Source: Halothiobacillus sp. (GTDB lineage Bacteria > Pseudomonadota > Gammaproteobacteria > JAAZVP01). Taken from it: DNA of 62,549 nt. The position numbers were made by a program, and so were the translations under genes. Each line of letters begins with the position of its first letter. Within the stretch, counting starts at the first letter, position 1. Positions 1-62,549 of this stretch are shown in pieces. Below the pieces are notes generated by a model, which was given only the letters and a program-made list of their open reading frames with translations, did no database searches and was not told the DNA's origin. Location of the stretch: NCBI GenBank assembly GCA_018623495.1, contig JAAZVP010000007.1:1-62549 (forward strand), read 5' to 3'.

Positions 1-301
1 GCGCGAGGCGCTGGAGGAGGCGGGCTGCGAGATCCGCGAGCTGGTGCCGCTGTATCGCTACTATCCCAGTCCGGGCGGGTCCTCGGAGACCATCCGGCTG
101 TTTCTGGGGCGGGTGGACAGCCGCGGCCTCGGTGGCATCCACGGCCTCGATGCCGAGGACGAGGACATCCGCGTGCGGGTGGTGGAACGGGCCACGGCCA
201 TGGAGTGGCTGGCGGCCGGGCGCATCGACTCGGCCGCGCCGATCATCGCCCTGCAGTGGCTCGCGCTGCACCGCGAGGCGCTGCTGCGGGACGATCAGTA
301 G
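1..301 (+). CDS. nudF: Nudix hydrolase, ADP-ribose pyrophosphatase type (5' end outside window)
   Basis: Only the last 99 residues are present, read in frame from base 2. They open with REALEEAGCEI, the second half of the Nudix box, whose glutamates hold the catalytic Mg ions; the first half lies before the window. The following PSPGGSSETIRLFLGRVD stretch is typical of ADP-ribose pyrophosphatases such as E. coli NudF, cytoplasmic enzymes that split ADP-ribose into AMP and ribose 5-phosphate. The gene converges on the DsrE-like gene and the two 3' ends overlap by 7 bases. Nudix membership is seen directly; the ADP-ribose subfamily is inferred from the C-terminal half only. Confidence 0.8.
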   Translation, partial: REALEEAGCEIRELVPLYRYYPSPGGSSETIRLFLGRVDSRGLGGIHGLDAEDEDIRVRVVERATAMEWLAAGRIDSAAPIIALQWLALHREALLRDDQ

Positions 302-792
302 ACGGGCACCAGGGCATAGCCGCGGTTCTGGTAGCCCATCACCGAGATGAAGCCCGAGCGCACCGGCTCGATCGCCGGCAGCAGGGTGTCGTTGTCCACC
401 CCGTAGTAGCGGGTGGCGGCGGCACAGGCCTCCATGTGCACGCCCAGCGCGTCGAGGCGCTCGACGGCGCGGGCGATGCGGTCGAGTGCGCCCTGGTGGG
501 CCATCTCGATGTCGGTCTCGGGCTCGGTGGTGATATATTGGACCGACTTGGCGATGAATACCATCGCCAGCTCGGGTTCGACCCCTTCCTTGAGCAGATT
601 CTCGTGGTTGGTGATGATCGCCTCCAGGTAGCCGGCCAGGGCGTCGGGGTGCTTCTTGCGCACGTCGTAGACGGTCTTGACCCGGTCCAGATCCTGCAGG
701 GCGCGGGCGTTGTCCAGGGCCAGGGCGGAGCCGGGCATCCAGCCGGCGATGGCGAGCAGGAAGAGGCCGAAGGCGGGCAGGATTCGGGACAT
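295..792 (-). CDS. Periplasmic DsrE/DsrF-like protein
   Basis: This 165-residue protein has a clear signal peptide (hydrophobic core residues 5-17, GSALA cleavage site, mature start near residue 26). The mature part resembles the DsrE fold used for sulfur relay: a long helix rich in charged residues, then VHMEACAAATRYYGV with the only cysteine (C123), then a C-terminal GYALVPVY strand. In cytoplasmic DsrE proteins a cysteine at this place carries persulfide; secreted members are mostly uncharacterised. The ATG has a GAGGA ribosome site. A TGGCAAATCCCTTGCG element upstream fits sigma-54 spacing. Substrate and partners are unknown; no sulfur-oxidation genes lie nearby. Confidence 0.7.
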   Translation of the reverse strand: MSRILPAFGLFLLAIAGWMPGSALALDNARALQDLDRVKTVYDVRKKHPDALAGYLEAIITNHENLLKEGVEPELAMVFIAKSVQYITTEPETDIEMAHQGALDRIARAVERLDALGVHMEACAAATRYYGVDNDTLLPAIEPVRSGFISVMGYQNRGYALVPVY

Positions 793-837
793 GGGAGGGT
801 CCTCTCGGAATAGAATGGTCGTTCCAGTCTAGCCGTT

Positions 838-853
838 CGCAAGGGATTTGCCA
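838..853 (-). promoter_or_regulatory. Candidate sigma-54 promoter for the DsrE-like gene
   Basis: On the minus strand the sequence TGGCAAATCCCTTGCG has GG and GC separated by exactly 10 bases, the -24/-12 arrangement of sigma-54 promoters (TGGCAC-N5-TTGC). The predicted start would give a leader of about 35 bases. No enhancer-binding protein site was identified, so this is a motif match only. Confidence 0.4.
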
Positions 854-1079
854 GCCGCCGGGGCCCGGCCGGCGAGGATCCGTGCACAGGTCCGGTCCGG
901 GTTCGCACTCACCCGGTGGCCGGTCCCGGCGGCCGGCCGCGGTTCGAAACCACCCGATGGAATCTGCATAAGTGGTTGATATGAAAGCCTTTCGTGTTTT
1001 TGGCGAAAAGTTCATCAAAACGACGCCAGCGCCATGCTGTCGCCGTGGTCGCCGGGTTGGTCCCAAACGCTCCACAGGT

Positions 1080-1102
1080 TTATCCACAGCTTCTGTGGAT
1101 AG
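1080..1102. promoter_or_regulatory. Inverted pair of DnaA boxes
   Basis: A perfect consensus DnaA box TTATCCACA (1080-1088) faces TGTGGATAG (1094-1102, one mismatch on the other strand). Together they form a 9-base inverted repeat, TATCCACAG, with a 3-base centre. The A+T-rich tract at 958-1022 lies about 60 bases away. This could be a DnaA-controlled promoter element, a DnaA titration site or part of an origin; only two good boxes are visible. Confidence 0.6.
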
Positions 1103-1185
1103 CCGTCATCGTCCGTTCATCGACCGTCCGCGCGCCGGGTGCCCCGACCGCACGGGGTCCGTGTTTTTGCCGGCATCCCGGCACG

Positions 1186-1191
1186 TATACT
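1186..1191 (+). promoter_or_regulatory. -10 element of mrpA, likely leaderless start
   Basis: TATACT ends 7 bases before the mrpA ATG at 1199, so a usual transcription start would fall at or beside the start codon. There is no Shine-Dalgarno sequence and no good -35 hexamer at 17 bases. Leaderless initiation is inferred. Confidence 0.45.
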
Positions 1192-1198
1192 GGGGCGC

Positions 1199-4012
1199 AT
1201 GATGTCGCTGCCGCTCGTCGTCCTCCTGCCCTTTCTCGGTGCCCCGCTGGCGGCCTGGTCCGTGCGCTTCGGCCGGCTGGGCGCGCCGTGGGCCTCGGGG
1301 GGCATCACCCTGGTCACGCTGCTCGTCCTGTTGGGCGTGGCCGAGGCGCCGTTTGCCGGCCGGACCATGGTCGAGCGGCTGCCGTGGCTGGGAAGCGCGG
1401 GGCTCGACCTGGCCTTCCGCCTCGACGGGCTGGGCCTGCTCTTCGCGCTGCTGATCCTCGGCATCGGCCTGCTGGTGATCTTCTACGCCCGCTATTACCT
1501 CGAGGCCGAGGATTGCCTGGGGCGCTTCTACACCTACCTGATGCTCTTCATGGGGGCGATGCTGGGCATCGTGCTCTCGGAGAACCTGGTCCAGCTGGTG
1601 GTCTTCTGGGAGCTCACCAGCCTCACCTCGTTTCTCCTGATCAGCTACTGGCAGGGCAGCGAGGAGGCCCGCCGGGCGGCGCGCATGTCGCTGGTGGTCA
1701 CCGGCGCCGGTGGCCTGGCCCTGCTCGCCGGGGTGGTCATGCTGGGCGAGATGGTGGGCAGTTACGCGCTCAGCGACGTGCTGGCCGCCGGCGACCAGGT
1801 GCGCGCCCATCCCTGGTACCTGCCGATGCTCACCCTGGTGTTGCTGGGGGCGTTCACCAAGTCGGCGCAGTTCCCGTTCCACTTCTGGCTGCCGGCGGCG
1901 ATGGCCGCGCCCACGCCGGTCTCGGCCTACCTGCATTCCGCGACCATGGTGAAGGCGGGCGTCTTCCTGCTCGCCCGGCTGTTCCCGGTGCTCTCGGACA
2001 CGCCTGCCTGGTCCGGCCTGGTGGGGGGCTTCGGCCTGGCCACCTTCCTGCTGGGGGCCTATTTCGCCCTGTTCAAGCACGACATCAAGGGGCTGCTGGC
2101 CTATTCCACCATCAGCCACCTGGGGCTGATCATGCTGCTGCTGGGCATCGGCACGCCGCTGGCGGCGGTGGCGGCGGTGTTCCACATCATCAACCACGCC
2201 ACCTTCAAGGCCTCGCTGTTCATGGCCGCCGGCATCATCGACCACGAGGCCGGTTCGCGCGACATGCGCAAGCTCAACGGCCTGTGGAAGTACATGCCGC
2301 ACACCGCGCTGCTGGCGATGGTGGCGGCGGCCTCGATGGCTGGCGTGCCGCTGTTCAACGGTTTTCTCTCCAAGGAAATGCTGTTCGCCGAGGCGGTGGG
2401 GGTGCAGACCCAGATGGCCTTCGGCTGGCTGCTGCCGGTGGTGGTGACGGTGGCCGGCGTGTTTGCCGTGGCCTATTCGCTGCGCTTCATCTACGAGACC
2501 TTCTTCAACGGCGAGCCGGTGGGGCTCGAGCACACGCCCCACGAGCCGCCGCGCTGGATGAAGGTGCCGGTGGAGATCCTGGTGCTGCTGTGCCTGGTGG
2601 TGGGCATCCTGCCGGCGCTGACGGTGGAGCCGATCCTCGCCGTCGGGGTCTCCGGGCTGCTGCACGGCCCGGCGCCGGAATACAGCCTGGCGATCTGGCA
2701 CGGCTTCAGCCCGGCGCTGCTGATGAGCGTGCTGGCGCTGGCCGGCGGCGTGGGCGTCTATGCCTTCCGCGCGCCGCTGTTCGCGCTGGCCGAGCGGATG
2801 GGCGGGCGCTTCGAGGCGGTGCGCTTCTTCTGGCGGGGCCATGACGGGCTGTTGCGCTGGGCCGACCGGGCGAACCCGTGGCAGGACGGCGTGTCGCTGA
2901 CCACCATGGTATTGGCCCTGGTGGGCGCCGGCGGCATCGTGGGGCTGGCCGGTCACCTCGGCGGTGGCAGTCCGCTCGCCGGCGGGGCGACGCCGACACC
3001 GCTGGACCCGGTGAGCCTGCTGCTGGGGCTGGGCGGGATCGCGGCGGCCGGGGCCGCCGTGGTGCTCCACCGCCGGCGGCTGGCGTCGGTGATCCTGCTG
3101 GGCGCCGTGGGCCTGGTGATCGCGCTGGTCTTCATCCGCTTCTCGGCCCCGGACCTGGGCCTCACCCAGCTCTCGGTGGAGGTGGTGACCCTGATCCTGC
3201 TGCTGCTGGCGCTCTACTTCCTGCCGCAGCACGGCCCGGCCGAGGACGGGGCGGCCCGCTGCCTGCGCGACGGCGTGGTCGCGGGCTTGGCAGGGCTGGG
3301 CGTGGGGCTGGTGAGCTGGGCCATCCTCACCCGCCCGCACGAGACCATCGCCGACTACTTCCTCGAGCAGGCCAAGCCCGGCGGTGGCGGGGCCAACGTG
3401 GTCAACGTGATCCTGGTGGATTTCCGCGGTTTCGACACCCTCGGCGAGATCGCCGTGCTGGCACTGGCGGGCCTGGGGATCTTCGCCATGCTCCAGCATC
3501 TCTACCTGCCGGGGCCGGCGAAGGACCATGCCGGCCGCGGCTGGGACCCGGACCGCCATCCCCCGATCATGGCCTCGCTCACCCGCCTGCTGCTGCCGCT
3601 GGCGCTGCTCGTCTCCTTCTTCATCTTCCTGCGGGGCCACCAGTTGCCGGGGGGCGGTTTCATCGCCGGGCTGGTGACCGCCGTGGCGCTGATCATGCAG
3701 TACCTGGCCAACGGGGTTTCCTGGACCCAGGCACGGCTGCCGGCCCACCTGCACGGCATCATGGGCACCGGCCTGCTGGTGGCCACCGGCACCGGGCTGG
3801 TGGCCATGGCCCTGGGCTACCCGTTCCTGACCTCGACCTTCGATTACTTCCACTGGCCGCTGGTGGGCGAGGTGGAACTGGCCTCGGCCCTGGCCTTCGA
3901 TCTCGGCGTCTACCTGGTGGTGGTGGGCACCACGCTGCTGGTGCTCATCCACCTGGGCATGGTCCACCGCGCCAGCCACGGCGTCAGCGGAAACCCCGTG
4001 GGAGGGCAGTGA
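1199..4012 (+). CDS. mrpA: Mrp-type Na+/H+ antiporter subunit A fused to subunit B domain
   Basis: About 937 residues, nearly all membrane-spanning. Residues 1-480 are homologous to the NuoL/MrpA proton-channel family, with [20 protein letters not shown] around residue 235 carrying the conserved lysine region. From about residue 790 ([15 protein letters not shown], then [12 protein letters not shown]) the protein matches the separate MrpB subunit, so this is the fused A/B form of group 2 Mrp systems such as Pha/Mnh. With subunits C-G it forms a multi-subunit inner-membrane secondary antiporter expelling Na+ (or K+) for H+, important for salt and alkali tolerance. Translation is placed at 1199; a second ATG follows at 1202. 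First gene of the operon; it overlaps mrpC by one base. Confidence 0.95.
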
Positions 4013-4338
4013 TGGAGGCACTGATCGCCATCTTCGTCGGCTGGCTCACCGCCTGCGGGGTCTACTTGATGCTGCGCAGCCGGACCTTCCCGGTGGTACT
4101 GGGACTGACGCTGATTTCCTATGCCGCCAACCTGTTTCTCTTCGCCACCGGCCGGCTCACCACCGGCCAGCCGCCGGTGATCGCCAAGGAGGCGGCCGGC
4201 TATGCCGATCCGCTGCCGCAGGCGCTGGTGCTCACCGCCATCGTCATCGGCTTCGCCATGACCGCCTTCGTCATCGTGCTGGCGCTCAAGGCCCGTGGCG
4301 ACCTGGGCAACGACCACGTCGACGGGGAGGAGCCATGA
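4012..4338 (+). CDS. mrpC: Mrp Na+/H+ antiporter subunit C
   Basis: A 108-residue protein with three predicted membrane helices, the NuoK-like small subunit of the Mrp antiporter. Visible family features are GVYLMLRSRTFPVVLGLTL in the first third and PLPQALVLTAIVIGFAMTA in the last helix. The ATG shares its A with the mrpA TGA stop, and the end overlaps mrpD by 4 bases (ATGA), so translation is probably coupled. It acts in the inner membrane within the MrpA-G complex. Confidence 0.93.
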   Translation: MEALIAIFVGWLTACGVYLMLRSRTFPVVLGLTLISYAANLFLFATGRLTTGQPPVIAKEAAGYADPLPQALVLTAIVIGFAMTAFVIVLALKARGDLGNDHVDGEEP

Positions 4339-5861
4339 GCGCCCTGCAGGCCTGGGCGATCGCGCCCGTGCTCCTGCCCCTGGTGGCGGGAATCGTGCTG
4401 CTGTTGACCCGCTCGCTGGGCCTGGCCTGGCAGCGGGTCCTCGGCCTGGGCTCGGTGCTGGCGCTGCTGGTGCCGGTGGGCGTGCTCCTGGGCGCGGTGG
4501 GCGAGGGGACCATCGCGGTCCACGCCCTCGGCAACTGGCCGCCGCCGTTCGGCATCGTGCTGGTGGCCGATCGGCTGGCGGCCTGGATGCTGGCGATCAA
4601 CGTGCTGGTGGCCCTGTTCGCGCTGCTCTACGCCGTCCAGGGCAGCGATGCCCAGGGCCGGCATTTCCACGTGCTCTTCCAGCTGCAGCTCTTCGGGCTC
4701 AACGGCGCCTTTCTCACCGGCGACCTGTTCAACCTGTTCGTCTTCTTCGAGATCCTGCTGCTGGCCTCCTTCGGCCTGCTGCTCCACGGCGGCGGCAAGC
4801 GGATCACCCGGGCCGGCCTGCACTTCGTGGTCATCAACCTCACCGGCTCGGCCCTGTTCCTGGTGGCGGTGGGCACCCTCTACGGCGTGCTGGGCACGCT
4901 CAACATGGCCGACCTGGCCGTGCGGGCGGGAGAGGCACCGGCCGGAGAGCTCTCCCTGGTCCGTACCGCGGGGCTGCTGCTGTTCGTGGTCTTCGCCCTC
5001 AAGGCGGCGCTGTTGCCGCTGCACCTCTGGCTGCCCGCGGCCTATGCCAACACCACCGCGGCGGTGGCGGCGCTGTTCGCCATCATGACCAAGGTGGGGG
5101 CCTACGGCATCCTGCGGATGGAGAGCCTGGTCTTCGGCGGGTCGGAAGGGCCGCTGGCGGCGCTCTACCAGCCCTGGCTGCTGCCGCTGGCGCTGCTCAC
5201 CCTGGCGGCCGGTGCGGTGGGCGTGCTCGCCAGCCGCGGGCTGCGGCGCCAGGGGGCCTACCTGGTGCTGGTGTCGGTGGGCACGGTGCTGGTGGCCTTC
5301 GGCCTGGGCAGCCGCGACGGGGTCGCCGCCGGGCTCTACTACCTGCCCCACTCGGTGTTCGCCTCGGCGGCCTTCTTCCTGCTCGCCGACATCGTCGCCC
5401 GTGCGCGCGGCCCGGTCGGCGATCGCATCCAGGCGGGGCCGGCCCTGCCGCGGGCGGCCCTGCTGGGCTGGCTGTTCTTCCTCGCCGCCCTGCTGATCGC
5501 CGGCATGCCGCCGTTTGCCGGCTACCTGGGCAAGTTCCTGGTGCTCCAGGCGGCCGTCGAGCACGCCTGGATGGGCCCCGTGCTGGCGGTGATGCTGGTC
5601 GGCGTGCTGCTCACCGTGGCGGCCCTGGCCCGCAGCGGCAGCCAGGTGTTCCATGCCGCCGGCGAGGGTGGAGGCATGGCCCCCGAGGCCGAGCGGCCGG
5701 GCGCGGGGCGCCTCCTGCCCGCGCTCGCCCTGATGGGGCTGTGCCTGTTGCTCACGGTGGCCGCCGGCCCGGCGCATGAATTCAGCCTCGCGGCTGCCGA
5801 CCAGCTGGCCGATCGCGGGGACTACATCCAGGCCGTGCTCGGGCACGGGGGAGGCCGCTGA
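4335..5861 (+). CDS. mrpD: Mrp Na+/H+ antiporter subunit D
   Basis: 508 residues with about 14 predicted membrane helices, the NuoN/NuoM-like subunit of the Mrp complex. The segment LWLPAAYANTTAAVAALFA near residue 230, followed by MTKVGAYG, is the conserved proton-channel region with its lysine. Together with MrpA it is thought to carry the ion-translocating machinery. The start overlaps mrpC (ATGA) and the stop overlaps the mrpE ATG by one base, which fixes both ends well. Confidence 0.94.
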   Translation: MSALQAWAIAPVLLPLVAGIVLLLTRSLGLAWQRVLGLGSVLALLVPVGVLLGAVGEGTIAVHALGNWPPPFGIVLVADRLAAWMLAINVLVALFALLYAVQGSDAQGRHFHVLFQLQLFGLNGAFLTGDLFNLFVFFEILLLASFGLLLHGGGKRITRAGLHFVVINLTGSALFLVAVGTLYGVLGTLNMADLAVRAGEAPAGELSLVRTAGLLLFVVFALKAALLPLHLWLPAAYANTTAAVAALFAIMTKVGAYGILRMESLVFGGSEGPLAALYQPWLLPLALLTLAAGAVGVLASRGLRRQGAYLVLVSVGTVLVAFGLGSRDGVAAGLYYLPHSVFASAAFFLLADIVARARGPVGDRIQAGPALPRAALLGWLFFLAALLIAGMPPFAGYLGKFLVLQAAVEHAWMGPVLAVMLVGVLLTVAALARSGSQVFHAAGEGGGMAPEAERPGAGRLLPALALMGLCLLLTVAAGPAHEFSLAAADQLADRGDYIQAVLGHGGGR

Positions 5862-6346
5862 TGGCACGCCTGCTGCCCCATCCGCTGCTCACGCCGCTGC
5901 TGGCGCTGGTGTGGCTGCTGCTCAACAACAGTTTCTCGACCGGGCACCTGCTGCTGGGGTTGTTGCTGGGCTGGCTGATCCCGCTGTTCACCCTGCGCTT
6001 CTGGCCCGACGCGGTGAAGATCGGCCGGCCGCTCACGCTGATGCGCTTCGTGGGCATCTTCCTGCTGGACGTGGTGGTGGCCAATTTCGGCGTGGCCCGC
6101 CTGATCCTGGGGTCGCCCGACCGGCTGCGGCCGGCCTTCGTCGAGGTTCCGCTCGATCTGCGCACCGACCTGGCCATCAGCCTGCTGGCCAACACCATCA
6201 GCCTGACCCCGGGCACGGTCTCGGCCTGGCTCTCGCCGGACCGGCGCACGCTGATCGTCCACGGCCTCGACGTGGACGACCCCGCCGAGCTGGTGGCCAC
6301 CATCAAGCAGCGCTACGAGACGCCGCTGCGGGAGGTCTTCGAGTGA
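5861..6346 (+). CDS. mrpE: Mrp Na+/H+ antiporter subunit E
   Basis: 161 residues: two or three N-terminal membrane helices and a cytoplasmic C-terminal domain. NTISLTPGTVSAWLSPD and VHGLDVDDP are hallmarks of MrpE, a subunit needed for full activity and assembly but not obviously related to respiratory complex I subunits. Overlaps mrpD by one base and mrpF by four (GTGA). Confidence 0.93.
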   Translation: MARLLPHPLLTPLLALVWLLLNNSFSTGHLLLGLLLGWLIPLFTLRFWPDAVKIGRPLTLMRFVGIFLLDVVVANFGVARLILGSPDRLRPAFVEVPLDLRTDLAISLLANTISLTPGTVSAWLSPDRRTLIVHGLDVDDPAELVATIKQRYETPLREVFE

Positions 6347-6615
6347 TCCTGGACACCGCCCTCGGCATCGCCTTCGTGCTGGTCGCCGCCGCGCTGGGCC
6401 TGAACTTCTGGCGCCTGCTGCGCGGCCCCGACATCCCCGACCGTATCGTCGCGCTGGACACGCTCTACGTGAACACCGTGGCCCTGCTGGTCCTGCTGGG
6501 GATTCACCTGGGCAGCGCGCTCTACTTCGAGGCGGCGCTGTTGATCGCGCTGATGGGGTTCGTGGGCACGGTGGCCCTGTGCAAGTACCTGTTGCGCGGC
6601 GACATCATCGAGTAG
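6343..6615 (+). CDS. mrpF: Mrp Na+/H+ antiporter subunit F
   Basis: 90 residues, three predicted membrane helices. The RLLRGPDIPDRIVALDTL motif after the first helix identifies MrpF. The GTG start at 6343 overlaps the mrpE stop (GTGA), the same coupling seen elsewhere in the operon and the only start that gives the normal family length of about 90 residues. Part of the Mrp membrane complex. Confidence 0.93.
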   Translation: MILDTALGIAFVLVAAALGLNFWRLLRGPDIPDRIVALDTLYVNTVALLVLLGIHLGSALYFEAALLIALMGFVGTVALCKYLLRGDIIE

Positions 6616-6623
6616 GAGGGGAG

Positions 6624-6956
6624 ATGCTCGATTACCTGCTGGCTTTTCTGATCCTGCTGGGCGCGGGCTTCACCTTCATCGGCTCGCTGGGGCTGGCCCG
6701 CCTGCCGGACTTCTACACCCGCCTGCACGGGCCCACCAAGGCCACCACCCTGGGGGTGGGTGCCATGCTGGTGGCCTCCGCCATCCACTTCTCGGTGGGC
6801 GAGGGCGGTCCCAGCCTGCACGAGCTGCTGGTCACCCTGTTTTTGTTCATCACCGCGCCGGTGAGCGCCCATCTGCTCTCCAAGGCCGGCCTGCACCTGC
6901 GCCTGCGCTCGCGCGCGCCCGCTCCCGGGAAGGCCAGCGGCGAACAGCGGGACTGA
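6624..6956 (+). CDS. mrpG: Mrp Na+/H+ antiporter subunit G
   Basis: 110 residues, three predicted membrane helices. GSLGLARLPDFYTRLHGPTK and the following TLG are the MrpG signature. The ATG at 6624 is chosen because AGGAGGGGAG lies directly upstream and gives the usual length. It is the last gene of the operon, 8 bases after mrpF, and completes an A(B)CDEFG set. The C-terminal tail (SRAPAPGKASGEQRD) is hydrophilic and probably cytoplasmic. No clear terminator follows. Confidence 0.93.
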   Translation: MLDYLLAFLILLGAGFTFIGSLGLARLPDFYTRLHGPTKATTLGVGAMLVASAIHFSVGEGGPSLHELLVTLFLFITAPVSAHLLSKAGLHLRLRSRAPAPGKASGEQRD

Positions 6957-7019
6957 GCCTGCCCGCGGGGTCCGGCCCGCGTGTCTATACTCCTTCGCGT
7001 GAACCGCCAAGGAGGACTC

Positions 7020-8258
7020 ATGTACGACTTTTTCGAACAGGCCACCCGCACGCTCACCCGCGCCGGCGAGCTTGCCGACGTCGATCCCTGCGTGATGGAG
7101 ATGCTCGCCGGGCCCGAACGGCTGATCGCCTTTCGCATCCCGGTCAAGATGGACGACGGCAGTCGGCGCATCTTCGACGCCTACCGCGTCCGCCACAACC
7201 ACGCCCTGGGACCCTCCCGCGACGGTACCCGGATCTCGCCCACCATCGACCTCGACGAGGTCAAGGCCCTGGGGCTGATCATGTCGATCAAGCATGCCGC
7301 CGGTCGTATCCCCGCCGGGGGCGGCAAGGGCGGGATCGCCGCCGATCCCGCGGAAATGTCGCAGGGCGAGCTGGAGCGCCTCTGCCGGGGTTTCATGCGC
7401 AACCTGCAGCCGGCCGGGCCGGCGGTGGACGTGCCGGGTGCCGACATCGGCACCGACCTGCAGAGCATGGCCTGGATGCTGGACGAGTACGAGCAGATCA
7501 CCGGCCGGCACGCGCCCATGGCGGTCAACGACAAGCCGCCGGTGCTGGGCGGCTCGCTGGGTGGCTACGAGGCCACGGGCAAGGGGGTGCACGAGGTGTT
7601 TCGCGCGGCTGCCGAGTCGATGGGCATGGCGCCCGACTCGGTCAGCATCGCCATCCAGGGATTCGGCCAGGTGGGCTCGGTGGCGGCCCGCGCCTTCCAC
7701 CGTGCCGGCTGCCGGGTGATCGCGGTGAGCGAGAAGGACGGCGGGGTGTTCAATCGTGACGGCCTCGACATCGAGGCGCTGCAGGCGCACCGCGAGTCCA
7801 CCGGCGCGCTGGCGGATTTCCCCGGCTCGCAGCCGGTCAGCAACGCCGAACTGCTCGAGCTCGACTGCGACGTGGTGATGCCCGCGGCGGTCCAGGGGGT
7901 GATCACGGCCGACAACGCTCCCCGGATCCGCCCGCGGATGCTGCTGGAGGCCGCCAACGGCCCGACCACCCTGGAGGCCGACGCCATCCTGCGGGAAAAC
8001 GGCGTGACCGTGGTCCCGGACGTGCTGGCCAACGCCGGCAGCGTCCAGGTCTGCCAGATGGAGCGCAGCCAGGGGCTGGCCGACGACTGGTGGGACATGG
8101 AGACCATCGACCGCCTGCGCCGGGAGCGCCTGGAGCGGGCCTACCGCGAGGCCGCCGAGACGGCCGCCGAGTACGACACCGACTCGGTGCGGCTGGGCGC
8201 CTGGATCAACGCCATCAAGCGGATGGAGGAGGCCATCCACTGGCGCGGCTGGGCCTGA
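7020..8258 (+). CDS. Glu/Leu/Phe/Val dehydrogenase family protein (probable glutamate dehydrogenase)
   Basis: 412 residues. IPAGGGKGGI near residue 97 holds the catalytic lysine of amino acid dehydrogenases; IQGFGQVGSVAARAF near residue 215 is the dinucleotide-binding loop; VVPDVLANAGSV near residue 337 is the conserved segment of the family. These enzymes reversibly deaminate an amino acid to a 2-oxo acid with NAD(P), linking nitrogen assimilation to the TCA cycle. The ATG at 7020 follows AAGGAGGA; a TATACT -10 lies at 6986-6991. Glutamate is the likeliest substrate, but leucine or another branched amino acid cannot be excluded from sequence alone. Confidence 0.8.
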   Translation: MYDFFEQATRTLTRAGELADVDPCVMEMLAGPERLIAFRIPVKMDDGSRRIFDAYRVRHNHALGPSRDGTRISPTIDLDEVKALGLIMSIKHAAGRIPAGGGKGGIAADPAEMSQGELERLCRGFMRNLQPAGPAVDVPGADIGTDLQSMAWMLDEYEQITGRHAPMAVNDKPPVLGGSLGGYEATGKGVHEVFRAAAESMGMAPDSVSIAIQGFGQVGSVAARAFHRAGCRVIAVSEKDGGVFNRDGLDIEALQAHRESTGALADFPGSQPVSNAELLELDCDVVMPAAVQGVITADNAPRIRPRMLLEAANGPTTLEADAILRENGVTVVPDVLANAGSVQVCQMERSQGLADDWWDMETIDRLRRERLERAYREAAETAAEYDTDSVRLGAWINAIKRMEEAIHWRGWA

Positions 8259-8363
8259 TCCAGGGGAGTCGGTGAGTGGACGAGTCGGCGAGTGGGGAGG
8301 GGGCCGCTGACGGGCCGAGCCAGACCCCGACGCCGACACCCCCTCACTCTCTCACCGCACCGA
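8259..8363. other. Convergent intergenic spacer with imperfect repeats and hairpin
   Basis: Between two converging genes lie two imperfect 16-base tandem copies beginning GAGTCGG (8267-8298) and a long G-rich to C-rich inverted repeat (GAGTGGGGAGGGGG pairing with CCCCCTCACTC). There is no T-run on either strand, so this is only a possible terminator structure. Confidence 0.3.
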
Positions 8364-9302
8364 TCAACCCCGCGCTCGGGGGATATGCAGGTCCTCCCCG
8401 CCCGCCGGCGAGCAGCGGATCTCCGGGTTCTCCCGCTCGATCAGTTCCATGGCCACGGCCGCGTTGCGCACGCGCTCGCGGATCATGTCGTCGTGGAAGC
8501 TCGGCGGGTTCCAGGGAGCGTAGATCTCGGCCTCGGAGGGCCCCGGCTCGATCTTGAAGTAGCAGGGGGCGGCGATGCGGGCGATCTCCGCGGCCTCGTA
8601 GAACCGCACGAAGCCCCCCATGGAGTTCACCAGGCAGAGATAGACATCCAGGGGAATCCGGATGGCGCTGCGGATGGCGGAGAGCATGGGCAGGGTCAGG
8701 TCGGCGAGGGGGTTGAATGTGTCGGCACCGAGCATCTCGGCGATCCTGGCCCCGGCGGGGTTGGCCTGGCCGGCGAAGACCGAGAGCTTGAAGATCGAGT
8801 CGGGCGGGATCACTTCCCGCTCGCGGAGCTGGTCCATGAGCCACAACGCCCCCTCGTCGGCCACCAGCGCGCCCCGGAAACCCGCCTCGGTACAGCGTTC
8901 GAAGTCACGGATCCAGTGGCGCAGGCGATCCATGCCGCGCAGGCGCATGCCCGAGACCAGCCCCTCCTGGGTGACGATCTGGCGGCCGGTGTCCCAGGCC
9001 CGGCGGGGGCCGAGGGTCATCACCACCTCGATGCGGTTGTCGCGGGCGATGTCGGCGAAATCGTCGAGTTCCTGGTGCGTCAGGTAGGTGGCACCGCCGA
9101 CGGTGGCGATGATCCGGTGGACCGGCACCGACTGGCGCTCGGCCTCGCGCACCAGCGTCTCCAGCGAGGAGGCCCGCTCGACGCCGGAGATCTCGATCCG
9201 GTAGTGGCCGCCGTCGGGGAAACGGCTTTCCGAGCCGGGCAGGGTGTGGTTGTCGGTCGCCGGCAGCCCCAGTTCTTCCAGTGCCTCTTCCAGTCCTTGC
9301 AT
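8364..9302 (-). CDS. Peptidase U32-family-like protein
   Basis: 312 residues without signal peptide or membrane helix. The order of motifs, HYRIEISGVE near the start, VPVHRIIATVGGATYLT, LRGMDRLRHWIRDFERC, LVADEGALWLMD, GADTFNPLADLTLP and PLDVYLCLVNSMGGFVRFYE, matches short TIM-barrel-like proteins usually annotated as U32 family peptidases. Members of this short subgroup have no proven peptidase activity. GGAGG precedes the ATG. It is divergent from a DapA-like aldolase and the two -10 hexamers overlap at 9344-9350, so the pair is probably co-regulated and may act in one catabolic pathway. The family name is from recall; the function is unknown. Confidence 0.55.
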   Translation of the reverse strand: MQGLEEALEELGLPATDNHTLPGSESRFPDGGHYRIEISGVERASSLETLVREAERQSVPVHRIIATVGGATYLTHQELDDFADIARDNRIEVVMTLGPRRAWDTGRQIVTQEGLVSGMRLRGMDRLRHWIRDFERCTEAGFRGALVADEGALWLMDQLREREVIPPDSIFKLSVFAGQANPAGARIAEMLGADTFNPLADLTLPMLSAIRSAIRIPLDVYLCLVNSMGGFVRFYEAAEIARIAAPCYFKIEPGPSEAEIYAPWNPPSFHDDMIRERVRNAAVAMELIERENPEIRCSPAGGEDLHIPRARG

Positions 9303-9343
9303 CGCGTGCCTCCGTCGGTTCCTCGTCTTGGGCGTTCAATCAC

Positions 9344-9350
9344 TATCATA
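9344..9350. promoter_or_regulatory. Overlapping divergent -10 elements (U32-like / DapA-like)
   Basis: TATCAT on the plus strand (9344-9349) and TATGAT on the minus strand (9350-9345) share five bases. Each is about 30-43 bases from the start codon of its gene, leaving room for a normal leader with a ribosome site in both directions. -35 hexamers are weak. Confidence 0.4.
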
Positions 9351-9381
9351 GAAGTTGAATCCCGAACGGGAGGCCGAACCC

Positions 9382-10443
9382 ATGGTCCCCACACCCCAGC
9401 AGATCCTTGCCGACCCCGTGGGCCGATACCCGGCCACCACGGTGGCGGCCTTCGACCCCACCCGCGGCGAACTGCCCCGGCGCGAACTCGACCCCGGGCG
9501 CACCGTCGCCTTTCTCGAACGCCTGGCCGAGGCGCAGGTGCCGGCGGTGCTGATCGCCTCGTCCACCGGCCAGGGCCACCTGCGCACGGTGGATGAACTG
9601 GAGGCCTGGCTGGCCTGTGCCGCCGAGGCGCGGCTGGGGGAGACGGCGCGCATCGCCCTGTTGCGACCCGAGGATGGCGAGGCGGTCAACGCGCGCCTGC
9701 TCGACCGGCTGGCGGACTGGGGTTACCCGGTGGTGTTCTTCCGCCCGGGCACCGACCTTCCGCCGGGGGCGGGCGACGACGCCGTGGTCGCCAATCTCGC
9801 CCCCTGCGTGCAGGCGGCCGCCCGGCGTGGCCTGGCCATCGGCCTCTACACCATTCCCGACGTTTCCGGCACGGCGCTCACCCCGGAGGCGGCGGCCCGG
9901 CTGCTCAAGGGCGTCGGCGGCGACAACATCGCCGCGATCAAGGTCACCGAGGCGGATTTCGACGCCAGCACGGCGCGCTTTCTCGCTCACCCCGACCTCG
10001 AGCACCTGAAGATCGTGCAGGGCTGGGACCCGCACCTGGCCCGGGCCCTGCGCGCCGGTCCCGCGTGTGATGCGGGCGGGCGCCAGCGGGCCGGGATCAC
10101 CTCCGGGCTGATGTCGCTGGCCCTCCACCAGTACCAGCACATCCTCGCGCAGGCCGCCGAAGAGGACTGGGACGAGGTGGAGCGGGCGCAGCGGGCCGCC
10201 AGCGCCATCTTCGCCTCGATGCAGGATTCGCCGGGGAGCTTCGCCGATCTCCAGCGGGCCAAGTACGTCATGGGTCTCGGCCACCCGCTCACCGGCGAGG
10301 TGACCGGCGAGCAGGTGGAGCGCATCTTCGCCGCCCTCGACGGCCTGGAGCGCGAGGCGGATCGTGCCCGCATCGCCCGGGGTCTCGACCTCATGGGCGA
10401 TGGACCCTTCCACGGGCGACTGGCGGCGCTCGCCGGGGAGTGA
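9382..10443 (+). CDS. DapA/NanA-family (class I aldolase) protein
   Basis: 353 residues with the TIM-barrel pattern of dihydrodipicolinate synthase/N-acetylneuraminate lyase enzymes. VLIASSTGQGHLRT near residue 55 replaces the usual GTTGE segment; GLYTIPDVSG near 155 gives the central tyrosine and proline; AAIKVTEADFD holds the Schiff-base lysine (K187). Such enzymes make or break C-C bonds of pyruvate-type 2-oxo acids. It is unlikely to be DapA itself because the threonine-rich loop is altered. ATG 9382 is preferred over an upstream TTG (9355) because GGGAGG lies 8 bases before it. Divergent from the U32-like gene. Confidence 0.7.
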   Translation: MVPTPQQILADPVGRYPATTVAAFDPTRGELPRRELDPGRTVAFLERLAEAQVPAVLIASSTGQGHLRTVDELEAWLACAAEARLGETARIALLRPEDGEAVNARLLDRLADWGYPVVFFRPGTDLPPGAGDDAVVANLAPCVQAAARRGLAIGLYTIPDVSGTALTPEAAARLLKGVGGDNIAAIKVTEADFDASTARFLAHPDLEHLKIVQGWDPHLARALRAGPACDAGGRQRAGITSGLMSLALHQYQHILAQAAEEDWDEVERAQRAASAIFASMQDSPGSFADLQRAKYVMGLGHPLTGEVTGEQVERIFAALDGLEREADRARIARGLDLMGDGPFHGRLAALAGE

Positions 10444-10449
10444 TCGGCA

Positions 10450-11133
10450 TCAGGGCGAGGCGATGCGCAGCATCTCCCGCACGCCCACCTGCGACTCGTA
10501 GTCCACCGTGACCACCTCGCTGGCGAGCCCCCGGCCATCCAGGTGGCGGCGCAGGGGATCGAGGTGGGGCGAGCGTCGCCCGTCCAGGTCGGCCACCGGG
10601 AAGATCCGCACCTCCCGGGCGACCCGCGAGAGCTCCGCCACGGCCCGGAGGTGGAACGACCGGTCGAGGTGCCGGCTGTAGAGAAACAGCAAATGGGAGA
10701 CCAGCGCGACCCCGAAACGGTGATCGGCAAAGGGCAGGTGGGGCAGCCGGGCCGGCAGGTAGCGTCCCGCCAGCCGGCCATCCGGGAAATCGGCGAGAAA
10801 GATCTGCATGGCGCGGTCGCGGGCCGCGACCAGGCTGGCCGGGTCGGGATGGCGATCCCAGCAAAACCGCGTGGCGTTGGCCGCCAGCTGGCGCTCCATC
10901 TCCGGCAACACCTCGGCGATCCGCCGGGCGATGGCCGCCCCCGGGTGACGATAGAGGGGATCGGCGGAGACCACCCGGCCGCCGCGACGGGTGGCCCCGG
11001 CATTGAAGGCGGCCGGACCGCCGCCGCAGTCCAGGATCGCCGATTCCGCGTCGTTGTCGCCCAGGGCGAACATGGCCCGGTATTCGTCGTATGAGCGCCC
11101 GAAGGGCACGATGTCGTCCAGCTCGAATGCCAT
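10450..11133 (-). CDS. SAM-dependent class I methyltransferase
   Basis: 227 residues. ILDCGGGPAAFNAGA (from about residue 33) is motif I of Rossmann-type methyltransferases with the GxGxG-like SAM loop; VVSADPLY ends the next strand in the acidic residue that binds ribose, and LPFADHRFGVALVSHLLFLY is motif IV and beyond. The target is not evident. It converges on the DapA-like gene with a 6-base gap. Upstream, at 11161-11195, there is an intrinsic terminator only 27 bases before the start codon, so expression may depend on read-through or attenuation. Confidence 0.75.
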   Translation of the reverse strand: MAFELDDIVPFGRSYDEYRAMFALGDNDAESAILDCGGGPAAFNAGATRRGGRVVSADPLYRHPGAAIARRIAEVLPEMERQLAANATRFCWDRHPDPASLVAARDRAMQIFLADFPDGRLAGRYLPARLPHLPFADHRFGVALVSHLLFLYSRHLDRSFHLRAVAELSRVAREVRIFPVADLDGRRSPHLDPLRRHLDGRGLASEVVTVDYESQVGVREMLRIASP

Positions 11134-11159
11134 GGGTCGAGACTCCGGGGAAATCGGTG

Positions 11160-11357
11160 CAAAAAAATGCCGCGGGCCCGAAAGGCCCGCGGCATGGCAT
11201 GAAACGATGGACCCCGGTCGGCGGAGTCAGCGCCATCGCAACGTCTGCCGGCACACAGGCCTGCAAGCGCGGCCCGGCCAACAATGCCGGCGAAGACGTG
11301 CGTCGGGACCCGGGACGGTCATCGCGATTGGTTTCCCTTGAAAGCGGTGGGGGACGA
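11160..11357 (-). ncRNA. Candidate structured small RNA or regulatory leader
   Basis: No protein fits this gap, yet the minus strand has a promoter-like pair (TTGCAA at 11392-11387, 17-base spacer, TAGCCT at 11369-11364) and, about 195 bases on, a strong intrinsic terminator. Between them is a long imperfect hairpin: CGATGGACC (11205-11213) pairs with GGTCATCG (11317-11324), then a large internal loop, then 11241-11253 pairs with 11285-11299 (ACGTCT plus GCCGGCA against TGCCGGC plus AGACGT). This rod with a central bubble and a terminator suggests a stable RNA or an attenuator leader of the methyltransferase gene. A 31-codon reading frame inside it is judged spurious. Confidence 0.4.
11161..11195 (-). 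terminator. Intrinsic terminator (minus strand)
   Basis: TGCCGCGGGCC (11168-11178) and GGCCCGCGGCA (11184-11194) form an 11-base-pair stem with a 5-base loop. On the minus strand it is followed by seven T residues (11167-11161). No annotated gene ends just upstream of it, which is the reason for proposing a short transcript from about 11357. Confidence 0.8.
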
Positions 11358-11411
11358 CGGGAAAGGCTAGACTCGGGGCCGATCGATTGCAACGCCGAAA
11401 CCGGAGGACCC

Positions 11412-12023
11412 ATGGACATCCAGGAAGCCATCCGCGCGCGCCGCGCGATCAAGCAATTCGATGCCGACTATGCCATGAGCGAGGCCGAGGAGGCACGGCT
11501 GTTCGAGCTGGTGCGCCTCTCGCCCACCGCCTTCAATATCCAGAACTGGCGTTTCGTGGTCCTGCGCGACCCGGCACTGCGTGCCCGGGCACGGGAGATC
11601 GCCTGGGACCAGTCCCAGGTGACCGACGCCTCGCTGTTCGTGGTCCTCTGCGCGGACCTGGCCGCCTGGGAGAAGGACCCGGCGCGCTACTGGAGCCATG
11701 CCCCGGAGGCGGTGGCCCGGCAAATGGTGGGCGCCATCGACGCCTACTACCGCGACCGGCCCGACGTCCAGCGCGACGAGGCCATGCGCTCCTGCGGCAT
11801 TGCCGCCCAGACCATGATGCTCGCCGCCCAGGCCCTCGGTTACGACTCCTGTCCCATGGACGGTTTCGACTTCCAGGCCATGGGCGAGCTCATCGGCCTG
11901 CCGGAGGACCATGTGATCGGCCTCGCCGTGGCCGTGGGCAAGGGCACCCGGGAACCCTGGCCCCGAGGCGGGCAGCTGTCCGCCGGGGAAGTGATTTTCC
12001 GCGATGGCTTTGCCGGCCCGTGA
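11412..12023 (+). CDS. Nitroreductase family protein
   Basis: 203 residues. MDIQEAIRARRAIKQFD is the FMN-phosphate-binding N terminus of the nitroreductase family, followed by SPTAFNIQNWRFVVLRD (second flavin-contact motif) and, near the end, a VIGLAVAVGKG segment. These are cytoplasmic, usually dimeric FMN enzymes that reduce nitro-aromatics, quinones or other acceptors with NAD(P)H; the physiological substrate is rarely known. ATG 11412 has GGAGG upstream, and a TAGACT -10 at 11368-11373 overlaps the divergent promoter proposed for the small RNA. The DJ-1/PfpI gene follows closely and may be cotranscribed, suggesting a redox-stress pair. Confidence 0.85.
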   Translation: MDIQEAIRARRAIKQFDADYAMSEAEEARLFELVRLSPTAFNIQNWRFVVLRDPALRARAREIAWDQSQVTDASLFVVLCADLAAWEKDPARYWSHAPEAVARQMVGAIDAYYRDRPDVQRDEAMRSCGIAAQTMMLAAQALGYDSCPMDGFDFQAMGELIGLPEDHVIGLAVAVGKGTREPWPRGGQLSAGEVIFRDGFAGP

Positions 12024-12041
12024 CGACCGGGAGGGTTGCCC

Positions 12042-12545
12042 ATGCGCGCGCTGATCATGACGGCCGAGGAATTCGAGGACCTGGAGTTCTTCGTGCCCTA
12101 CTATCGATTGCTTAAGGCCGGTGCCGAGGTGGTGGTGGCCTCCTTGGCGCCGGGGGCGATCCGGGGCAAGCACGGCTACACGGCGCAGGCCAATGCGGGC
12201 GTCGACGAGCGGGTCCACGCGGACTTCGACCTGGTGGTGCTTCCCGGGGGCCGTGCGCCGGCTGCGCTGCGGGAGAAGGCCCCGGTGCAGGCCATCGCCC
12301 GGCATTTCATGGACGCCCGCAAGCCGGTGGCGGCCATCTGCCACGGGCCGCAGATCCTGGTCTCGGCCGGGGTCATGGAGGGGCGGAGCGCCACCTGCTT
12401 TGCCGGGATGGGCGAGGAGCTCGACCAGGCGGGCGCGGATTACCGCGACGAGCCCGTGGTGGTGGACGCCAACCTGGTCACCGCGCGCACGCCGCCGGAT
12501 CTGCCGTTGTTCGTGCGCGCGATGATGGAGCAGGTCCGGGAGTGA
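12042..12545 (+). CDS. DJ-1/PfpI family protein
   Basis: 167 residues with the compact alpha/beta fold of class I glutamine amidotransferase-like proteins. AAICHGPQIL holds the nucleophile-elbow cysteine (C100); the N-terminal LIMTAEEFEDLEF supplies the glutamate that contacts it; DLVVLPGGRAP is the preceding conserved loop. Family members include PfpI/YhbO-type stress proteins proposed to act as deglycases or chaperones. The ATG at 12042 after GGGAGGG gives the usual length; an in-frame TTG at 12036 is less likely. It lies 18 bases after the nitroreductase gene on the same strand. Confidence 0.85.
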   Translation: MRALIMTAEEFEDLEFFVPYYRLLKAGAEVVVASLAPGAIRGKHGYTAQANAGVDERVHADFDLVVLPGGRAPAALREKAPVQAIARHFMDARKPVAAICHGPQILVSAGVMEGRSATCFAGMGEELDQAGADYRDEPVVVDANLVTARTPPDLPLFVRAMMEQVRE

Positions 12546-12641
12546 ACACATCCCGGCGGTACGGGCTACCCCTCGTTCGGGGGGCTGCCTTTCCGGGCGG
12601 GCCGGGTAGGCTTCGCAGACGACAGGCAACGGGAGCGAGTG

Positions 12642-13120
12642 ATGACCGAGCGAATCATGCTGGCCGGCGTGCTCTTGCTGGTGGCCGGACCATGGTGCTG
12701 GATCTCGAGGCCATGGAGGCCATCCCGGGGTCGTGGTGGAAGATGGGCAGCGAGCAGTCCCGTTCGGTGGGCAGCCTGGAGGCGACCGGCGAACGCGAGA
12801 CCGTGGCCGGAATGGTCGGCGAGGTCGATCGCCTGGAACGGACGGATCACGGCGGGAATACCCGCGAGGACGAGGTGGTGCTGACCGAAGCGCCCCGGGC
12901 GAAGGCGCCCACCCGGGCGCTCCAGCGCATGAGTGCGGCCAGCGGGCGGGCCATCGACCCGGTGGGCGAGGCCATGCTTGCCGAGGGCCAGGGTTTGCTG
13001 CGTTTCGTCGACCGGTTCCGGGTGGAGTCCATCGCCGACGAGGTGCCGCCGGCGTCGGTCTTCGAGTTGCCCGCCGAGCCCATGGACATGCAACAACTCA
13101 TGCAGGGGCTCGGTGGTTGA
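12642..13120 (+). CDS. Putative secreted protein with apparent frameshift in the signal peptide
   Basis: From ATG 12642 (with GGGAGCGA upstream) the frame encodes MTERIMLAGVLLLVAGPW, a good signal peptide start, but then becomes arginine- and tryptophan-rich nonsense. A different frame picks up at 12698 with LDLEAMEAIPGSWWKMG and runs to the stop at 13120. One missing base near 12697 would join them into a secreted protein of about 159 residues. The C-terminal PPASVFELPAEPMDMQQLM recalls small periplasmic proteins of the DUF4412 type. The second frame alone could start at ATG 12692 without a signal peptide. The vWA gene follows after 22 bases, so the two probably form one export module. Function unknown. 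Confidence 0.5.
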
Positions 13121-13142
13121 TCGATTGGGGGAGGGAGAGGGA

Positions 13143-15047
13143 ATGCGTCGTCTGCTTGCGGTTTTCTTGCTGTTGTCAGGGGCCGGTACGGTCCAGGCCG
13201 AACAGAATCTGCTGTTCATCATGGACGGCTCGGGGAGCATGTGGGGCCGGGTGGACGATACCCCCAAGATTGCCATCGCCCGCCAGGTGATGGCCGATCT
13301 CGCCGCCGATCTGCCGGCGGATGCCAATGTCGGCCTGATGGCCTACGGCCACCGTCGCAAGGGGGATTGCAGCGATATCGAGGGCCTGGTCGACCTCGGG
13401 CCGCTGGACCGCGAGGTCCTGGCCGGGAAGGTCCGGGGCATCAATCCCAGGGGCAAGACCCCCATCACCGCGGCGGTGGAGCGGGCGGTGGAGCGGCTGC
13501 GGGCGATCGAGTCGCGGGCCAGCGTGGTGCTGGTCTCCGACGGCCTGGAGTCCTGCGGGGGCGACCCCTGCGCGGCCGTGCGCAAGGCGGTGGAAAGCGG
13601 CGTGGATCTGCGGTTGCACGTGGTGGGCTTCGGCCTGGGGGAGACCGACGTCTCCCAGCTCCAGTGCATGGCCGAGGCCGGGGGCGGGCGCTACTTCACG
13701 GCCGGCAGCGCCGACGAGCTGGGTGCGGCGCTGCAGGAGGCGGTGGCCGTCAGCCCCGTTCTCCGGCTGGCCGTGACGCGCAACGGCGAGCCTGCCCGGG
13801 CCCGGGTGTTCGTGCATCCCGCGGGCCGGGACGAGGAGTTGCAGCGCACCTCGGTGGGCCAGGCCGCCGACTCCAATCCCGGTCGCATCGAGCTGCCGGC
13901 CGGCCGCTATGACGTGGTGGTCCGCCCCCGAGGCGTGGGCGGCGACCCCGAGAAGGTGCTGCGCGGCGTGATCGTCCCCGCGCAAGGCGAGGTGGCTCGC
14001 AGCGTGGACTTCTCCGACGGGTCCCTGCGCATCCGCGTGACGGCCAATGGCGAGCCGCTGCAGGCCCGGACCTACGCCTTCCCCGCCGAGGGCGGCCAGG
14101 AAGTCGACCGCGACCGAACCGACGGCGACGGGCTGGCCGAGTACGCCCTGCCGGTGGGGCGCTACCGGGTGCAGGTCCGCCCGGACGGCGTGGCCGCGCC
14201 GGACCGCTGGGTGGAGGACATCGCGATTGCCGCCGGCGAGACCGTTGAACGGGACGTCGACTTCTCCAGCGGCGAGCTGGCGATCCGGATCACCACCAAC
14301 GGCGAGCCCCTCGAGGCACGCACGTATGCCTATCCCTCCGAGGGCGACCAGGAAGTCGACCGGGACCGCACCGACAAGGGCGGGGTGGCCCGCTATGCCC
14401 TGCCGGTGGGCCGCTACCGGGTCAGGATCCGCCCCGACGGTATCGCCGCCCCCGATCGCTGGCTGGAGGGGATCGAGATCGGTGCCGGCGCGACCACCGA
14501 GCGCACGGTGGATCTTGCCAGCGGCAAACTGGAGCTGCGCGTGACCACCAACGGCGAACCGCTGGAGGCCCGCACCTATGCCTTTCCCGCGGACGGTGAG
14601 CGGGAGGCGGACCGGGACTCCACCGATCGCGACGGCGTGGCGCGCTACGCGCTGCCCGTGGGCCGCTACCGGGTGAAGCTGCGGCCCGAGGGCGTGGCCG
14701 CCCCCACCCGCTGGGTGGAGGGCCTCGCGGTGCGGGCCGGCCAGACCACCGTGCATGCCCTCGACATCCCGTCGGGCCGGTTGCGTGTCCTCGCCCGCGT
14801 CGCCGGCAAGCCGGTGGACGTGCGCACCTACGTGAGCCACGCCGGCGACGGCAAGGAGGCCGACCGGGGTTCGACCGGCAGTGACGGCGCGGTCGATTAC
14901 CGCCTGCCGGTGGGCCGTTACGACATCCGCCTGCGCTCGCCCGACCGGGACCGTTTCGACGAGATCCGCCTCGAGGGCGTGGCCGTGGAGGCGGGCGCCA
15001 CCCGCGAGGTCACCGCGGAGTTCACCGCCTCCGCGGCCGGTGGCTGA
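13143..15047 (+). CDS. Secreted von Willebrand factor A protein with five tandem C-terminal repeats
   Basis: 634 residues: signal peptide (cleavage after VQA, residue 19), a vWA domain (about 22-200) with an intact MIDAS metal site (DGSGS at 28-32, the threonine of GKTPIT, and the aspartate of SDGLES), then five repeats of about 84-90 residues. Repeats 2-4 are exactly 252 bases each (starts 14019, 14271, 14523); diverged copies precede (from about 13752) and follow (from 14775). Each reads like a beta-sandwich: RITTNGEPLEARTYAYP, a DRDRTD turn, ALPVGRYRVRIRPDG, and RW.EGI. The start follows GGGAGGGAGAGG. Probably periplasmic or surface-exposed with metal-dependent binding; partners unknown. 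The family is common but uncharacterised. Confidence 0.85.
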   Translation: MRRLLAVFLLLSGAGTVQAEQNLLFIMDGSGSMWGRVDDTPKIAIARQVMADLAADLPADANVGLMAYGHRRKGDCSDIEGLVDLGPLDREVLAGKVRGINPRGKTPITAAVERAVERLRAIESRASVVLVSDGLESCGGDPCAAVRKAVESGVDLRLHVVGFGLGETDVSQLQCMAEAGGGRYFTAGSADELGAALQEAVAVSPVLRLAVTRNGEPARARVFVHPAGRDEELQRTSVGQAADSNPGRIELPAGRYDVVVRPRGVGGDPEKVLRGVIVPAQGEVARSVDFSDGSLRIRVTANGEPLQARTYAFPAEGGQEVDRDRTDGDGLAEYALPVGRYRVQVRPDGVAAPDRWVEDIAIAAGETVERDVDFSSGELAIRITTNGEPLEARTYAYPSEGDQEVDRDRTDKGGVARYALPVGRYRVRIRPDGIAAPDRWLEGIEIGAGATTERTVDLASGKLELRVTTNGEPLEARTYAFPADGEREADRDSTDRDGVARYALPVGRYRVKLRPEGVAAPTRWVEGLAVRAGQTTVHALDIPSGRLRVLARVAGKPVDVRTYVSHAGDGKEADRGSTGSDGAVDYRLPVGRYDIRLRSPDRDRFDEIRLEGVAVEAGATREVTAEFTASAAGG

Positions 15048-15091
15048 TGCCCTCGAGCCGTGGAGAGGGGTTTTCGGGGGGCGGAAATGCG

Positions 15092-15116
15092 CGTGCCCCG
15101 CGAAGAGCGGGGCACG
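15092..15116. terminator. Hairpin between converging genes
   Basis: CGTGCCCCGC (15092-15101) and GCGGGGCACG (15107-15116) form a perfect 10-base-pair stem with a GAAGA loop. It lies 44 bases after the vWA stop and 40 bases after the end of the minus-strand small gene. The minus strand continues into a short T-run (ATTTCC), so termination of that gene is the more likely role. Confidence 0.5.
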
Positions 15117-15156
15117 GGAAAGGACCTTGCTGGCCGTTCAGCGCCGAGCGCGTCGA

Positions 15157-15348
15157 TCAGACGCGCACGCTGATGTTCTGGCCGGTGGAGCCGGACGGCT
15201 CCGAGGTCTGCTGGTTGCCGGGCGTGCTCTGGATCATCTGGTTGACCATCTGACCCTCGGCCTCGCGCTGATCCTTCACCATGCTGCCGATCTTGGTGGC
15301 ATACTGCATCTGGAACTGCGCGGCCCCGGTGGCGCTCGTGGCGTCCAT
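15157..15348 (-). CDS. Small YjfB-like protein (putative motility protein family)
   Basis: 63 residues with AAGGAGT before the ATG. The layout, a short N-terminal helix beginning MDATSATGAAQFQMQYATKI, a glutamine-rich middle, and a C-terminal GQNISVRV, resembles the YjfB-like putative motility protein family, whose members end in a similar GQNIDVRV-type strand. The role of that family is not known. No signal peptide or membrane segment. It stands alone and is convergent with the vWA gene. The family link is tentative. Confidence 0.55.
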   Translation of the reverse strand: MDATSATGAAQFQMQYATKIGSMVKDQREAEGQMVNQMIQSTPGNQQTSEPSGSTGQNISVRV

Positions 15349-15510
15349 GGGAGACTCCTTCGGTCGGATCGTGTTCTACGTTTTCCACACTAGCAACGGC
15401 CATTGCGCGTGTCTACCATGGACAACACCCCGGATTTCTGCCGGTTCCCGGTGATTGGCCGGGTGGTCCCGGTCACGGGCCGATTCCCAGTCCCCGGAAA
15501 GGTCCATTCG

Positions 15511-16158
15511 ATGGTCGTCCGATTGCTCCCGTCTCTTCGTCCCGCGGCCCTGCTGGGCCTGGTGATCCTGCTCGCCGGTTGCGCCACCGGCCATCCACTG
15601 GAAATTGCCGATGCCGACTGGGAACGGATGAGTACCGAGCAGCGCGCCGAGGCCTATCGCAAGCAGGCCGACCTCGATGCCCTGGAGGCCGAGCGCCGGG
15701 CAGAGGAGGCCCGCGCGGCGCGGGAAGCGCAGCGCAGGCATCGCGAACGCCTCGAACAGCGTCGTCTGAACGCGCGTTTCGGCGACATGCTCCAGTGTGT
15801 ACTGGAAGATGCCCGGGTCGACCTCTGGGGCGATTGGGTGGATGCCGAACCCCTGGCCTTCACCCTGGTCCGCGGCGAGACCCGGGCGGTTGCGCTCCGC
15901 GACGAAAAGGGTCGGCGCGAGATCGAGGCCTGGACGGCCTTCGACCGGCAGGGACAGACGGTGTCGGTCTGTCGCCACCGCTACCGGGACGGGCGGCTCG
16001 ATCACTGCCTGCGCATGGTCGGGACCTTCCGCGATTTCAGTGACGGCATGGCGCGTTTCCTCGACGGCGAGGATTTCCTGCGTGGGCGGCTGCGCTGCGC
16101 CTTCGGTCCGGGAACCGACGCGCCGGGATACCCCCCGCCGCGTCATCCACGGCACTGA
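15511..16158 (+). CDS. Orphan outer-membrane-type lipoprotein with coiled coil
   Basis: 215 residues. Residues 8-24 form a lipoprotein signal ending in the lipobox LLAGC; C24 would be lipidated and alanine at +2 favours the outer membrane. Residues about 37-90 are a highly charged helix (E, R, A rich), likely a coiled coil. The C-terminal half contains three cysteines (MLQCVLEDA, SVCRHRY, DHCLRM) and a further one near the end that could form periplasmic disulfides. I do not recognise the family. ATG 15511 is chosen over an upstream frame start at 15403 because it begins the lipoprotein signal and follows GGAAAGG. Confidence 0.7.
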   Translation: MVVRLLPSLRPAALLGLVILLAGCATGHPLEIADADWERMSTEQRAEAYRKQADLDALEAERRAEEARAAREAQRRHRERLEQRRLNARFGDMLQCVLEDARVDLWGDWVDAEPLAFTLVRGETRAVALRDEKGRREIEAWTAFDRQGQTVSVCRHRYRDGRLDHCLRMVGTFRDFSDGMARFLDGEDFLRGRLRCAFGPGTDAPGYPPPRHPRH

Positions 16159-16258
16159 GCGCGCCGATTGCCGGTCTCTGCCCGTAGGCTGTAATCTGTG
16201 AATGGAAGGGTCGGCGGGACACTCGTCGACCCGTGGATTCCCAGGGAGGCAAGTCGAA

Positions 16259-16507
16259 ATGGAACTCGAAGAGGCCAAGGACGTGGTCGAGGCACTGGCG
16301 AACGGGGTGGATCCGGTGACGGGCGAGGTGTTCGCCGAAGACAGCCCCTGTAACGATCCCCGGATCATCCGCGCCCTGTCCGATCATTCCGAGCGCAGCC
16401 GGGGTGCCACCACCTCGGAGCTCGCCAAGCAGGGGCCGATCGAGAAGGACCCGGTGCAGGCCCGATCAGGCCCATCGGTATCGGCCGACACGGGCCCGCC
16501 AGTGTAG
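16259..16507 (+). CDS. Small conserved protein whose stop codon lies in a REP element
   Basis: 82 residues from ATG 16259 (GGGAGG about 11 bases upstream). The first 45 residues, including [20 protein letters not shown] and then [13 protein letters not shown], form a motif I recognise from many small gammaproteobacterial proteins (usually ANGxDPxTGEV...DSPYxxPxVIRAL), of unknown function. The remaining tail is low-complexity, and its TAG stop (16505-16507) is formed by bases of the first REP unit, so the native C terminus may have been altered by insertion of that element. Confidence 0.6.
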
Positions 16508-16582
16508 GAGCGGCGTCCCCGCCGCGAATCTTCCAGGGGGCTGGCCCGTCGCCCCGGTTCGCGACCGGGAGGTCGCTTCCAC
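16504..16582. repeat. REPIN-like inverted pair of 25-base REP sequences
   Basis: The first unit starts GTAGGAGCGGC and ends GCCGCGAA (16504-16528). The second, read on the opposite strand (16582-16558), starts GTGGAAGCGAC and ends GTCGCGAA. They agree at about three quarters of positions, and each has an internal palindrome. Two head-to-head REP units some 30 bases apart are the arrangement of REPINs spread by RAYT transposases in Pseudomonas and Xanthomonadales. No RAYT gene is in the window. Confidence 0.65.
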
Positions 16583-16634
16583 GGGCCTTGGGTTCGTGCA
16601 GAGATTCCCCAGCCCTGATTCCGGGAGAAAACCA

Positions 16635-17096
16635 ATGCAGATCTGGGTGGATGCCGACGCCTGCCCCCGGCCGATCAAGGAGATCCTCTACCGTGCCGCC
16701 GAGCGCACGGGCACGTCGCTCGCCCTGGTGGCCAACCAGGCGCTGGAGGTGCCGCGCTCGCCGCATATCCGTACCGTGCGCGTGGCCGGCGGCTTCGACG
16801 TGGCGGACGACTACATCGTCGAGCACGTCGAGGCGGGCGACCTGGTGATCACCGCCGACATCCCGCTCGCCGCCGAGGTGGTTCCCCGGGGCGGGGTGGT
16901 GCTGAGCCCGCGCGGGGAGCGCTTTACCGAGGCCAATATCCGCCAGCGGCTGAACCTGCGCGACTTCATGGAGGGGCTCCGCGAGAGCGGGGTGGAAACC
17001 GGTGGCCCGTCCGCTCTCGGCCCGGCCGACCGCCAGGCCTTCGCCAACCAGCTGGACCGGCTGCTGGCCGCGGCCGTCCGCGAGCCGGGCCGATGA
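16635..17096 (+). CDS. yaiI: YaiI/YqxD family (DUF188) PIN-like protein
   Basis: 153 residues. [18 protein letters not shown] is the signature N terminus of the family; [12 protein letters not shown] and [16 protein letters not shown] carry the other conserved acidic residues, and [22 protein letters not shown] completes it. The acidic cluster resembles a PIN nuclease site, but no activity is established. GGGAGAAAA lies before the ATG. Its TGA overlaps the ATG of the following deaminase (ATGA), so the two are probably translated together. Confidence 0.9.
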
Positions 17097-17569
17097 ATCC
17101 CGCGGCCGAGGCATTCATGCGCGAGGCCATCCGCCTTGCCGAGCAGGGCATGGCCCGCGGCGATGGCGGGCCCTTCGGCGCGGTGGTGGTGCGCGACGGG
17201 GCGATCGTGGGTCGGGGCTGGAACCGGGTGCTGGCCACCAACGATCCCACCGCACATGCCGAGGTGAGTGCCATCCGCGACGCCTGCCGGCATCTGGGGA
17301 CCTACTGGCTCGAGGACTGCGAGCTGTTCGTCAACTGCGAGCCCTGCCCCATGTGCGGCGGAGCCATCCGCTGGGCCCATATCCGGCGGGTCTATTTCGC
17401 GGCGACCGGCGAGGATGCCGCCGCCATCGGCTTCGACGACACCCGCATCGCCGCGGATCTCTGCCGGGAACCGGCCGAGCGGACGCTGCCCACCGAACAG
17501 ATCCTGCGCGAGGAGGCCCTGCCGGCCTTTGGCGCCTGGCGCGACCTGCCGGGTCGGCAGGACTACTGA
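17093..17569 (+). CDS. Nucleoside/guanine deaminase (CDA superfamily)
   Basis: 158 residues. HAE (in [12 protein letters not shown], about residue 53) and PCPMC (about 83-87) are the zinc ligands and catalytic glutamate of cytidine/deoxycytidylate deaminase-like enzymes. The overall sequence, with [14 protein letters not shown] and [23 protein letters not shown], is closest to the guanine deaminase / nucleoside deaminase group and not to tRNA adenosine deaminase TadA. It would deaminate guanine or a related base in purine salvage. It overlaps yaiI by 4 bases; the SGNH hydrolase follows after 9 bases. Confidence 0.82.
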
Positions 17570-17578
17570 GGGCCACCA

Positions 17579-18172
17579 GTGGGCGACGACATCCGCATTG
17601 CCTTCGTCGGCGACTCGCTGGTCGCCGGCACCGGTGATCCCGAGGCCCTGGGCTGGGTGGGGCGCCTGTGCGCCCGGGCGATGGCGGCGGGGGCCGATCT
17701 CACCGCCTACAACCTCGGGGTCCGCCGGGAGACCAGCGAAGCGATTCGCCACCGGTGGGCCGACGAGTGTCGACGCCGGTTGCCCGCCGCGGCGGACGGG
17801 CGGGTGGTGTTCGCCTTCGGCGTCAACGACACGGTGATCGAGGACGGTCGCCAGCGCGTGGCGCCAGCGCGTTCGCGCGACAACCTCGCCGCCATGCTCG
17901 CCGAGGCGGCCGCGGACTACCGTCTCCTGGTCGTCGGACCACCGCCGGTCGATGACGCGGCGCAGAATCGCCGTATCGCCGCGCTCAGCCGGGATTACGC
18001 GGCCACCGCGGCGGCGGCCGACGTTCCCTTCATCGGCCTCTTCGAGTCGCTGGTCGATGACCCGGCCTACCGCCGCGCCGTCGCGGCCAACGACGGTGCC
18101 CATCCCCGTGCCGAGGGGTACGCCGCCATCGCCGCCCTCGTGGGGGGCTCGCCCGCCTGGTGGTTGCGTTGA
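17579..18172 (+). CDS. SGNH/GDSL-type esterase-lipase
   Basis: 197 residues, starting at GTG 17579. The four SGNH blocks are visible: FVGDSLVAGTG (nucleophile serine, residue 13), YNLGVRRET (glycine block), FAFGVNDT (asparagine block near residue 83) and DGAHPRAEGY (aspartate and histidine near residue 175). No signal peptide, so a cytoplasmic esterase, thioesterase or deacetylase acting on a small ester. It is the last gene of the yaiI-deaminase-esterase run. Substrate unknown. Confidence 0.85.
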   Translation: MGDDIRIAFVGDSLVAGTGDPEALGWVGRLCARAMAAGADLTAYNLGVRRETSEAIRHRWADECRRRLPAAADGRVVFAFGVNDTVIEDGRQRVAPARSRDNLAAMLAEAAADYRLLVVGPPPVDDAAQNRRIAALSRDYAATAAAADVPFIGLFESLVDDPAYRRAVAANDGAHPRAEGYAAIAALVGGSPAWWLR

Positions 18173-18253
18173 GCGGAGAAAGCGGGCCTGTCCAAGTCGG
18201 GAAAGCTGCGCGGGAAGGGGCCGTCGGGGAGATCGGGGTAGGCTCTGGGCGCT

Positions 18254-20383
18254 TCAGTTGGCGGTTTGCCGGAGGTTTTCGCGCACGTATTCGCGGAAAT
18301 CCGGTAGCGGCAGCGGGCGGCTGAAGAGGTAGCCCTGGGCGGTGTCACAGCCAAGCCGGCGGAGGAGCTCGGCCTGCTCGTGATCTTCCACGCCCTCGGC
18401 GAGGACCTCGAGATTCAGCCCTCGACCCATGCCCACCACGGCGGTGGCGATTTCCCGGTCGGCGCGGTCGTTGACGGCGTCCGTCACCAGGCTGCGATCG
18501 ATCTTGAGCTTGGTGATCGGCAATTGCTTGATGGTTGCCAGGTTGGAGCAGCCCGTGCCGAAATCGTCGATGGCAATGTGGATGCCCGCGGCGCCGATCC
18601 GTCCAAGGGCCGTTTCGATGTCACTGCGGTCGGCGAATGCACTCTCGGTCAGTTCGATTTCGGCTTGCCGTGCCGCGAGACCCATGGTGCGAAACACCTC
18701 CAGGATTGCGTCGACGGACTCGCCGGATGAAGCATTGGAGCGGGTCCGCGTGCTGATCTGCGCCGGTGAGACATTGACCGCGAAGCGAAAGCGCTCGGTG
18801 AGTAGCGGGAATTCCGCGAATACCTGGGCGATTTCCCGTGACGCCCGTTCAAGCACCTGGCAGCCCAGTTCGCGAATCAGGCCCGATCGTTCGGCCAGCG
18901 GGATGAAGGTGTCCGGCGGCACGTTGCGGCCGTCGGCACCGGTCCAGCGGGCCAGGGCCTCGGCGCCGACGATGCGCCCACTGGCGAGATCGACCTGGGG
19001 CTGCCAGACGACCTGGATCTCCCGTTGCTCCAGCGTCTGGCGCAGTTCCCCGGTCATCCGCACCCGCTGCATGAACTGACCGTGGCTGGTGGCCGAATAG
19101 AAGCGATAGCACCCCTTGCCGTCTCCCTTGGCCTTGTACATGGCATTGTCGGCGGCCATCAGCAGCGACTGGGCATCCTCGCCGTCTTCCGGGTAGCGGC
19201 TGATGCCCAGGCTGGCGGAGACGAAAAGGCGACGTTCATCGACCCGGAAATGGCGGTTGAGGGCGGCGACGAGTTTTTCCGCCACCGCGACCAGCCCGCC
19301 CTCGCCATCATCGATTGCCGCGAACACGGTGAACTCGTCGCCACTGAGCCGGGCGACCGTGTCGGTCTCGCGGACCGAGTCCACGAGTGTTTCGGCCACC
19401 GCTTGCAGCAGCCTGTCGCCGACCAGGTGTCCAAGGGTGTCGTTGATTTCCTTGAAACCGTCCAGGTCGATGAAGAAAAGCCCGATACCCTTTTCGTGGC
19501 GGCGGGCCTGGGCGATGGCATGCTCGAGGCGGTCGAAGAACAGCTTGCGGTTGGGCAGGTCGGTGAGGGCGTCGTGATAGGCCAGGTGCCTGAGGCGTTC
19601 GCGCATCTCCCGGATCCGGGTCGCGTCGGAGAACACGCCCGCGTAATGGCGAATCTCGCCCTCGTCATCCCGGATGGCGTTGATATGGAGGAATTCCGGG
19701 TAGACCTCGCCATTCTTGCGCCGGTTCCATATTTCCCCTTCCCACGCTCCCGTCTGCTTCAGGCTTTGCCACATCGCGGCGTAGAAGTCCTCGTCCTGGC
19801 GGCCGGAGTGCAGCAGTCTCGGTGTCTCGCCGATGACCTCGTCCTCTCCCCAGCCGGTCGTCTCCCTGAAGGCACGGTTGACCATGACGATGCGTTGTTC
19901 GGCATCGGTGACCATGATGCCCTCGCTGGTGGCCTCGAAGACCGACGCGGCGATGCGATGGTGGTCGAGCTCGTCGCGGTACTCGCTCAGCAGGTCCTCC
20001 AGCCGGGAGCGCAGGAGGCGCTCGTGTTCGATCAGCGTGGCGATGATCGAGAAGCGGGAGACGACCCCGATGAAGTCCCCGTTCGTGTCGACCAGCTGAA
20101 GAAACTCCCGCTCTTCGGACTCGAGACGGTCGAGGGCATGCATGATGGCATCGCCTTCATGCAGGGGTGTGGGTGGCCTGCGGGTGACGAGGTCGGCGAA
20201 GATCCGGTTGGGAAACAGTGCCGCCTCGCGGTCGCTTACCAGGCCGAGGTGTTCGTCGCCGTCGAAGACGACGAAGATCTGGGCCCCACCAGCGTGGACG
20301 ACCTCCTGGTAGCGCTGAAAGGCCCCCACTCGAACCGAGCGCTTGCACAGGCAATCCCGCAGCGTGACTTCGTGGTGTTCCAT
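18254..20383 (-). CDS. CBS-PAS-GGDEF-EAL c-di-GMP enzyme
   Basis: 709 residues. Order: a tandem CBS pair (about 5-125; IFVVFDGDEHLGLVSDREA, FLQLVDTNGDFIGVVSRFS), a PAS domain (about 150-265), GGDEF (about 275-435) and EAL (about 455-700). The cyclase motif is LSGDEF, a variant often still active, with an RETD inhibitory site before it. The EAL site looks complete: EALARW, NVSPAQ, ELTES, DDFGTG, LKIDRS, EGVED. So it may be bifunctional or mainly a phosphodiesterase, tuned by an adenine nucleotide (CBS) and a PAS ligand. ATG 20383 overlaps the stop of the upstream 111-residue gene (TGATG). Confidence 0.9.
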   Translation of the reverse strand: MEHHEVTLRDCLCKRSVRVGAFQRYQEVVHAGGAQIFVVFDGDEHLGLVSDREAALFPNRIFADLVTRRPPTPLHEGDAIMHALDRLESEEREFLQLVDTNGDFIGVVSRFSIIATLIEHERLLRSRLEDLLSEYRDELDHHRIAASVFEATSEGIMVTDAEQRIVMVNRAFRETTGWGEDEVIGETPRLLHSGRQDEDFYAAMWQSLKQTGAWEGEIWNRRKNGEVYPEFLHINAIRDDEGEIRHYAGVFSDATRIREMRERLRHLAYHDALTDLPNRKLFFDRLEHAIAQARRHEKGIGLFFIDLDGFKEINDTLGHLVGDRLLQAVAETLVDSVRETDTVARLSGDEFTVFAAIDDGEGGLVAVAEKLVAALNRHFRVDERRLFVSASLGISRYPEDGEDAQSLLMAADNAMYKAKGDGKGCYRFYSATSHGQFMQRVRMTGELRQTLEQREIQVVWQPQVDLASGRIVGAEALARWTGADGRNVPPDTFIPLAERSGLIRELGCQVLERASREIAQVFAEFPLLTERFRFAVNVSPAQISTRTRSNASSGESVDAILEVFRTMGLAARQAEIELTESAFADRSDIETALGRIGAAGIHIAIDDFGTGCSNLATIKQLPITKLKIDRSLVTDAVNDRADREIATAVVGMGRGLNLEVLAEGVEDHEQAELLRRLGCDTAQGYLFSRPLPLPDFREYVRENLRQTAN

Positions 20384-20718
20384 CAACTCTTTCCTTCGAG
20401 ATAGACCTCGACTTCCAGGTTCAGCTGCACGATCTCGTCCGGGCCCATGATCGGTCGGATGTTCTTGAGCACGAAGTCGCGAAGCTGTTCCGGCGAGATC
20501 TTTCTCAGGATGGCGCTGCGAACCAGGATGTCGCTGATGACCTCGTCATCCACCTCCAGGTGCTCGAACGGCGTCACTGTCAGCAGGTTGAGTGCCTTGC
20601 CCACGGCAACGTGGCCAATGGGCGAGCTGCAGCCCAGGACGAGGCCGTCGTCGATCGGCGGGAGGACGAATTCGGTGGCTCGGGCACGGATGGTGTGGCG
20701 GGAGCGCGATGGATCCAT
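20383..20718 (-). CDS. Unknown 111-residue protein coupled to the c-di-GMP enzyme
   Basis: A soluble protein with no signal peptide. The middle, FVLPPIDDGLVLGCSSPIGH, VTPFEHLEVDDEVISDIL and the C-terminal PDEIVQLNLEVEVYLEGKS suggest a compact alpha/beta domain. I do not recognise the family. Its TGA overlaps the ATG of the CBS-PAS-GGDEF-EAL gene, a one-base overlap implying translational coupling, so it is likely a partner, sensor or regulator of that enzyme. Confidence 0.65.
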   Translation of the reverse strand: MDPSRSRHTIRARATEFVLPPIDDGLVLGCSSPIGHVAVGKALNLLTVTPFEHLEVDDEVISDILVRSAILRKISPEQLRDFVLKNIRPIMGPDEIVQLNLEVEVYLEGKS

Positions 20719-20834
20719 CTGCGGTCGATATCCATTGGTTCCGGCGAGAGTCTACCACCGGGCTCCCGGAATCGGGAAAGCCAGAATGATTCGAGAGCTC
20801 CCTCATGGGGTCGGATGGATCGTGATGTAACAGT

Positions 20835-20855
20835 GCTGTATAAAAGAGGTACAGC
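20835..20855. promoter_or_regulatory. Palindromic operator overlapping the photolyase promoter
   Basis: GCTGTA (20835-20840) and TACAGC (20850-20855) form a perfect inverted repeat around a 9-base A+T-rich centre containing TATAAA. It lies 22 bases before the photolyase ATG. The TGTA..TACA pattern recalls operators of the light-responsive MerR-type LitR/CarH repressors that control photolyase genes elsewhere; no such regulator gene lies in the window. Confidence 0.5.
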
Positions 20856-20877
20856 AACACCGTCGCGAGGCAGGGTC

Positions 20878-22407
20878 ATGCTCGAGGATCGCCCCTACCA
20901 GGTGGTCTGGTTCAAGCGCGATCTCCGGTTGGCCGATCATCGGCCCCTGGTGGAGGCGACCGCGCTGGGGCCGGTGGTGCCGCTGTACGTGCTCGAACCC
21001 GCCCTCTGGCGCCAGCCGGACGCCTCCCAGCGCCACTGGCGCTTCGTCCGCGAGAGCCTGCTGGAGCTGGACGGGGCGCTGCGCCGGCGCGGATCGGCCC
21101 TGTGGGTGGCGAGGGGCGAGATCACCACGGTACTCGAGCGGCTGCTGGCGCGCCTGGGCCGGTTCAGCCTGCATTCCCACCAGGAGACCGGTAACGCCTG
21201 GAGCTTCGCCCGCGACCGGGCGGTGGCCGACTGGGCGCGGGAGAGGGGGGTCGACTGGCGGGAACACCCTCAACAGGCGGTGATCCGCGGGCGGCTGGAT
21301 CGCGACCGCTGGGATGCCCACTGGCGAGCCTTCATGAGCGAGCCGATCCCGGAACCGCCGTCGCGGATCCGTTCCCCGCTGCCGGAACGTCCCGCGGAGG
21401 CCCTCCTGCCGGTCGAGTGGCTCGAACCCCTGGAGCCCGACGAGCACCGCTTCTGCCAGCCCGGCGGTCGGCGCCGGGCCGAGGGCGTGCTGGCGGGCTT
21501 CATCGACCGGCGCGGGCGTCGCTATCACCGGGAGATGTCGAGCCCCAACACGGCCTACCGGGCCTGCTCGCGGCTCTCGCCGCACCTGGCCTGGGGGACG
21601 CTGTCGATCCGCGAGGTGGTCTTGGCCACCCGCGAGGCCCGCGCTCGCGACCGGGGTGGCGGCCGGGACCGGGCGCTGGGGGCCTTCGAGTCCCGCCTGC
21701 ACTGGCATTGCCATTTCATCCAGAAGCTCGAATCCGAACCGCGGATCGAGACCCGGAACCTGCAGCGCGCCTGCGACGGGCTGCGCGACGGCGCGGCCGG
21801 GACCGAGCGGTTGTGGGCCTGGCAGGCAGGGCGCACCGGTTTTCCCTTCGTCGACGCCTGCATGCGCGCCCTGCGCTACACCGGCTGGATCAACTTCCGC
21901 ATGCGTTCCATGTTGATGGCCTTCGCCAGTTACCACCTCTGGCTCGACTGGCGGGAGCCGGGCCTGCACCTGGCTCGCTGTTTCACCGACTACGAGCCCG
22001 GCATCCACTGGCCGCAGGTGCAGATGCAGTCGGGCACCACCGGGATCAACGCCATGCGCATCTACAACCCGGTGAAGCAGTCGCTGGAGCAGGACCCGCA
22101 CGGCCGCTTCATCCGCCGATGGGTGCCGGAACTGCGCCGCGTTCCCGACAGCTGGATCCATGCCCCCGGGGCGATGACGCCCCGCCAGCAGGCCCACGGC
22201 GGCGTGCGCATCGGCGTCGACTACCCGCCGCCGCTGGTGGATCACGAGGCGGCCGCCCGCGAGGCCCGCGAAAAGCTCAGGGCGGTGCGCCGGGATGGCG
22301 GCGCCCGGGACGAGGCCCGGGCCATCCACCGCCGCCACGGCAGCCGCCGGCGGCGTCCCCGCCGGTCGGACCGGGCGGAATCCCGCCAGGGACGCCTGTT
22401 CGAGTGA
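20878..22407 (+). CDS. Cryptochrome/deoxyribodipyrimidine photolyase family protein
   Basis: 509 residues. The N-terminal [17 protein letters not shown] is the antenna (photolyase) domain; the C-terminal FAD domain shows [45 protein letters not shown] and [15 protein letters not shown]. This is a FAD-binding, light-driven pyrimidine dimer repair enzyme or a cryptochrome-like relative; the [19 protein letters not shown] segment places it in a bacterial group that includes cryptochrome-like members, so CPD repair is likely but not certain. The C terminus is arginine-rich ([12 protein letters not shown]). The stop overlaps the DUF2256 start (GTGA). Confidence 0.9.
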
Positions 22408-22556
22408 GTCATCGCAAACCCCATCTCCCCACCCGGGTCTGCCCCGTGTGCGGCCGCCCTTTCGCCTGGCGGAAACGCTGGGCGGATTGCTGGGAATCGG
22501 TGCGGTATTGCTCCCGGCGCTGTCGCGGGCGGCGCACCAAAAAAGCCGGGCGCTAG
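22404..22556 (+). CDS. DUF2256 small zinc-ribbon-like protein
   Basis: 50 residues from GTG 22404, which overlaps the photolyase stop. [15 protein letters not shown] and [10 protein letters not shown] supply four cysteines arranged like a zinc ribbon, the defining DUF2256 pattern. These tiny proteins are very often found beside cryptochrome/photolyase genes, but their role is unknown. The last codons (K-K) contain the A-run that, on the other strand, is the T-run of the terminator of the neighbouring GGDEF gene. Confidence 0.88.
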
Positions 22557-22563
22557 GCCCGGC
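22539..22563 (-). terminator. Intrinsic terminator of the PAS-GGDEF gene
   Basis: GCCGGGC (22545-22551) pairs with GCCCGGC (22557-22563) around a 5-base loop; on the minus strand six T residues follow (22544-22539). It lies about 100 bases after the PAS-GGDEF stop and overlaps the 3' end of the DUF2256 coding region. Confidence 0.75.
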
Positions 22564-22661
22564 CTGAAGGGGGGGACACGCGGGGGCCTCAGGGGATAGC
22601 CGGCCGCGGTTTCGCTCGCTGCGGGCAATGCTCGCGTCGATCGTCGGCCCTTCGGGCCGAT

Positions 22662-24263
22662 TCAGGCGGTGCGGATGGCGTCGCGGCCGCCGACCTTGGC
22701 GGCGTAGAGGGCGTCGTCGGCGCGGCCGAGGATGTGGCGGTCGTCTTCGCCGGCGCCACGCACCCGGGTGATGCCGATGCTGATGGAGAGGGGGATGCTG
22801 CCGCCGTCGATCGCGAGGGCGTCGTCGAGCACGGCGTTTCGCAGCCGTTCGGCGGTTCGCCGCGCGCCGGGGAGGTCGGTTTCGGGCAGCAGGACGAGGA
22901 ACTCGTCGCCGCCGATGCGGCCGGCCGCGTCGATCTCGCGCAGGTTGGCCTGCAGCAGCCCGGCGAAGTGCGTCAGTGCCGCGTCGCCGGCGGCATGACC
23001 GTGGCGGTCGTTGATCGGCTTGAAGTGGTCCAGGTCGATCAGCAGCACCGAGAGGGCGGTCTCGTGGCGGTCGAGGCGGCGGGCCTCGGCCTCCAGGTGG
23101 CGCAGGATCTGGCGGCGATTGGCCAGGCCGGTGAGCGGGTCGGTGGTGGCGAGGGCGTGGAGCGCGTCGTGGTTCGCCTGGCGCTCGGTGATGTCCCAGA
23201 ACTGCCAGAGGTGTCCGCGGTAGGTGTCGCCGTCGAACACCGGGATGTAGTCGCGTTCCATGATGCGCCCGTCCGCCAGCGACCAGGGTTCGGCGGTGAC
23301 GGGTTCGCGGGCGTGGAGGACCTGCATGGTGCGCCGGATGAAGGCGTCGGGATCGGTGAAGTGGTGGGGGTGTGGCCGCAGCTCCCCGCGTGAGCAGAAG
23401 GAGGCATCCCCCGGCGCCTGTTGGTGCTCGAAGAGTCGACGGAAGTTGTCGTTGACCAGCACCACGCGCGATGCCTCGTCCTCGGCGAGCACGCCGCCCG
23501 GGAGGTTTTCCATCAGGCGCCGGAGGCGCTCGCGCTCGGTGCGCAGCTGCTGCTCGGAGGCGCGCCGGCGGGTGACGTCGAGGGCGCTGACCACGGTCAT
23601 CGGTTCGCCCGTCTCGGCGTCCGGCATCCGCCGGGCCTCGAGGCGGAACCAGCGTGGGCCGGTGCGGGTGTCGATCTCGCCTTCGGCGGTGGCGGCCCCG
23701 CTCTCCTCGATCTGGCGGGCGAGGGCCTCGAAGACCGCGCGGTCGCGGAAGGCATCGGCGAAGGCCCCGTGGTCGGGGAGGCTGCGCGAGGCCGCCGGGT
23801 TCCGGGCCACGGCCTGCCAGCCGGCGTTGTAGACCGCGACGCCCAGGGCCGTGTGGCGCAGGGCCTCGACGGCCTGGATCGCCTGCGAGTCGGTCGGCGG
23901 GGCCCGATGACCCTCCACGAGCATGGCCAGTCGGCCGTCGGTGAGGGGGAACCCGCGGCAGTGGCAGAAGATGCGCGTCGCCCGGCCGCGCGGATGGAAG
24001 GTCCAGGTCTCTTCGCGGGTGTCCCCCAGGCTGAAGGCATCCAGGTAGCCGTGCAGGCGTTCGCGCACGCCCTCGCTCATGTCCTCGCCGAAGTCCCGCT
24101 CGAGCAGCTCGTCCAGGTCGTTTGCCTGCCACAGTTCCAGTGCCGCGGGATTCGCCCAGAGCATCCGTTCCAGCTCGATGTCGAAGATCCAGATGGGGGT
24201 CTTGAGTCGTTTTGCGAATTCGAGGGTGGCGGGATGGGTGTCGAGGGAATCGGGCCTGGCCAT
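22662..24263 (-). CDS. PAS-domain diguanylate cyclase
   Basis: 533 residues: two or three PAS-like regions (about 10-110, 110-235, 250-365) then GGDEF (about 370-533). The active site is canonical (IGGDEF) and is preceded by the inhibitory RxxD site (REID) at the usual five-residue spacing, so the protein should make c-di-GMP with product inhibition. No membrane helix, so a cytoplasmic sensor of an unknown PAS ligand. The start at 24263 (MARPDSLDTHPATLEF) is chosen because upstream in-frame sequence is arginine/serine-rich non-coding in character. Confidence 0.88.
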   Translation of the reverse strand: MARPDSLDTHPATLEFAKRLKTPIWIFDIELERMLWANPAALELWQANDLDELLERDFGEDMSEGVRERLHGYLDAFSLGDTREETWTFHPRGRATRIFCHCRGFPLTDGRLAMLVEGHRAPPTDSQAIQAVEALRHTALGVAVYNAGWQAVARNPAASRSLPDHGAFADAFRDRAVFEALARQIEESGAATAEGEIDTRTGPRWFRLEARRMPDAETGEPMTVVSALDVTRRRASEQQLRTERERLRRLMENLPGGVLAEDEASRVVLVNDNFRRLFEHQQAPGDASFCSRGELRPHPHHFTDPDAFIRRTMQVLHAREPVTAEPWSLADGRIMERDYIPVFDGDTYRGHLWQFWDITERQANHDALHALATTDPLTGLANRRQILRHLEAEARRLDRHETALSVLLIDLDHFKPINDRHGHAAGDAALTHFAGLLQANLREIDAAGRIGGDEFLVLLPETDLPGARRTAERLRNAVLDDALAIDGGSIPLSISIGITRVRGAGEDDRHILGRADDALYAAKVGGRDAIRTA

Positions 24264-24376
24264 TGGCGCTCCGCGCGGATCCTTCTGCTCGAAGCGGATT
24301 GTGCCGCAAGTGGCGGCAAAAATCACGTGGATGGTCGATCCGGGTTCGTGGAATGCAGTGTCCGTGGGGGAGAGAC

Positions 24377-24404
24377 AAAAAAAGCCGGGGCGTGGGGCCC
24401 CGGC
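24377..24404 (-). terminator. Intrinsic terminator of acnA
   Basis: GCCGGGGC (24384-24391) pairs with GCCCCGGC (24397-24404), with a 5-base loop, and seven T residues follow on the minus strand (24383-24377). It begins 29 bases after the acnA stop. Confidence 0.85.
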
Positions 24405-24432
24405 TCGGCAGGTCTTTCGCGCAACGGCAGGC

Positions 24433-27174
<2,742 letters not shown>

Positions 27175-27202
27175 CGTTCCTCCCACGCGTTGCCGATTCG
27201 GT

Positions 27203-27250
27203 AAAAGACGGTTCGGGCAGTGTCCGGCGCCGGCGGGCACTCTCCGAACC
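27203..27250 (-). promoter_or_regulatory. Hairpin with T-run in the acnA leader
   Basis: On the minus strand GGTTCGG and CCGAACC (27250-27244 with 27216-27210) enclose a second stem (AGTG with CACT) and a G+C-rich palindrome, and the hairpin is followed by GTCTTTTAC. It ends about 30 bases before the acnA start, so it could be a weak attenuator or a stabilising leader structure. A TATTAT hexamer further upstream (near 27283) may be the -10. The rest of the 27175-27466 gap holds a hairpin (CCCCACC with GGTGGGG) just beyond hflD. Confidence 0.4.
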
Positions 27251-27466
27251 GGGCGGTCTTTGCCGCCGGGAAACCCGCAATAATACACCATGGCCGATCC
27301 GGCGTGCGGCGTGCGCGCCAGGAAGGACGAGCCGGGCCCGCGGCATCGGCCGAGCGGCCGCCCGGTCGCACAGGTTCGGGACCCGGGCGGCAACGGCCCG
27401 TTCGCGCCCCGGCCGTCGCCCCCACCACCGGGATCCCGTGCCGGTGGGGCCGGGGCTTGCCGTTCC

Positions 27467-28102
27467 CTAGACGGAGTGGATCGAGCCGCGCAGGAGGCGC
27501 TCGGTGGTCTCGAGGTAGCGCTTGCGGCGAAACAGCAGCAGCAGGCGGCTGCCGCCCACCTGGTCCCAGAGCACGGCGGCGCGGATGCCGGCGAGCAGCA
27601 GGGCGCGGATCTTGTTGGCGGTGTCGGGGTTTTGCAGGTGGGTCTGCTCGCCGTTGACGATGATCTGGGGACGCAGGGTGGAGATGGTCTGCTTGTAGAG
27701 GTCGGCGAGGCGGGCGAGGGTGTTGGCGTGGGTGAGCGGGAAGTGCTCGAGGTTGGCGTTGGCCTGCTCGATGCCCTGGGTCAGGGTCCCGAGCAGGTCG
27801 CTGCGCTTCATCAGCCTGGTTTCCAGCGTGAGCAGGGCGATGGCGTAGCGGGCCAGCTCCATGTCGCGGGTCTGCGCGTCGCCGGCCAGTTGCATGCGCA
27901 GCACCTTGAGGCCGTCGAGCACCCCGGCAGGACCGCCGAAGACGGCCTCGGCGTCGGGTGCGTCGATGCGCAGCACGCTCTCCAGGCTGGATTCCACGGC
28001 GGGGGTGTTGGCGGTGCCGTGGTAGGCCAGCTCCTTGACCATGTGGGCGGCCTGCAGCACGCCGGCCAGGGCGATCACCTGGTCGCGGGTCTTGTCACTC
28101 AT
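27467..28102 (-). CDS. hflD: High-frequency lysogenization protein HflD homolog
   Basis: 211 residues, all-helical. The beginning ([19 protein letters not shown]), the central [12 protein letters not shown] and the C-terminal [20 protein letters not shown] match HflD/YcfC, a membrane-peripheral protein that in E. coli affects phage lambda CII stability. Position directly after mnmA, with an 8-base overlap, is the classic gammaproteobacterial gene order and supports the call. The normal cellular role is not well defined. Confidence 0.9.
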
Positions 28103-29204
28103 CTGCGGTTTCCTCCAGGGCCCTCTCGATGATGCCGCCGCCCAGGCACTCGTCGCCGTGGTAGAAGACCACCGACTGGCCGGGAGTGATGGCCCGCTGG
28201 GGTTGGTCGAACACCACCCGGGCGCGATCGCCCGCGAGCCCGGTGATTGTACAAGCCTGGTCCGGTTGCCGGTAGCGGATCTTGGCCTTGCAGGCGAACG
28301 GCATCGCGGGCGCCTCGCCGCCGATCCAGTGCAGTTGCGCGGCCTCCAGGGCGGGCTTGTAGAGCAGCGGGTGGTGCTTGCCCTGGACCGCGACCAGGAC
28401 GTTGCGCTCCAGGTCCTTGGCGGCGGCGAACCAGGGGGCGTCGGAATAGCCCTTGAGCCCGCCGATGCCCAGGCCCTGGCGCTGGCCGATGGTGTAGTAC
28501 ATCAGCCCCTGGTGGCGGCCGATGACGTCGCCCTCCGGGGTCTCGATGTCGCCCGGCTGGGCCGGCAGGTAGCGGCCCAGGAACTCGGAAAAGCGCCGTT
28601 CGCCGATGAAGCAGATGCCGGTGGAGTCCTTCTTCCCGGCGGTGACCAGCCCGGCCGCTTCGGCGATCTCGCGCACCCGCGACTTCTCCAGCTCGCCCAG
28701 GGGGAAACGGGCGTGTTCGAGCTGGTGCTGGTCGAGCGCGTGAAGGAAGTAGGACTGGTCTTTGCCCGCGTCCAGGCCCTTTCGCAGGTGGGCGCCCTCG
28801 GCGTCGCGGGTGATGCGGGCGTAGTGGCCGGTGGCGATGGCCGCGGCACCCAGTTCCAGCGCGTGGTCGAGAAAGGCGCGGAACTTGATCTCCTTGTTGC
28901 AGAGGATGTCCGGGTTGGGCGTGCGGCCGGCCCGGTACTCGGCGAGGAAATGCTCGAAGACCCGGTCCCAGTACTCGGCGGAGAAGTTGCAGAGGTTGAG
29001 GCGGATGCCGAGCTTCTCGGCGACCGCCATGGCGTCCTGCATGTCCTCCTTGGCCGGGCAGTGGTCGTCGGTGTCGTCCTCTTCCCAGTTCTTCATGAAC
29101 AGGCCTTCCACCGCGAAGCCCTGCTCCTTGAGCAGCAGGGCGGCCACGGAGGAGTCGACGCCGCCGGACATGCCGACGATGATGCGTTGCTTGGGTGCAG
29201 TCAT
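28095..29204 (-). CDS. mnmA: tRNA 2-thiouridylase MnmA
   Basis: 369 residues. [18 protein letters not shown] is the PP-loop that adenylates U34; [12 protein letters not shown] and [12 protein letters not shown] carry the two cysteines (about residues 104 and 200) that handle the persulfide sulfur; [15 protein letters not shown] and [20 protein letters not shown] are further family blocks. It puts the 2-thio group on the wobble uridine of tRNA Lys, Glu and Gln. The ATG at 29204 overlaps the nudJ stop (ATGA). Central gene of a nudJ-mnmA-hflD operon. Confidence 0.97.
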
Positions 29205-29647
29205 GGGGTCAGGTGGTTGAGCAGTTCCAGCGGGTAGCGGCGGCCGTCGAGGAAGTCGTCCACGGTGCGCAGGACCATGGGGCTGCGGTGCTCGGCCCGG
29301 CTGCGCTCGAGGGTCTCGCGGTCGAACCAGTGGTTGGCGAGGATCTCGGCGTCCCGTTCGCGCCCCGGCCGCGGCGGCGAGACCCGGCCGGCGAAGGTGA
29401 AGCGCACGAAGTGCTCGCCCGCGGCGTTGTCCCACTCGTGGACGCCCACCAGGTGCTCGGGTTCAAAGTCGCGGGTGGTCTCCTCGGCGACCTCGCGTCG
29501 AACCGCCTCGACCAGGCTCTCGCCGGGCTCGAGGTGGCCGGCGGGCTGGTTGAAGCGACGCTGGCCGTCGATGGTCTCCTCCACCACCAGGAAGCGGTCG
29601 GCTTCGCGGATGATGGCGGCGACGGTGACGTGGATGGGTTCGCGCAT
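29201..29647 (-). CDS. nudJ: Nudix phosphatase NudJ
   Basis: 148 residues. The Nudix box is complete from [20 protein letters not shown], beginning at about residue 37, with the metal-binding glutamates present. Start [24 protein letters not shown] and position upstream of mnmA match NudJ (YmfB), which in E. coli hydrolyses thiamine pyrophosphate precursors (HMP-PP) and nucleoside di/triphosphates. The 3' end overlaps mnmA by 4 bases. Confidence 0.92.
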
Positions 29648-29746
29648 GCTGTCGGGTCCGCTGAGTTCGCCGGCAGGGCGGGGGCGCGGGAGCGGCCTCC
29701 CGGCCGCGAACGAGCACCCCGGAAAGTCCCGGCCGGGACGCCGGGC

Positions 29747-30526
29747 CTACTTCTTCGGCCGGGGTCGGGTGAAGATCCAGTTGGCCCCGTCGGACTGCTC
29801 GGGGTCGAAGGAATAGCCGTCCAGGTCGAATTCCTTGATCCTTTCCGGGTCCTCGATCCGGTTCTCGATGAGGTAGCGGGTCATCAGGCCCCGGGCCTTC
29901 TTGGCCGAGAAGCTGACGATCCTGAGTTTGCCGTCGCGCCATTCCTTGAAGTTGGGGGTGATGATCCGGCCGTCCAGCTTCTCGGTGTCGACCGACTTGA
30001 AGTACTCGTTGGAGGCCAGGTTGACCAGCACGTCGTCGCCCTGGGCGGCCAGGTCGGCGTTGAGCCGCTCGGTGATGCGCGTGCCCCAGAAGGCGTAGAG
30101 ATCCTCACCGCGGGCGTTGTCCAGCCGGGTACCCATCTCCAGGCGGTAGGCCTGCATCAGGTCCAGCGGGCGCAGCACGCCGTAGAGCCCGGAGAGGATG
30201 CGCAGGTGATCCTGGGCGAAGGCCACGTCGTCCTCGGCGAGGGTCTCGGCCTGCATCCCGGCGTAGACGTCGCCCTTGAAGGCGAACAGGGCCTGCTTGG
30301 CGTTCTGGGGGGTGAAAGGCGTGTGCCAGGCCTGGAAGCGCTCGCGGTTGAGCTCGGCGAGCTTGTCGCTGATCTTCATCAGCCGCGCGAGGTCGTCGGC
30401 GGAGAGCTCGCGGGCGCGCTCGGCGAGGATCTCGGCCTGGTCGAGCAGCGGCGGTTGCGTGTGGTCGCTCACCGGCGCGGCGTTGTCGAAATCCAGCTTC
30501 TTGGCAGGCGAGATGACGATCAGCAT
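29747..30526 (-). CDS. yaaA: Peroxide stress protein YaaA
   Basis: 259 residues. MLIVISPAKKLDFDN, FKGDVYAGMQAETL, RILSGLYGVLRPLDLMQAYR, YAFWGTRITERLN and NLASNEYFKSV are the linear blocks of the YaaA (DUF328) family, which in E. coli lowers intracellular free iron during hydrogen peroxide stress and binds DNA. Start 30526 gives the usual family length; the upstream in-frame extension is non-coding in character. It stands alone between nudJ and the divergent icd. Confidence 0.95.
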   Translation of the reverse strand: MLIVISPAKKLDFDNAAPVSDHTQPPLLDQAEILAERARELSADDLARLMKISDKLAELNRERFQAWHTPFTPQNAKQALFAFKGDVYAGMQAETLAEDDVAFAQDHLRILSGLYGVLRPLDLMQAYRLEMGTRLDNARGEDLYAFWGTRITERLNADLAAQGDDVLVNLASNEYFKSVDTEKLDGRIITPNFKEWRDGKLRIVSFSAKKARGLMTRYLIENRIEDPERIKEFDLDGYSFDPEQSDGANWIFTRPRPKK

Positions 30527-30660
30527 GGCGACGTCCGATTGGGCTTGGCGGACCGTGCATTGTAGCCGAATCCCCCGGGCGGGCAGTAGGCGTGGATACC
30601 CGCGCGGGTTTTCCGGATGGTATGATTGCCGGTCTTTGATCATGCCAGAGGGGAGGCTGC

Positions 30661-31917
<1,257 letters not shown>

Positions 31918-31943
31918 ACCGTCGCTCCCTCGGCGCCCCGACC

Positions 31944-31991
31944 ACCCGGCCCGGCTCGCCCGCGGCCGGGTTTTTTGCGGCCGGGTTTTTT
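31944..31991 (+). terminator. Intrinsic terminator of icd with duplicated 3' arm
   Basis: ACCCGGCC (31944-31951) pairs with GGCCGGGT (31964-31971), followed by six T residues. The 15-base block from GCGGCC to the end of the T-run is then repeated exactly (31962-31976 and 31977-31991), so either copy could form the 3' arm. Confidence 0.85.
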
Positions 31992-32045
31992 GCGACATTG
32001 GTGTCTAGAATATGGGTCGAAACCCACCGACAGGAGGCGCGACAC

Positions 32046-32546
32046 ATGGGCAAGCTGGACCCGATCAAGGACCGCCTGGATCCCATCCGGGAAGCGGCCG
32101 GGGAGACCTGGGAGGGCCTGCGCCAGCTGGCGGGGCGGGCCACGCACGCGATCACCCGCTTCACCCACCGGGGCCGGTCGGGGCAGGGCGAGGAACTGGA
32201 CCTGCGCAGCGCCGGCTGGGGGCTGATGGCCGCCGAGGTGTTCGACGACGGCAAGCGCATCGTCGTGCGCCTGGAGGCCCCCGGCATGCATCGCGACGAC
32301 TTCGACATCCAGGTGGACGGCGAGTCGCTCCATGTCCGTGGCGAGAAGCACCTGGAGACCGAGCGCAGCGAGGGGCGTTACCGCATCGCCGAGCGGGCCT
32401 ACGGCCGCTTCGAACGGGTCATCCCCCTGGGGGCGCCGGTCGATGGGGAGCAGACGAAGGCGACCTACCGCAACGGCGTGCTGCGGGTGGTCCTGCCACG
32501 GCTGGAGTCGGCCGAGCAGCGGCGGATCGAGGTGAAGCAGGGGTAG
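32046..32546 (+). CDS. Hsp20/alpha-crystallin family small heat-shock protein
   Basis: 166 residues. An N-terminal amphipathic region (to about residue 60) precedes the alpha-crystallin domain: KRIVVRLEAPGMHRDDFDIQ, LHVRGEKHLE, YGRFERVIPLGAPVDGEQ and the C-terminal TYRNGVLRVVLPR strand. Small Hsps form oligomers that hold unfolding proteins. The usual C-terminal I-x-I anchor is not evident (ends RRIEVKQG), so assembly may differ. AGGAGG precedes the ATG. It lies 55 bases after the icd terminator, so it has its own promoter (TAGAAT near 32005). Confidence 0.9.
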   Translation: MGKLDPIKDRLDPIREAAGETWEGLRQLAGRATHAITRFTHRGRSGQGEELDLRSAGWGLMAAEVFDDGKRIVVRLEAPGMHRDDFDIQVDGESLHVRGEKHLETERSEGRYRIAERAYGRFERVIPLGAPVDGEQTKATYRNGVLRVVLPRLESAEQRRIEVKQG

Positions 32547-32648
32547 CGCGGGTCGCGCTGCCGCGCCCGTTGCGGCGGTTTCGGCCCGCCACCCCGCGGC
32601 ATTCCCCGCCCGGGTGCCTTGGGGCCTCGATCCCCCCGCACCGGGCGG

Positions 32649-34958
32649 TCAGGTCCGTTCACCGGTGTCGCCGAGTTGCTCCAGGGGCCGCGGGTGGCCG
32701 AAGCGAAAGCCCTGCATCCGGTACACGCCGAGCTCGGCGATGTGCCGTTGGGTCGCCTGCGTCTCGATGCCCTCGAAGACCACCTCGTAGCCGGCCTCCC
32801 TCACCATGCCCAGTGCCCCGCGGATGATGATGCGCGACTGCGGGTCGTGCTCGAAGGCGCGCGTCATCGACAGGTCGAACTTGACCAGGTCCACCGGCAT
32901 GTTGGCCAGGTAGCCCAGCGACGAGTAGCCGTTGCCGAAGTCGTCGAGGGCGACGAGAAAGCCCTTCTTCCGCAGTGCCTGGAGGTTGGCCGATGCCGTC
33001 TGCATGTGGGTCACGAGGGTGGTCTCGGTCACTTCCAGGACGATCCTGAAGTGCTCCAGGAAGGGATGCAGGGGATCCAGGCAGTCCACCAGGTCGGGCC
33101 GCATGACACTGGCGGCGCAGAGGTTGACCGATACCCCGGTATCGGCGGGAAAGCCGCCCGAGGCCAGGTCGTCGGCCACCGCCGCGATGACGGCATCGTC
33201 GAGCTCCATTTCCATGTCGCGGCGACGCAGGACGGGCATGAAATCGCCGGGCCGCAGCAGCTGGGCACAGGCATCGCAGTGGATGCGCGCGAGGGCCTCG
33301 TAATAGGCCGGTCGCCCCAGCCGGGTGTCGGTCACCGGCTGGTAGTGCATCCGCAGACCCCGGCCATACCGGCGCGCAGCCTCCTGGCGCACCGGCATAT
33401 CGCCCATCCCCGGACCTGCCCCGACCGCCTCGAGCACGGCATTGACCACGCAAGTGGAGGTGAGACCACCCGAGTCATCGTCCATCCCGGGGTGGTAGTG
33501 GACGGGTCGCTTGTGCCGGGTGCGCTTGGCCTCGTACATGGCAAGGTCGGCCTGGCGCGGCAGGGCGGCGAGGTCGGCGGGGGCGTCGGCGCGGCTGCTG
33601 GCGACGCCGATGCTGCTGCGCACCGGCTCGCGGATACCGAGCTCGGCGAAGGGATGCGCGTTGATGCATTCCTGGCAGCGTTGCGCCACCTTTTCCGCGA
33701 GTGCCCGGTCGGTGTTGAGCAGGATGGTGGCGAACTCGTCGCCCCCTAGGCGGTAGAGGCGATCGCCCCGGCGCAGGCCCTCGCGGATGGCCATCGCCAT
33801 GGCACGGATCACCTGGTCACCCACTTCGTGGCCGTAGGAATCGTTGATGGCCTTGAAGAAGTCGCAGTCGAACAGCAGCAGGCTGACGTCGATGCGCTGG
33901 TTGCGCATCAGTCGCTGGAGTTCCCCCCAGTCCTCGTCGAAGGCCCGGCGGTTGAAGGCCTCGGTGAGCGGGTCGCGGTGGGCCATGGACCACAGTTCGC
34001 GGTTCTTGCGATCGAGATCGGCATGGATACGGTCCAGCCGGTGTTGGTAGTCCATCAGCGAGCTGCGCACCGTTTCCAGTTCGCGCACGGGCAGGGGCTG
34101 GCAGCCGCGCGCGTCGGGCCCTTCGGTACCCGAACGCAGGACCTCGATCTGGTGGGCCAGGCGCACGAGTGGCTGGGAGAACAGCCGCCGCATGCCCCAG
34201 AAGAACACGGCGACCAGCACCGCGAGCAGGGCGCCGAGTTCGAGCAGCGTGTGCAGCATCACCCGTTCCAGCCGGTCGCCCTGCAGGCCGGGCATGGGTT
34301 CGTAGGCCAGCTGGTCGGCGAGGCGGCCCGTGGTCACCGGGCGATCCGGAACCGGCAGGTGGATGCTGTCGGGGCGGGTACTGGCAAAGCGGTTGAGGGC
34401 GCGCAGGGCGTCGATGAACTCCACCTGGAGGGCGAGATAACCCTGCGGCGAGGCGGTGCCGGGCCTTTCCACCGCGAAGGCGATCAGCAGCTCCAGCCGG
34501 TCGTCGGCGTGGCGCAGGAATTCCGGCTCCATCGGCACGTGATCGACGGGCAGGTCGCGCTGGGTGGAGGCGGCCAGCGGGTTGCCATTGGCATCGTAGA
34601 GCTCGATGGCCTCGACCCAGGCCGGGAATTTCTTGGAAGCCTGGAGGCGCTGTTCCCGCCAGTAGACGTAGTAGGAAGGGTCGGCGAGCTGCTGGCGTAC
34701 CTCGTTCCAGTCCGCCAGTTCGCGGCCGTAGTCACGGATCTCGCGGAGGCTGTGGTCGACGGCCCGTTGCACTTCCTGGCGGGCGGCCTGCTGGTGCTCG
34801 CGGGCGACCAGTTCGCGCACCTCGTGCATGCGCTCGAGCATGACCATCGCGATGACCGTGAAAAGGATCACGCCCGCGGCGATGTAGAGCGCGATGTAGG
34901 TGTGGGCCGGGGGTGGTCGCCGGTCGCGCCGTGTCTTCAGAAACTCAGTCCAGGCCAT
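32649..34958 (-). CDS. Membrane-anchored GGDEF-EAL c-di-GMP enzyme
   Basis: 769 residues. TM helix 1 at about 20-42, a periplasmic sensor domain of about 190 residues, TM helix 2 at about 233-255, then a HAMP-like linker, GGDEF (about 320-480) and EAL (about 505-765). Motifs are intact: LGGDEF, EALARI, VNLCAAS, VTETTL, LDDFGNGYSSLGY, LVKFDLS, FEGIE. The periplasmic domain is of the CHASE4/Cache-like size and should sense an external signal. The enzyme could make or break c-di-GMP. Its 5' end overlaps the upstream alpha/beta hydrolase gene by 14 bases, implying coupled translation. Confidence 0.9.
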   Translation of the reverse strand: MAWTEFLKTRRDRRPPPAHTYIALYIAAGVILFTVIAMVMLERMHEVRELVAREHQQAARQEVQRAVDHSLREIRDYGRELADWNEVRQQLADPSYYVYWREQRLQASKKFPAWVEAIELYDANGNPLAASTQRDLPVDHVPMEPEFLRHADDRLELLIAFAVERPGTASPQGYLALQVEFIDALRALNRFASTRPDSIHLPVPDRPVTTGRLADQLAYEPMPGLQGDRLERVMLHTLLELGALLAVLVAVFFWGMRRLFSQPLVRLAHQIEVLRSGTEGPDARGCQPLPVRELETVRSSLMDYQHRLDRIHADLDRKNRELWSMAHRDPLTEAFNRRAFDEDWGELQRLMRNQRIDVSLLLFDCDFFKAINDSYGHEVGDQVIRAMAMAIREGLRRGDRLYRLGGDEFATILLNTDRALAEKVAQRCQECINAHPFAELGIREPVRSSIGVASSRADAPADLAALPRQADLAMYEAKRTRHKRPVHYHPGMDDDSGGLTSTCVVNAVLEAVGAGPGMGDMPVRQEAARRYGRGLRMHYQPVTDTRLGRPAYYEALARIHCDACAQLLRPGDFMPVLRRRDMEMELDDAVIAAVADDLASGGFPADTGVSVNLCAASVMRPDLVDCLDPLHPFLEHFRIVLEVTETTLVTHMQTASANLQALRKKGFLVALDDFGNGYSSLGYLANMPVDLVKFDLSMTRAFEHDPQSRIIIRGALGMVREAGYEVVFEGIETQATQRHIAELGVYRMQGFRFGHPRPLEQLGDTGERT

Positions 34959-35811
34959 GCTTGGCGAGACACCGGTCGAGCGTGTCCAGCAGTTCGAATT
35001 CGTACATGTCGTCGAAGAAGTGGTTGGCGCCCTCGACCACGTGGATCGAGGCGCCGTGGTCGGCCAGCGCATCCCGCCAGTCCTGGCCGAAGCGCTGGTC
35101 GTTGCCGGCCATGATCACCTCCAGGGGCACGCGGGTCTCGGAGAGCTGGTCGAGAAGGTGCTCCCGGTCCCAGCGGACATAGGAGAGATAGACCGAGGCG
35201 GGGGCGCGGAAGTTGTCGCGGCAGAACACCAGCGAGTAGTTGTCCAGCGAGCGGTCGTCGGCGGCGCGCTTTTCCCGCGCCCTGCGGTGCTTGGCCTCGA
35301 TACCCGGGGCCGGCAGCTGCTCGATGTACGCCAGGCTGGTACCCACCACCAGCTTGACCGCCGGGTGGGGCTGGTTGGCGACGTAGGCGAGTTCGTGGAG
35401 GCTGCCGGTGGAATGTCCCACGAGCACGATCGACGCGTGCCCGCGATCCGCCAGCCAATCCACCCACCAGTCCAGCTCGGCCAGGTCGTCGCCGAAGCGG
35501 TGGGTATGGATGGCGTCGCAGGGCAGCGTTTCCTCGCGATCCGGGATGTCCAGGCTGAGGGTCGGCGCGAGGACGGTGTAGCCCTTCGCGGCGAGATCGC
35601 CGACCAGCGTCTGCACCGTGCCGAAGCGATGGGTGGTCATGAAACCGTGGAGCACCAGCACCGCGGGGCGGCCGGGCTCACCGGGCCGGAAGTCGGCATT
35701 GGCGACGATCCCGCCCGGCAGGGTCTCTTCGATGGGGGCCGATCGCGCCACTGCGCCGAAGAGCAGGATGGCAGCGGCCAGGAGCAGCCGGGGTATGGAT
35801 CGCTGGGTCAT
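34945..35811 (-). CDS. Secreted alpha/beta hydrolase
   Basis: 288 residues with a signal peptide (residues 1-24, cleavage near ARSA). VLVLHGFMTTHR is the oxyanion-hole region, VLVGHSTGSLHEL the nucleophile elbow (GHSTG, serine near residue 134), and VEGANHFFDDMYEF holds the catalytic histidine near the C terminus; an aspartate in MAGNDQRFGQD completes the triad. It acts outside the cytoplasm on an unknown ester or amide. Overlap of 14 bases with the GGDEF-EAL gene suggests one operon. Confidence 0.82.
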   Translation of the reverse strand: MTQRSIPRLLLAAAILLFGAVARSAPIEETLPGGIVANADFRPGEPGRPAVLVLHGFMTTHRFGTVQTLVGDLAAKGYTVLAPTLSLDIPDREETLPCDAIHTHRFGDDLAELDWWVDWLADRGHASIVLVGHSTGSLHELAYVANQPHPAVKLVVGTSLAYIEQLPAPGIEAKHRRAREKRAADDRSLDNYSLVFCRDNFRAPASVYLSYVRWDREHLLDQLSETRVPLEVIMAGNDQRFGQDWRDALADHGASIHVVEGANHFFDDMYEFELLDTLDRCLAKHGLD

Positions 35812-35982
35812 GCGCCCCTCGCAGAGAGGATGGCTCTACTGCCCAGCATAAGCCCCCGCTCGCCGGGGTGTTCATAGGGTTTTTTTCTACCGTATAGGCG
35901 AAGACCGGTACCACGGTTGCGCAAAGCCTCCCCCGGGCTGCCAGAATCGGGCAGGACAGCCACCGAACGGGAGGGAGAAGAC

Positions 35983-36462
35983 ATGGGTTTCGTACCGTCG
36001 GACATGAGTCTCACCAGCCCGGCCTTCGCCAACGGCGATGCCATTCCCGTGCGCCACACGGGCGAGGGCGAGGACGTCTCGCCACCACTCGACTGGCACA
36101 ACCCGCCGGCGGGCACGCGCGGCTACGCGCTCGTCTGTCACGACCCCGATGCCCCCCTGGTCTCGCCCAACGGCACCTACGGCTTCGTCCACTGGGTGCT
36201 CTACAACATCCCGGGCGACGCCCTCGGCATGGAGGAGGGAAGCGCGGCCCACACGGCGGGTATCAACGACATGCAGAACCGGGGATACAACGGGCCGATG
36301 CCGCCCGAAGGCCATGGCCTGCACCAGTACTACTTCTGGCTTTTGGCCCTCGACCAGCCCACCGACCTGCCGCCCGGGCTGACCCTGTGGCAGCTCCTCG
36401 AGCGCATCGAGCCCCATGTCATCGGCATGAACCGGCTGGTGGGGACCTACCAGCGCGGCTGA
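35983..36462 (+). CDS. YbhB/YbcL-family PEBP-like protein (copy 1)
   Basis: 159 residues, no signal peptide. CHDPDAPLVSPNGTYGFVHW and GYNGPMPPEGHGLHQYYFWL are the phosphatidylethanolamine-binding-protein motifs that build the anion-binding pocket; bacterial YbhB/YbcL proteins have no firm function. ATG 35983 follows GGGAGGGAGAAG. It has a close paralog of the same length immediately downstream, so the pair arose by tandem duplication. A T-rich tract follows a hairpin upstream (about 35860-35890) and may hold regulatory signals. Confidence 0.9.
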   Translation: MGFVPSDMSLTSPAFANGDAIPVRHTGEGEDVSPPLDWHNPPAGTRGYALVCHDPDAPLVSPNGTYGFVHWVLYNIPGDALGMEEGSAAHTAGINDMQNRGYNGPMPPEGHGLHQYYFWLLALDQPTDLPPGLTLWQLLERIEPHVIGMNRLVGTYQRG

Positions 36463-36536
36463 TCCGCCCGTCCCGGCACGAGTACGGGCGCGTGTGCTAT
36501 GGGGAGGGTATGGCCCAAGCGAACGGGAGGCCGGTC

Positions 36537-37016
36537 ATGGCTTTCATACCCTCGCCCATGCAGCTGTCGAGTCCTGCCTTTGTCGACGGCGCTCCCATCC
36601 CCGCCCGCTACACTGCCGAGGGCGCGGATGTCTCGCCGCCGCTCGAATGGAGCGGCGAACCGGCCGGAACGGAGGCCTTCGCCGTCTTCTGCCACGACCC
36701 GGATGCCCCGCTGATCTCGCCCAACGGCAGCTACGGCTTCGTCCACTGGGTGCTCTACAACATCCCCGCCGCCGTGAACCATCTCCCCGAAGGCACCGCC
36801 GAGTTCACCCTGGGAGCGGACGACACCGAGGGCCCGGGTTACAACGGCCCCATACCGCCTCGTGGCCACGGCGAGCACCGCTATTCCTTCTGGGTCGTCG
36901 CCCTCGACGAGGACCTGAAACTCCCCGGTGGCCTCACCCTCTGGCAGCTCCTCGAGCGCATCGAACCCCACGCCATCGGCATGAGCCGCCTGGCGGGAAC
37001 CTACGAGCGCGCCTAG
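36537..37016 (+). CDS. YbhB/YbcL-family PEBP-like protein (copy 2)
   Basis: 159 residues, clearly paralogous to the preceding gene: both have PSPMQLSSPAF-like starts, CHDPDAPLISPNGSYGFVHW, GYNGPIPPRGHGEHRYSFW and end LWQLLERIEPHAIGMSRLAG. ATG 36537 has ACGGGAGG upstream; an in-frame ATG at 36510 would add nine residues. The TAG stop overlaps the stop of the convergent thiamine-binding-type gene in a shared palindromic CTAG. Function unknown, as for copy 1. Confidence 0.9.
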   Translation: MAFIPSPMQLSSPAFVDGAPIPARYTAEGADVSPPLEWSGEPAGTEAFAVFCHDPDAPLISPNGSYGFVHWVLYNIPAAVNHLPEGTAEFTLGADDTEGPGYNGPIPPRGHGEHRYSFWVVALDEDLKLPGGLTLWQLLERIEPHAIGMSRLAGTYERA

Positions 37017-37273
37017 TCGCAACGCTCGGGATCCAGGTCCCGGCCGATGATCTTGCAGACGAAGATCGAGGTGGCGTGCTCTTCGAAGGCGCGGGCCATC
37101 TCGTCGCGCAGGGCGTCCATCACGAGCGCGTGTTCGCCGAAGACCCGGGTGCTGACGGGGTTGGTCTCGAGGCGGATGCCGGGGTGGGCCGCCATGCGGT
37201 CCAGGAAGCCGCTGATGGCGGCGGCATAATCGTCGGCGAGGGGATAGAAGCTGATTTCGGCGGTGATGCGCAT
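37013..37273 (-). CDS. YkoF/MTH1187-type thiamine-binding-like protein
   Basis: 86 residues. MRITAEISFYPLADDY, then NPVSTRVFGEHALVMDAL and HATSIFVCKIIGRDLDPERCD match the ferredoxin-like thiamine-binding/DUF77 family, small cytoplasmic proteins that bind thiamine-like ligands as dimers. No thiamine genes or riboswitch lie nearby, so the ligand is only inferred. A following 130-base gap to the maf gene holds nothing recognised. Confidence 0.8.
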   Translation of the reverse strand: MRITAEISFYPLADDYAAAISGFLDRMAAHPGIRLETNPVSTRVFGEHALVMDALRDEMARAFEEHATSIFVCKIIGRDLDPERCD

Positions 37274-37403
37274 GGGAGCGGTTTCGGGAGTCGATGGGCG
37301 CGCCTGACCGCCTCATCCTACAGGAGCCGGTCGCGGGAGGGCCAAGGACGCTGCGCGCCGGTCCCCTTCGATGCGTTCAGCAGGGCCCCTGGCCCGTTGC
37401 GCC

Positions 37404-42261
<4,858 letters not shown>

Positions 42262-42265
<4 letters not shown>

Positions 42266-42966
42266 GGCTGGCCGTGATCCCGGCGCGCGGCGGCAGCAAG
42301 CGCATTCCGCGCAAGAACATCCGTGAATTCGCCGGCAAGCCCATGATCGCCTGGTCGATCGAGGCGGCCCGGGCGAGCAGTTGCTTCGATCGCGTCATCG
42401 TCTCCACCGACGACGCGGAGATTGCCGAGGTGGCACGGCAATGGGGAGCCGAGGTGCCGTTCATGCGCCCGGCGGCGCTGGCCGACGACCATACCGGCAC
42501 CATCCCAGTGATCGCCCATGCCATCGACTGGTTGCGTGCGCACGGGGAGACGCCGGAACAGGTGTGCTGCGTGTATGCCACTGCCCCCTTCGTCCAGCCG
42601 GAGGATCTGCGCCGTGGCCTGGAAGCACTGCAGAGCCGCGACGCCGACTATGCCTTCTCCGTGACCCGCTACGCCTTCCCGATCCAGCGAGCGCTGCGCA
42701 TCACCGATGACGGCCACGTGGCCATGTTCCAGCCCGAACACTTCGCCACCCGCTCCCAGGACCTCGAAGAGGCCTGGCACGATGCCGGCCAGTTCTACTG
42801 GGGAAGGGCGGCTGCGTGGCTCGAAGAACGTCCCCTGTTCGCAGCCGGTTCCGTTCCGGTGGTCCTGCCGCCGCATCGCGTCCAGGACATCGATACACCC
42901 GAGGACTGGGTACGCGCCGAGTGGCTGTTTCGAGCCATGAGGGCGGAGGCCGGCGTCGATGAGTGA
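42262..42966 (+). CDS. pseF: CMP-pseudaminic acid cytidylyltransferase
   Basis: 234 residues. AVIPARGGSKRIPRKN is the CTP-binding loop of CMP-sialic acid synthetase-like enzymes; STDDAEIAEVARQWGA and the C-terminal RVQDIDTPEDWVRAEWLF fit PseF. It activates pseudaminic acid with CTP, giving the donor used by Maf. It overlaps pseC by 4 bases and pseG by 8. Confidence 0.94.
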
Positions 42967-44074
42967 ACGGTCGGGGACGGTCGTGGCCTTTCGGGTGGAT
43001 GCCTCCCTCCGCATCGGCACCGGCCACGTGATGCGCTGCCTGACCCTGGCTTCCGCCCTTCGAGCCACGGGTGCCGACTGCCACTTCATCCTGCGCGCCC
43101 ACCCGGGCCACCTGGCAGCGGCGATCCGTGCGCGTGGATTCGGTGTCCATGTCCTGCCCGCCGGCCAGGCCGGCGAGCCGGAACACGAGGGGCCGGTCCA
43201 CGCCGATTGGCTGGGTGCGTCCTGGTCCGACGATGCCCGGTCGACGGCGGAGGTGCTCGCCCGGCTGGCGCCCGACTGGCTGGTGATCGACCATTACGCA
43301 CTCGACCGGCGCTGGGAGGAGGCGGTCGGCGCGCATGCCGGGCGGGTACTGGTGATCGACGACCTGGCGGATCGTTCGCATGCCGCCGATCTGCTGCTCG
43401 ACCAGAACCTCGGGCGAGCCGCCTCCGATTACGATCCGCTGGTCGGGCGCGACTGTCATCGCCTGATCGGGCCCCGCTATGCCCTGCTGCGCGAGGAATT
43501 CCGCGATTGGAGAGCGCCGTCCCTGGCGCGCCGCCGGGATGGGAGGCTGAGAGAGATCCTGGTGACGATGGGAGGGGTGGATCGCGATGATTTCACGGGC
43601 CGGGTACTGGATGCCCTCGTGGACTGGGAGTTGGGTGAGGGCGTCAGGGTGACCGCCGTTCTGGGCGCGGGCGCGCCCGCGCTGGAGACGGTCAGGGAAC
43701 AGGTGACCCGTCTGCCCTATCCCGCCCGCGTCCTGGTCGACGTGCACAACATGGGTGCGGTGATGGCCGGTGCGGACCTGGCCATCGGGGCAGCCGGCAG
43801 CACCGCCTGGGAGCGTTGCTGTGTCGGCCTGCCGACGCTGCTGTTGGTGCTGGCCGGCAACCAGGCCGGGATCGCCGAGGCCCTCGATCGGGCGGGTGCC
43901 GGTATCGACCTGTCCTCGACCGGGGGCGTCGCCGCACTCTCCCGGTACGGTCCGGTCGTCAGGGAACCGGGTTGGCTGGAACGGACCAGTCGGCATGCGG
44001 CGGCGATCACCGACGGTCTCGGTGTCGGTCGCGTCGCCAGGGCCATGCACGAGATCGAGTGCGGTGGAGGATGA
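42959..44074 (+). CDS. pseG: UDP-sugar hydrolase of pseudaminic acid pathway
   Basis: 371 residues of GT-B-like fold. FRVDASLRIGTGHVMRCLTL (nucleotide loop with the GxGHxxR motif and catalytic histidine), VLVIDDLADR, LLLDQNLG, GPRYALLREEF, ILVTMGGVDRDD and AIGAAGSTAWERCCVGLP are all PseG blocks. It removes UDP from the trideoxy sugar before condensation with phosphoenolpyruvate. The ATG overlaps the end of pseF; TGA overlaps ATG bases just before pseH. Confidence 0.93.
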   Translation: MSERSGTVVAFRVDASLRIGTGHVMRCLTLASALRATGADCHFILRAHPGHLAAAIRARGFGVHVLPAGQAGEPEHEGPVHADWLGASWSDDARSTAEVLARLAPDWLVIDHYALDRRWEEAVGAHAGRVLVIDDLADRSHAADLLLDQNLGRAASDYDPLVGRDCHRLIGPRYALLREEFRDWRAPSLARRRDGRLREILVTMGGVDRDDFTGRVLDALVDWELGEGVRVTAVLGAGAPALETVREQVTRLPYPARVLVDVHNMGAVMAGADLAIGAAGSTAWERCCVGLPTLLLVLAGNQAGIAEALDRAGAGIDLSSTGGVAALSRYGPVVREPGWLERTSRHAAAITDGLGVGRVARAMHEIECGGG

Positions 44075-44078
44075 GCGG

Positions 44079-44597
44079 ATGGCGAACGATTCCCTGCGAC
44101 CATTGGCCGAGTCCGATCTCGAGGCGGTGCGTGGCTGGCGGAACCACCCCGGGGTCAATCGCCATCTCTACACGCAGCATCGCATTTCGGCCGAAGAGCA
44201 TGCCGCGTGGTTCGAGCGACTGGAAAAGGACCCTTCCCGGCATGCGTTCGTTTTCCTGGGCAATGGCGAGGCCATGGGGTTCGTCCAGTTCCGGGTCGTC
44301 GATGCGCTCGCCCGGCGTGCCGAGTGGGGGTTCTACCTGGCGCCCCACGCCCCGCGCGGCTCCGGGCGCCGCCTGGGAAGGCTGGCCCTGACGGAGGCCT
44401 TCGACGTGCTGGGGATGCACAAGGTCTGTGGCGAGGCCCTGGCGGCCAATCATGCCTCGATTCGCATGCATCGGCGGCTGGGGTTCGTGCACGAAGCCAC
44501 CCTGCGCGACCATTTTTTTGATGGCGAGAACTACCATGATGTCCACGGGTTCGGGCTGCTGGCCCGGGAGTGGGACCGAAGGGAGCAGGGGGAATGA
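44079..44597 (+). CDS. pseH: UDP-4-amino sugar N4-acetyltransferase
   Basis: 172 residues, GNAT fold. LRPLAESDLEAVRGWRNHP at the start and the acetyl-CoA loop region GSGRRLGRLALTEAF followed by ALAANHASIRMHRRLGF identify PseH, which adds the N4-acetyl group in the pathway. ATG 44079 is used because GGAGG lies just upstream; an out-of-frame ATG at 44071 is not coding. It overlaps pseI by 4 bases. Confidence 0.9.
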   Translation: MANDSLRPLAESDLEAVRGWRNHPGVNRHLYTQHRISAEEHAAWFERLEKDPSRHAFVFLGNGEAMGFVQFRVVDALARRAEWGFYLAPHAPRGSGRRLGRLALTEAFDVLGMHKVCGEALAANHASIRMHRRLGFVHEATLRDHFFDGENYHDVHGFGLLAREWDRREQGE

Positions 44598-45649
44598 AGC
44601 GCGAAACACTCATGATCGATGGCCGGCGTATCGGCCCCGGCCACCCGCCCTACGTGATTGCCGAACTTTCGGCCAATCACAACGGTCGGCTCGGCGATGC
44701 CCTCGCGATCGTCGAGGCAGCCGCTGCCAGCGGCGCCGACGCGGTCAAGCTGCAGACCTACCGTCCGGACACCATAACGCTCGACTGCGAGAGCGCGGAT
44801 TTCCATATCGACGACGGCCCCTGGGCCGGGCGGACCCTGCATGACCTCTACGCCGAGGCCCACATGCCGTGGGAGTGGCACCGGCCGCTGTTCGAGCGGG
44901 CCCGGGAACGGGGCATCACGATCTTCAGTTCGCCCTTCGACACCACCGCGGTGGACCTGCTCGAGGAGCTGGAGGCGCCGGCCTACAAGATCGCCTCCTT
45001 CGAGGCGATCGATCTGCCGCTGATCGAGTACGTGGCGCGTACCGGCAAGCCCATGATCATCTCCACCGGCATGGCCGATGCCGAGGAGATCGGCGAGGCG
45101 ATCGCGGCGGCGCGCGGGGCGGGCTGCGAACAGCTGGCCATCCTGCATTGCGTGAGCGGGTACCCGGCCCCGGCCGAGGACTACAACCTGCGCACCATCT
45201 CCGACATGCTCGAGCGTTTCGGCGTGGTCACGGGGCTTTCCGACCACACGCTGGACAACACCACCGCCATCGCCTCCGTGGCGCTCGGGGCGAGCCTGAT
45301 CGAGAAGCACGTCACGCTCGATCGCGACGACGGCGGGCCAGACGCCGCCTTCTCCCTGGAGCCGGACGAGCTGGCGGCGCTCTGCCGGGATGCGGGAACG
45401 GCCTGGCGGGCACTGGGTTCGGTGAACTACGGGCGCAAGTCGAGCGAGCAGGGCAACGTCAAGTTCCGGCGCTCGCTCTACTTCACCCGCGACCTGCGGG
45501 CGGGGGAGACGGTGGAGGCGGACGCCGTGGCCAGCGTGCGGCCGGGCTATGGGTTGGCTCCCCGGCACCTGCCCGAGGTCATCGGCCGCAGGCTCGGTCG
45601 TGCCGTGACCCGGGGCAGCCGGGTCGACTGGTCGGTGTTCGAGGACTGA
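44594..45649 (+). CDS. pseI: Pseudaminic acid synthase
   Basis: 351 residues. A NeuB-type TIM barrel (YVIAELSANHNGRLGDAL, SSPFDTTAVDLLEEL, YKIASFEAIDLPLI, LHCVSGYPAP, GLSDHTLDNTTAI, IEKHVTLDRDDGGPDAAFSL) plus a C-terminal SAF/antifreeze-like domain (about 285-351). It condenses the free sugar with phosphoenolpyruvate to pseudaminic acid. ATG 44594 follows AGGGGGA. Last gene of the cluster, meeting the convergent oxidoreductase gene after 12 bases. Confidence 0.95.
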   Translation: MKRETLMIDGRRIGPGHPPYVIAELSANHNGRLGDALAIVEAAAASGADAVKLQTYRPDTITLDCESADFHIDDGPWAGRTLHDLYAEAHMPWEWHRPLFERARERGITIFSSPFDTTAVDLLEELEAPAYKIASFEAIDLPLIEYVARTGKPMIISTGMADAEEIGEAIAAARGAGCEQLAILHCVSGYPAPAEDYNLRTISDMLERFGVVTGLSDHTLDNTTAIASVALGASLIEKHVTLDRDDGGPDAAFSLEPDELAALCRDAGTAWRALGSVNYGRKSSEQGNVKFRRSLYFTRDLRAGETVEADAVASVRPGYGLAPRHLPEVIGRRLGRAVTRGSRVDWSVFED

Positions 45650-45661
45650 TCGGGGGCGGGC

Positions 45662-46435
45662 TCAGCCGCCGGCCCGCTCGCCGATCGCGGCCAGGGTCGC
45701 CACCTCCACGCCCTGTTCACGGGCCATCTCCAGCGCCCGTTGCAGTCGCTGCGGGGCACTGCGCCCCATGCACTTGTGGGCCGGGTCGCCGTCGAAGGCG
45801 GCGAGCATGCGTTCGAGCAGGGCATCGCGGTCCAGCGACTGGTCGACCAGGGCCTCCTGGAGGGCAAGGACGTCGTCGAACACGGCCTCGGCGGTCTCGC
45901 GGTGGTCGCGCCAGAGGGTCTCCACGTCGCCGCCGCCCACGGCCAGGCCGCCGATGTTGGTGGTCAGGATGTAGAGGTTCTTGACCACCAGCTCGTCGAG
46001 CAGCTCGGTCTCGGAGCGCAGTTCGCGGGCGGGGATTTCGAGGGCCTCGAGGGCGCGCACCAGGGTGCCGGCGTGGGGCCCCTGGGCCGGGGAGGGCATG
46101 ACGACCTTGACGTCCTGGCCGGGCTTTTTCTCGAACCAGATGGAGGCCACGGTGGGATGATCCAGGTCGTGGGCCTGCCAGTCGCGCGGCAGGAGCTCGT
46201 TCTGGATCAGCGCCAGGCGGTCGCGCCAGCGGGTGGGAATCTGTTCGAGCGTGGGGTGGAGGTCCTTCTCGGCCACGGCCAGGACCACGACCGTCGGCTC
46301 GGGGATCTGCTGGGCGGCGGTGGCCATGTCCATGTCGCGGGTGACCGGGTACACCGGGTGGCCCGCCCTGAGCATGCCCCGGGCGATCACGCCGCCGATT
46401 TCGCCGATGCCGATGATCGCGACTGGGTCCTTCAT
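45662..46435 (-). CDS. NAD(P)-binding oxidoreductase, ketopantoate reductase/F420-like
   Basis: 257 residues. VAIIGIGEIGGVIARGMLRAG is a Rossmann loop at the very start; the middle (VVVLAVAEKDLHPTLE, IQNELLP) and the helical C-terminal half with KNLYILTTNIGGLAVGG resemble ketopantoate reductase-like 6-phosphogluconate dehydrogenase-fold proteins, but known PanE motifs are incomplete, so the substrate is open. It follows the GNAT gene after 44 bases on the same strand, the last gene of a roxA-GNAT-oxidoreductase operon. Confidence 0.65.
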   Translation of the reverse strand: MKDPVAIIGIGEIGGVIARGMLRAGHPVYPVTRDMDMATAAQQIPEPTVVVLAVAEKDLHPTLEQIPTRWRDRLALIQNELLPRDWQAHDLDHPTVASIWFEKKPGQDVKVVMPSPAQGPHAGTLVRALEALEIPARELRSETELLDELVVKNLYILTTNIGGLAVGGGDVETLWRDHRETAEAVFDDVLALQEALVDQSLDRDALLERMLAAFDGDPAHKCMGRSAPQRLQRALEMAREQGVEVATLAAIGERAGG

Positions 46436-46479
46436 GGAAAGCTCCCCCTCTGCTCGTCGTTGGTGGTGTTCGGTTGCGG

Positions 46480-46926
46480 TCAGCCCCGGTCCGGGTCGAG
46501 GTCGAGCGTCATGCGCCGGTGGGGCAGGCCGGCATCGAAGAATACCTGGCCGTGGACCACGAAGCCGAGCTTCTCGTAGAGGCCGATGGCATGCAGCTGG
46601 GCGTCGAGCTGCAGGCGGCGGTGGCCGTCGCGCCTTGCGCGCTCGAGCAGGGCCTGCATCAACGCGTGGGCGATGCCGTGGCCGCGCCACTCGGCGAGCA
46701 CCGAGAGTCGACCCACGTGACCCTCGGGCGTCATGCGCACGGTGCCCACCGGGCTGGTGTCGGGAATCTCGGCCAGCCAGTGGTGACAGCGGCTGTCGTG
46801 GCGGTCCCACTCCATCTCCTCGGGGACGCCCTGTTCCTCGACGAACACCCGCTGGCGGACGAGTTTCAGGCGGTCGCGGTCACGCTTCCAGGTGGTCTCG
46901 CGGATGCGGACGCCGGAGTCATCCAA
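46480..46926 (-). CDS. GNAT N-acetyltransferase, ElaA-like
   Basis: 148 residues from a TTG at 46926, or 179 from ATG 47019, which would overlap roxA by 100 bases. The domain begins IRETTWKRDRDRLKLVRQRVF; VEEQGVPEEMEWDRHD, VGRLSVLAEWRGHGIAHALM (acetyl-CoA loop) and AIGLYEKLGFVVHG follow. The VFVEEQ..P signature is that of ElaA-type acetyltransferases, whose substrates are unknown. The 8-base overlap with the roxA stop favours the shorter form. Confidence 0.75.
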   Translation of the reverse strand: MDDSGVRIRETTWKRDRDRLKLVRQRVFVEEQGVPEEMEWDRHDSRCHHWLAEIPDTSPVGTVRMTPEGHVGRLSVLAEWRGHGIAHALMQALLERARRDGHRRLQLDAQLHAIGLYEKLGFVVHGQVFFDAGLPHRRMTLDLDPDRG

Positions 46927-48082
46927 TACATCCCCGGTTGAAAAGTTCGGTGAGAACCTCGATGAAGCGTCGGCTGGAAAGACCGACCACTTGCTTGACG
47001 GCATATTCTCGCTCCGCACAAAGGTATTCGACGGCCGCGGTGTCGGCCGCGCTGAATGGGTATTCTTCCCCGTCGGCGTACAGGTAGGTGGTGTCGCCGG
47101 CCCGGAACCAGGCGAACCGCGCCGCGGGGTTGCGCTCCATGGTCTCCTGCTCTTCGAGCAGCGCGCGGAAGGCGTCGGGGCCCAGGTTCTCGGGGGGCGG
47201 GTAGAGGTGCATCAGGTCCACCGGCCGGTCGGTGATGAAGCGGCCGAAGAAGCGGTCCAGGTCCCGGTCGTCCACGGCCAGGCTGGAGCGGATCAGCTCC
47301 CGCACCCGGGCGCGGGCATCCCCGCCGATCTCGCCGGGATGGGTCTGCGGCCGGAGGTCGGGATCGGCGTAGTGGGTCGCCTCCATCGCCGGGTCGATGA
47401 CGTAGTCGAGCACGCCGCTCACCAGGTCGGCATGGGTGGGGGCGCGAAAGCCCACCGAGAGGGTCATGCAGCGGTCCTCGGCGACCCCGTGGTGGGGGAT
47501 GCCCGGCGGCAGGTAGAGCATGTCGCCCGGCGCGAGGACCCAGTCCTCGTCGGGGTCGAATTCGCGGAGGATGCGCAGCGGGATGCCGTCGATCAGCGCT
47601 TCCTCCTCGCGCACGGCATCCTCGATCATCCAGCGTCGATGGCCGTGCATCTGGATCAGGAAGACGTCGTACTGGTCCACGTGTGGACCCACGGAGCCGC
47701 CCGGCGGGGCGTAGCTCATCATCAGGTCGTCGATGCGCCAGTCGGGGATGAAGCGGAAGCGGTCGCGCACCGCCATGAAGTCCGGGATCAGCTTCTCGAT
47801 GTCGGTGACCAGCAGCGACCAGTGGTCCGCGGGCAGCCGGGTGAAGTCCGTCTCGGTGAAGGGCCCGTGGCGCAGTTCCCAGGGTCGTGAGCCGCCCTTT
47901 TCCAGTACCAGGCGGGCATTGGCCTCTTCCTCGCAGGCCAGCCCGGCGAGCTCCTCGGGCGTGATGGGACAGAGATCGGCGGGCAGGGCGTCGCGGATGA
48001 GCAACGGCCGCTTCTGCCAGTAGTCGCGGAGGAAGGTCTCGACGTCCATGCCGCCGAGAGGAAGGTGCGAGGGATCCAGCAT
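46919..48082 (-). CDS. roxA: Ribosomal protein uL16 arginine hydroxylase (RoxA/YcfD-type cupin)
   Basis: 387 residues. YWQKRPLLIRDALP is the typical entry to JmjC-like hydroxylases; VGPHVDQYDVFLIQ gives the HxD iron ligands and PPGIPHHGVAEDRCMTLS the distal histidine; the C-terminal winged-helix part is present. Bacterial members hydroxylate an arginine of ribosomal protein L16 with O2 and 2-oxoglutarate. Start 48082 gives the family length. A TTACACT -10 lies near 48125-48119. Divergent from the ModE-like gene. Confidence 0.88.
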   Translation of the reverse strand: MLDPSHLPLGGMDVETFLRDYWQKRPLLIRDALPADLCPITPEELAGLACEEEANARLVLEKGGSRPWELRHGPFTETDFTRLPADHWSLLVTDIEKLIPDFMAVRDRFRFIPDWRIDDLMMSYAPPGGSVGPHVDQYDVFLIQMHGHRRWMIEDAVREEEALIDGIPLRILREFDPDEDWVLAPGDMLYLPPGIPHHGVAEDRCMTLSVGFRAPTHADLVSGVLDYVIDPAMEATHYADPDLRPQTHPGEIGGDARARVRELIRSSLAVDDRDLDRFFGRFITDRPVDLMHLYPPPENLGPDAFRALLEEQETMERNPAARFAWFRAGDTTYLYADGEEYPFSAADTAAVEYLCAEREYAVKQVVGLSSRRFIEVLTELFNRGCIG

Positions 48083-48194
48083 GCTCGGGCCCGGGATCGG
48101 TGGATTGGAAACGGTTCGTAGTGTAACGAAATCGGCGGCGCGACCCCACCGGAACCGGCCACTCCCCTGCCTGATGCGCCCATCGGGCGGGTGA

Positions 48195-48200
48195 TATACT
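48195..48200 (+). promoter_or_regulatory. -10 element of the ModE-like gene, likely leaderless
   Basis: TATACT ends 6 bases before ATG 48207 with no ribosome-binding sequence between them, the same arrangement as upstream of mrpA. Confidence 0.4.
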
Positions 48201-48206
48201 GCGCCC

Positions 48207-48584
48207 ATGAGTCGCAAGCGCAAGGCCGGCAAGCTCCCCGGCCATCCCTACAGCGAACGCATCCGGGCACGGATCTGGGTCACGGGCAGCGATGCCGGCT
48301 ACCTGGGCGTGGGCAAGGTCACGCTGCTCGAGCGCATCGGCGAGTACGGTTCCATCAGCCGGGCGGCCAAGTCCATGGACATGTCCTACAAGCGTGCCTG
48401 GCAGCTGGTGGAGGAGATGAACGCCCTCACCGACCAGCCGCTGGTGGCCAAGGAGACCGGTGGACGAGGCGGGGGTGGTGCCGAGGTCACCGACAAGGGC
48501 CGGGCGGCCATCCGGCTCTACCGCGAACTGGAGGATCGGCTGGCGGATTTCCTCGGCGAGCAGTCCCGGGGGGTGGACCTGTGA
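48207..48584 (+). CDS. ModE-type winged-helix regulator lacking molybdate domains
   Basis: 125 residues. KVTLLERIGEYGSISRAAKSMDMSYKRAWQLVEEMN is the LysR-type/ModE N-terminal winged helix with the helix-turn-helix at about residues 48-72, and GRGGGGAEVTDKGRAAIRLY is the ModE wing. Full ModE has two further molybdate-binding Mop domains; they are absent, so the sensor is unknown or external. The stop overlaps the DUF455 GTG start (GTGA). No mod transporter or cofactor genes lie nearby. Confidence 0.82.
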   Translation: MSRKRKAGKLPGHPYSERIRARIWVTGSDAGYLGVGKVTLLERIGEYGSISRAAKSMDMSYKRAWQLVEEMNALTDQPLVAKETGGRGGGGAEVTDKGRAAIRLYRELEDRLADFLGEQSRGVDL

Positions 48585-49450
48585 TCCCGCGCAATCTCCA
48601 CGAGGCCGCTTTTGAATGCCTGTTGGAGCCGGACCCGGCGCGAAAGATCGCACGGGGGCGGGCAGTGGCCGAGGCCTGGGGGCGGGGCGAGCTGGAACGG
48701 GGAGAGGCCCCTGGCCCCGAGCCGGTGCCGGATCCCGGCCGCCCGGCCGCTCCCGAGCTGGTCGCACCGGGCAAGGTTCCCCGCCGGGGCATGAACAGCG
48801 CGGCGGGCCGCCGGGTGCTGGCCCACGCCCTGGCCCACATCGAGTTCAATGCCATCAACATCTGCTGGGACGCGGTCTACCGCTTCCGCGACCGGCCCGA
48901 TGCCTTCTACACGGACTGGATGCGCGTGGCCGTGGAGGAGGGCCGGCATTTCGAGCTCCTCGAGGCCTACCTGCGCGACGGCGGCGAGGCCTACGGCCGC
49001 CACCCCGCGCACGGCGGGTTGTGGGAGACGGTTCGGCGCACCGACGACGACGTGCTGGTGCGCATGGCGCTGGTACCCCGGGTGCTGGAGGCGCGCGGGC
49101 TGGACGTCACGCCGCGGATGCAGGCCCGGCTGCGCCAGGTGGGGGACGAGCGCCTGGTGTCGATCCTCGACGTGATCTACGAGGAAGAGAAGGGGCACGT
49201 GCTCATCGGCACGCGCTGGTTCCGGCATGCCTGCGACGAGCGCGGCCTGGAGCCGCGCGAGACCTTCCGCGAACTGCTGCGCCGCTACATGCAGGGCCGC
49301 ATCAAGGGGCCCTACGACGAGCTGGGGCGCATGGAGGCGGGTTTCACGCGGGGCGAGATCGACGACCTCAAGGCCCTGGAAGCGGAGTTCGAGGCCGCCC
49401 TGGCGGCGACTCAGCCGGCGAGTTCGTCGACCAGCGATTCCTCGGGGTAG
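48581..49450 (+). CDS. DUF455 ferritin-like protein
   Basis: 289 residues from GTG 48581, which overlaps the ModE-like stop. ALAHIEFNAINICWDAVYRF and VAVEEGRHFELLEAYL, then LVPRVLEARGLDVTPRM and YEEEKGHVLIGTRWF hold E and H residues spaced as in a four-helix ferritin-like di-iron site. DUF455 has no defined role. The last 13 codons are antisense to the end of lpxH (40-base overlap). Confidence 0.8.
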   Translation: MIPRNLHEAAFECLLEPDPARKIARGRAVAEAWGRGELERGEAPGPEPVPDPGRPAAPELVAPGKVPRRGMNSAAGRRVLAHALAHIEFNAINICWDAVYRFRDRPDAFYTDWMRVAVEEGRHFELLEAYLRDGGEAYGRHPAHGGLWETVRRTDDDVLVRMALVPRVLEARGLDVTPRMQARLRQVGDERLVSILDVIYEEEKGHVLIGTRWFRHACDERGLEPRETFRELLRRYMQGRIKGPYDELGRMEAGFTRGEIDDLKALEAEFEAALAATQPASSSTSDSSG

Positions 49451-50154
49451 CGTCGCAGCGACCAGCGTCCGCCGCCCACGCTCAGATAGACGCCCGACTG
49501 TTCCCAGTCCCCGACCACGATCCGCTGGCCGCCGTGCTCGTCGTGGATGGCCGGGCGGTGGGTGTGGCCGTGCACCAGGCGTTGTACCCCGTGTTCGGCC
49601 ATCACCCGGCGGACCGCGTCGGGATTGACGTCCATGATGTCGGCGGCCTTGCGGCTGGTCTCGGCTGCGCTCTGCGCGCGCATTTCCCGGGCCATGGCCA
49701 GGCGCTCTTCGAGCGGTCGGGCGAGAAAGCCGGCCTGCCACTCGGGGTCGCGGACCATGGCACGAAAGGCCTGGTACTCGCGGTCGTCGGTGCACAGCTC
49801 GTCGCCGTGGACCAGCAGGGTGGGGTGGCCGTCCAGGTCCAGGCGATGGGGTGCGGCAAGTGGCTGCATGCCCCAGCGCTCGAGGAAGGCCGTGCCGATC
49901 AGGAAATCGCGGTTGCCGTGGAGGAAGTGGACGGGCACGCCGTCGGCGGCCAGGGCGGCGATGGCCTCCAGCGCCCGGCGGGTGTCATCCGGCAGGGGCA
50001 CGTCGTCACCGATCCAGGCGTCCACCAGGTCGCCGAGGAGGTAGACGGCCGCGGCGCCGCGGGCGCGCTGTTCGCAGAAGCGCACGAACAGCTCGGTGGT
50101 GGCCGGCCGGCGGGGGTCGAGATGGATGTCGGCGAGAAAGAGGGTCTCGTTCAT
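49411..50154 (-). CDS. lpxH: UDP-2,3-diacylglucosamine diphosphatase
   Basis: 247 residues. The calcineurin-like metal ligands are all visible: DIHLD (8-12), GDLVDAW (about 41), HGNRDF (about 78), VHGDELC (about 113) and VHGHTHRP (about 194). LpxH makes lipid X from UDP-2,3-diacylglucosamine in lipid A biosynthesis at the inner membrane. Its ATG overlaps the ppiB stop (4 bases), the usual ppiB-lpxH operon. The 3' end overlaps the DUF455 gene. Confidence 0.94.
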   Translation of the reverse strand: MNETLFLADIHLDPRRPATTELFVRFCEQRARGAAAVYLLGDLVDAWIGDDVPLPDDTRRALEAIAALAADGVPVHFLHGNRDFLIGTAFLERWGMQPLAAPHRLDLDGHPTLLVHGDELCTDDREYQAFRAMVRDPEWQAGFLARPLEERLAMAREMRAQSAAETSRKAADIMDVNPDAVRRVMAEHGVQRLVHGHTHRPAIHDEHGGQRIVVGDWEQSGVYLSVGGGRWSLRRYPEESLVDELAG

Positions 50155-50663
50155 GGGCGTTCGGCGTTCTCGATGACGATGTCCTCGACCGGCACGTTGC
50201 GGTGACCGAGTCGGGTGGTGGTGTTGACCTCGGCGATGGTGCGCACCACGTCCATGCCGGCCTCCACCTCGGCGAACACGCAATAGCCCCAGCCCCGGGG
50301 CGTGGCCGATTGGTGATCGAGGGCGGGGTTGTCGGCGAGGTTGATGAAGAACTGGCCGGTGGCCGAGTGCGGATCGGCGGTGCGGGCCATGGCCACGGTG
50401 CCGGTACGATTGGAGCCCGAACGGTCGGCCTCGTTGCGGATCGGCTCGGGCGCCGGCCGGGGCTGGAGGCGCTCGTCGAGCCCGCCGCCCTGGACCATGA
50501 AGCCGGGGATCACCCGGTGAAACAGCGTGCCGCGATAGTGGCCGCTGTCCACGTTCTCCAGGAACAGGCGGACCGTCTCCGGTGCCCGGGCGGGGTCGAG
50601 GCGCAGGGTGATGTCGCCGAGGGTGGTGGTCAGGCGGACCGCTGGAGCGTCTTCGTTTTCCAT
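50151..50663 (-). CDS. ppiB: Peptidyl-prolyl cis-trans isomerase B (cyclophilin)
   Basis: 170 residues, cytoplasmic, no signal peptide. TLFHRVIPGFMVQGG, GTVAMARTADPHSATGQFFI and GYCVFAEVEAGMDVV are the cyclophilin active-site segments with the catalytic arginine, phenylalanine and glutamine. Short N-terminal acidic extension (MENEDAP). It is upstream of lpxH in the same operon and divergent from gltX. Confidence 0.93.
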   Translation of the reverse strand: MENEDAPAVRLTTTLGDITLRLDPARAPETVRLFLENVDSGHYRGTLFHRVIPGFMVQGGGLDERLQPRPAPEPIRNEADRSGSNRTGTVAMARTADPHSATGQFFINLADNPALDHQSATPRGWGYCVFAEVEAGMDVVRTIAEVNTTTRLGHRNVPVEDIVIENAERP

Positions 50664-50743
50664 GGCCGTTTCCGGTCGGGCAAAGACCGCGAGGATAGCA
50701 GAAACCGTCCCGCGGGCGCTTTGTGCTGCCCACGCGCTTTGTT

Positions 50744-50749
50744 TATCAT
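50744..50749 (+). promoter_or_regulatory. -10 element of gltX, likely leaderless
   Basis: TATCAT ends 7 bases before ATG 50757. The intervening TCCCGCC contains no ribosome-binding sequence. A TTTGTG some 18 bases upstream is a possible weak -35. Confidence 0.4.
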
Positions 50750-50756
50750 TCCCGCC

Positions 50757-52190
50757 ATGCCGAATCCGACGATCAAGACCCGATTTGCTCCCAGCCCCAC
50801 GGGCTACCTGCACCTGGGCAACGTGCGCACCGCGCTGTTCAATGCCCTGCTGGCCCGGCGGCACGGAGGGACCTTCCTGCTGCGCAGCGAGGACACCGAC
50901 ACCACCCGCAGCGGTTACGAGTACTTCGAGGCGCTGCTCGAGGACCTCGAGTGGCTGGGCCTCGACTGGGACGAGGGGCCGGGGCGCGAGCAGGCCGGCC
51001 ACGGGCCCTACCACCAGAGCGAGCGGGGCGACATCTACGCCCACTACTACGCGCTGCTCGAGGAGAAGGGCCTGGTCTATCCCTGCTTCGCCACCGAGCA
51101 GGAACTCAAGATGATCCGCAAGGCGCAGCTGGCCGCCGGTCAGCCGCCGCGATATCCCGGTACCTACCGCGACATCAGCGACGAGGAACGCGAGCGCCTG
51201 CTGGCCGAGGGGCGCAAGCCCACCCTGCGCTTCCGCGTGCCCGAGGGCCGCGAGATCGTCTTCGACGACCTGGTCCAGGGCGAGAAGCGCTTTCGCACCG
51301 ACGAGATCGGCGACTTCATCATCCGTCGCGCCGACGGCACGCCGTCGTTCTTCTTCACCAACGCCCTGGACGACGCGCTGATGGGCGTGACCCACGTGCT
51401 GCGCGGCGAGGACCACCTGACCAACACGCCGCGCCAGCTGCTGCTGCTCGAGGCCATGGGCCTGGAGGCGCCCACCTACGGCCACACCGCGCTGATCGTC
51501 GGCGACGACGGCGCGCCGCTGTCCAAGCGCAACGGTTCGGCGAGCATCCGCGAACTGCGCGAGCAGGGCTTTATGCCCAACGCCGTGAACAACCACCTCG
51601 CCCGCCTCGGCCACCACTACGAGGACGAGGGCAGCTACAAGCCGCTCGCCGCGCTCGCCGAGGGCTTCGCCGTGGACCGCCTGGGCCGTGCGCCGGCGCG
51701 CCACGACGCCGAGCACCTGCGCCACTGGCAGAAGGAGGCGGTCCTGGCCAGCGATACCGCTCGCCTGGAGGAATGGATGGGCGAACGGGTGGCCCACCTG
51801 GTGCCGGCGGACCGGCGCGAGCGCTTCGTCGAGGTGATCCGCGAGAACAGCGTCTTCCCGGCCGATGCCGAGGCCTGGGCCGAGATCCTGTTCGTCGGCG
51901 AGACCCCCTTCAGCGAGGCGGCAGTCGAGGAGATCCGCGGGGTCTCCCCGGAATTCTTCCACGCGCTGCTCGAAGGCCTGGAGGAGGACGCGGGCTTCAG
52001 GGAACTCGGGGCTGCGCTCAAGGACGCCACCGGCCTCAAGGGCCGCAAGCTCTTCATGCCCCTGCGCGCCGCGCTCACCGGCCGCACCGACGGCCCGCAG
52101 CTCGGTGACGTGCTCGACCTCGTCGACGCCGAGTGCGCCCGCGCCCGCGTGCAGCAGGCCCGCCGCCTCAATACCGCCGAGGACGCCTGA
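50757..52190 (+). CDS. gltX: Glutamyl-tRNA synthetase, GluRS2-like
   Basis: 477 residues. [20 protein letters not shown] has the HIGH-type signature and [20 protein letters not shown] the KMSKS-type loop (LSKRN). The zinc-knuckle cysteines of many GluRS are absent ([14 protein letters not shown] has one). The sequence around [12 protein letters not shown] and [14 protein letters not shown] looks like the second GluRS of gammaproteobacteria with two copies (as in Acidithiobacillus), where one copy mischarges tRNA-Gln for GatCAB. No second copy is in the window. cysS follows after 7 bases. Confidence 0.9.
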
Positions 52191-52197
52191 AAACGCC

Positions 52198-53577
52198 ATG
52201 CTCCGGGTCTTCAACAGCGAATCGCGTCGCAAGGAAGCCTTCGTCCCCATCGAGGCGGGCAAGGTGCGCATGTACGTCTGCGGCATGACGGTCTACGACT
52301 ACTGCCACATCGGCCATGCCCGCGTGCTGGTGGTCTTCGACGTGCTCTACCGCTACCTGCGGCACAAGGGCTTCGAGGTCACCTACGTGCGCAACATCAC
52401 CGACATCGACGACAAGATCATCCGCCGCGCCGAAGAGCAGGGCGTGGCGATGCGCGGCCTCACCGACCGCTTCATCGACGCCATGCACGAGGATGCCGCG
52501 CGTCTCGGCGTGCTCGAACCGACCCTCGAACCCCGGGCCACCGACTCGATGGAGGCGATCATCGCCATGATCCGCGAGCTCGAGGAACGTGGCTACGCCT
52601 ACCGGGCCGAGAACGGCGATGTCTACTACGACGTCAGCCGTTTCGAGGGCTACGGCCGGCTCTCCGGCAAGAACCCCGAGGACCTGCGGGCCGGTGCGCG
52701 CGTGGAGGTGGGCGAGGCCAAGGACGATCCCCTGGACTTCGTGCTCTGGAAGGCCGCCAAGCCCGGCGAGCCGTCCTGGGATTCCCCCTGGGGGCCCGGC
52801 CGGCCGGGTTGGCACATCGAGTGCTCGGCGATGTCCACCACCACGCTGGGCAACCGCTTCGACATCCACGGCGGGGGCCAGGACCTGCAGTTCCCCCACC
52901 ACGAGAACGAGATCGCCCAGAGCGAGGCGGCCACCTGCGAGCACTACGTCAACTACTGGATGCACAACGGCTTCGTGCGGGTGAACGAGGAGAAGATGTC
53001 CAAGTCGCTGGGCAACTTCTTCACCGTGCGCGACGTGCTCGAGGCCTATTCCGGCGAGGAGATCCGCTGGTTCATCCTCTCCAGTCACTACCGCAGTCCG
53101 CTCAACTACTCGGATGCCCAGCTGGACGCGGCCCGGGCCGCGCTCCATCGGCTCTACAATGCCCTCGAGGGCGTCGAACCCGGCGAGACGGCGGATGCGG
53201 GATTCGCCGAGCGTTTCGAGGCGGCCATGGACGACGACCTCAACACCCCCGAGGCACTGGCCGTCCTGTTCGAGTGCGCCTCCGAGCTCAACCGGGCGCG
53301 CGAGCAGGGTGATGATGCCCGCGCCGGCGAGCTCGCTCGCACGCTGGTCGATCTGGGTGGCGTAGTGGGTGTGCTCCAGAGCGACCCCGCGGATTATCTC
53401 CGGGGTGGCGGGGCCGGCGAGCTCGACGCCGACGCCATCGAGGCGCTGATCGAGCAGCGCAACCGGGCCCGGGCCGAGCGGGATTTCGCCGAGGCCGACC
53501 GCATCCGCGACGCGCTGGCGGACCAGGGTGTGCAGCTGCTCGATGGCCCCGAGGGCACCCGCTGGCAGCGTACCTGA
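52198..53577 (+). CDS. cysS: Cysteinyl-tRNA synthetase
   Basis: 459 residues. [18 protein letters not shown] contains the zinc cysteine and the HIGH loop; WHIECSAM gives the second zinc cysteine and [15 protein letters not shown] the histidine/glutamate ligands; [12 protein letters not shown] is the KMSKS loop. Normal length. Follows gltX closely with an A-rich GAAAACGCC before the ATG, so probably cotranscribed. A strong hairpin (53600-53640) ends the unit. Confidence 0.97.
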
Positions 53578-53599
53578 AGGCGAAGACCGGCCGGAGCGC

Positions 53600-53640
53600 A
53601 ACGCAGAAGGGCACGGCGCAGGCCGTGCCCTTCTTGCGTT
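53600..53640. terminator. Bidirectional terminator between cysS and fimX-like gene
   Basis: GAAGGGCACGGC (53606-53617) and GCCGTGCCCTTC (53622-53633) form a perfect 12-base-pair stem with a 4-base loop, extended by AACGCA pairing with TGCGTT. T-rich ends on the plus side (TTCTTGCG) and A/G on the other support use from both sides. Confidence 0.75.
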
Positions 53641-53661
53641 CGGGGCGTGGTCGAACCGTCG

Positions 53662-55746
53662 TCAGCCGGCCATCAGCGCGCCGAAGTCGTACTCCGGACT
53701 GTCCATGGGCTCCTGGAGGAACTCGCCCTGCACGTACTGCACGCCCGAGGTCCAGAGGGTGGAGAGGGTGGCGGCGTCCTCGACGTTGGGCACCATCACC
53801 GGGTAGCCCAGTCGACGGATCTCGTCGATCATCGACTGCAGCGTTTCCTGGTTCTTGGTGTTGGTACCGATGTCGCGCATGAAGTTGCGGTCGATCTTGA
53901 TCGCGTCCACCTCCAGGTGTTCGAGGAGCTGGAAGGGATTGATGCCCATGCCGAACTCGTCGAGGATCACCCCGCATCCGGTCTGGCGCAGGCGGCGGAC
54001 CAGGTCCTTGGCCGCCACCAGGTTGCCCGAGACCTTGCTCTCGTGGAGTTCCATGGTGAGCGAGGCAGGCTTGACGCGCAGGGCCGCGAGCCGGTCGCTG
54101 AGCCACGAGGCCAGCTCCTCGTCGTTGAGCGAGTTGCTGGAGAGCTGCAGGTAGAGGTGCAGGTCCTGGCCGCGCTTGCGGGCCCGGGCGATCTCCTTGA
54201 GGGCGTTGAGGATCACCCAGCGGTCGATGGCGTGGGCGATGCCGGTGCGTTCCGCCGCGGGGACGAAGTCCATGGGCGGCACCACCCCGCCATCGCGCTG
54301 CAGCATGCGGATGAAGGCCTCGAAGCGCTGGTCGCCGTTGCCCCCGGAAAGCGCGACGATGGGCTGGTAGGCCAGCTTGAAGCGGTCCTGGGTGAGGGCG
54401 TCGCGGATGCGGCGCATCCATTCCTCGTCCTCTTCCTTCTGCGTCAGCTCGCCTTCCTTGGGCTGGTACACGCGGAAGGTGTTGCCGCCCTGGTTCTGCG
54501 CCTCGAGCGAGGCGCGCTCGGCGCGGTTGAGGGCCTCGTTGGCATCGGGAACACCGGCGTCGATGGGCACGATGCCGATGCTGGCGGTGGTGGTCACGCT
54601 GGCATCGCGTACCTCGGCGATGTGGCGGGCGATGGCCAGGTTCAGGCCGCGGGCGTACTCGTCGATGTCGCGTTCGTCGCCGGGGGCGAGGATGGCGAAA
54701 CCGTAGCCGCTGTAGCGGGCGATGATCTCCTCGTCGCCGGTTTCCTTCTCCAGCATCTTGCCCACCTCGGTGACCACCTGGTCGACGCCGGCGAGGCCCA
54801 CCTGCTCGCGGATCTGGTCCACGCGGTCGAGCTGGATCTGGAGCAGCAGCGGCGAGGGCAGGGCGGTATCGTCCTCCTTGTCCTCGATCGCCTCGTCGAG
54901 GCGCTTGAGGAAGTACTCGCGGTTGTAGAGGCCGGTGAGCAGGTCGCGCTGGCTCAGGTACTCGATCTGCTTTTCCAGCTCGCGGGTCTCGGTCTGTCGC
55001 CGGATGACCACCTGCAGGCAGGGCTCGCCCTCGATGGAGGCGGGGGAGAGCTCGAAGGTGGCGGGCACCGCGCCGTCCGCCGGGGAGAGCAGCTCGGTCT
55101 CGACCACGTTGGTGTCGGTCTTGCCGCGCTGGAAGTCCTTGAGGAACCGCTTGAAGCGGTCGCGGTCCTCGGGGCCGATGAGGTCCATCAGCGGCAGGCC
55201 CTCGATCTCCTCGAAGGTCTCCCGCCCGACCAGGTCGAGATAGGCCTGGTTGGTGAACACGTGCATGCCGCCGTGGATGTAGGCCACCGCGTCACGCGAG
55301 CTCTCCACGAGGACCTGGGAGCGCTTCTCGCTCTCGGTGAGCAGGTCCCGGCACTGCCGGTGGGCCCGGCGACCGCGGGCGACGCCGACCTCGCGCAGGA
55401 CCACCTGCGAGAGCAGGTTCTCCGAGTCGCGCGCGACCACGTCGCGAAAGCCCTGCCGGAGCAGGGCGGCCCGATCGACTTCGCCGTCCTCGAGCGCGAT
55501 CGCGGGAATCGCGAACGATGCCCGGCCGAGGGCCTCGAAGAGAGCCTCGGGGTCGAGGTCGGGGTCCGAGGCCGGGCACAGGACCACGTCGATGGTCTCG
55601 CTCTCGACCAGGTCGCGCAGGTCCTCGATGTCCTCGGCGTAATGCGCCTCGGCCGGGTGTCCGGCGTTGCGCAGCAGGCTCGCCATCTGGTGGGCGGCGT
55701 TGACCGAGTCCTCGACGACCAGCAGTTGGATGGTTTCCTCGTCCAC
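53662..55746 (-). CDS. fimX: FimX-like c-di-GMP effector with degenerate GGDEF and EAL
   Basis: 694 residues from GTG 55746. Order: a receiver-like domain (QLLVVEDSVNAAHQM, about 8-120) without a convincing phospho-aspartate, PAS (about 135-250), GGDEF-like (about 265-425; motif SGYGF in place of GGDEF) and EAL-like (about 440-690; EAF in place of EAL, ILDEFGMG in place of DDFG). This architecture and degeneracy are those of Pseudomonas FimX, which binds c-di-GMP at its EAL domain and promotes type IV pilus assembly at the leading pole. No pil genes are in the window. The FimW-like gene is 117 bases upstream on the same strand. Confidence 0.85.
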   Translation of the reverse strand: MDEETIQLLVVEDSVNAAHQMASLLRNAGHPAEAHYAEDIEDLRDLVESETIDVVLCPASDPDLDPEALFEALGRASFAIPAIALEDGEVDRAALLRQGFRDVVARDSENLLSQVVLREVGVARGRRAHRQCRDLLTESEKRSQVLVESSRDAVAYIHGGMHVFTNQAYLDLVGRETFEEIEGLPLMDLIGPEDRDRFKRFLKDFQRGKTDTNVVETELLSPADGAVPATFELSPASIEGEPCLQVVIRRQTETRELEKQIEYLSQRDLLTGLYNREYFLKRLDEAIEDKEDDTALPSPLLLQIQLDRVDQIREQVGLAGVDQVVTEVGKMLEKETGDEEIIARYSGYGFAILAPGDERDIDEYARGLNLAIARHIAEVRDASVTTTASIGIVPIDAGVPDANEALNRAERASLEAQNQGGNTFRVYQPKEGELTQKEEDEEWMRRIRDALTQDRFKLAYQPIVALSGGNGDQRFEAFIRMLQRDGGVVPPMDFVPAAERTGIAHAIDRWVILNALKEIARARKRGQDLHLYLQLSSNSLNDEELASWLSDRLAALRVKPASLTMELHESKVSGNLVAAKDLVRRLRQTGCGVILDEFGMGINPFQLLEHLEVDAIKIDRNFMRDIGTNTKNQETLQSMIDEIRRLGYPVMVPNVEDAATLSTLWTSGVQYVQGEFLQEPMDSPEYDFGALMAG

Positions 55747-55863
55747 TATCCACTTCCCTGCTTGAACCGTTCAGTCACCCGCCGGCGCGGCGCATGTCGG
55801 CGCCGCGGCCGGACGGGAGCTCGTCCGGGCATCATAAACCCCCGGGTGGCCCGTTGAAAATCG

Positions 55864-57681
55864 TCAGCTGCTGCCGGCCTGGCCGGATTCGAGCACCGAG
55901 GCGATCTCCAGCGCCTCGTGGTCCCGGGGGGAGTGGAAATGGAACTGGGTGAAGGCATCCGTGAGTTCCTGGACCCGGCCGAGAGTCATGGAAAACGCGT
56001 GCTCGCCCTGGGCGAGCTTGAGGCGCGTGCCCATGGCGAAGCAGTAGGAGGGAACCAGCAGCGTGGGGGGACGGTGGTAGGCCGGGTTCGCCGGCAGGAG
56101 CAGGGCACGCTCGCAGGTGGCCCGGCCATGGGGCGCGGAAAGCACGTCCAGCGCGTGGGCGTTGCCGGCCAGCAGCTCCACGCCGATGTCGAGGCCGACT
56201 TCGCTGGCATAACGCATCCAGCGGATCTCGCCGACTTGGCAACGGGCGTCGGCGGCTTCCGATTCCCAGATCGCCATCAGTTCGCCCACGTGGGCGGGGG
56301 TGTTCTTCTCCAGCTCCCAGCGGAAGCGGTAGCCACCGGCGCTGGTGTTGAGCACGCGCCACTGGCCGGTGGTTTCCGTCTTCCCGGTCCGGTCCCGGGG
56401 CCCGGGTCGGGCGGGGCGGTCGCCCGGCGACGCCGACTCCGTCTCGGGTCGGCCGGTGAACGGGTCGTAGGCCCGGGTGAAGACGTGACCGCGGGCGACC
56501 AGATCCCAGTACTCCTCGGACTGGTCGCCGGTGGGCTGGCCGATCTCCAGGTCCGTTCGCGGGTGTTCGTCCCCCTTGGGCTTGAGCTGCAGCTGGTCGG
56601 CGCTCAATTCTTCGAGGCCCGTCGCCGCCGCGGTCGGTTCGCGGTGAACCGGTTCGGCGGGTCGCTGGGATTCCGAGAGCAACGCGTGGATGCGGGCCAG
56701 GCCGATGGTGGCGGTGGCCGTCTCGCTGGTCTCGACGCGGGCGAAGGCGCGGGAACGCCGGTTGCCCAGGGCCACGAGCAGGCGTTCGAGGGCAGTGCGC
56801 CGGATGCTGAAATCTTCGCCGACCCGGATCAGGTTGGCCTCGGGCTCAGCGTCCAGCCAGCCCTGGATCTTTTCCAGCAGGGGTTCGGCGGCCAGGTGCA
56901 GGACGGTGTTGGAGTGTCGCAGGCGCGGGATGGGCAGTGTTCCCGGTGGCAGGTCGATCTCCGGGTCGACGGAGAGGTGGCTGACCTCGTTGACCTCGCC
57001 GTCCGGCTCCAGGCGGGTGAGGGATACGTATCGCCCGGCGAGCTCGTGGACCGCTTCCATGTCCGACTGGGAAAGCCCGTAGGGTCGGGTCATGGGCAGG
57101 ATCAGGATCTGGCGGAAGGCGGCCTCGATGGTGGCCAGCTCGGGTCTTTCCCGGTATTCCGGCTTGATCGGCTTGTCCAGCAGGCCGTTGTTGTCCGCCT
57201 GGCGGTAGAGGCTGTAGACCTCGCTCCAGAAATTGCGTCGTGGCGGCTGGTAGGCCTGCAGCTCGGAGAGCAGGAGCATCCCGGCGGTGCTCAGGGCCCG
57301 GTAGATGGCGATCTGTTGGCGGTTGGGGCCGAACAGTCCGCTGCGTCCCTCGGTCTCCAGGATGACCGCCTGGTAGTTGTGGACCAGCGAGGAGAGGGTC
57401 TGGCGATAACACAGGATCTTTTGCCACTGCCCCTCGGGAACGGGGAGCTCGAGGTGGCGCAGCCCGGGCCTGAAGGCCTCGAACAGCTCGCCGAGAAACG
57501 GGTACAGGGTCTCGAGCGACTGGAAGCGCGTCTTGTAGGGGATCCGGAGATCTTCGGCCTCGGCCAGGATCTGGCCGATACGGGCGATGTTGTCCGCGGT
57601 GTATCCGGGCGGCAGTTCGCCGAGCCAGGTTTCCAGGCGAGTGGGATCGGTGAGTGGATTGGTGTCCTCGCTCGGGGCCAT
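55864..57681 (-). CDS. FimW-like PilZ-domain c-di-GMP-binding protein
   Basis: 605 residues, soluble and mainly helical up to about 400, followed by a PilZ-like beta-barrel in the last third: RVLNTSAGGYRFRW (the N-x-S-x-x-G motif), VGELMAIWE, GEIRWMR and DIGVELL. The preceding RxxxR motif is not clear. From memory, a protein of this size and build lies beside fimX in P. aeruginosa (PA4958, FimW), where it controls type IV pili. Start 57681 follows AGAGGA. The 117-base spacer to fimX contains TATGAT and a CGGACG/CGTCCG hairpin, so fimX may also have its own promoter. Confidence 0.7.
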   Translation of the reverse strand: MAPSEDTNPLTDPTRLETWLGELPPGYTADNIARIGQILAEAEDLRIPYKTRFQSLETLYPFLGELFEAFRPGLRHLELPVPEGQWQKILCYRQTLSSLVHNYQAVILETEGRSGLFGPNRQQIAIYRALSTAGMLLLSELQAYQPPRRNFWSEVYSLYRQADNNGLLDKPIKPEYRERPELATIEAAFRQILILPMTRPYGLSQSDMEAVHELAGRYVSLTRLEPDGEVNEVSHLSVDPEIDLPPGTLPIPRLRHSNTVLHLAAEPLLEKIQGWLDAEPEANLIRVGEDFSIRRTALERLLVALGNRRSRAFARVETSETATATIGLARIHALLSESQRPAEPVHREPTAAATGLEELSADQLQLKPKGDEHPRTDLEIGQPTGDQSEEYWDLVARGHVFTRAYDPFTGRPETESASPGDRPARPGPRDRTGKTETTGQWRVLNTSAGGYRFRWELEKNTPAHVGELMAIWESEAADARCQVGEIRWMRYASEVGLDIGVELLAGNAHALDVLSAPHGRATCERALLLPANPAYHRPPTLLVPSYCFAMGTRLKLAQGEHAFSMTLGRVQELTDAFTQFHFHSPRDHEALEIASVLESGQAGSS

Positions 57682-57774
57682 GAACAATGTCCTCTGCTTG
57701 AGCCCTGCCCGAGGTGTGCAGGGGGCATCCGTGATTGGGCGGCAATCCCATTATAGGCGGGCCCGGCCGCCATT

Positions 57775-58782
57775 TCAGTCACCTCGACCGATCACCGGTG
57801 TCTTCGCCGGTTCGCCGGCGTGTTCCCGCACCAGCCGGGGCACCAGGTAGCCCGGCAGCCGGGCACGCACGACGCCCAGCAGGCGCGCCCCCGCGTCATC
57901 GTCCACGGCGTAATGGGCGGCGCCCTCGACGCGGTCCAGGCAGTGCAGGTAGTAGGGCGTCACGCCGACATCGAAGAGCGCCTCGCCCAACTCCACCTGG
58001 GCCCGGGGCGAGTCGTTCACGCCGCGCAGGAGCACCGCCTGGTTGAGCAGCCGGCAGCCGGCCGCGGCCAGGCGGTCGAGCGCGGCGCCCACCGCGGGGG
58101 TGAGCTCGTTGGCGTGGTTGGCGTGGATTACCGTCACCACGGGGATCTCCATCTCCCTGATCCAGGCCAGCAGTCGGTCGTCGACGCGCGCCGGCAGGAC
58201 CACCGGCAGGCGGGTGTGGATGCGCAACCGGCGCAGATGGGGGATCGCCGCCAGGCGCCGGGCGATGGGGGCCAGGCGCTCGTCGCTCAGCACCAGCGGA
58301 TCGCCGCCGCTGAGGATGACCTCGTTGATGGAGTCGTCCTCGGCGATGTACTCGAGGTTGGTCTCGAGGTGGCGGTTGACGGCGTTGGCCTCGGCGTAGG
58401 GGAAGTGGCGGCGGAAACAGTAGCGGCAGTTGACCGCGCAGGCCCCGGTGACCACCAGCAGGACCCGCCCGCGGTACTTGTGCAGCAGACCCGGGCGGGC
58501 CATGGCATCCAGGTCGCCCACCGGGTCGGTGTCGAAGCCGGCGGCCGAGTGCGCCTCCTCGGCGAAGGGGAAGACCTGGCGGAACAGCGGGTCCTCCGGG
58601 TCGCCGGGCCGCATGGCGCGGAGATAGGCCTCGGGTACCCTCACCGGGAAGTCGGGCGCCCGGCGTGCGGCGGCGTGCAGCCCGGCATCGTCGATGCCCA
58701 GGCGTTCGAGCAGGGTCCGGGGATCCCGGATGCTGTCGGCGAACTCCCGCTGCCAGGCGGGCACGTGCTTGAGCGTGGTCAT
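57775..58782 (-). CDS. epmB: EF-P lysine aminomutase
   Basis: 335 residues. TGACAVNCRYCFRRHFPYAE is the radical-SAM cluster motif (C-x3-C-x2-C, about residue 110); ILSGGDPLVLSDERL and HTRLPVVLPARVDD are the PLP/SAM segments; LLNQAVLLRGVNDS and YYLHCLDRVEGAAHY complete the YjeK pattern. EpmB makes R-beta-lysine from lysine, which EpmA places on EF-P. ATG 58782 is divergent from efp with overlapping -10 hexamers; no ribosome site is visible, so it is likely leaderless. Confidence 0.95.
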   Translation of the reverse strand: MTTLKHVPAWQREFADSIRDPRTLLERLGIDDAGLHAAARRAPDFPVRVPEAYLRAMRPGDPEDPLFRQVFPFAEEAHSAAGFDTDPVGDLDAMARPGLLHKYRGRVLLVVTGACAVNCRYCFRRHFPYAEANAVNRHLETNLEYIAEDDSINEVILSGGDPLVLSDERLAPIARRLAAIPHLRRLRIHTRLPVVLPARVDDRLLAWIREMEIPVVTVIHANHANELTPAVGAALDRLAAAGCRLLNQAVLLRGVNDSPRAQVELGEALFDVGVTPYYLHCLDRVEGAAHYAVDDDAGARLLGVVRARLPGYLVPRLVREHAGEPAKTPVIGRGD

Positions 58783-58788
58783 GTCCGT

Positions 58789-58795
58789 TATGATA
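58789..58795. promoter_or_regulatory. Overlapping divergent -10 elements for efp and epmB
   Basis: TATGAT on the plus strand (58789-58794) and TATCAT on the minus strand (58795-58790) share five bases. The efp leader would be about 29 bases with a GAGGAG site. The epmB transcript would begin at or next to its ATG, 7 bases from its hexamer. Confidence 0.5.
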
Positions 58796-58829
58796 CCGGC
58801 CATTCTGGCGCAGAGACGACGAGGAGTTC

Positions 58830-59399
58830 ATGGCAACCTACAGCACCAACGAGTTTCGCGGCGGCCTGAAGGTCATGCTCGACGGCGACCCGGCCTCCAT
58901 CCTGGAGAACGAGTTCGTCAAGCCGGGCAAGGGCCAGGCGTTCAACCGGGTGAAGTTCCGCAACCTGCGCACGGGCAAGGTGATCGAGCGCACCTTCAAG
59001 TCGGGCGAATCCATCGAGGCGGCCGACGTCCACGAGACCCAGATGCAGTACCTCTACAACGACGGCGAGTTCTGGCACTTCATGGACCCCGAGTCGTTCG
59101 AGCAGGTTGCCGCCGAGGCCGGCGTGGTCGGGGATGCCGCCAAGTGGCTCAAGGAACAGGACATGTGCCAGATCACCCTCTACAACGGGGAGCCGCTGAT
59201 CGTCGAGCCGCCCAACTTCGTCGAGCTGCGCATCACCGAGACCGATCCCGGCGTGCGCGGCGATACCGCCCAGGGGGGCACCAAGCCCGCGACCCTGGAG
59301 ACCGGCGCGGTGGTCAAGGTGCCGCTGTTCATCGAGGAGGGCGAGGTGCTCCGCGTGGACACGCGCACCGGTGAGTACCAGGGTCGCGTGAAGGGCTGA
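58830..59399 (+). CDS. efp: Elongation factor P
   Basis: 189 residues in three domains. [19 protein letters not shown] carries the loop lysine (K in PGKGQ, residue about 34) that EpmA modifies; the C-terminal [18 protein letters not shown] and [14 protein letters not shown] are the OB-fold domain III ends. EF-P relieves ribosome stalling at polyproline. It is divergent from epmB and 3 bases before epmA, so substrate and both modifying enzymes sit together. AGGAG precedes the ATG. Confidence 0.97.
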
Positions 59400-59402
59400 C
59401 CC

Positions 59403-60374
59403 ATGGCGTCAGCCCGCGAGTGGGGTCCCACCGCGGACCTCGCGACGCTACGTCGAAGGGCCCGGCTGCTGGCAGGCATCCGGGCCTTTTTTGCGCGCCG
59501 GGATGTCCTCGAGGTGGAGACCCCCACGCTGTCGGCGGCGGCCACGCCCGACCCGCACGTCCCCGGCCTGCGGCTCGACCATCCGCAGAACGGCGCCCGT
59601 CACCTGCACACCTCGCCCGAGTTCCCCATGAAGCGCCTGCTGGCGGCCGGCCTGGGCTCGATCTACCAGCTCGGTCGCGCATACCGGGCCGACGAGGCCG
59701 GGCGCCACCACAACCCCGAGTTCACCCTGCTGGAGTGGTACCGCGAAGGATGGGGCTATCACCGGCTGATGGGGGAGGTGGGCGAGCTGGTCACCGAGGC
59801 CCTGGCGGGGGTCGGGCGGTCGGTGACGGTGACCCGCATCACCTACCGCGAGGCCTTCCGGCTCCATGCCGGCATCGATCCCTTCCGGGAGGGGGCCGCG
59901 CAGCTCGAGGCCTGTGCCCGGGATCACGGCATCCGGCTCGGTGCGGTCTCGATGGCGCGGGACGACTGGCTGGACCTGCTGATGGCCGAGGTGGTGAGCG
60001 CGGGGTTCGTGGCCGACGGCCTGACCCTGGTTCACGATTACCCCGCCAGCCAGGCGGCCCTGGCCCGCATCCGCCCGGGGCCGCCCGCGGTGGCCGAGCG
60101 GTTCGAGGCCTACTGGGGCAAGCTGGAGCTCGCCAACGGCTTCCAGGAACTCACCGACGCCGATGAACAGGCGCGCCGCTTTCGTGCCGAACAGGCCGAA
60201 CGCGAGGCCCTGGGGCATGAGCCGGTGCCCGTGGACCACCGGTTCCTCGCGGCCCTGGAGGCGGGCATGCCGGAATCGGCCGGCGTGGCCCTGGGGGTGG
60301 ATCGCCTGCTGATGGCCATGCTGGATTGCCAGGACATCCGCGAGGTGCTCGCCTTTCCCGTGGACCGGGCCTGA
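59403..60374 (+). CDS. epmA: EF-P beta-lysyltransferase
   Basis: 323 residues. This is a class II lysyl-tRNA synthetase core without the anticodon domain: VLEVETPTLSAAATPDPH, LHTSPEFPMKRLLAAG (motif 2 region), YQLGRAYRADEAGRHHNPEF and GVALGVDRLLMAMLD (motif 3). EpmA (GenX/PoxA) activates R-beta-lysine and joins it to EF-P. It lies directly after efp (3-base gap) and converges on psd after 4 bases. Confidence 0.95.
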   Translation: MASAREWGPTADLATLRRRARLLAGIRAFFARRDVLEVETPTLSAAATPDPHVPGLRLDHPQNGARHLHTSPEFPMKRLLAAGLGSIYQLGRAYRADEAGRHHNPEFTLLEWYREGWGYHRLMGEVGELVTEALAGVGRSVTVTRITYREAFRLHAGIDPFREGAAQLEACARDHGIRLGAVSMARDDWLDLLMAEVVSAGFVADGLTLVHDYPASQAALARIRPGPPAVAERFEAYWGKLELANGFQELTDADEQARRFRAEQAEREALGHEPVPVDHRFLAALEAGMPESAGVALGVDRLLMAMLDCQDIREVLAFPVDRA

Positions 60375-60378
60375 GGGC

Positions 60379-61248
60379 TCATCCTCGCCAGCCGATCCGC
60401 TCGCCGACCCGCACCCGGCTCCCCGGCCGCAGACCCGGCTCCCAGCGCACGCCGGGGCCGAGCACCAGGATGACCGTCGATCCCAGGTTGAAGCGGCCTG
60501 CCTCCTGCCCGCGATCCAGCCAGGGCCCGCAGTCCCCGGGATAGTCGTGGATCGAGACCCGCCGCCGGCCCGGCCCCGGCGTCACCTCGCCGGCCCAGAC
60601 GGTTTCGATGGAGCCCACGTTGATCGCGCCCACCCAGACCGCCTCCATGGTGGAACCGTCGTCCAGCTCGAAGCGACTGACCAGCCGCTCGTTGCGGGCG
60701 AACAGGCGCGGCACCGAGCGCACCGAGAACCCGGCCACCGGGAACAGTCGACCGGGGATGTGGGTCATGCGCTGCAGGCGGCCCGCCACGGGCATGTGAA
60801 TGCGGTGATAGTCGCCGGGGCTCAGGTAGAGCGTGATGAACCGGCCCTCGGCATAGGCCGCGGGTGGAGCCGGCTCGCCCAGCAGCTCGGCGAGGGAGAA
60901 GTCGCGGCCCTTGGCCTGGATGATGCGCCCCTCGCGTATCGCGCCCACCTGGCTCACCCGGCCGTCGACCGGGCTGACGATCGCGCCCTCGCGTTCGTCG
61001 ACCGGGCGGAGGCCGGGGCGCAGGGCGCGGGTGAAGAAGGCGTTGAAGCTGGGATAGCGCGCCGGGTCGGTCTCGGCGGCCTCCATCATCTCCACCCCGA
61101 AGCGGCGCACGAACCAGCGGCGCAGCGGGATGGAGGCCGGCGTCTCCCAGCGCGCCAGGCGATGGACCACGCGCGAGACGGCGTGCTGGGGCAGCCCGGC
61201 CAGGAGCCAGGATTTCAGGCGATCGACGAGGGAAGCGGACTCGGGCAT
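60379..61248 (-). CDS. psd: Phosphatidylserine decarboxylase proenzyme
   Basis: 289 residues. FNLGSTVI carries the LGST self-cleavage site that yields the pyruvoyl cofactor on the alpha chain; YPSFNAFFTRALRPG, SPVDGRVSQ and LSPGDYHRIHMPVAG are the other conserved parts, including the catalytic histidine. It makes phosphatidylethanolamine at the inner membrane. ATG 61248 is used; an upstream TTG (61284) would add 12 residues. It is divergent from prmB. Confidence 0.96.
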   Translation of the reverse strand: MPESASLVDRLKSWLLAGLPQHAVSRVVHRLARWETPASIPLRRWFVRRFGVEMMEAAETDPARYPSFNAFFTRALRPGLRPVDEREGAIVSPVDGRVSQVGAIREGRIIQAKGRDFSLAELLGEPAPPAAYAEGRFITLYLSPGDYHRIHMPVAGRLQRMTHIPGRLFPVAGFSVRSVPRLFARNERLVSRFELDDGSTMEAVWVGAINVGSIETVWAGEVTPGPGRRRVSIHDYPGDCGPWLDRGQEAGRFNLGSTVILVLGPGVRWEPGLRPGSRVRVGERIGWRG

Positions 61249-61305
61249 CGGGCACGCGGGGAATCGGGTAAACTTGCGGGCCAATCATTCCACCGGTGTC
61301 GAGCC

Positions 61306-62244
61306 ATGTCCACGGATATCGAACGCAGTGCCCCGGACGCCCTGCGAACACCGCGCGACTTCATCCGCCTCGCGGTGAGCGAATTCAACCGCAGCGGCCT
61401 GTTCTACGGCCACGGGACCGACGAGCCCCTGAGCGAGGCCGCCTACCTGGTGATCCAGGGACTCGACCTGCCGCCGGACCTGCCCGACCCCTACCTCGAC
61501 ACCCGGCTCCTGCCGGCCGAGCGCCTGCGCCTCGCCCGCCTGATCGAGCGCCGCTGCCGCGAGCGGGTACCCACCGCCTATCTCACGCACCGGGCCTGGT
61601 TCGCGGGGCTGGAGTTCTACATCGACGAGCGCGCCCTGATCCCCCGATCCCCGATCGCCGAACTGGTCGAGGCCCACTTCCAGCCCTGGATCGATCCCGA
61701 CCGCGTCACCCGCGTGCTGGACCTGTGTACCGGCTCCGGCTGCATTGGTATCGCCTGTGCCCATGCCTTCCCCCAGGCCGACGTGGACGCCGCCGACCTG
61801 TGTGCCGACGCGCTGGCCGTCGCCCGTATCAACGTCGATCGCCACCGGCTCGACGAGCGAGTCCGGCTGGTGGAATCGGACCTGTTCGGGGCGCTCGAGG
61901 ACGACGCCTACGACATCATCGTCAGCAACCCGCCCTACGTGGGTCGCGAGGAAATGGCCTCGCTGCCGGCGGAATACCGCCACGAACCCGAGCTAGCCCT
62001 GGCGGCCGGGGAAGAAGGGCTCAACATCGTGGTCCGCATCCTTCACCAGGCCCCGCAACACCTCGAGCCCGAGGGCATCCTGGTGGTCGAAGTGGGCAAC
62101 ACCATGGAGGCCCTCGAGGCCTGTTTTCCCCAGGTGCCCTTCACCTGGCTGGATTTCGAGCGCGGCGGACACGGCGTGTTCCTGCTCACGCGCCAGCAGC
62201 TGGTGGATTTCCGCCCCGTCTTCGGCGAGTGGCTGGAGGCCTGA
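61306..62244 (+). CDS. prmB: Ribosomal protein L3 N5-glutamine methyltransferase
   Basis: 312 residues. VLDLCTGSGCIGIACAHAFP is the SAM loop; IIVSNPPYVGREEM contains the NPPY motif of N5-glutamine methyltransferases. The N-terminal helical domain and TAYLTHRAWFAGLEFYIDE place it with PrmB, which methylates a glutamine of ribosomal protein L3, and not PrmC. The 57-base gap to psd has no clear Shine-Dalgarno site before ATG 61306. Last complete gene of the window. Confidence 0.93.
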   Translation: MSTDIERSAPDALRTPRDFIRLAVSEFNRSGLFYGHGTDEPLSEAAYLVIQGLDLPPDLPDPYLDTRLLPAERLRLARLIERRCRERVPTAYLTHRAWFAGLEFYIDERALIPRSPIAELVEAHFQPWIDPDRVTRVLDLCTGSGCIGIACAHAFPQADVDAADLCADALAVARINVDRHRLDERVRLVESDLFGALEDDAYDIIVSNPPYVGREEMASLPAEYRHEPELALAAGEEGLNIVVRILHQAPQHLEPEGILVVEVGNTMEALEACFPQVPFTWLDFERGGHGVFLLTRQQLVDFRPVFGEWLEA

Positions 62245-62334
62245 AACCTCCCCGGCGGTTGCATCCCCCGGCGGATTTCATTACTCTTTGCGCCTCGCTC
62301 GACGGGGAGCCGATCGTTTCCCGCCCGAGTTCCG

Positions 62335-62379
62335 CGGGTCATCCGCAGGATGACCTCGAAGAGGCGAAGGGCAGGAAGC
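62335..62379. repeat. 45-base direct repeat, copy 1
   Basis: Starts CGGGTCATCCGCAGGATGAC and ends GGGCAGGAAGC. It is identical to copy 2 except for one base (T versus G at the 21st position). It contains a 7-base-pair hairpin, GTCATCC-GCA-GGATGAC. Confidence 0.9.
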
Positions 62380-62462
62380 CCGGAGCCAGGTGCACGCCGC
62401 GGGCGTGCTCCGCGGGTCGGTGCCGGAAAGGCGAGCCTCGGCCCGCAAGACAATGGGTTTCT

Positions 62463-62484
62463 GGAGAGGTGTCCGAGCGGTCGA
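62463..62484 (+). other. tRNA-Ser-like 5' fragment
   Basis: GGAGAGGTGTCCGAGCGGTC agrees with the acceptor and D-arm start of gammaproteobacterial tRNA-Ser, but the anticodon arm, variable arm and T-arm do not follow; the sequence instead enters a palindrome and then repeat copy 2. Either a truncated tRNA copy, an interrupted gene, or a chance likeness. Confidence 0.35.
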
Positions 62485-62504
62485 CCGAATTGTCGGGAAC
62501 AATT

Positions 62505-62549
62505 CGGGTCATCCGCAGGATGACCGCGAAGAGGCGAAGGGCAGGAAGC
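62505..62549. repeat. 45-base direct repeat, copy 2
   Basis: Second copy, 170 bases after the first, running to the last base of the window. Further copies beyond the edge are possible. Confidence 0.9.

Follow-up and report, generated by a model that had tools for sequence, protein, structure and literature searches.

What does a strong transcription stop do when it lies between two divergent genes and points into one of them? The question is raised by a gap in a contig of Halothiobacillus sp., of which we analysed a stretch of 62,549 nucleotides, called the window throughout. A minus-strand putative methyltransferase gene (10450-11133) and a divergent plus-strand nitroreductase gene (11412-12023) border this gap. 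The initial annotation had described in it a minus-strand unit of about 195 bases with its own promoter, a rod-shaped hairpin and a terminator but no protein, recalling either 6S-type RNAs or a leader that controls the methyltransferase gene by attenuation. The features discussed are the following.

10450 to 11133, minus strand: putative class I SAM-dependent methyltransferase of 227 aa, located downstream of the terminator (family matches, profile)
11143 to 11146, minus strand: GGAG, the ribosome-binding sequence that serves the methyltransferase gene, 9 nt ahead of its ATG and just past the terminator, as read from the sequence
11161 to 11195, minus strand: intrinsic terminator, ATGCCGCGGGCCTTTCGGGCCCGCGGCAT stem-loop with a tail of 7 T (stem of 13 bp, -27.1 kcal/mol, z -5.11)
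11203 to 11325, minus strand: predicted rod-like fold with internal bubble (z -1.29, within the range of the composition)
11240 to 11301, minus strand: upper hairpin of the rod (z -2.23, 8/300 shuffles)
11364 to 11392, minus strand: candidate promoter TTGCAA-17-TAGCCT (7/12 matches, chance level)
11412 to 12023, plus strand: divergent nitroreductase-family gene (PF00881, E 1.1e-36)

A strong terminator in a non-coding gap

The methyltransferase gene begins with an ATG at 11133, a start that is backed by homologues. Its own protein gave no match at E 0.001 in a Pfam search. Among 20 members of its family, 15 match Methyltransf_11 (best E 6.2e-06) and 12 match Methyltransf_25, and over a short stretch the profile of the family hits a SAM-dependent methyltransferase structure (E 0.0018); hence the product is probably a methyltransferase. 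As for the gap, its six frames score from -0.34 to -0.63 bits per codon in codon usage compared to a mean of +0.41 for the window's genes. The gap is thus non-coding in all six frames, in agreement with the absence of a protein noted in the initial annotation. A possible leader peptide, the 31-codon ATG frame from 11322, was also rejected, its codon usage being unlike that of genes (-0.64 bits per codon vs the same gene mean); a leader peptide is expected only in peptide-controlled attenuators.

The terminator, read from 11195 to 11161, was confirmed. Its stem is formed by 13 perfect base pairs, 10 of which are G-C, closed by a 3-nt loop and followed by 7 T (U in the RNA), and none of 300 shuffles folded equally well. 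It is real and far above chance, and none of the other four strong terminators of the window is as stable. Furthermore, it points into the methyltransferase gene: the U-run ends at 11161, 27 nt before the ATG, with the GGAG sequence in between, so that there is no room for a separate promoter at this place. Whereas each of these four follows a predicted gene of its own strand at a distance of ~27-100 nt, no minus-strand gene is predicted for at least 3.5 kb ahead of this one. Given this placement and the lack of a gene ahead, the stop may act as an off-switch in the leader of the methyltransferase gene (by attenuation or by plain damping), may close a small RNA, the methyltransferase then depending on read-through, or may be a leftover. 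Only the terminator is solid here, and the RNA drawn around it is speculative.

A possible leader of the methyltransferase gene

The strength of the stop, its position without promoter space and the non-coding gap with no minus-strand gene ahead all argue for a 5' leader of the methyltransferase gene, with an intrinsic terminator immediately before the ribosome-binding site. A strong stop directly before a ribosome-binding site is indeed the usual layout of attenuator leaders. Because of this layout, and because RNA 3' ends are common in the 5' UTRs of E. coli, pointing to premature termination (PMC7815308), we favour the attenuator-like leader, albeit tentatively. RNA polymerase would start between the two divergent genes, or further to the right and antisense to the nitroreductase gene, and would run leftwards. 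Most of it would halt near 11161 and let go of a non-coding RNA no longer than about 200 nt, while the fraction reading through would allow expression of the methyltransferase. Such read-through might be regulated, although an antiterminator made of RNA only is not visible.

Indeed, an RNA antiterminator was rejected, as no competing pairing of any weight was found. With the 3' arm of the terminator blocked in the folding, the 5' arm was still not captured by the leader, and this arm could pair over 5 bp with 11357-11361 only in a transcript that begins at 11361 or beyond. Antitermination by a protein would do without such a pairing, and the wider class of attenuators is thus kept. Hence, regarding the attenuator leader proposed at the outset, the position of the terminator fits but a convincing antiterminator is lacking. 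The layout is like that of the transcription attenuators and 5'-UTR terminators mapped in E. coli (PMC7815308), in that an intrinsic terminator immediately precedes a gene's ribosome-binding site. It differs in that neither an antiterminator nor a coding leader peptide nor a ligand-binding fold was found here.

A more specific form of the favoured leader would be an undescribed, lineage-restricted RNA whose upper hairpin (11240-11301) senses a signal linked to the methyltransferase, or is bound by a protein acting in antitermination, and so releases the terminator; we consider it very improbable. If the attenuator-like leader as such is true, it would add one more gene, from an uncharacterised methyltransferase family, to those under premature termination in the leader. 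By itself it changes little, and this putative leader is ordinary in kind.

Relatives of the gap and of its flanking genes

The relatives compared have only the class in common with the source genome. Searched by DNA in 56 and in 369 genomes of this class, the gap returned only short chance-like pieces, the best of them at an E near 1e-3 per genome with hundreds of genomes searched, and a DNA search of plasmids and phages gave no homologue. A covariance model of the rod, built on one sequence and hence of low power, matched only itself in the 369 genomes. Nitroreductase relatives, with identities up to 66%, are spread across the class; in the 29 of them that were examined no comparable terminator was found at that place, and two (L050 and L059) show weak hairpins at a similar distance. 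A search for methyltransferase relatives gave two in genome contigs and none in viral contigs. Among all relatives of this gene, the closest stand in genomes G121 (62%) and G235 (61%), where no terminator occupies the corresponding position. Thus the arrangement is absent from the relatives of either flanking gene and, as far as can be seen, would be private to this lineage. The missing terminator in these relatives, a leader without homologue and a promoter at chance level all count against the leader reading.

In both G121 and G235, the same strand carries in order an NAD(P)H-oxidoreductase-like gene, a terminator (AAGCCGCAGGTCC...GGACCTGCGGCTTTTTTT), a GNAT gene and the methyltransferase gene. 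The GNAT gene is intact in G235 and broken in G121, where the stretch ahead of the methyltransferase gene (L035) has kept a decayed piece of a GNAT acetyltransferase (56% over 43 aa, E 1e-14). This bears on a second explanation, in which the stop once ended a minus-strand gene that has since disappeared or given way to the gap and the divergent nitroreductase gene, and now does little. The same-strand upstream terminator behind the oxidoreductase-like gene in both relatives speaks for it, as do the 18 of 21 bases that the window and G121 terminators have in common on their 3' side (E 0.02) and a methyltransferase family that appears to move between loci. However, a search of the window gap for remnants of the oxidoreductase or GNAT gene found none, the neighbourhoods are wholly different, and the likeness of the terminators is weak since G-C-rich GCCGC terminators are common. 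Moreover, so strong a stop ahead of an intact gene would need some escape. Taken together, we regard a relic or borrowed terminator as rather doubtful.

Promoter, fold and the small RNA alternative

The initial annotation had also given the unit its own promoter, with hexamers at a 17-base spacing. A promoter pair equal to or better than TTGCAA-17-TAGCCT was reached by 69% of the gap shuffles, sites as good occur 5 times per kb per strand across the window, and a stricter promoter scan found none. While the terminator and the start codon are present, the best promoter candidate in the gap is therefore no better than chance, and the promoter could not be confirmed.

As for the long rod-shaped hairpin with a central bubble, folding allows such a rod across about 11203-11325, including the stems first described, but its stability does not exceed that of shuffles (27/300 as good). 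The 162-nt leader without the terminator is at z -0.1, with 132/300 shuffles as good, and the z of -2.34 obtained for the whole 198 nt is due to the terminator. The upper hairpin is the sole part of the rod that stands modestly above shuffles. As a yardstick, 128-nt stretches across the window have their 5th percentile at a z near -2.5, which is a rough guide given their different length. With a G+C content of about 70%, stable-looking folds are to be expected, and the stability of the rod is what the composition gives.

These results weigh on a third explanation, a free-standing regulatory sRNA gene that would span about 160-200 nt, possess a promoter and terminator of its own and act in trans, the methyltransferase being expressed by read-through. 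An intergenic, non-coding location, a strong terminator with a U-tail and the modestly stable upper hairpin would suit such a gene, but promoter and fold are both at chance level, no homologue was found in the 369 genomes and no Rfam family reached its cut-off at the unit. The best match of a permissive Rfam scan there was the Burkholderia sRNA BcKCsr2 (RF02883), at 22.5 bits vs a cut-off of 40; the terminator hairpin and U-tail do align with it, whereas outside the terminator many pairs are broken. A free-standing sRNA is thus less likely than the leader, though, like the relic terminator, a serious rival to it.

Comparison with known RNA families

A scan of the whole window against Rfam gave no family at its cut-off, the SAM/SAH riboswitches included, and the known riboswitches and sRNAs were rejected as identity of the unit. 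In the permissive scan, the 6S RNA model (RF00013) did not match the unit even at E <= 10. The source genome has its own 6S RNA outside the window, on another contig (G000:C64:53321-53502, L001), with 77.4 bits vs a cut-off of 46.4. The unit is like 6S RNA in its length near 190 nt and in the rod with a bubble that can be drawn, but unlike it in having no model match and a fold no stabler than shuffles. Hence, a 6S-like RNA or a SAM/SAH metabolite riboswitch, to which the drawn rod and the putative SAM-dependent enzyme downstream had lent some appeal, is highly improbable given the absence of an Rfam match, the 6S RNA elsewhere in the genome and a rod within the range of the composition. As identities of the unit, the known 6S and SAM/SAH families, both named in the initial annotation, are refuted, and removing these readings is a useful outcome.

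Surroundings of the methyltransferase gene and of its homologues

Next to the methyltransferase gene, the neighbouring gene at 9382-10443 (plus strand) matches the DHDPS family barely above the cut-off (23.4 vs 22.1 bits), and no family was matched by the one at 8364-9302 (minus strand) in Pfam and NCBIfam searches. The rod was also considered as an integron attC site and this was rejected, since no such site was seen at the window copy of the methyltransferase gene, although attC-like sites flank its homologues in several genomes of the class. Such flanks were seen in L006, L007, L008 and L010, judged mostly by eye, a simple pattern scan having caught some of them. They suggest that the methyltransferase family may travel as an integron gene cassette. 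In L006, GTTAGAT is found upstream and ATCTAACAATCG...CGTTAGGT downstream, and L010 displays the attC-like sequences GCGTTATAC and GTGTATAACAATGC.
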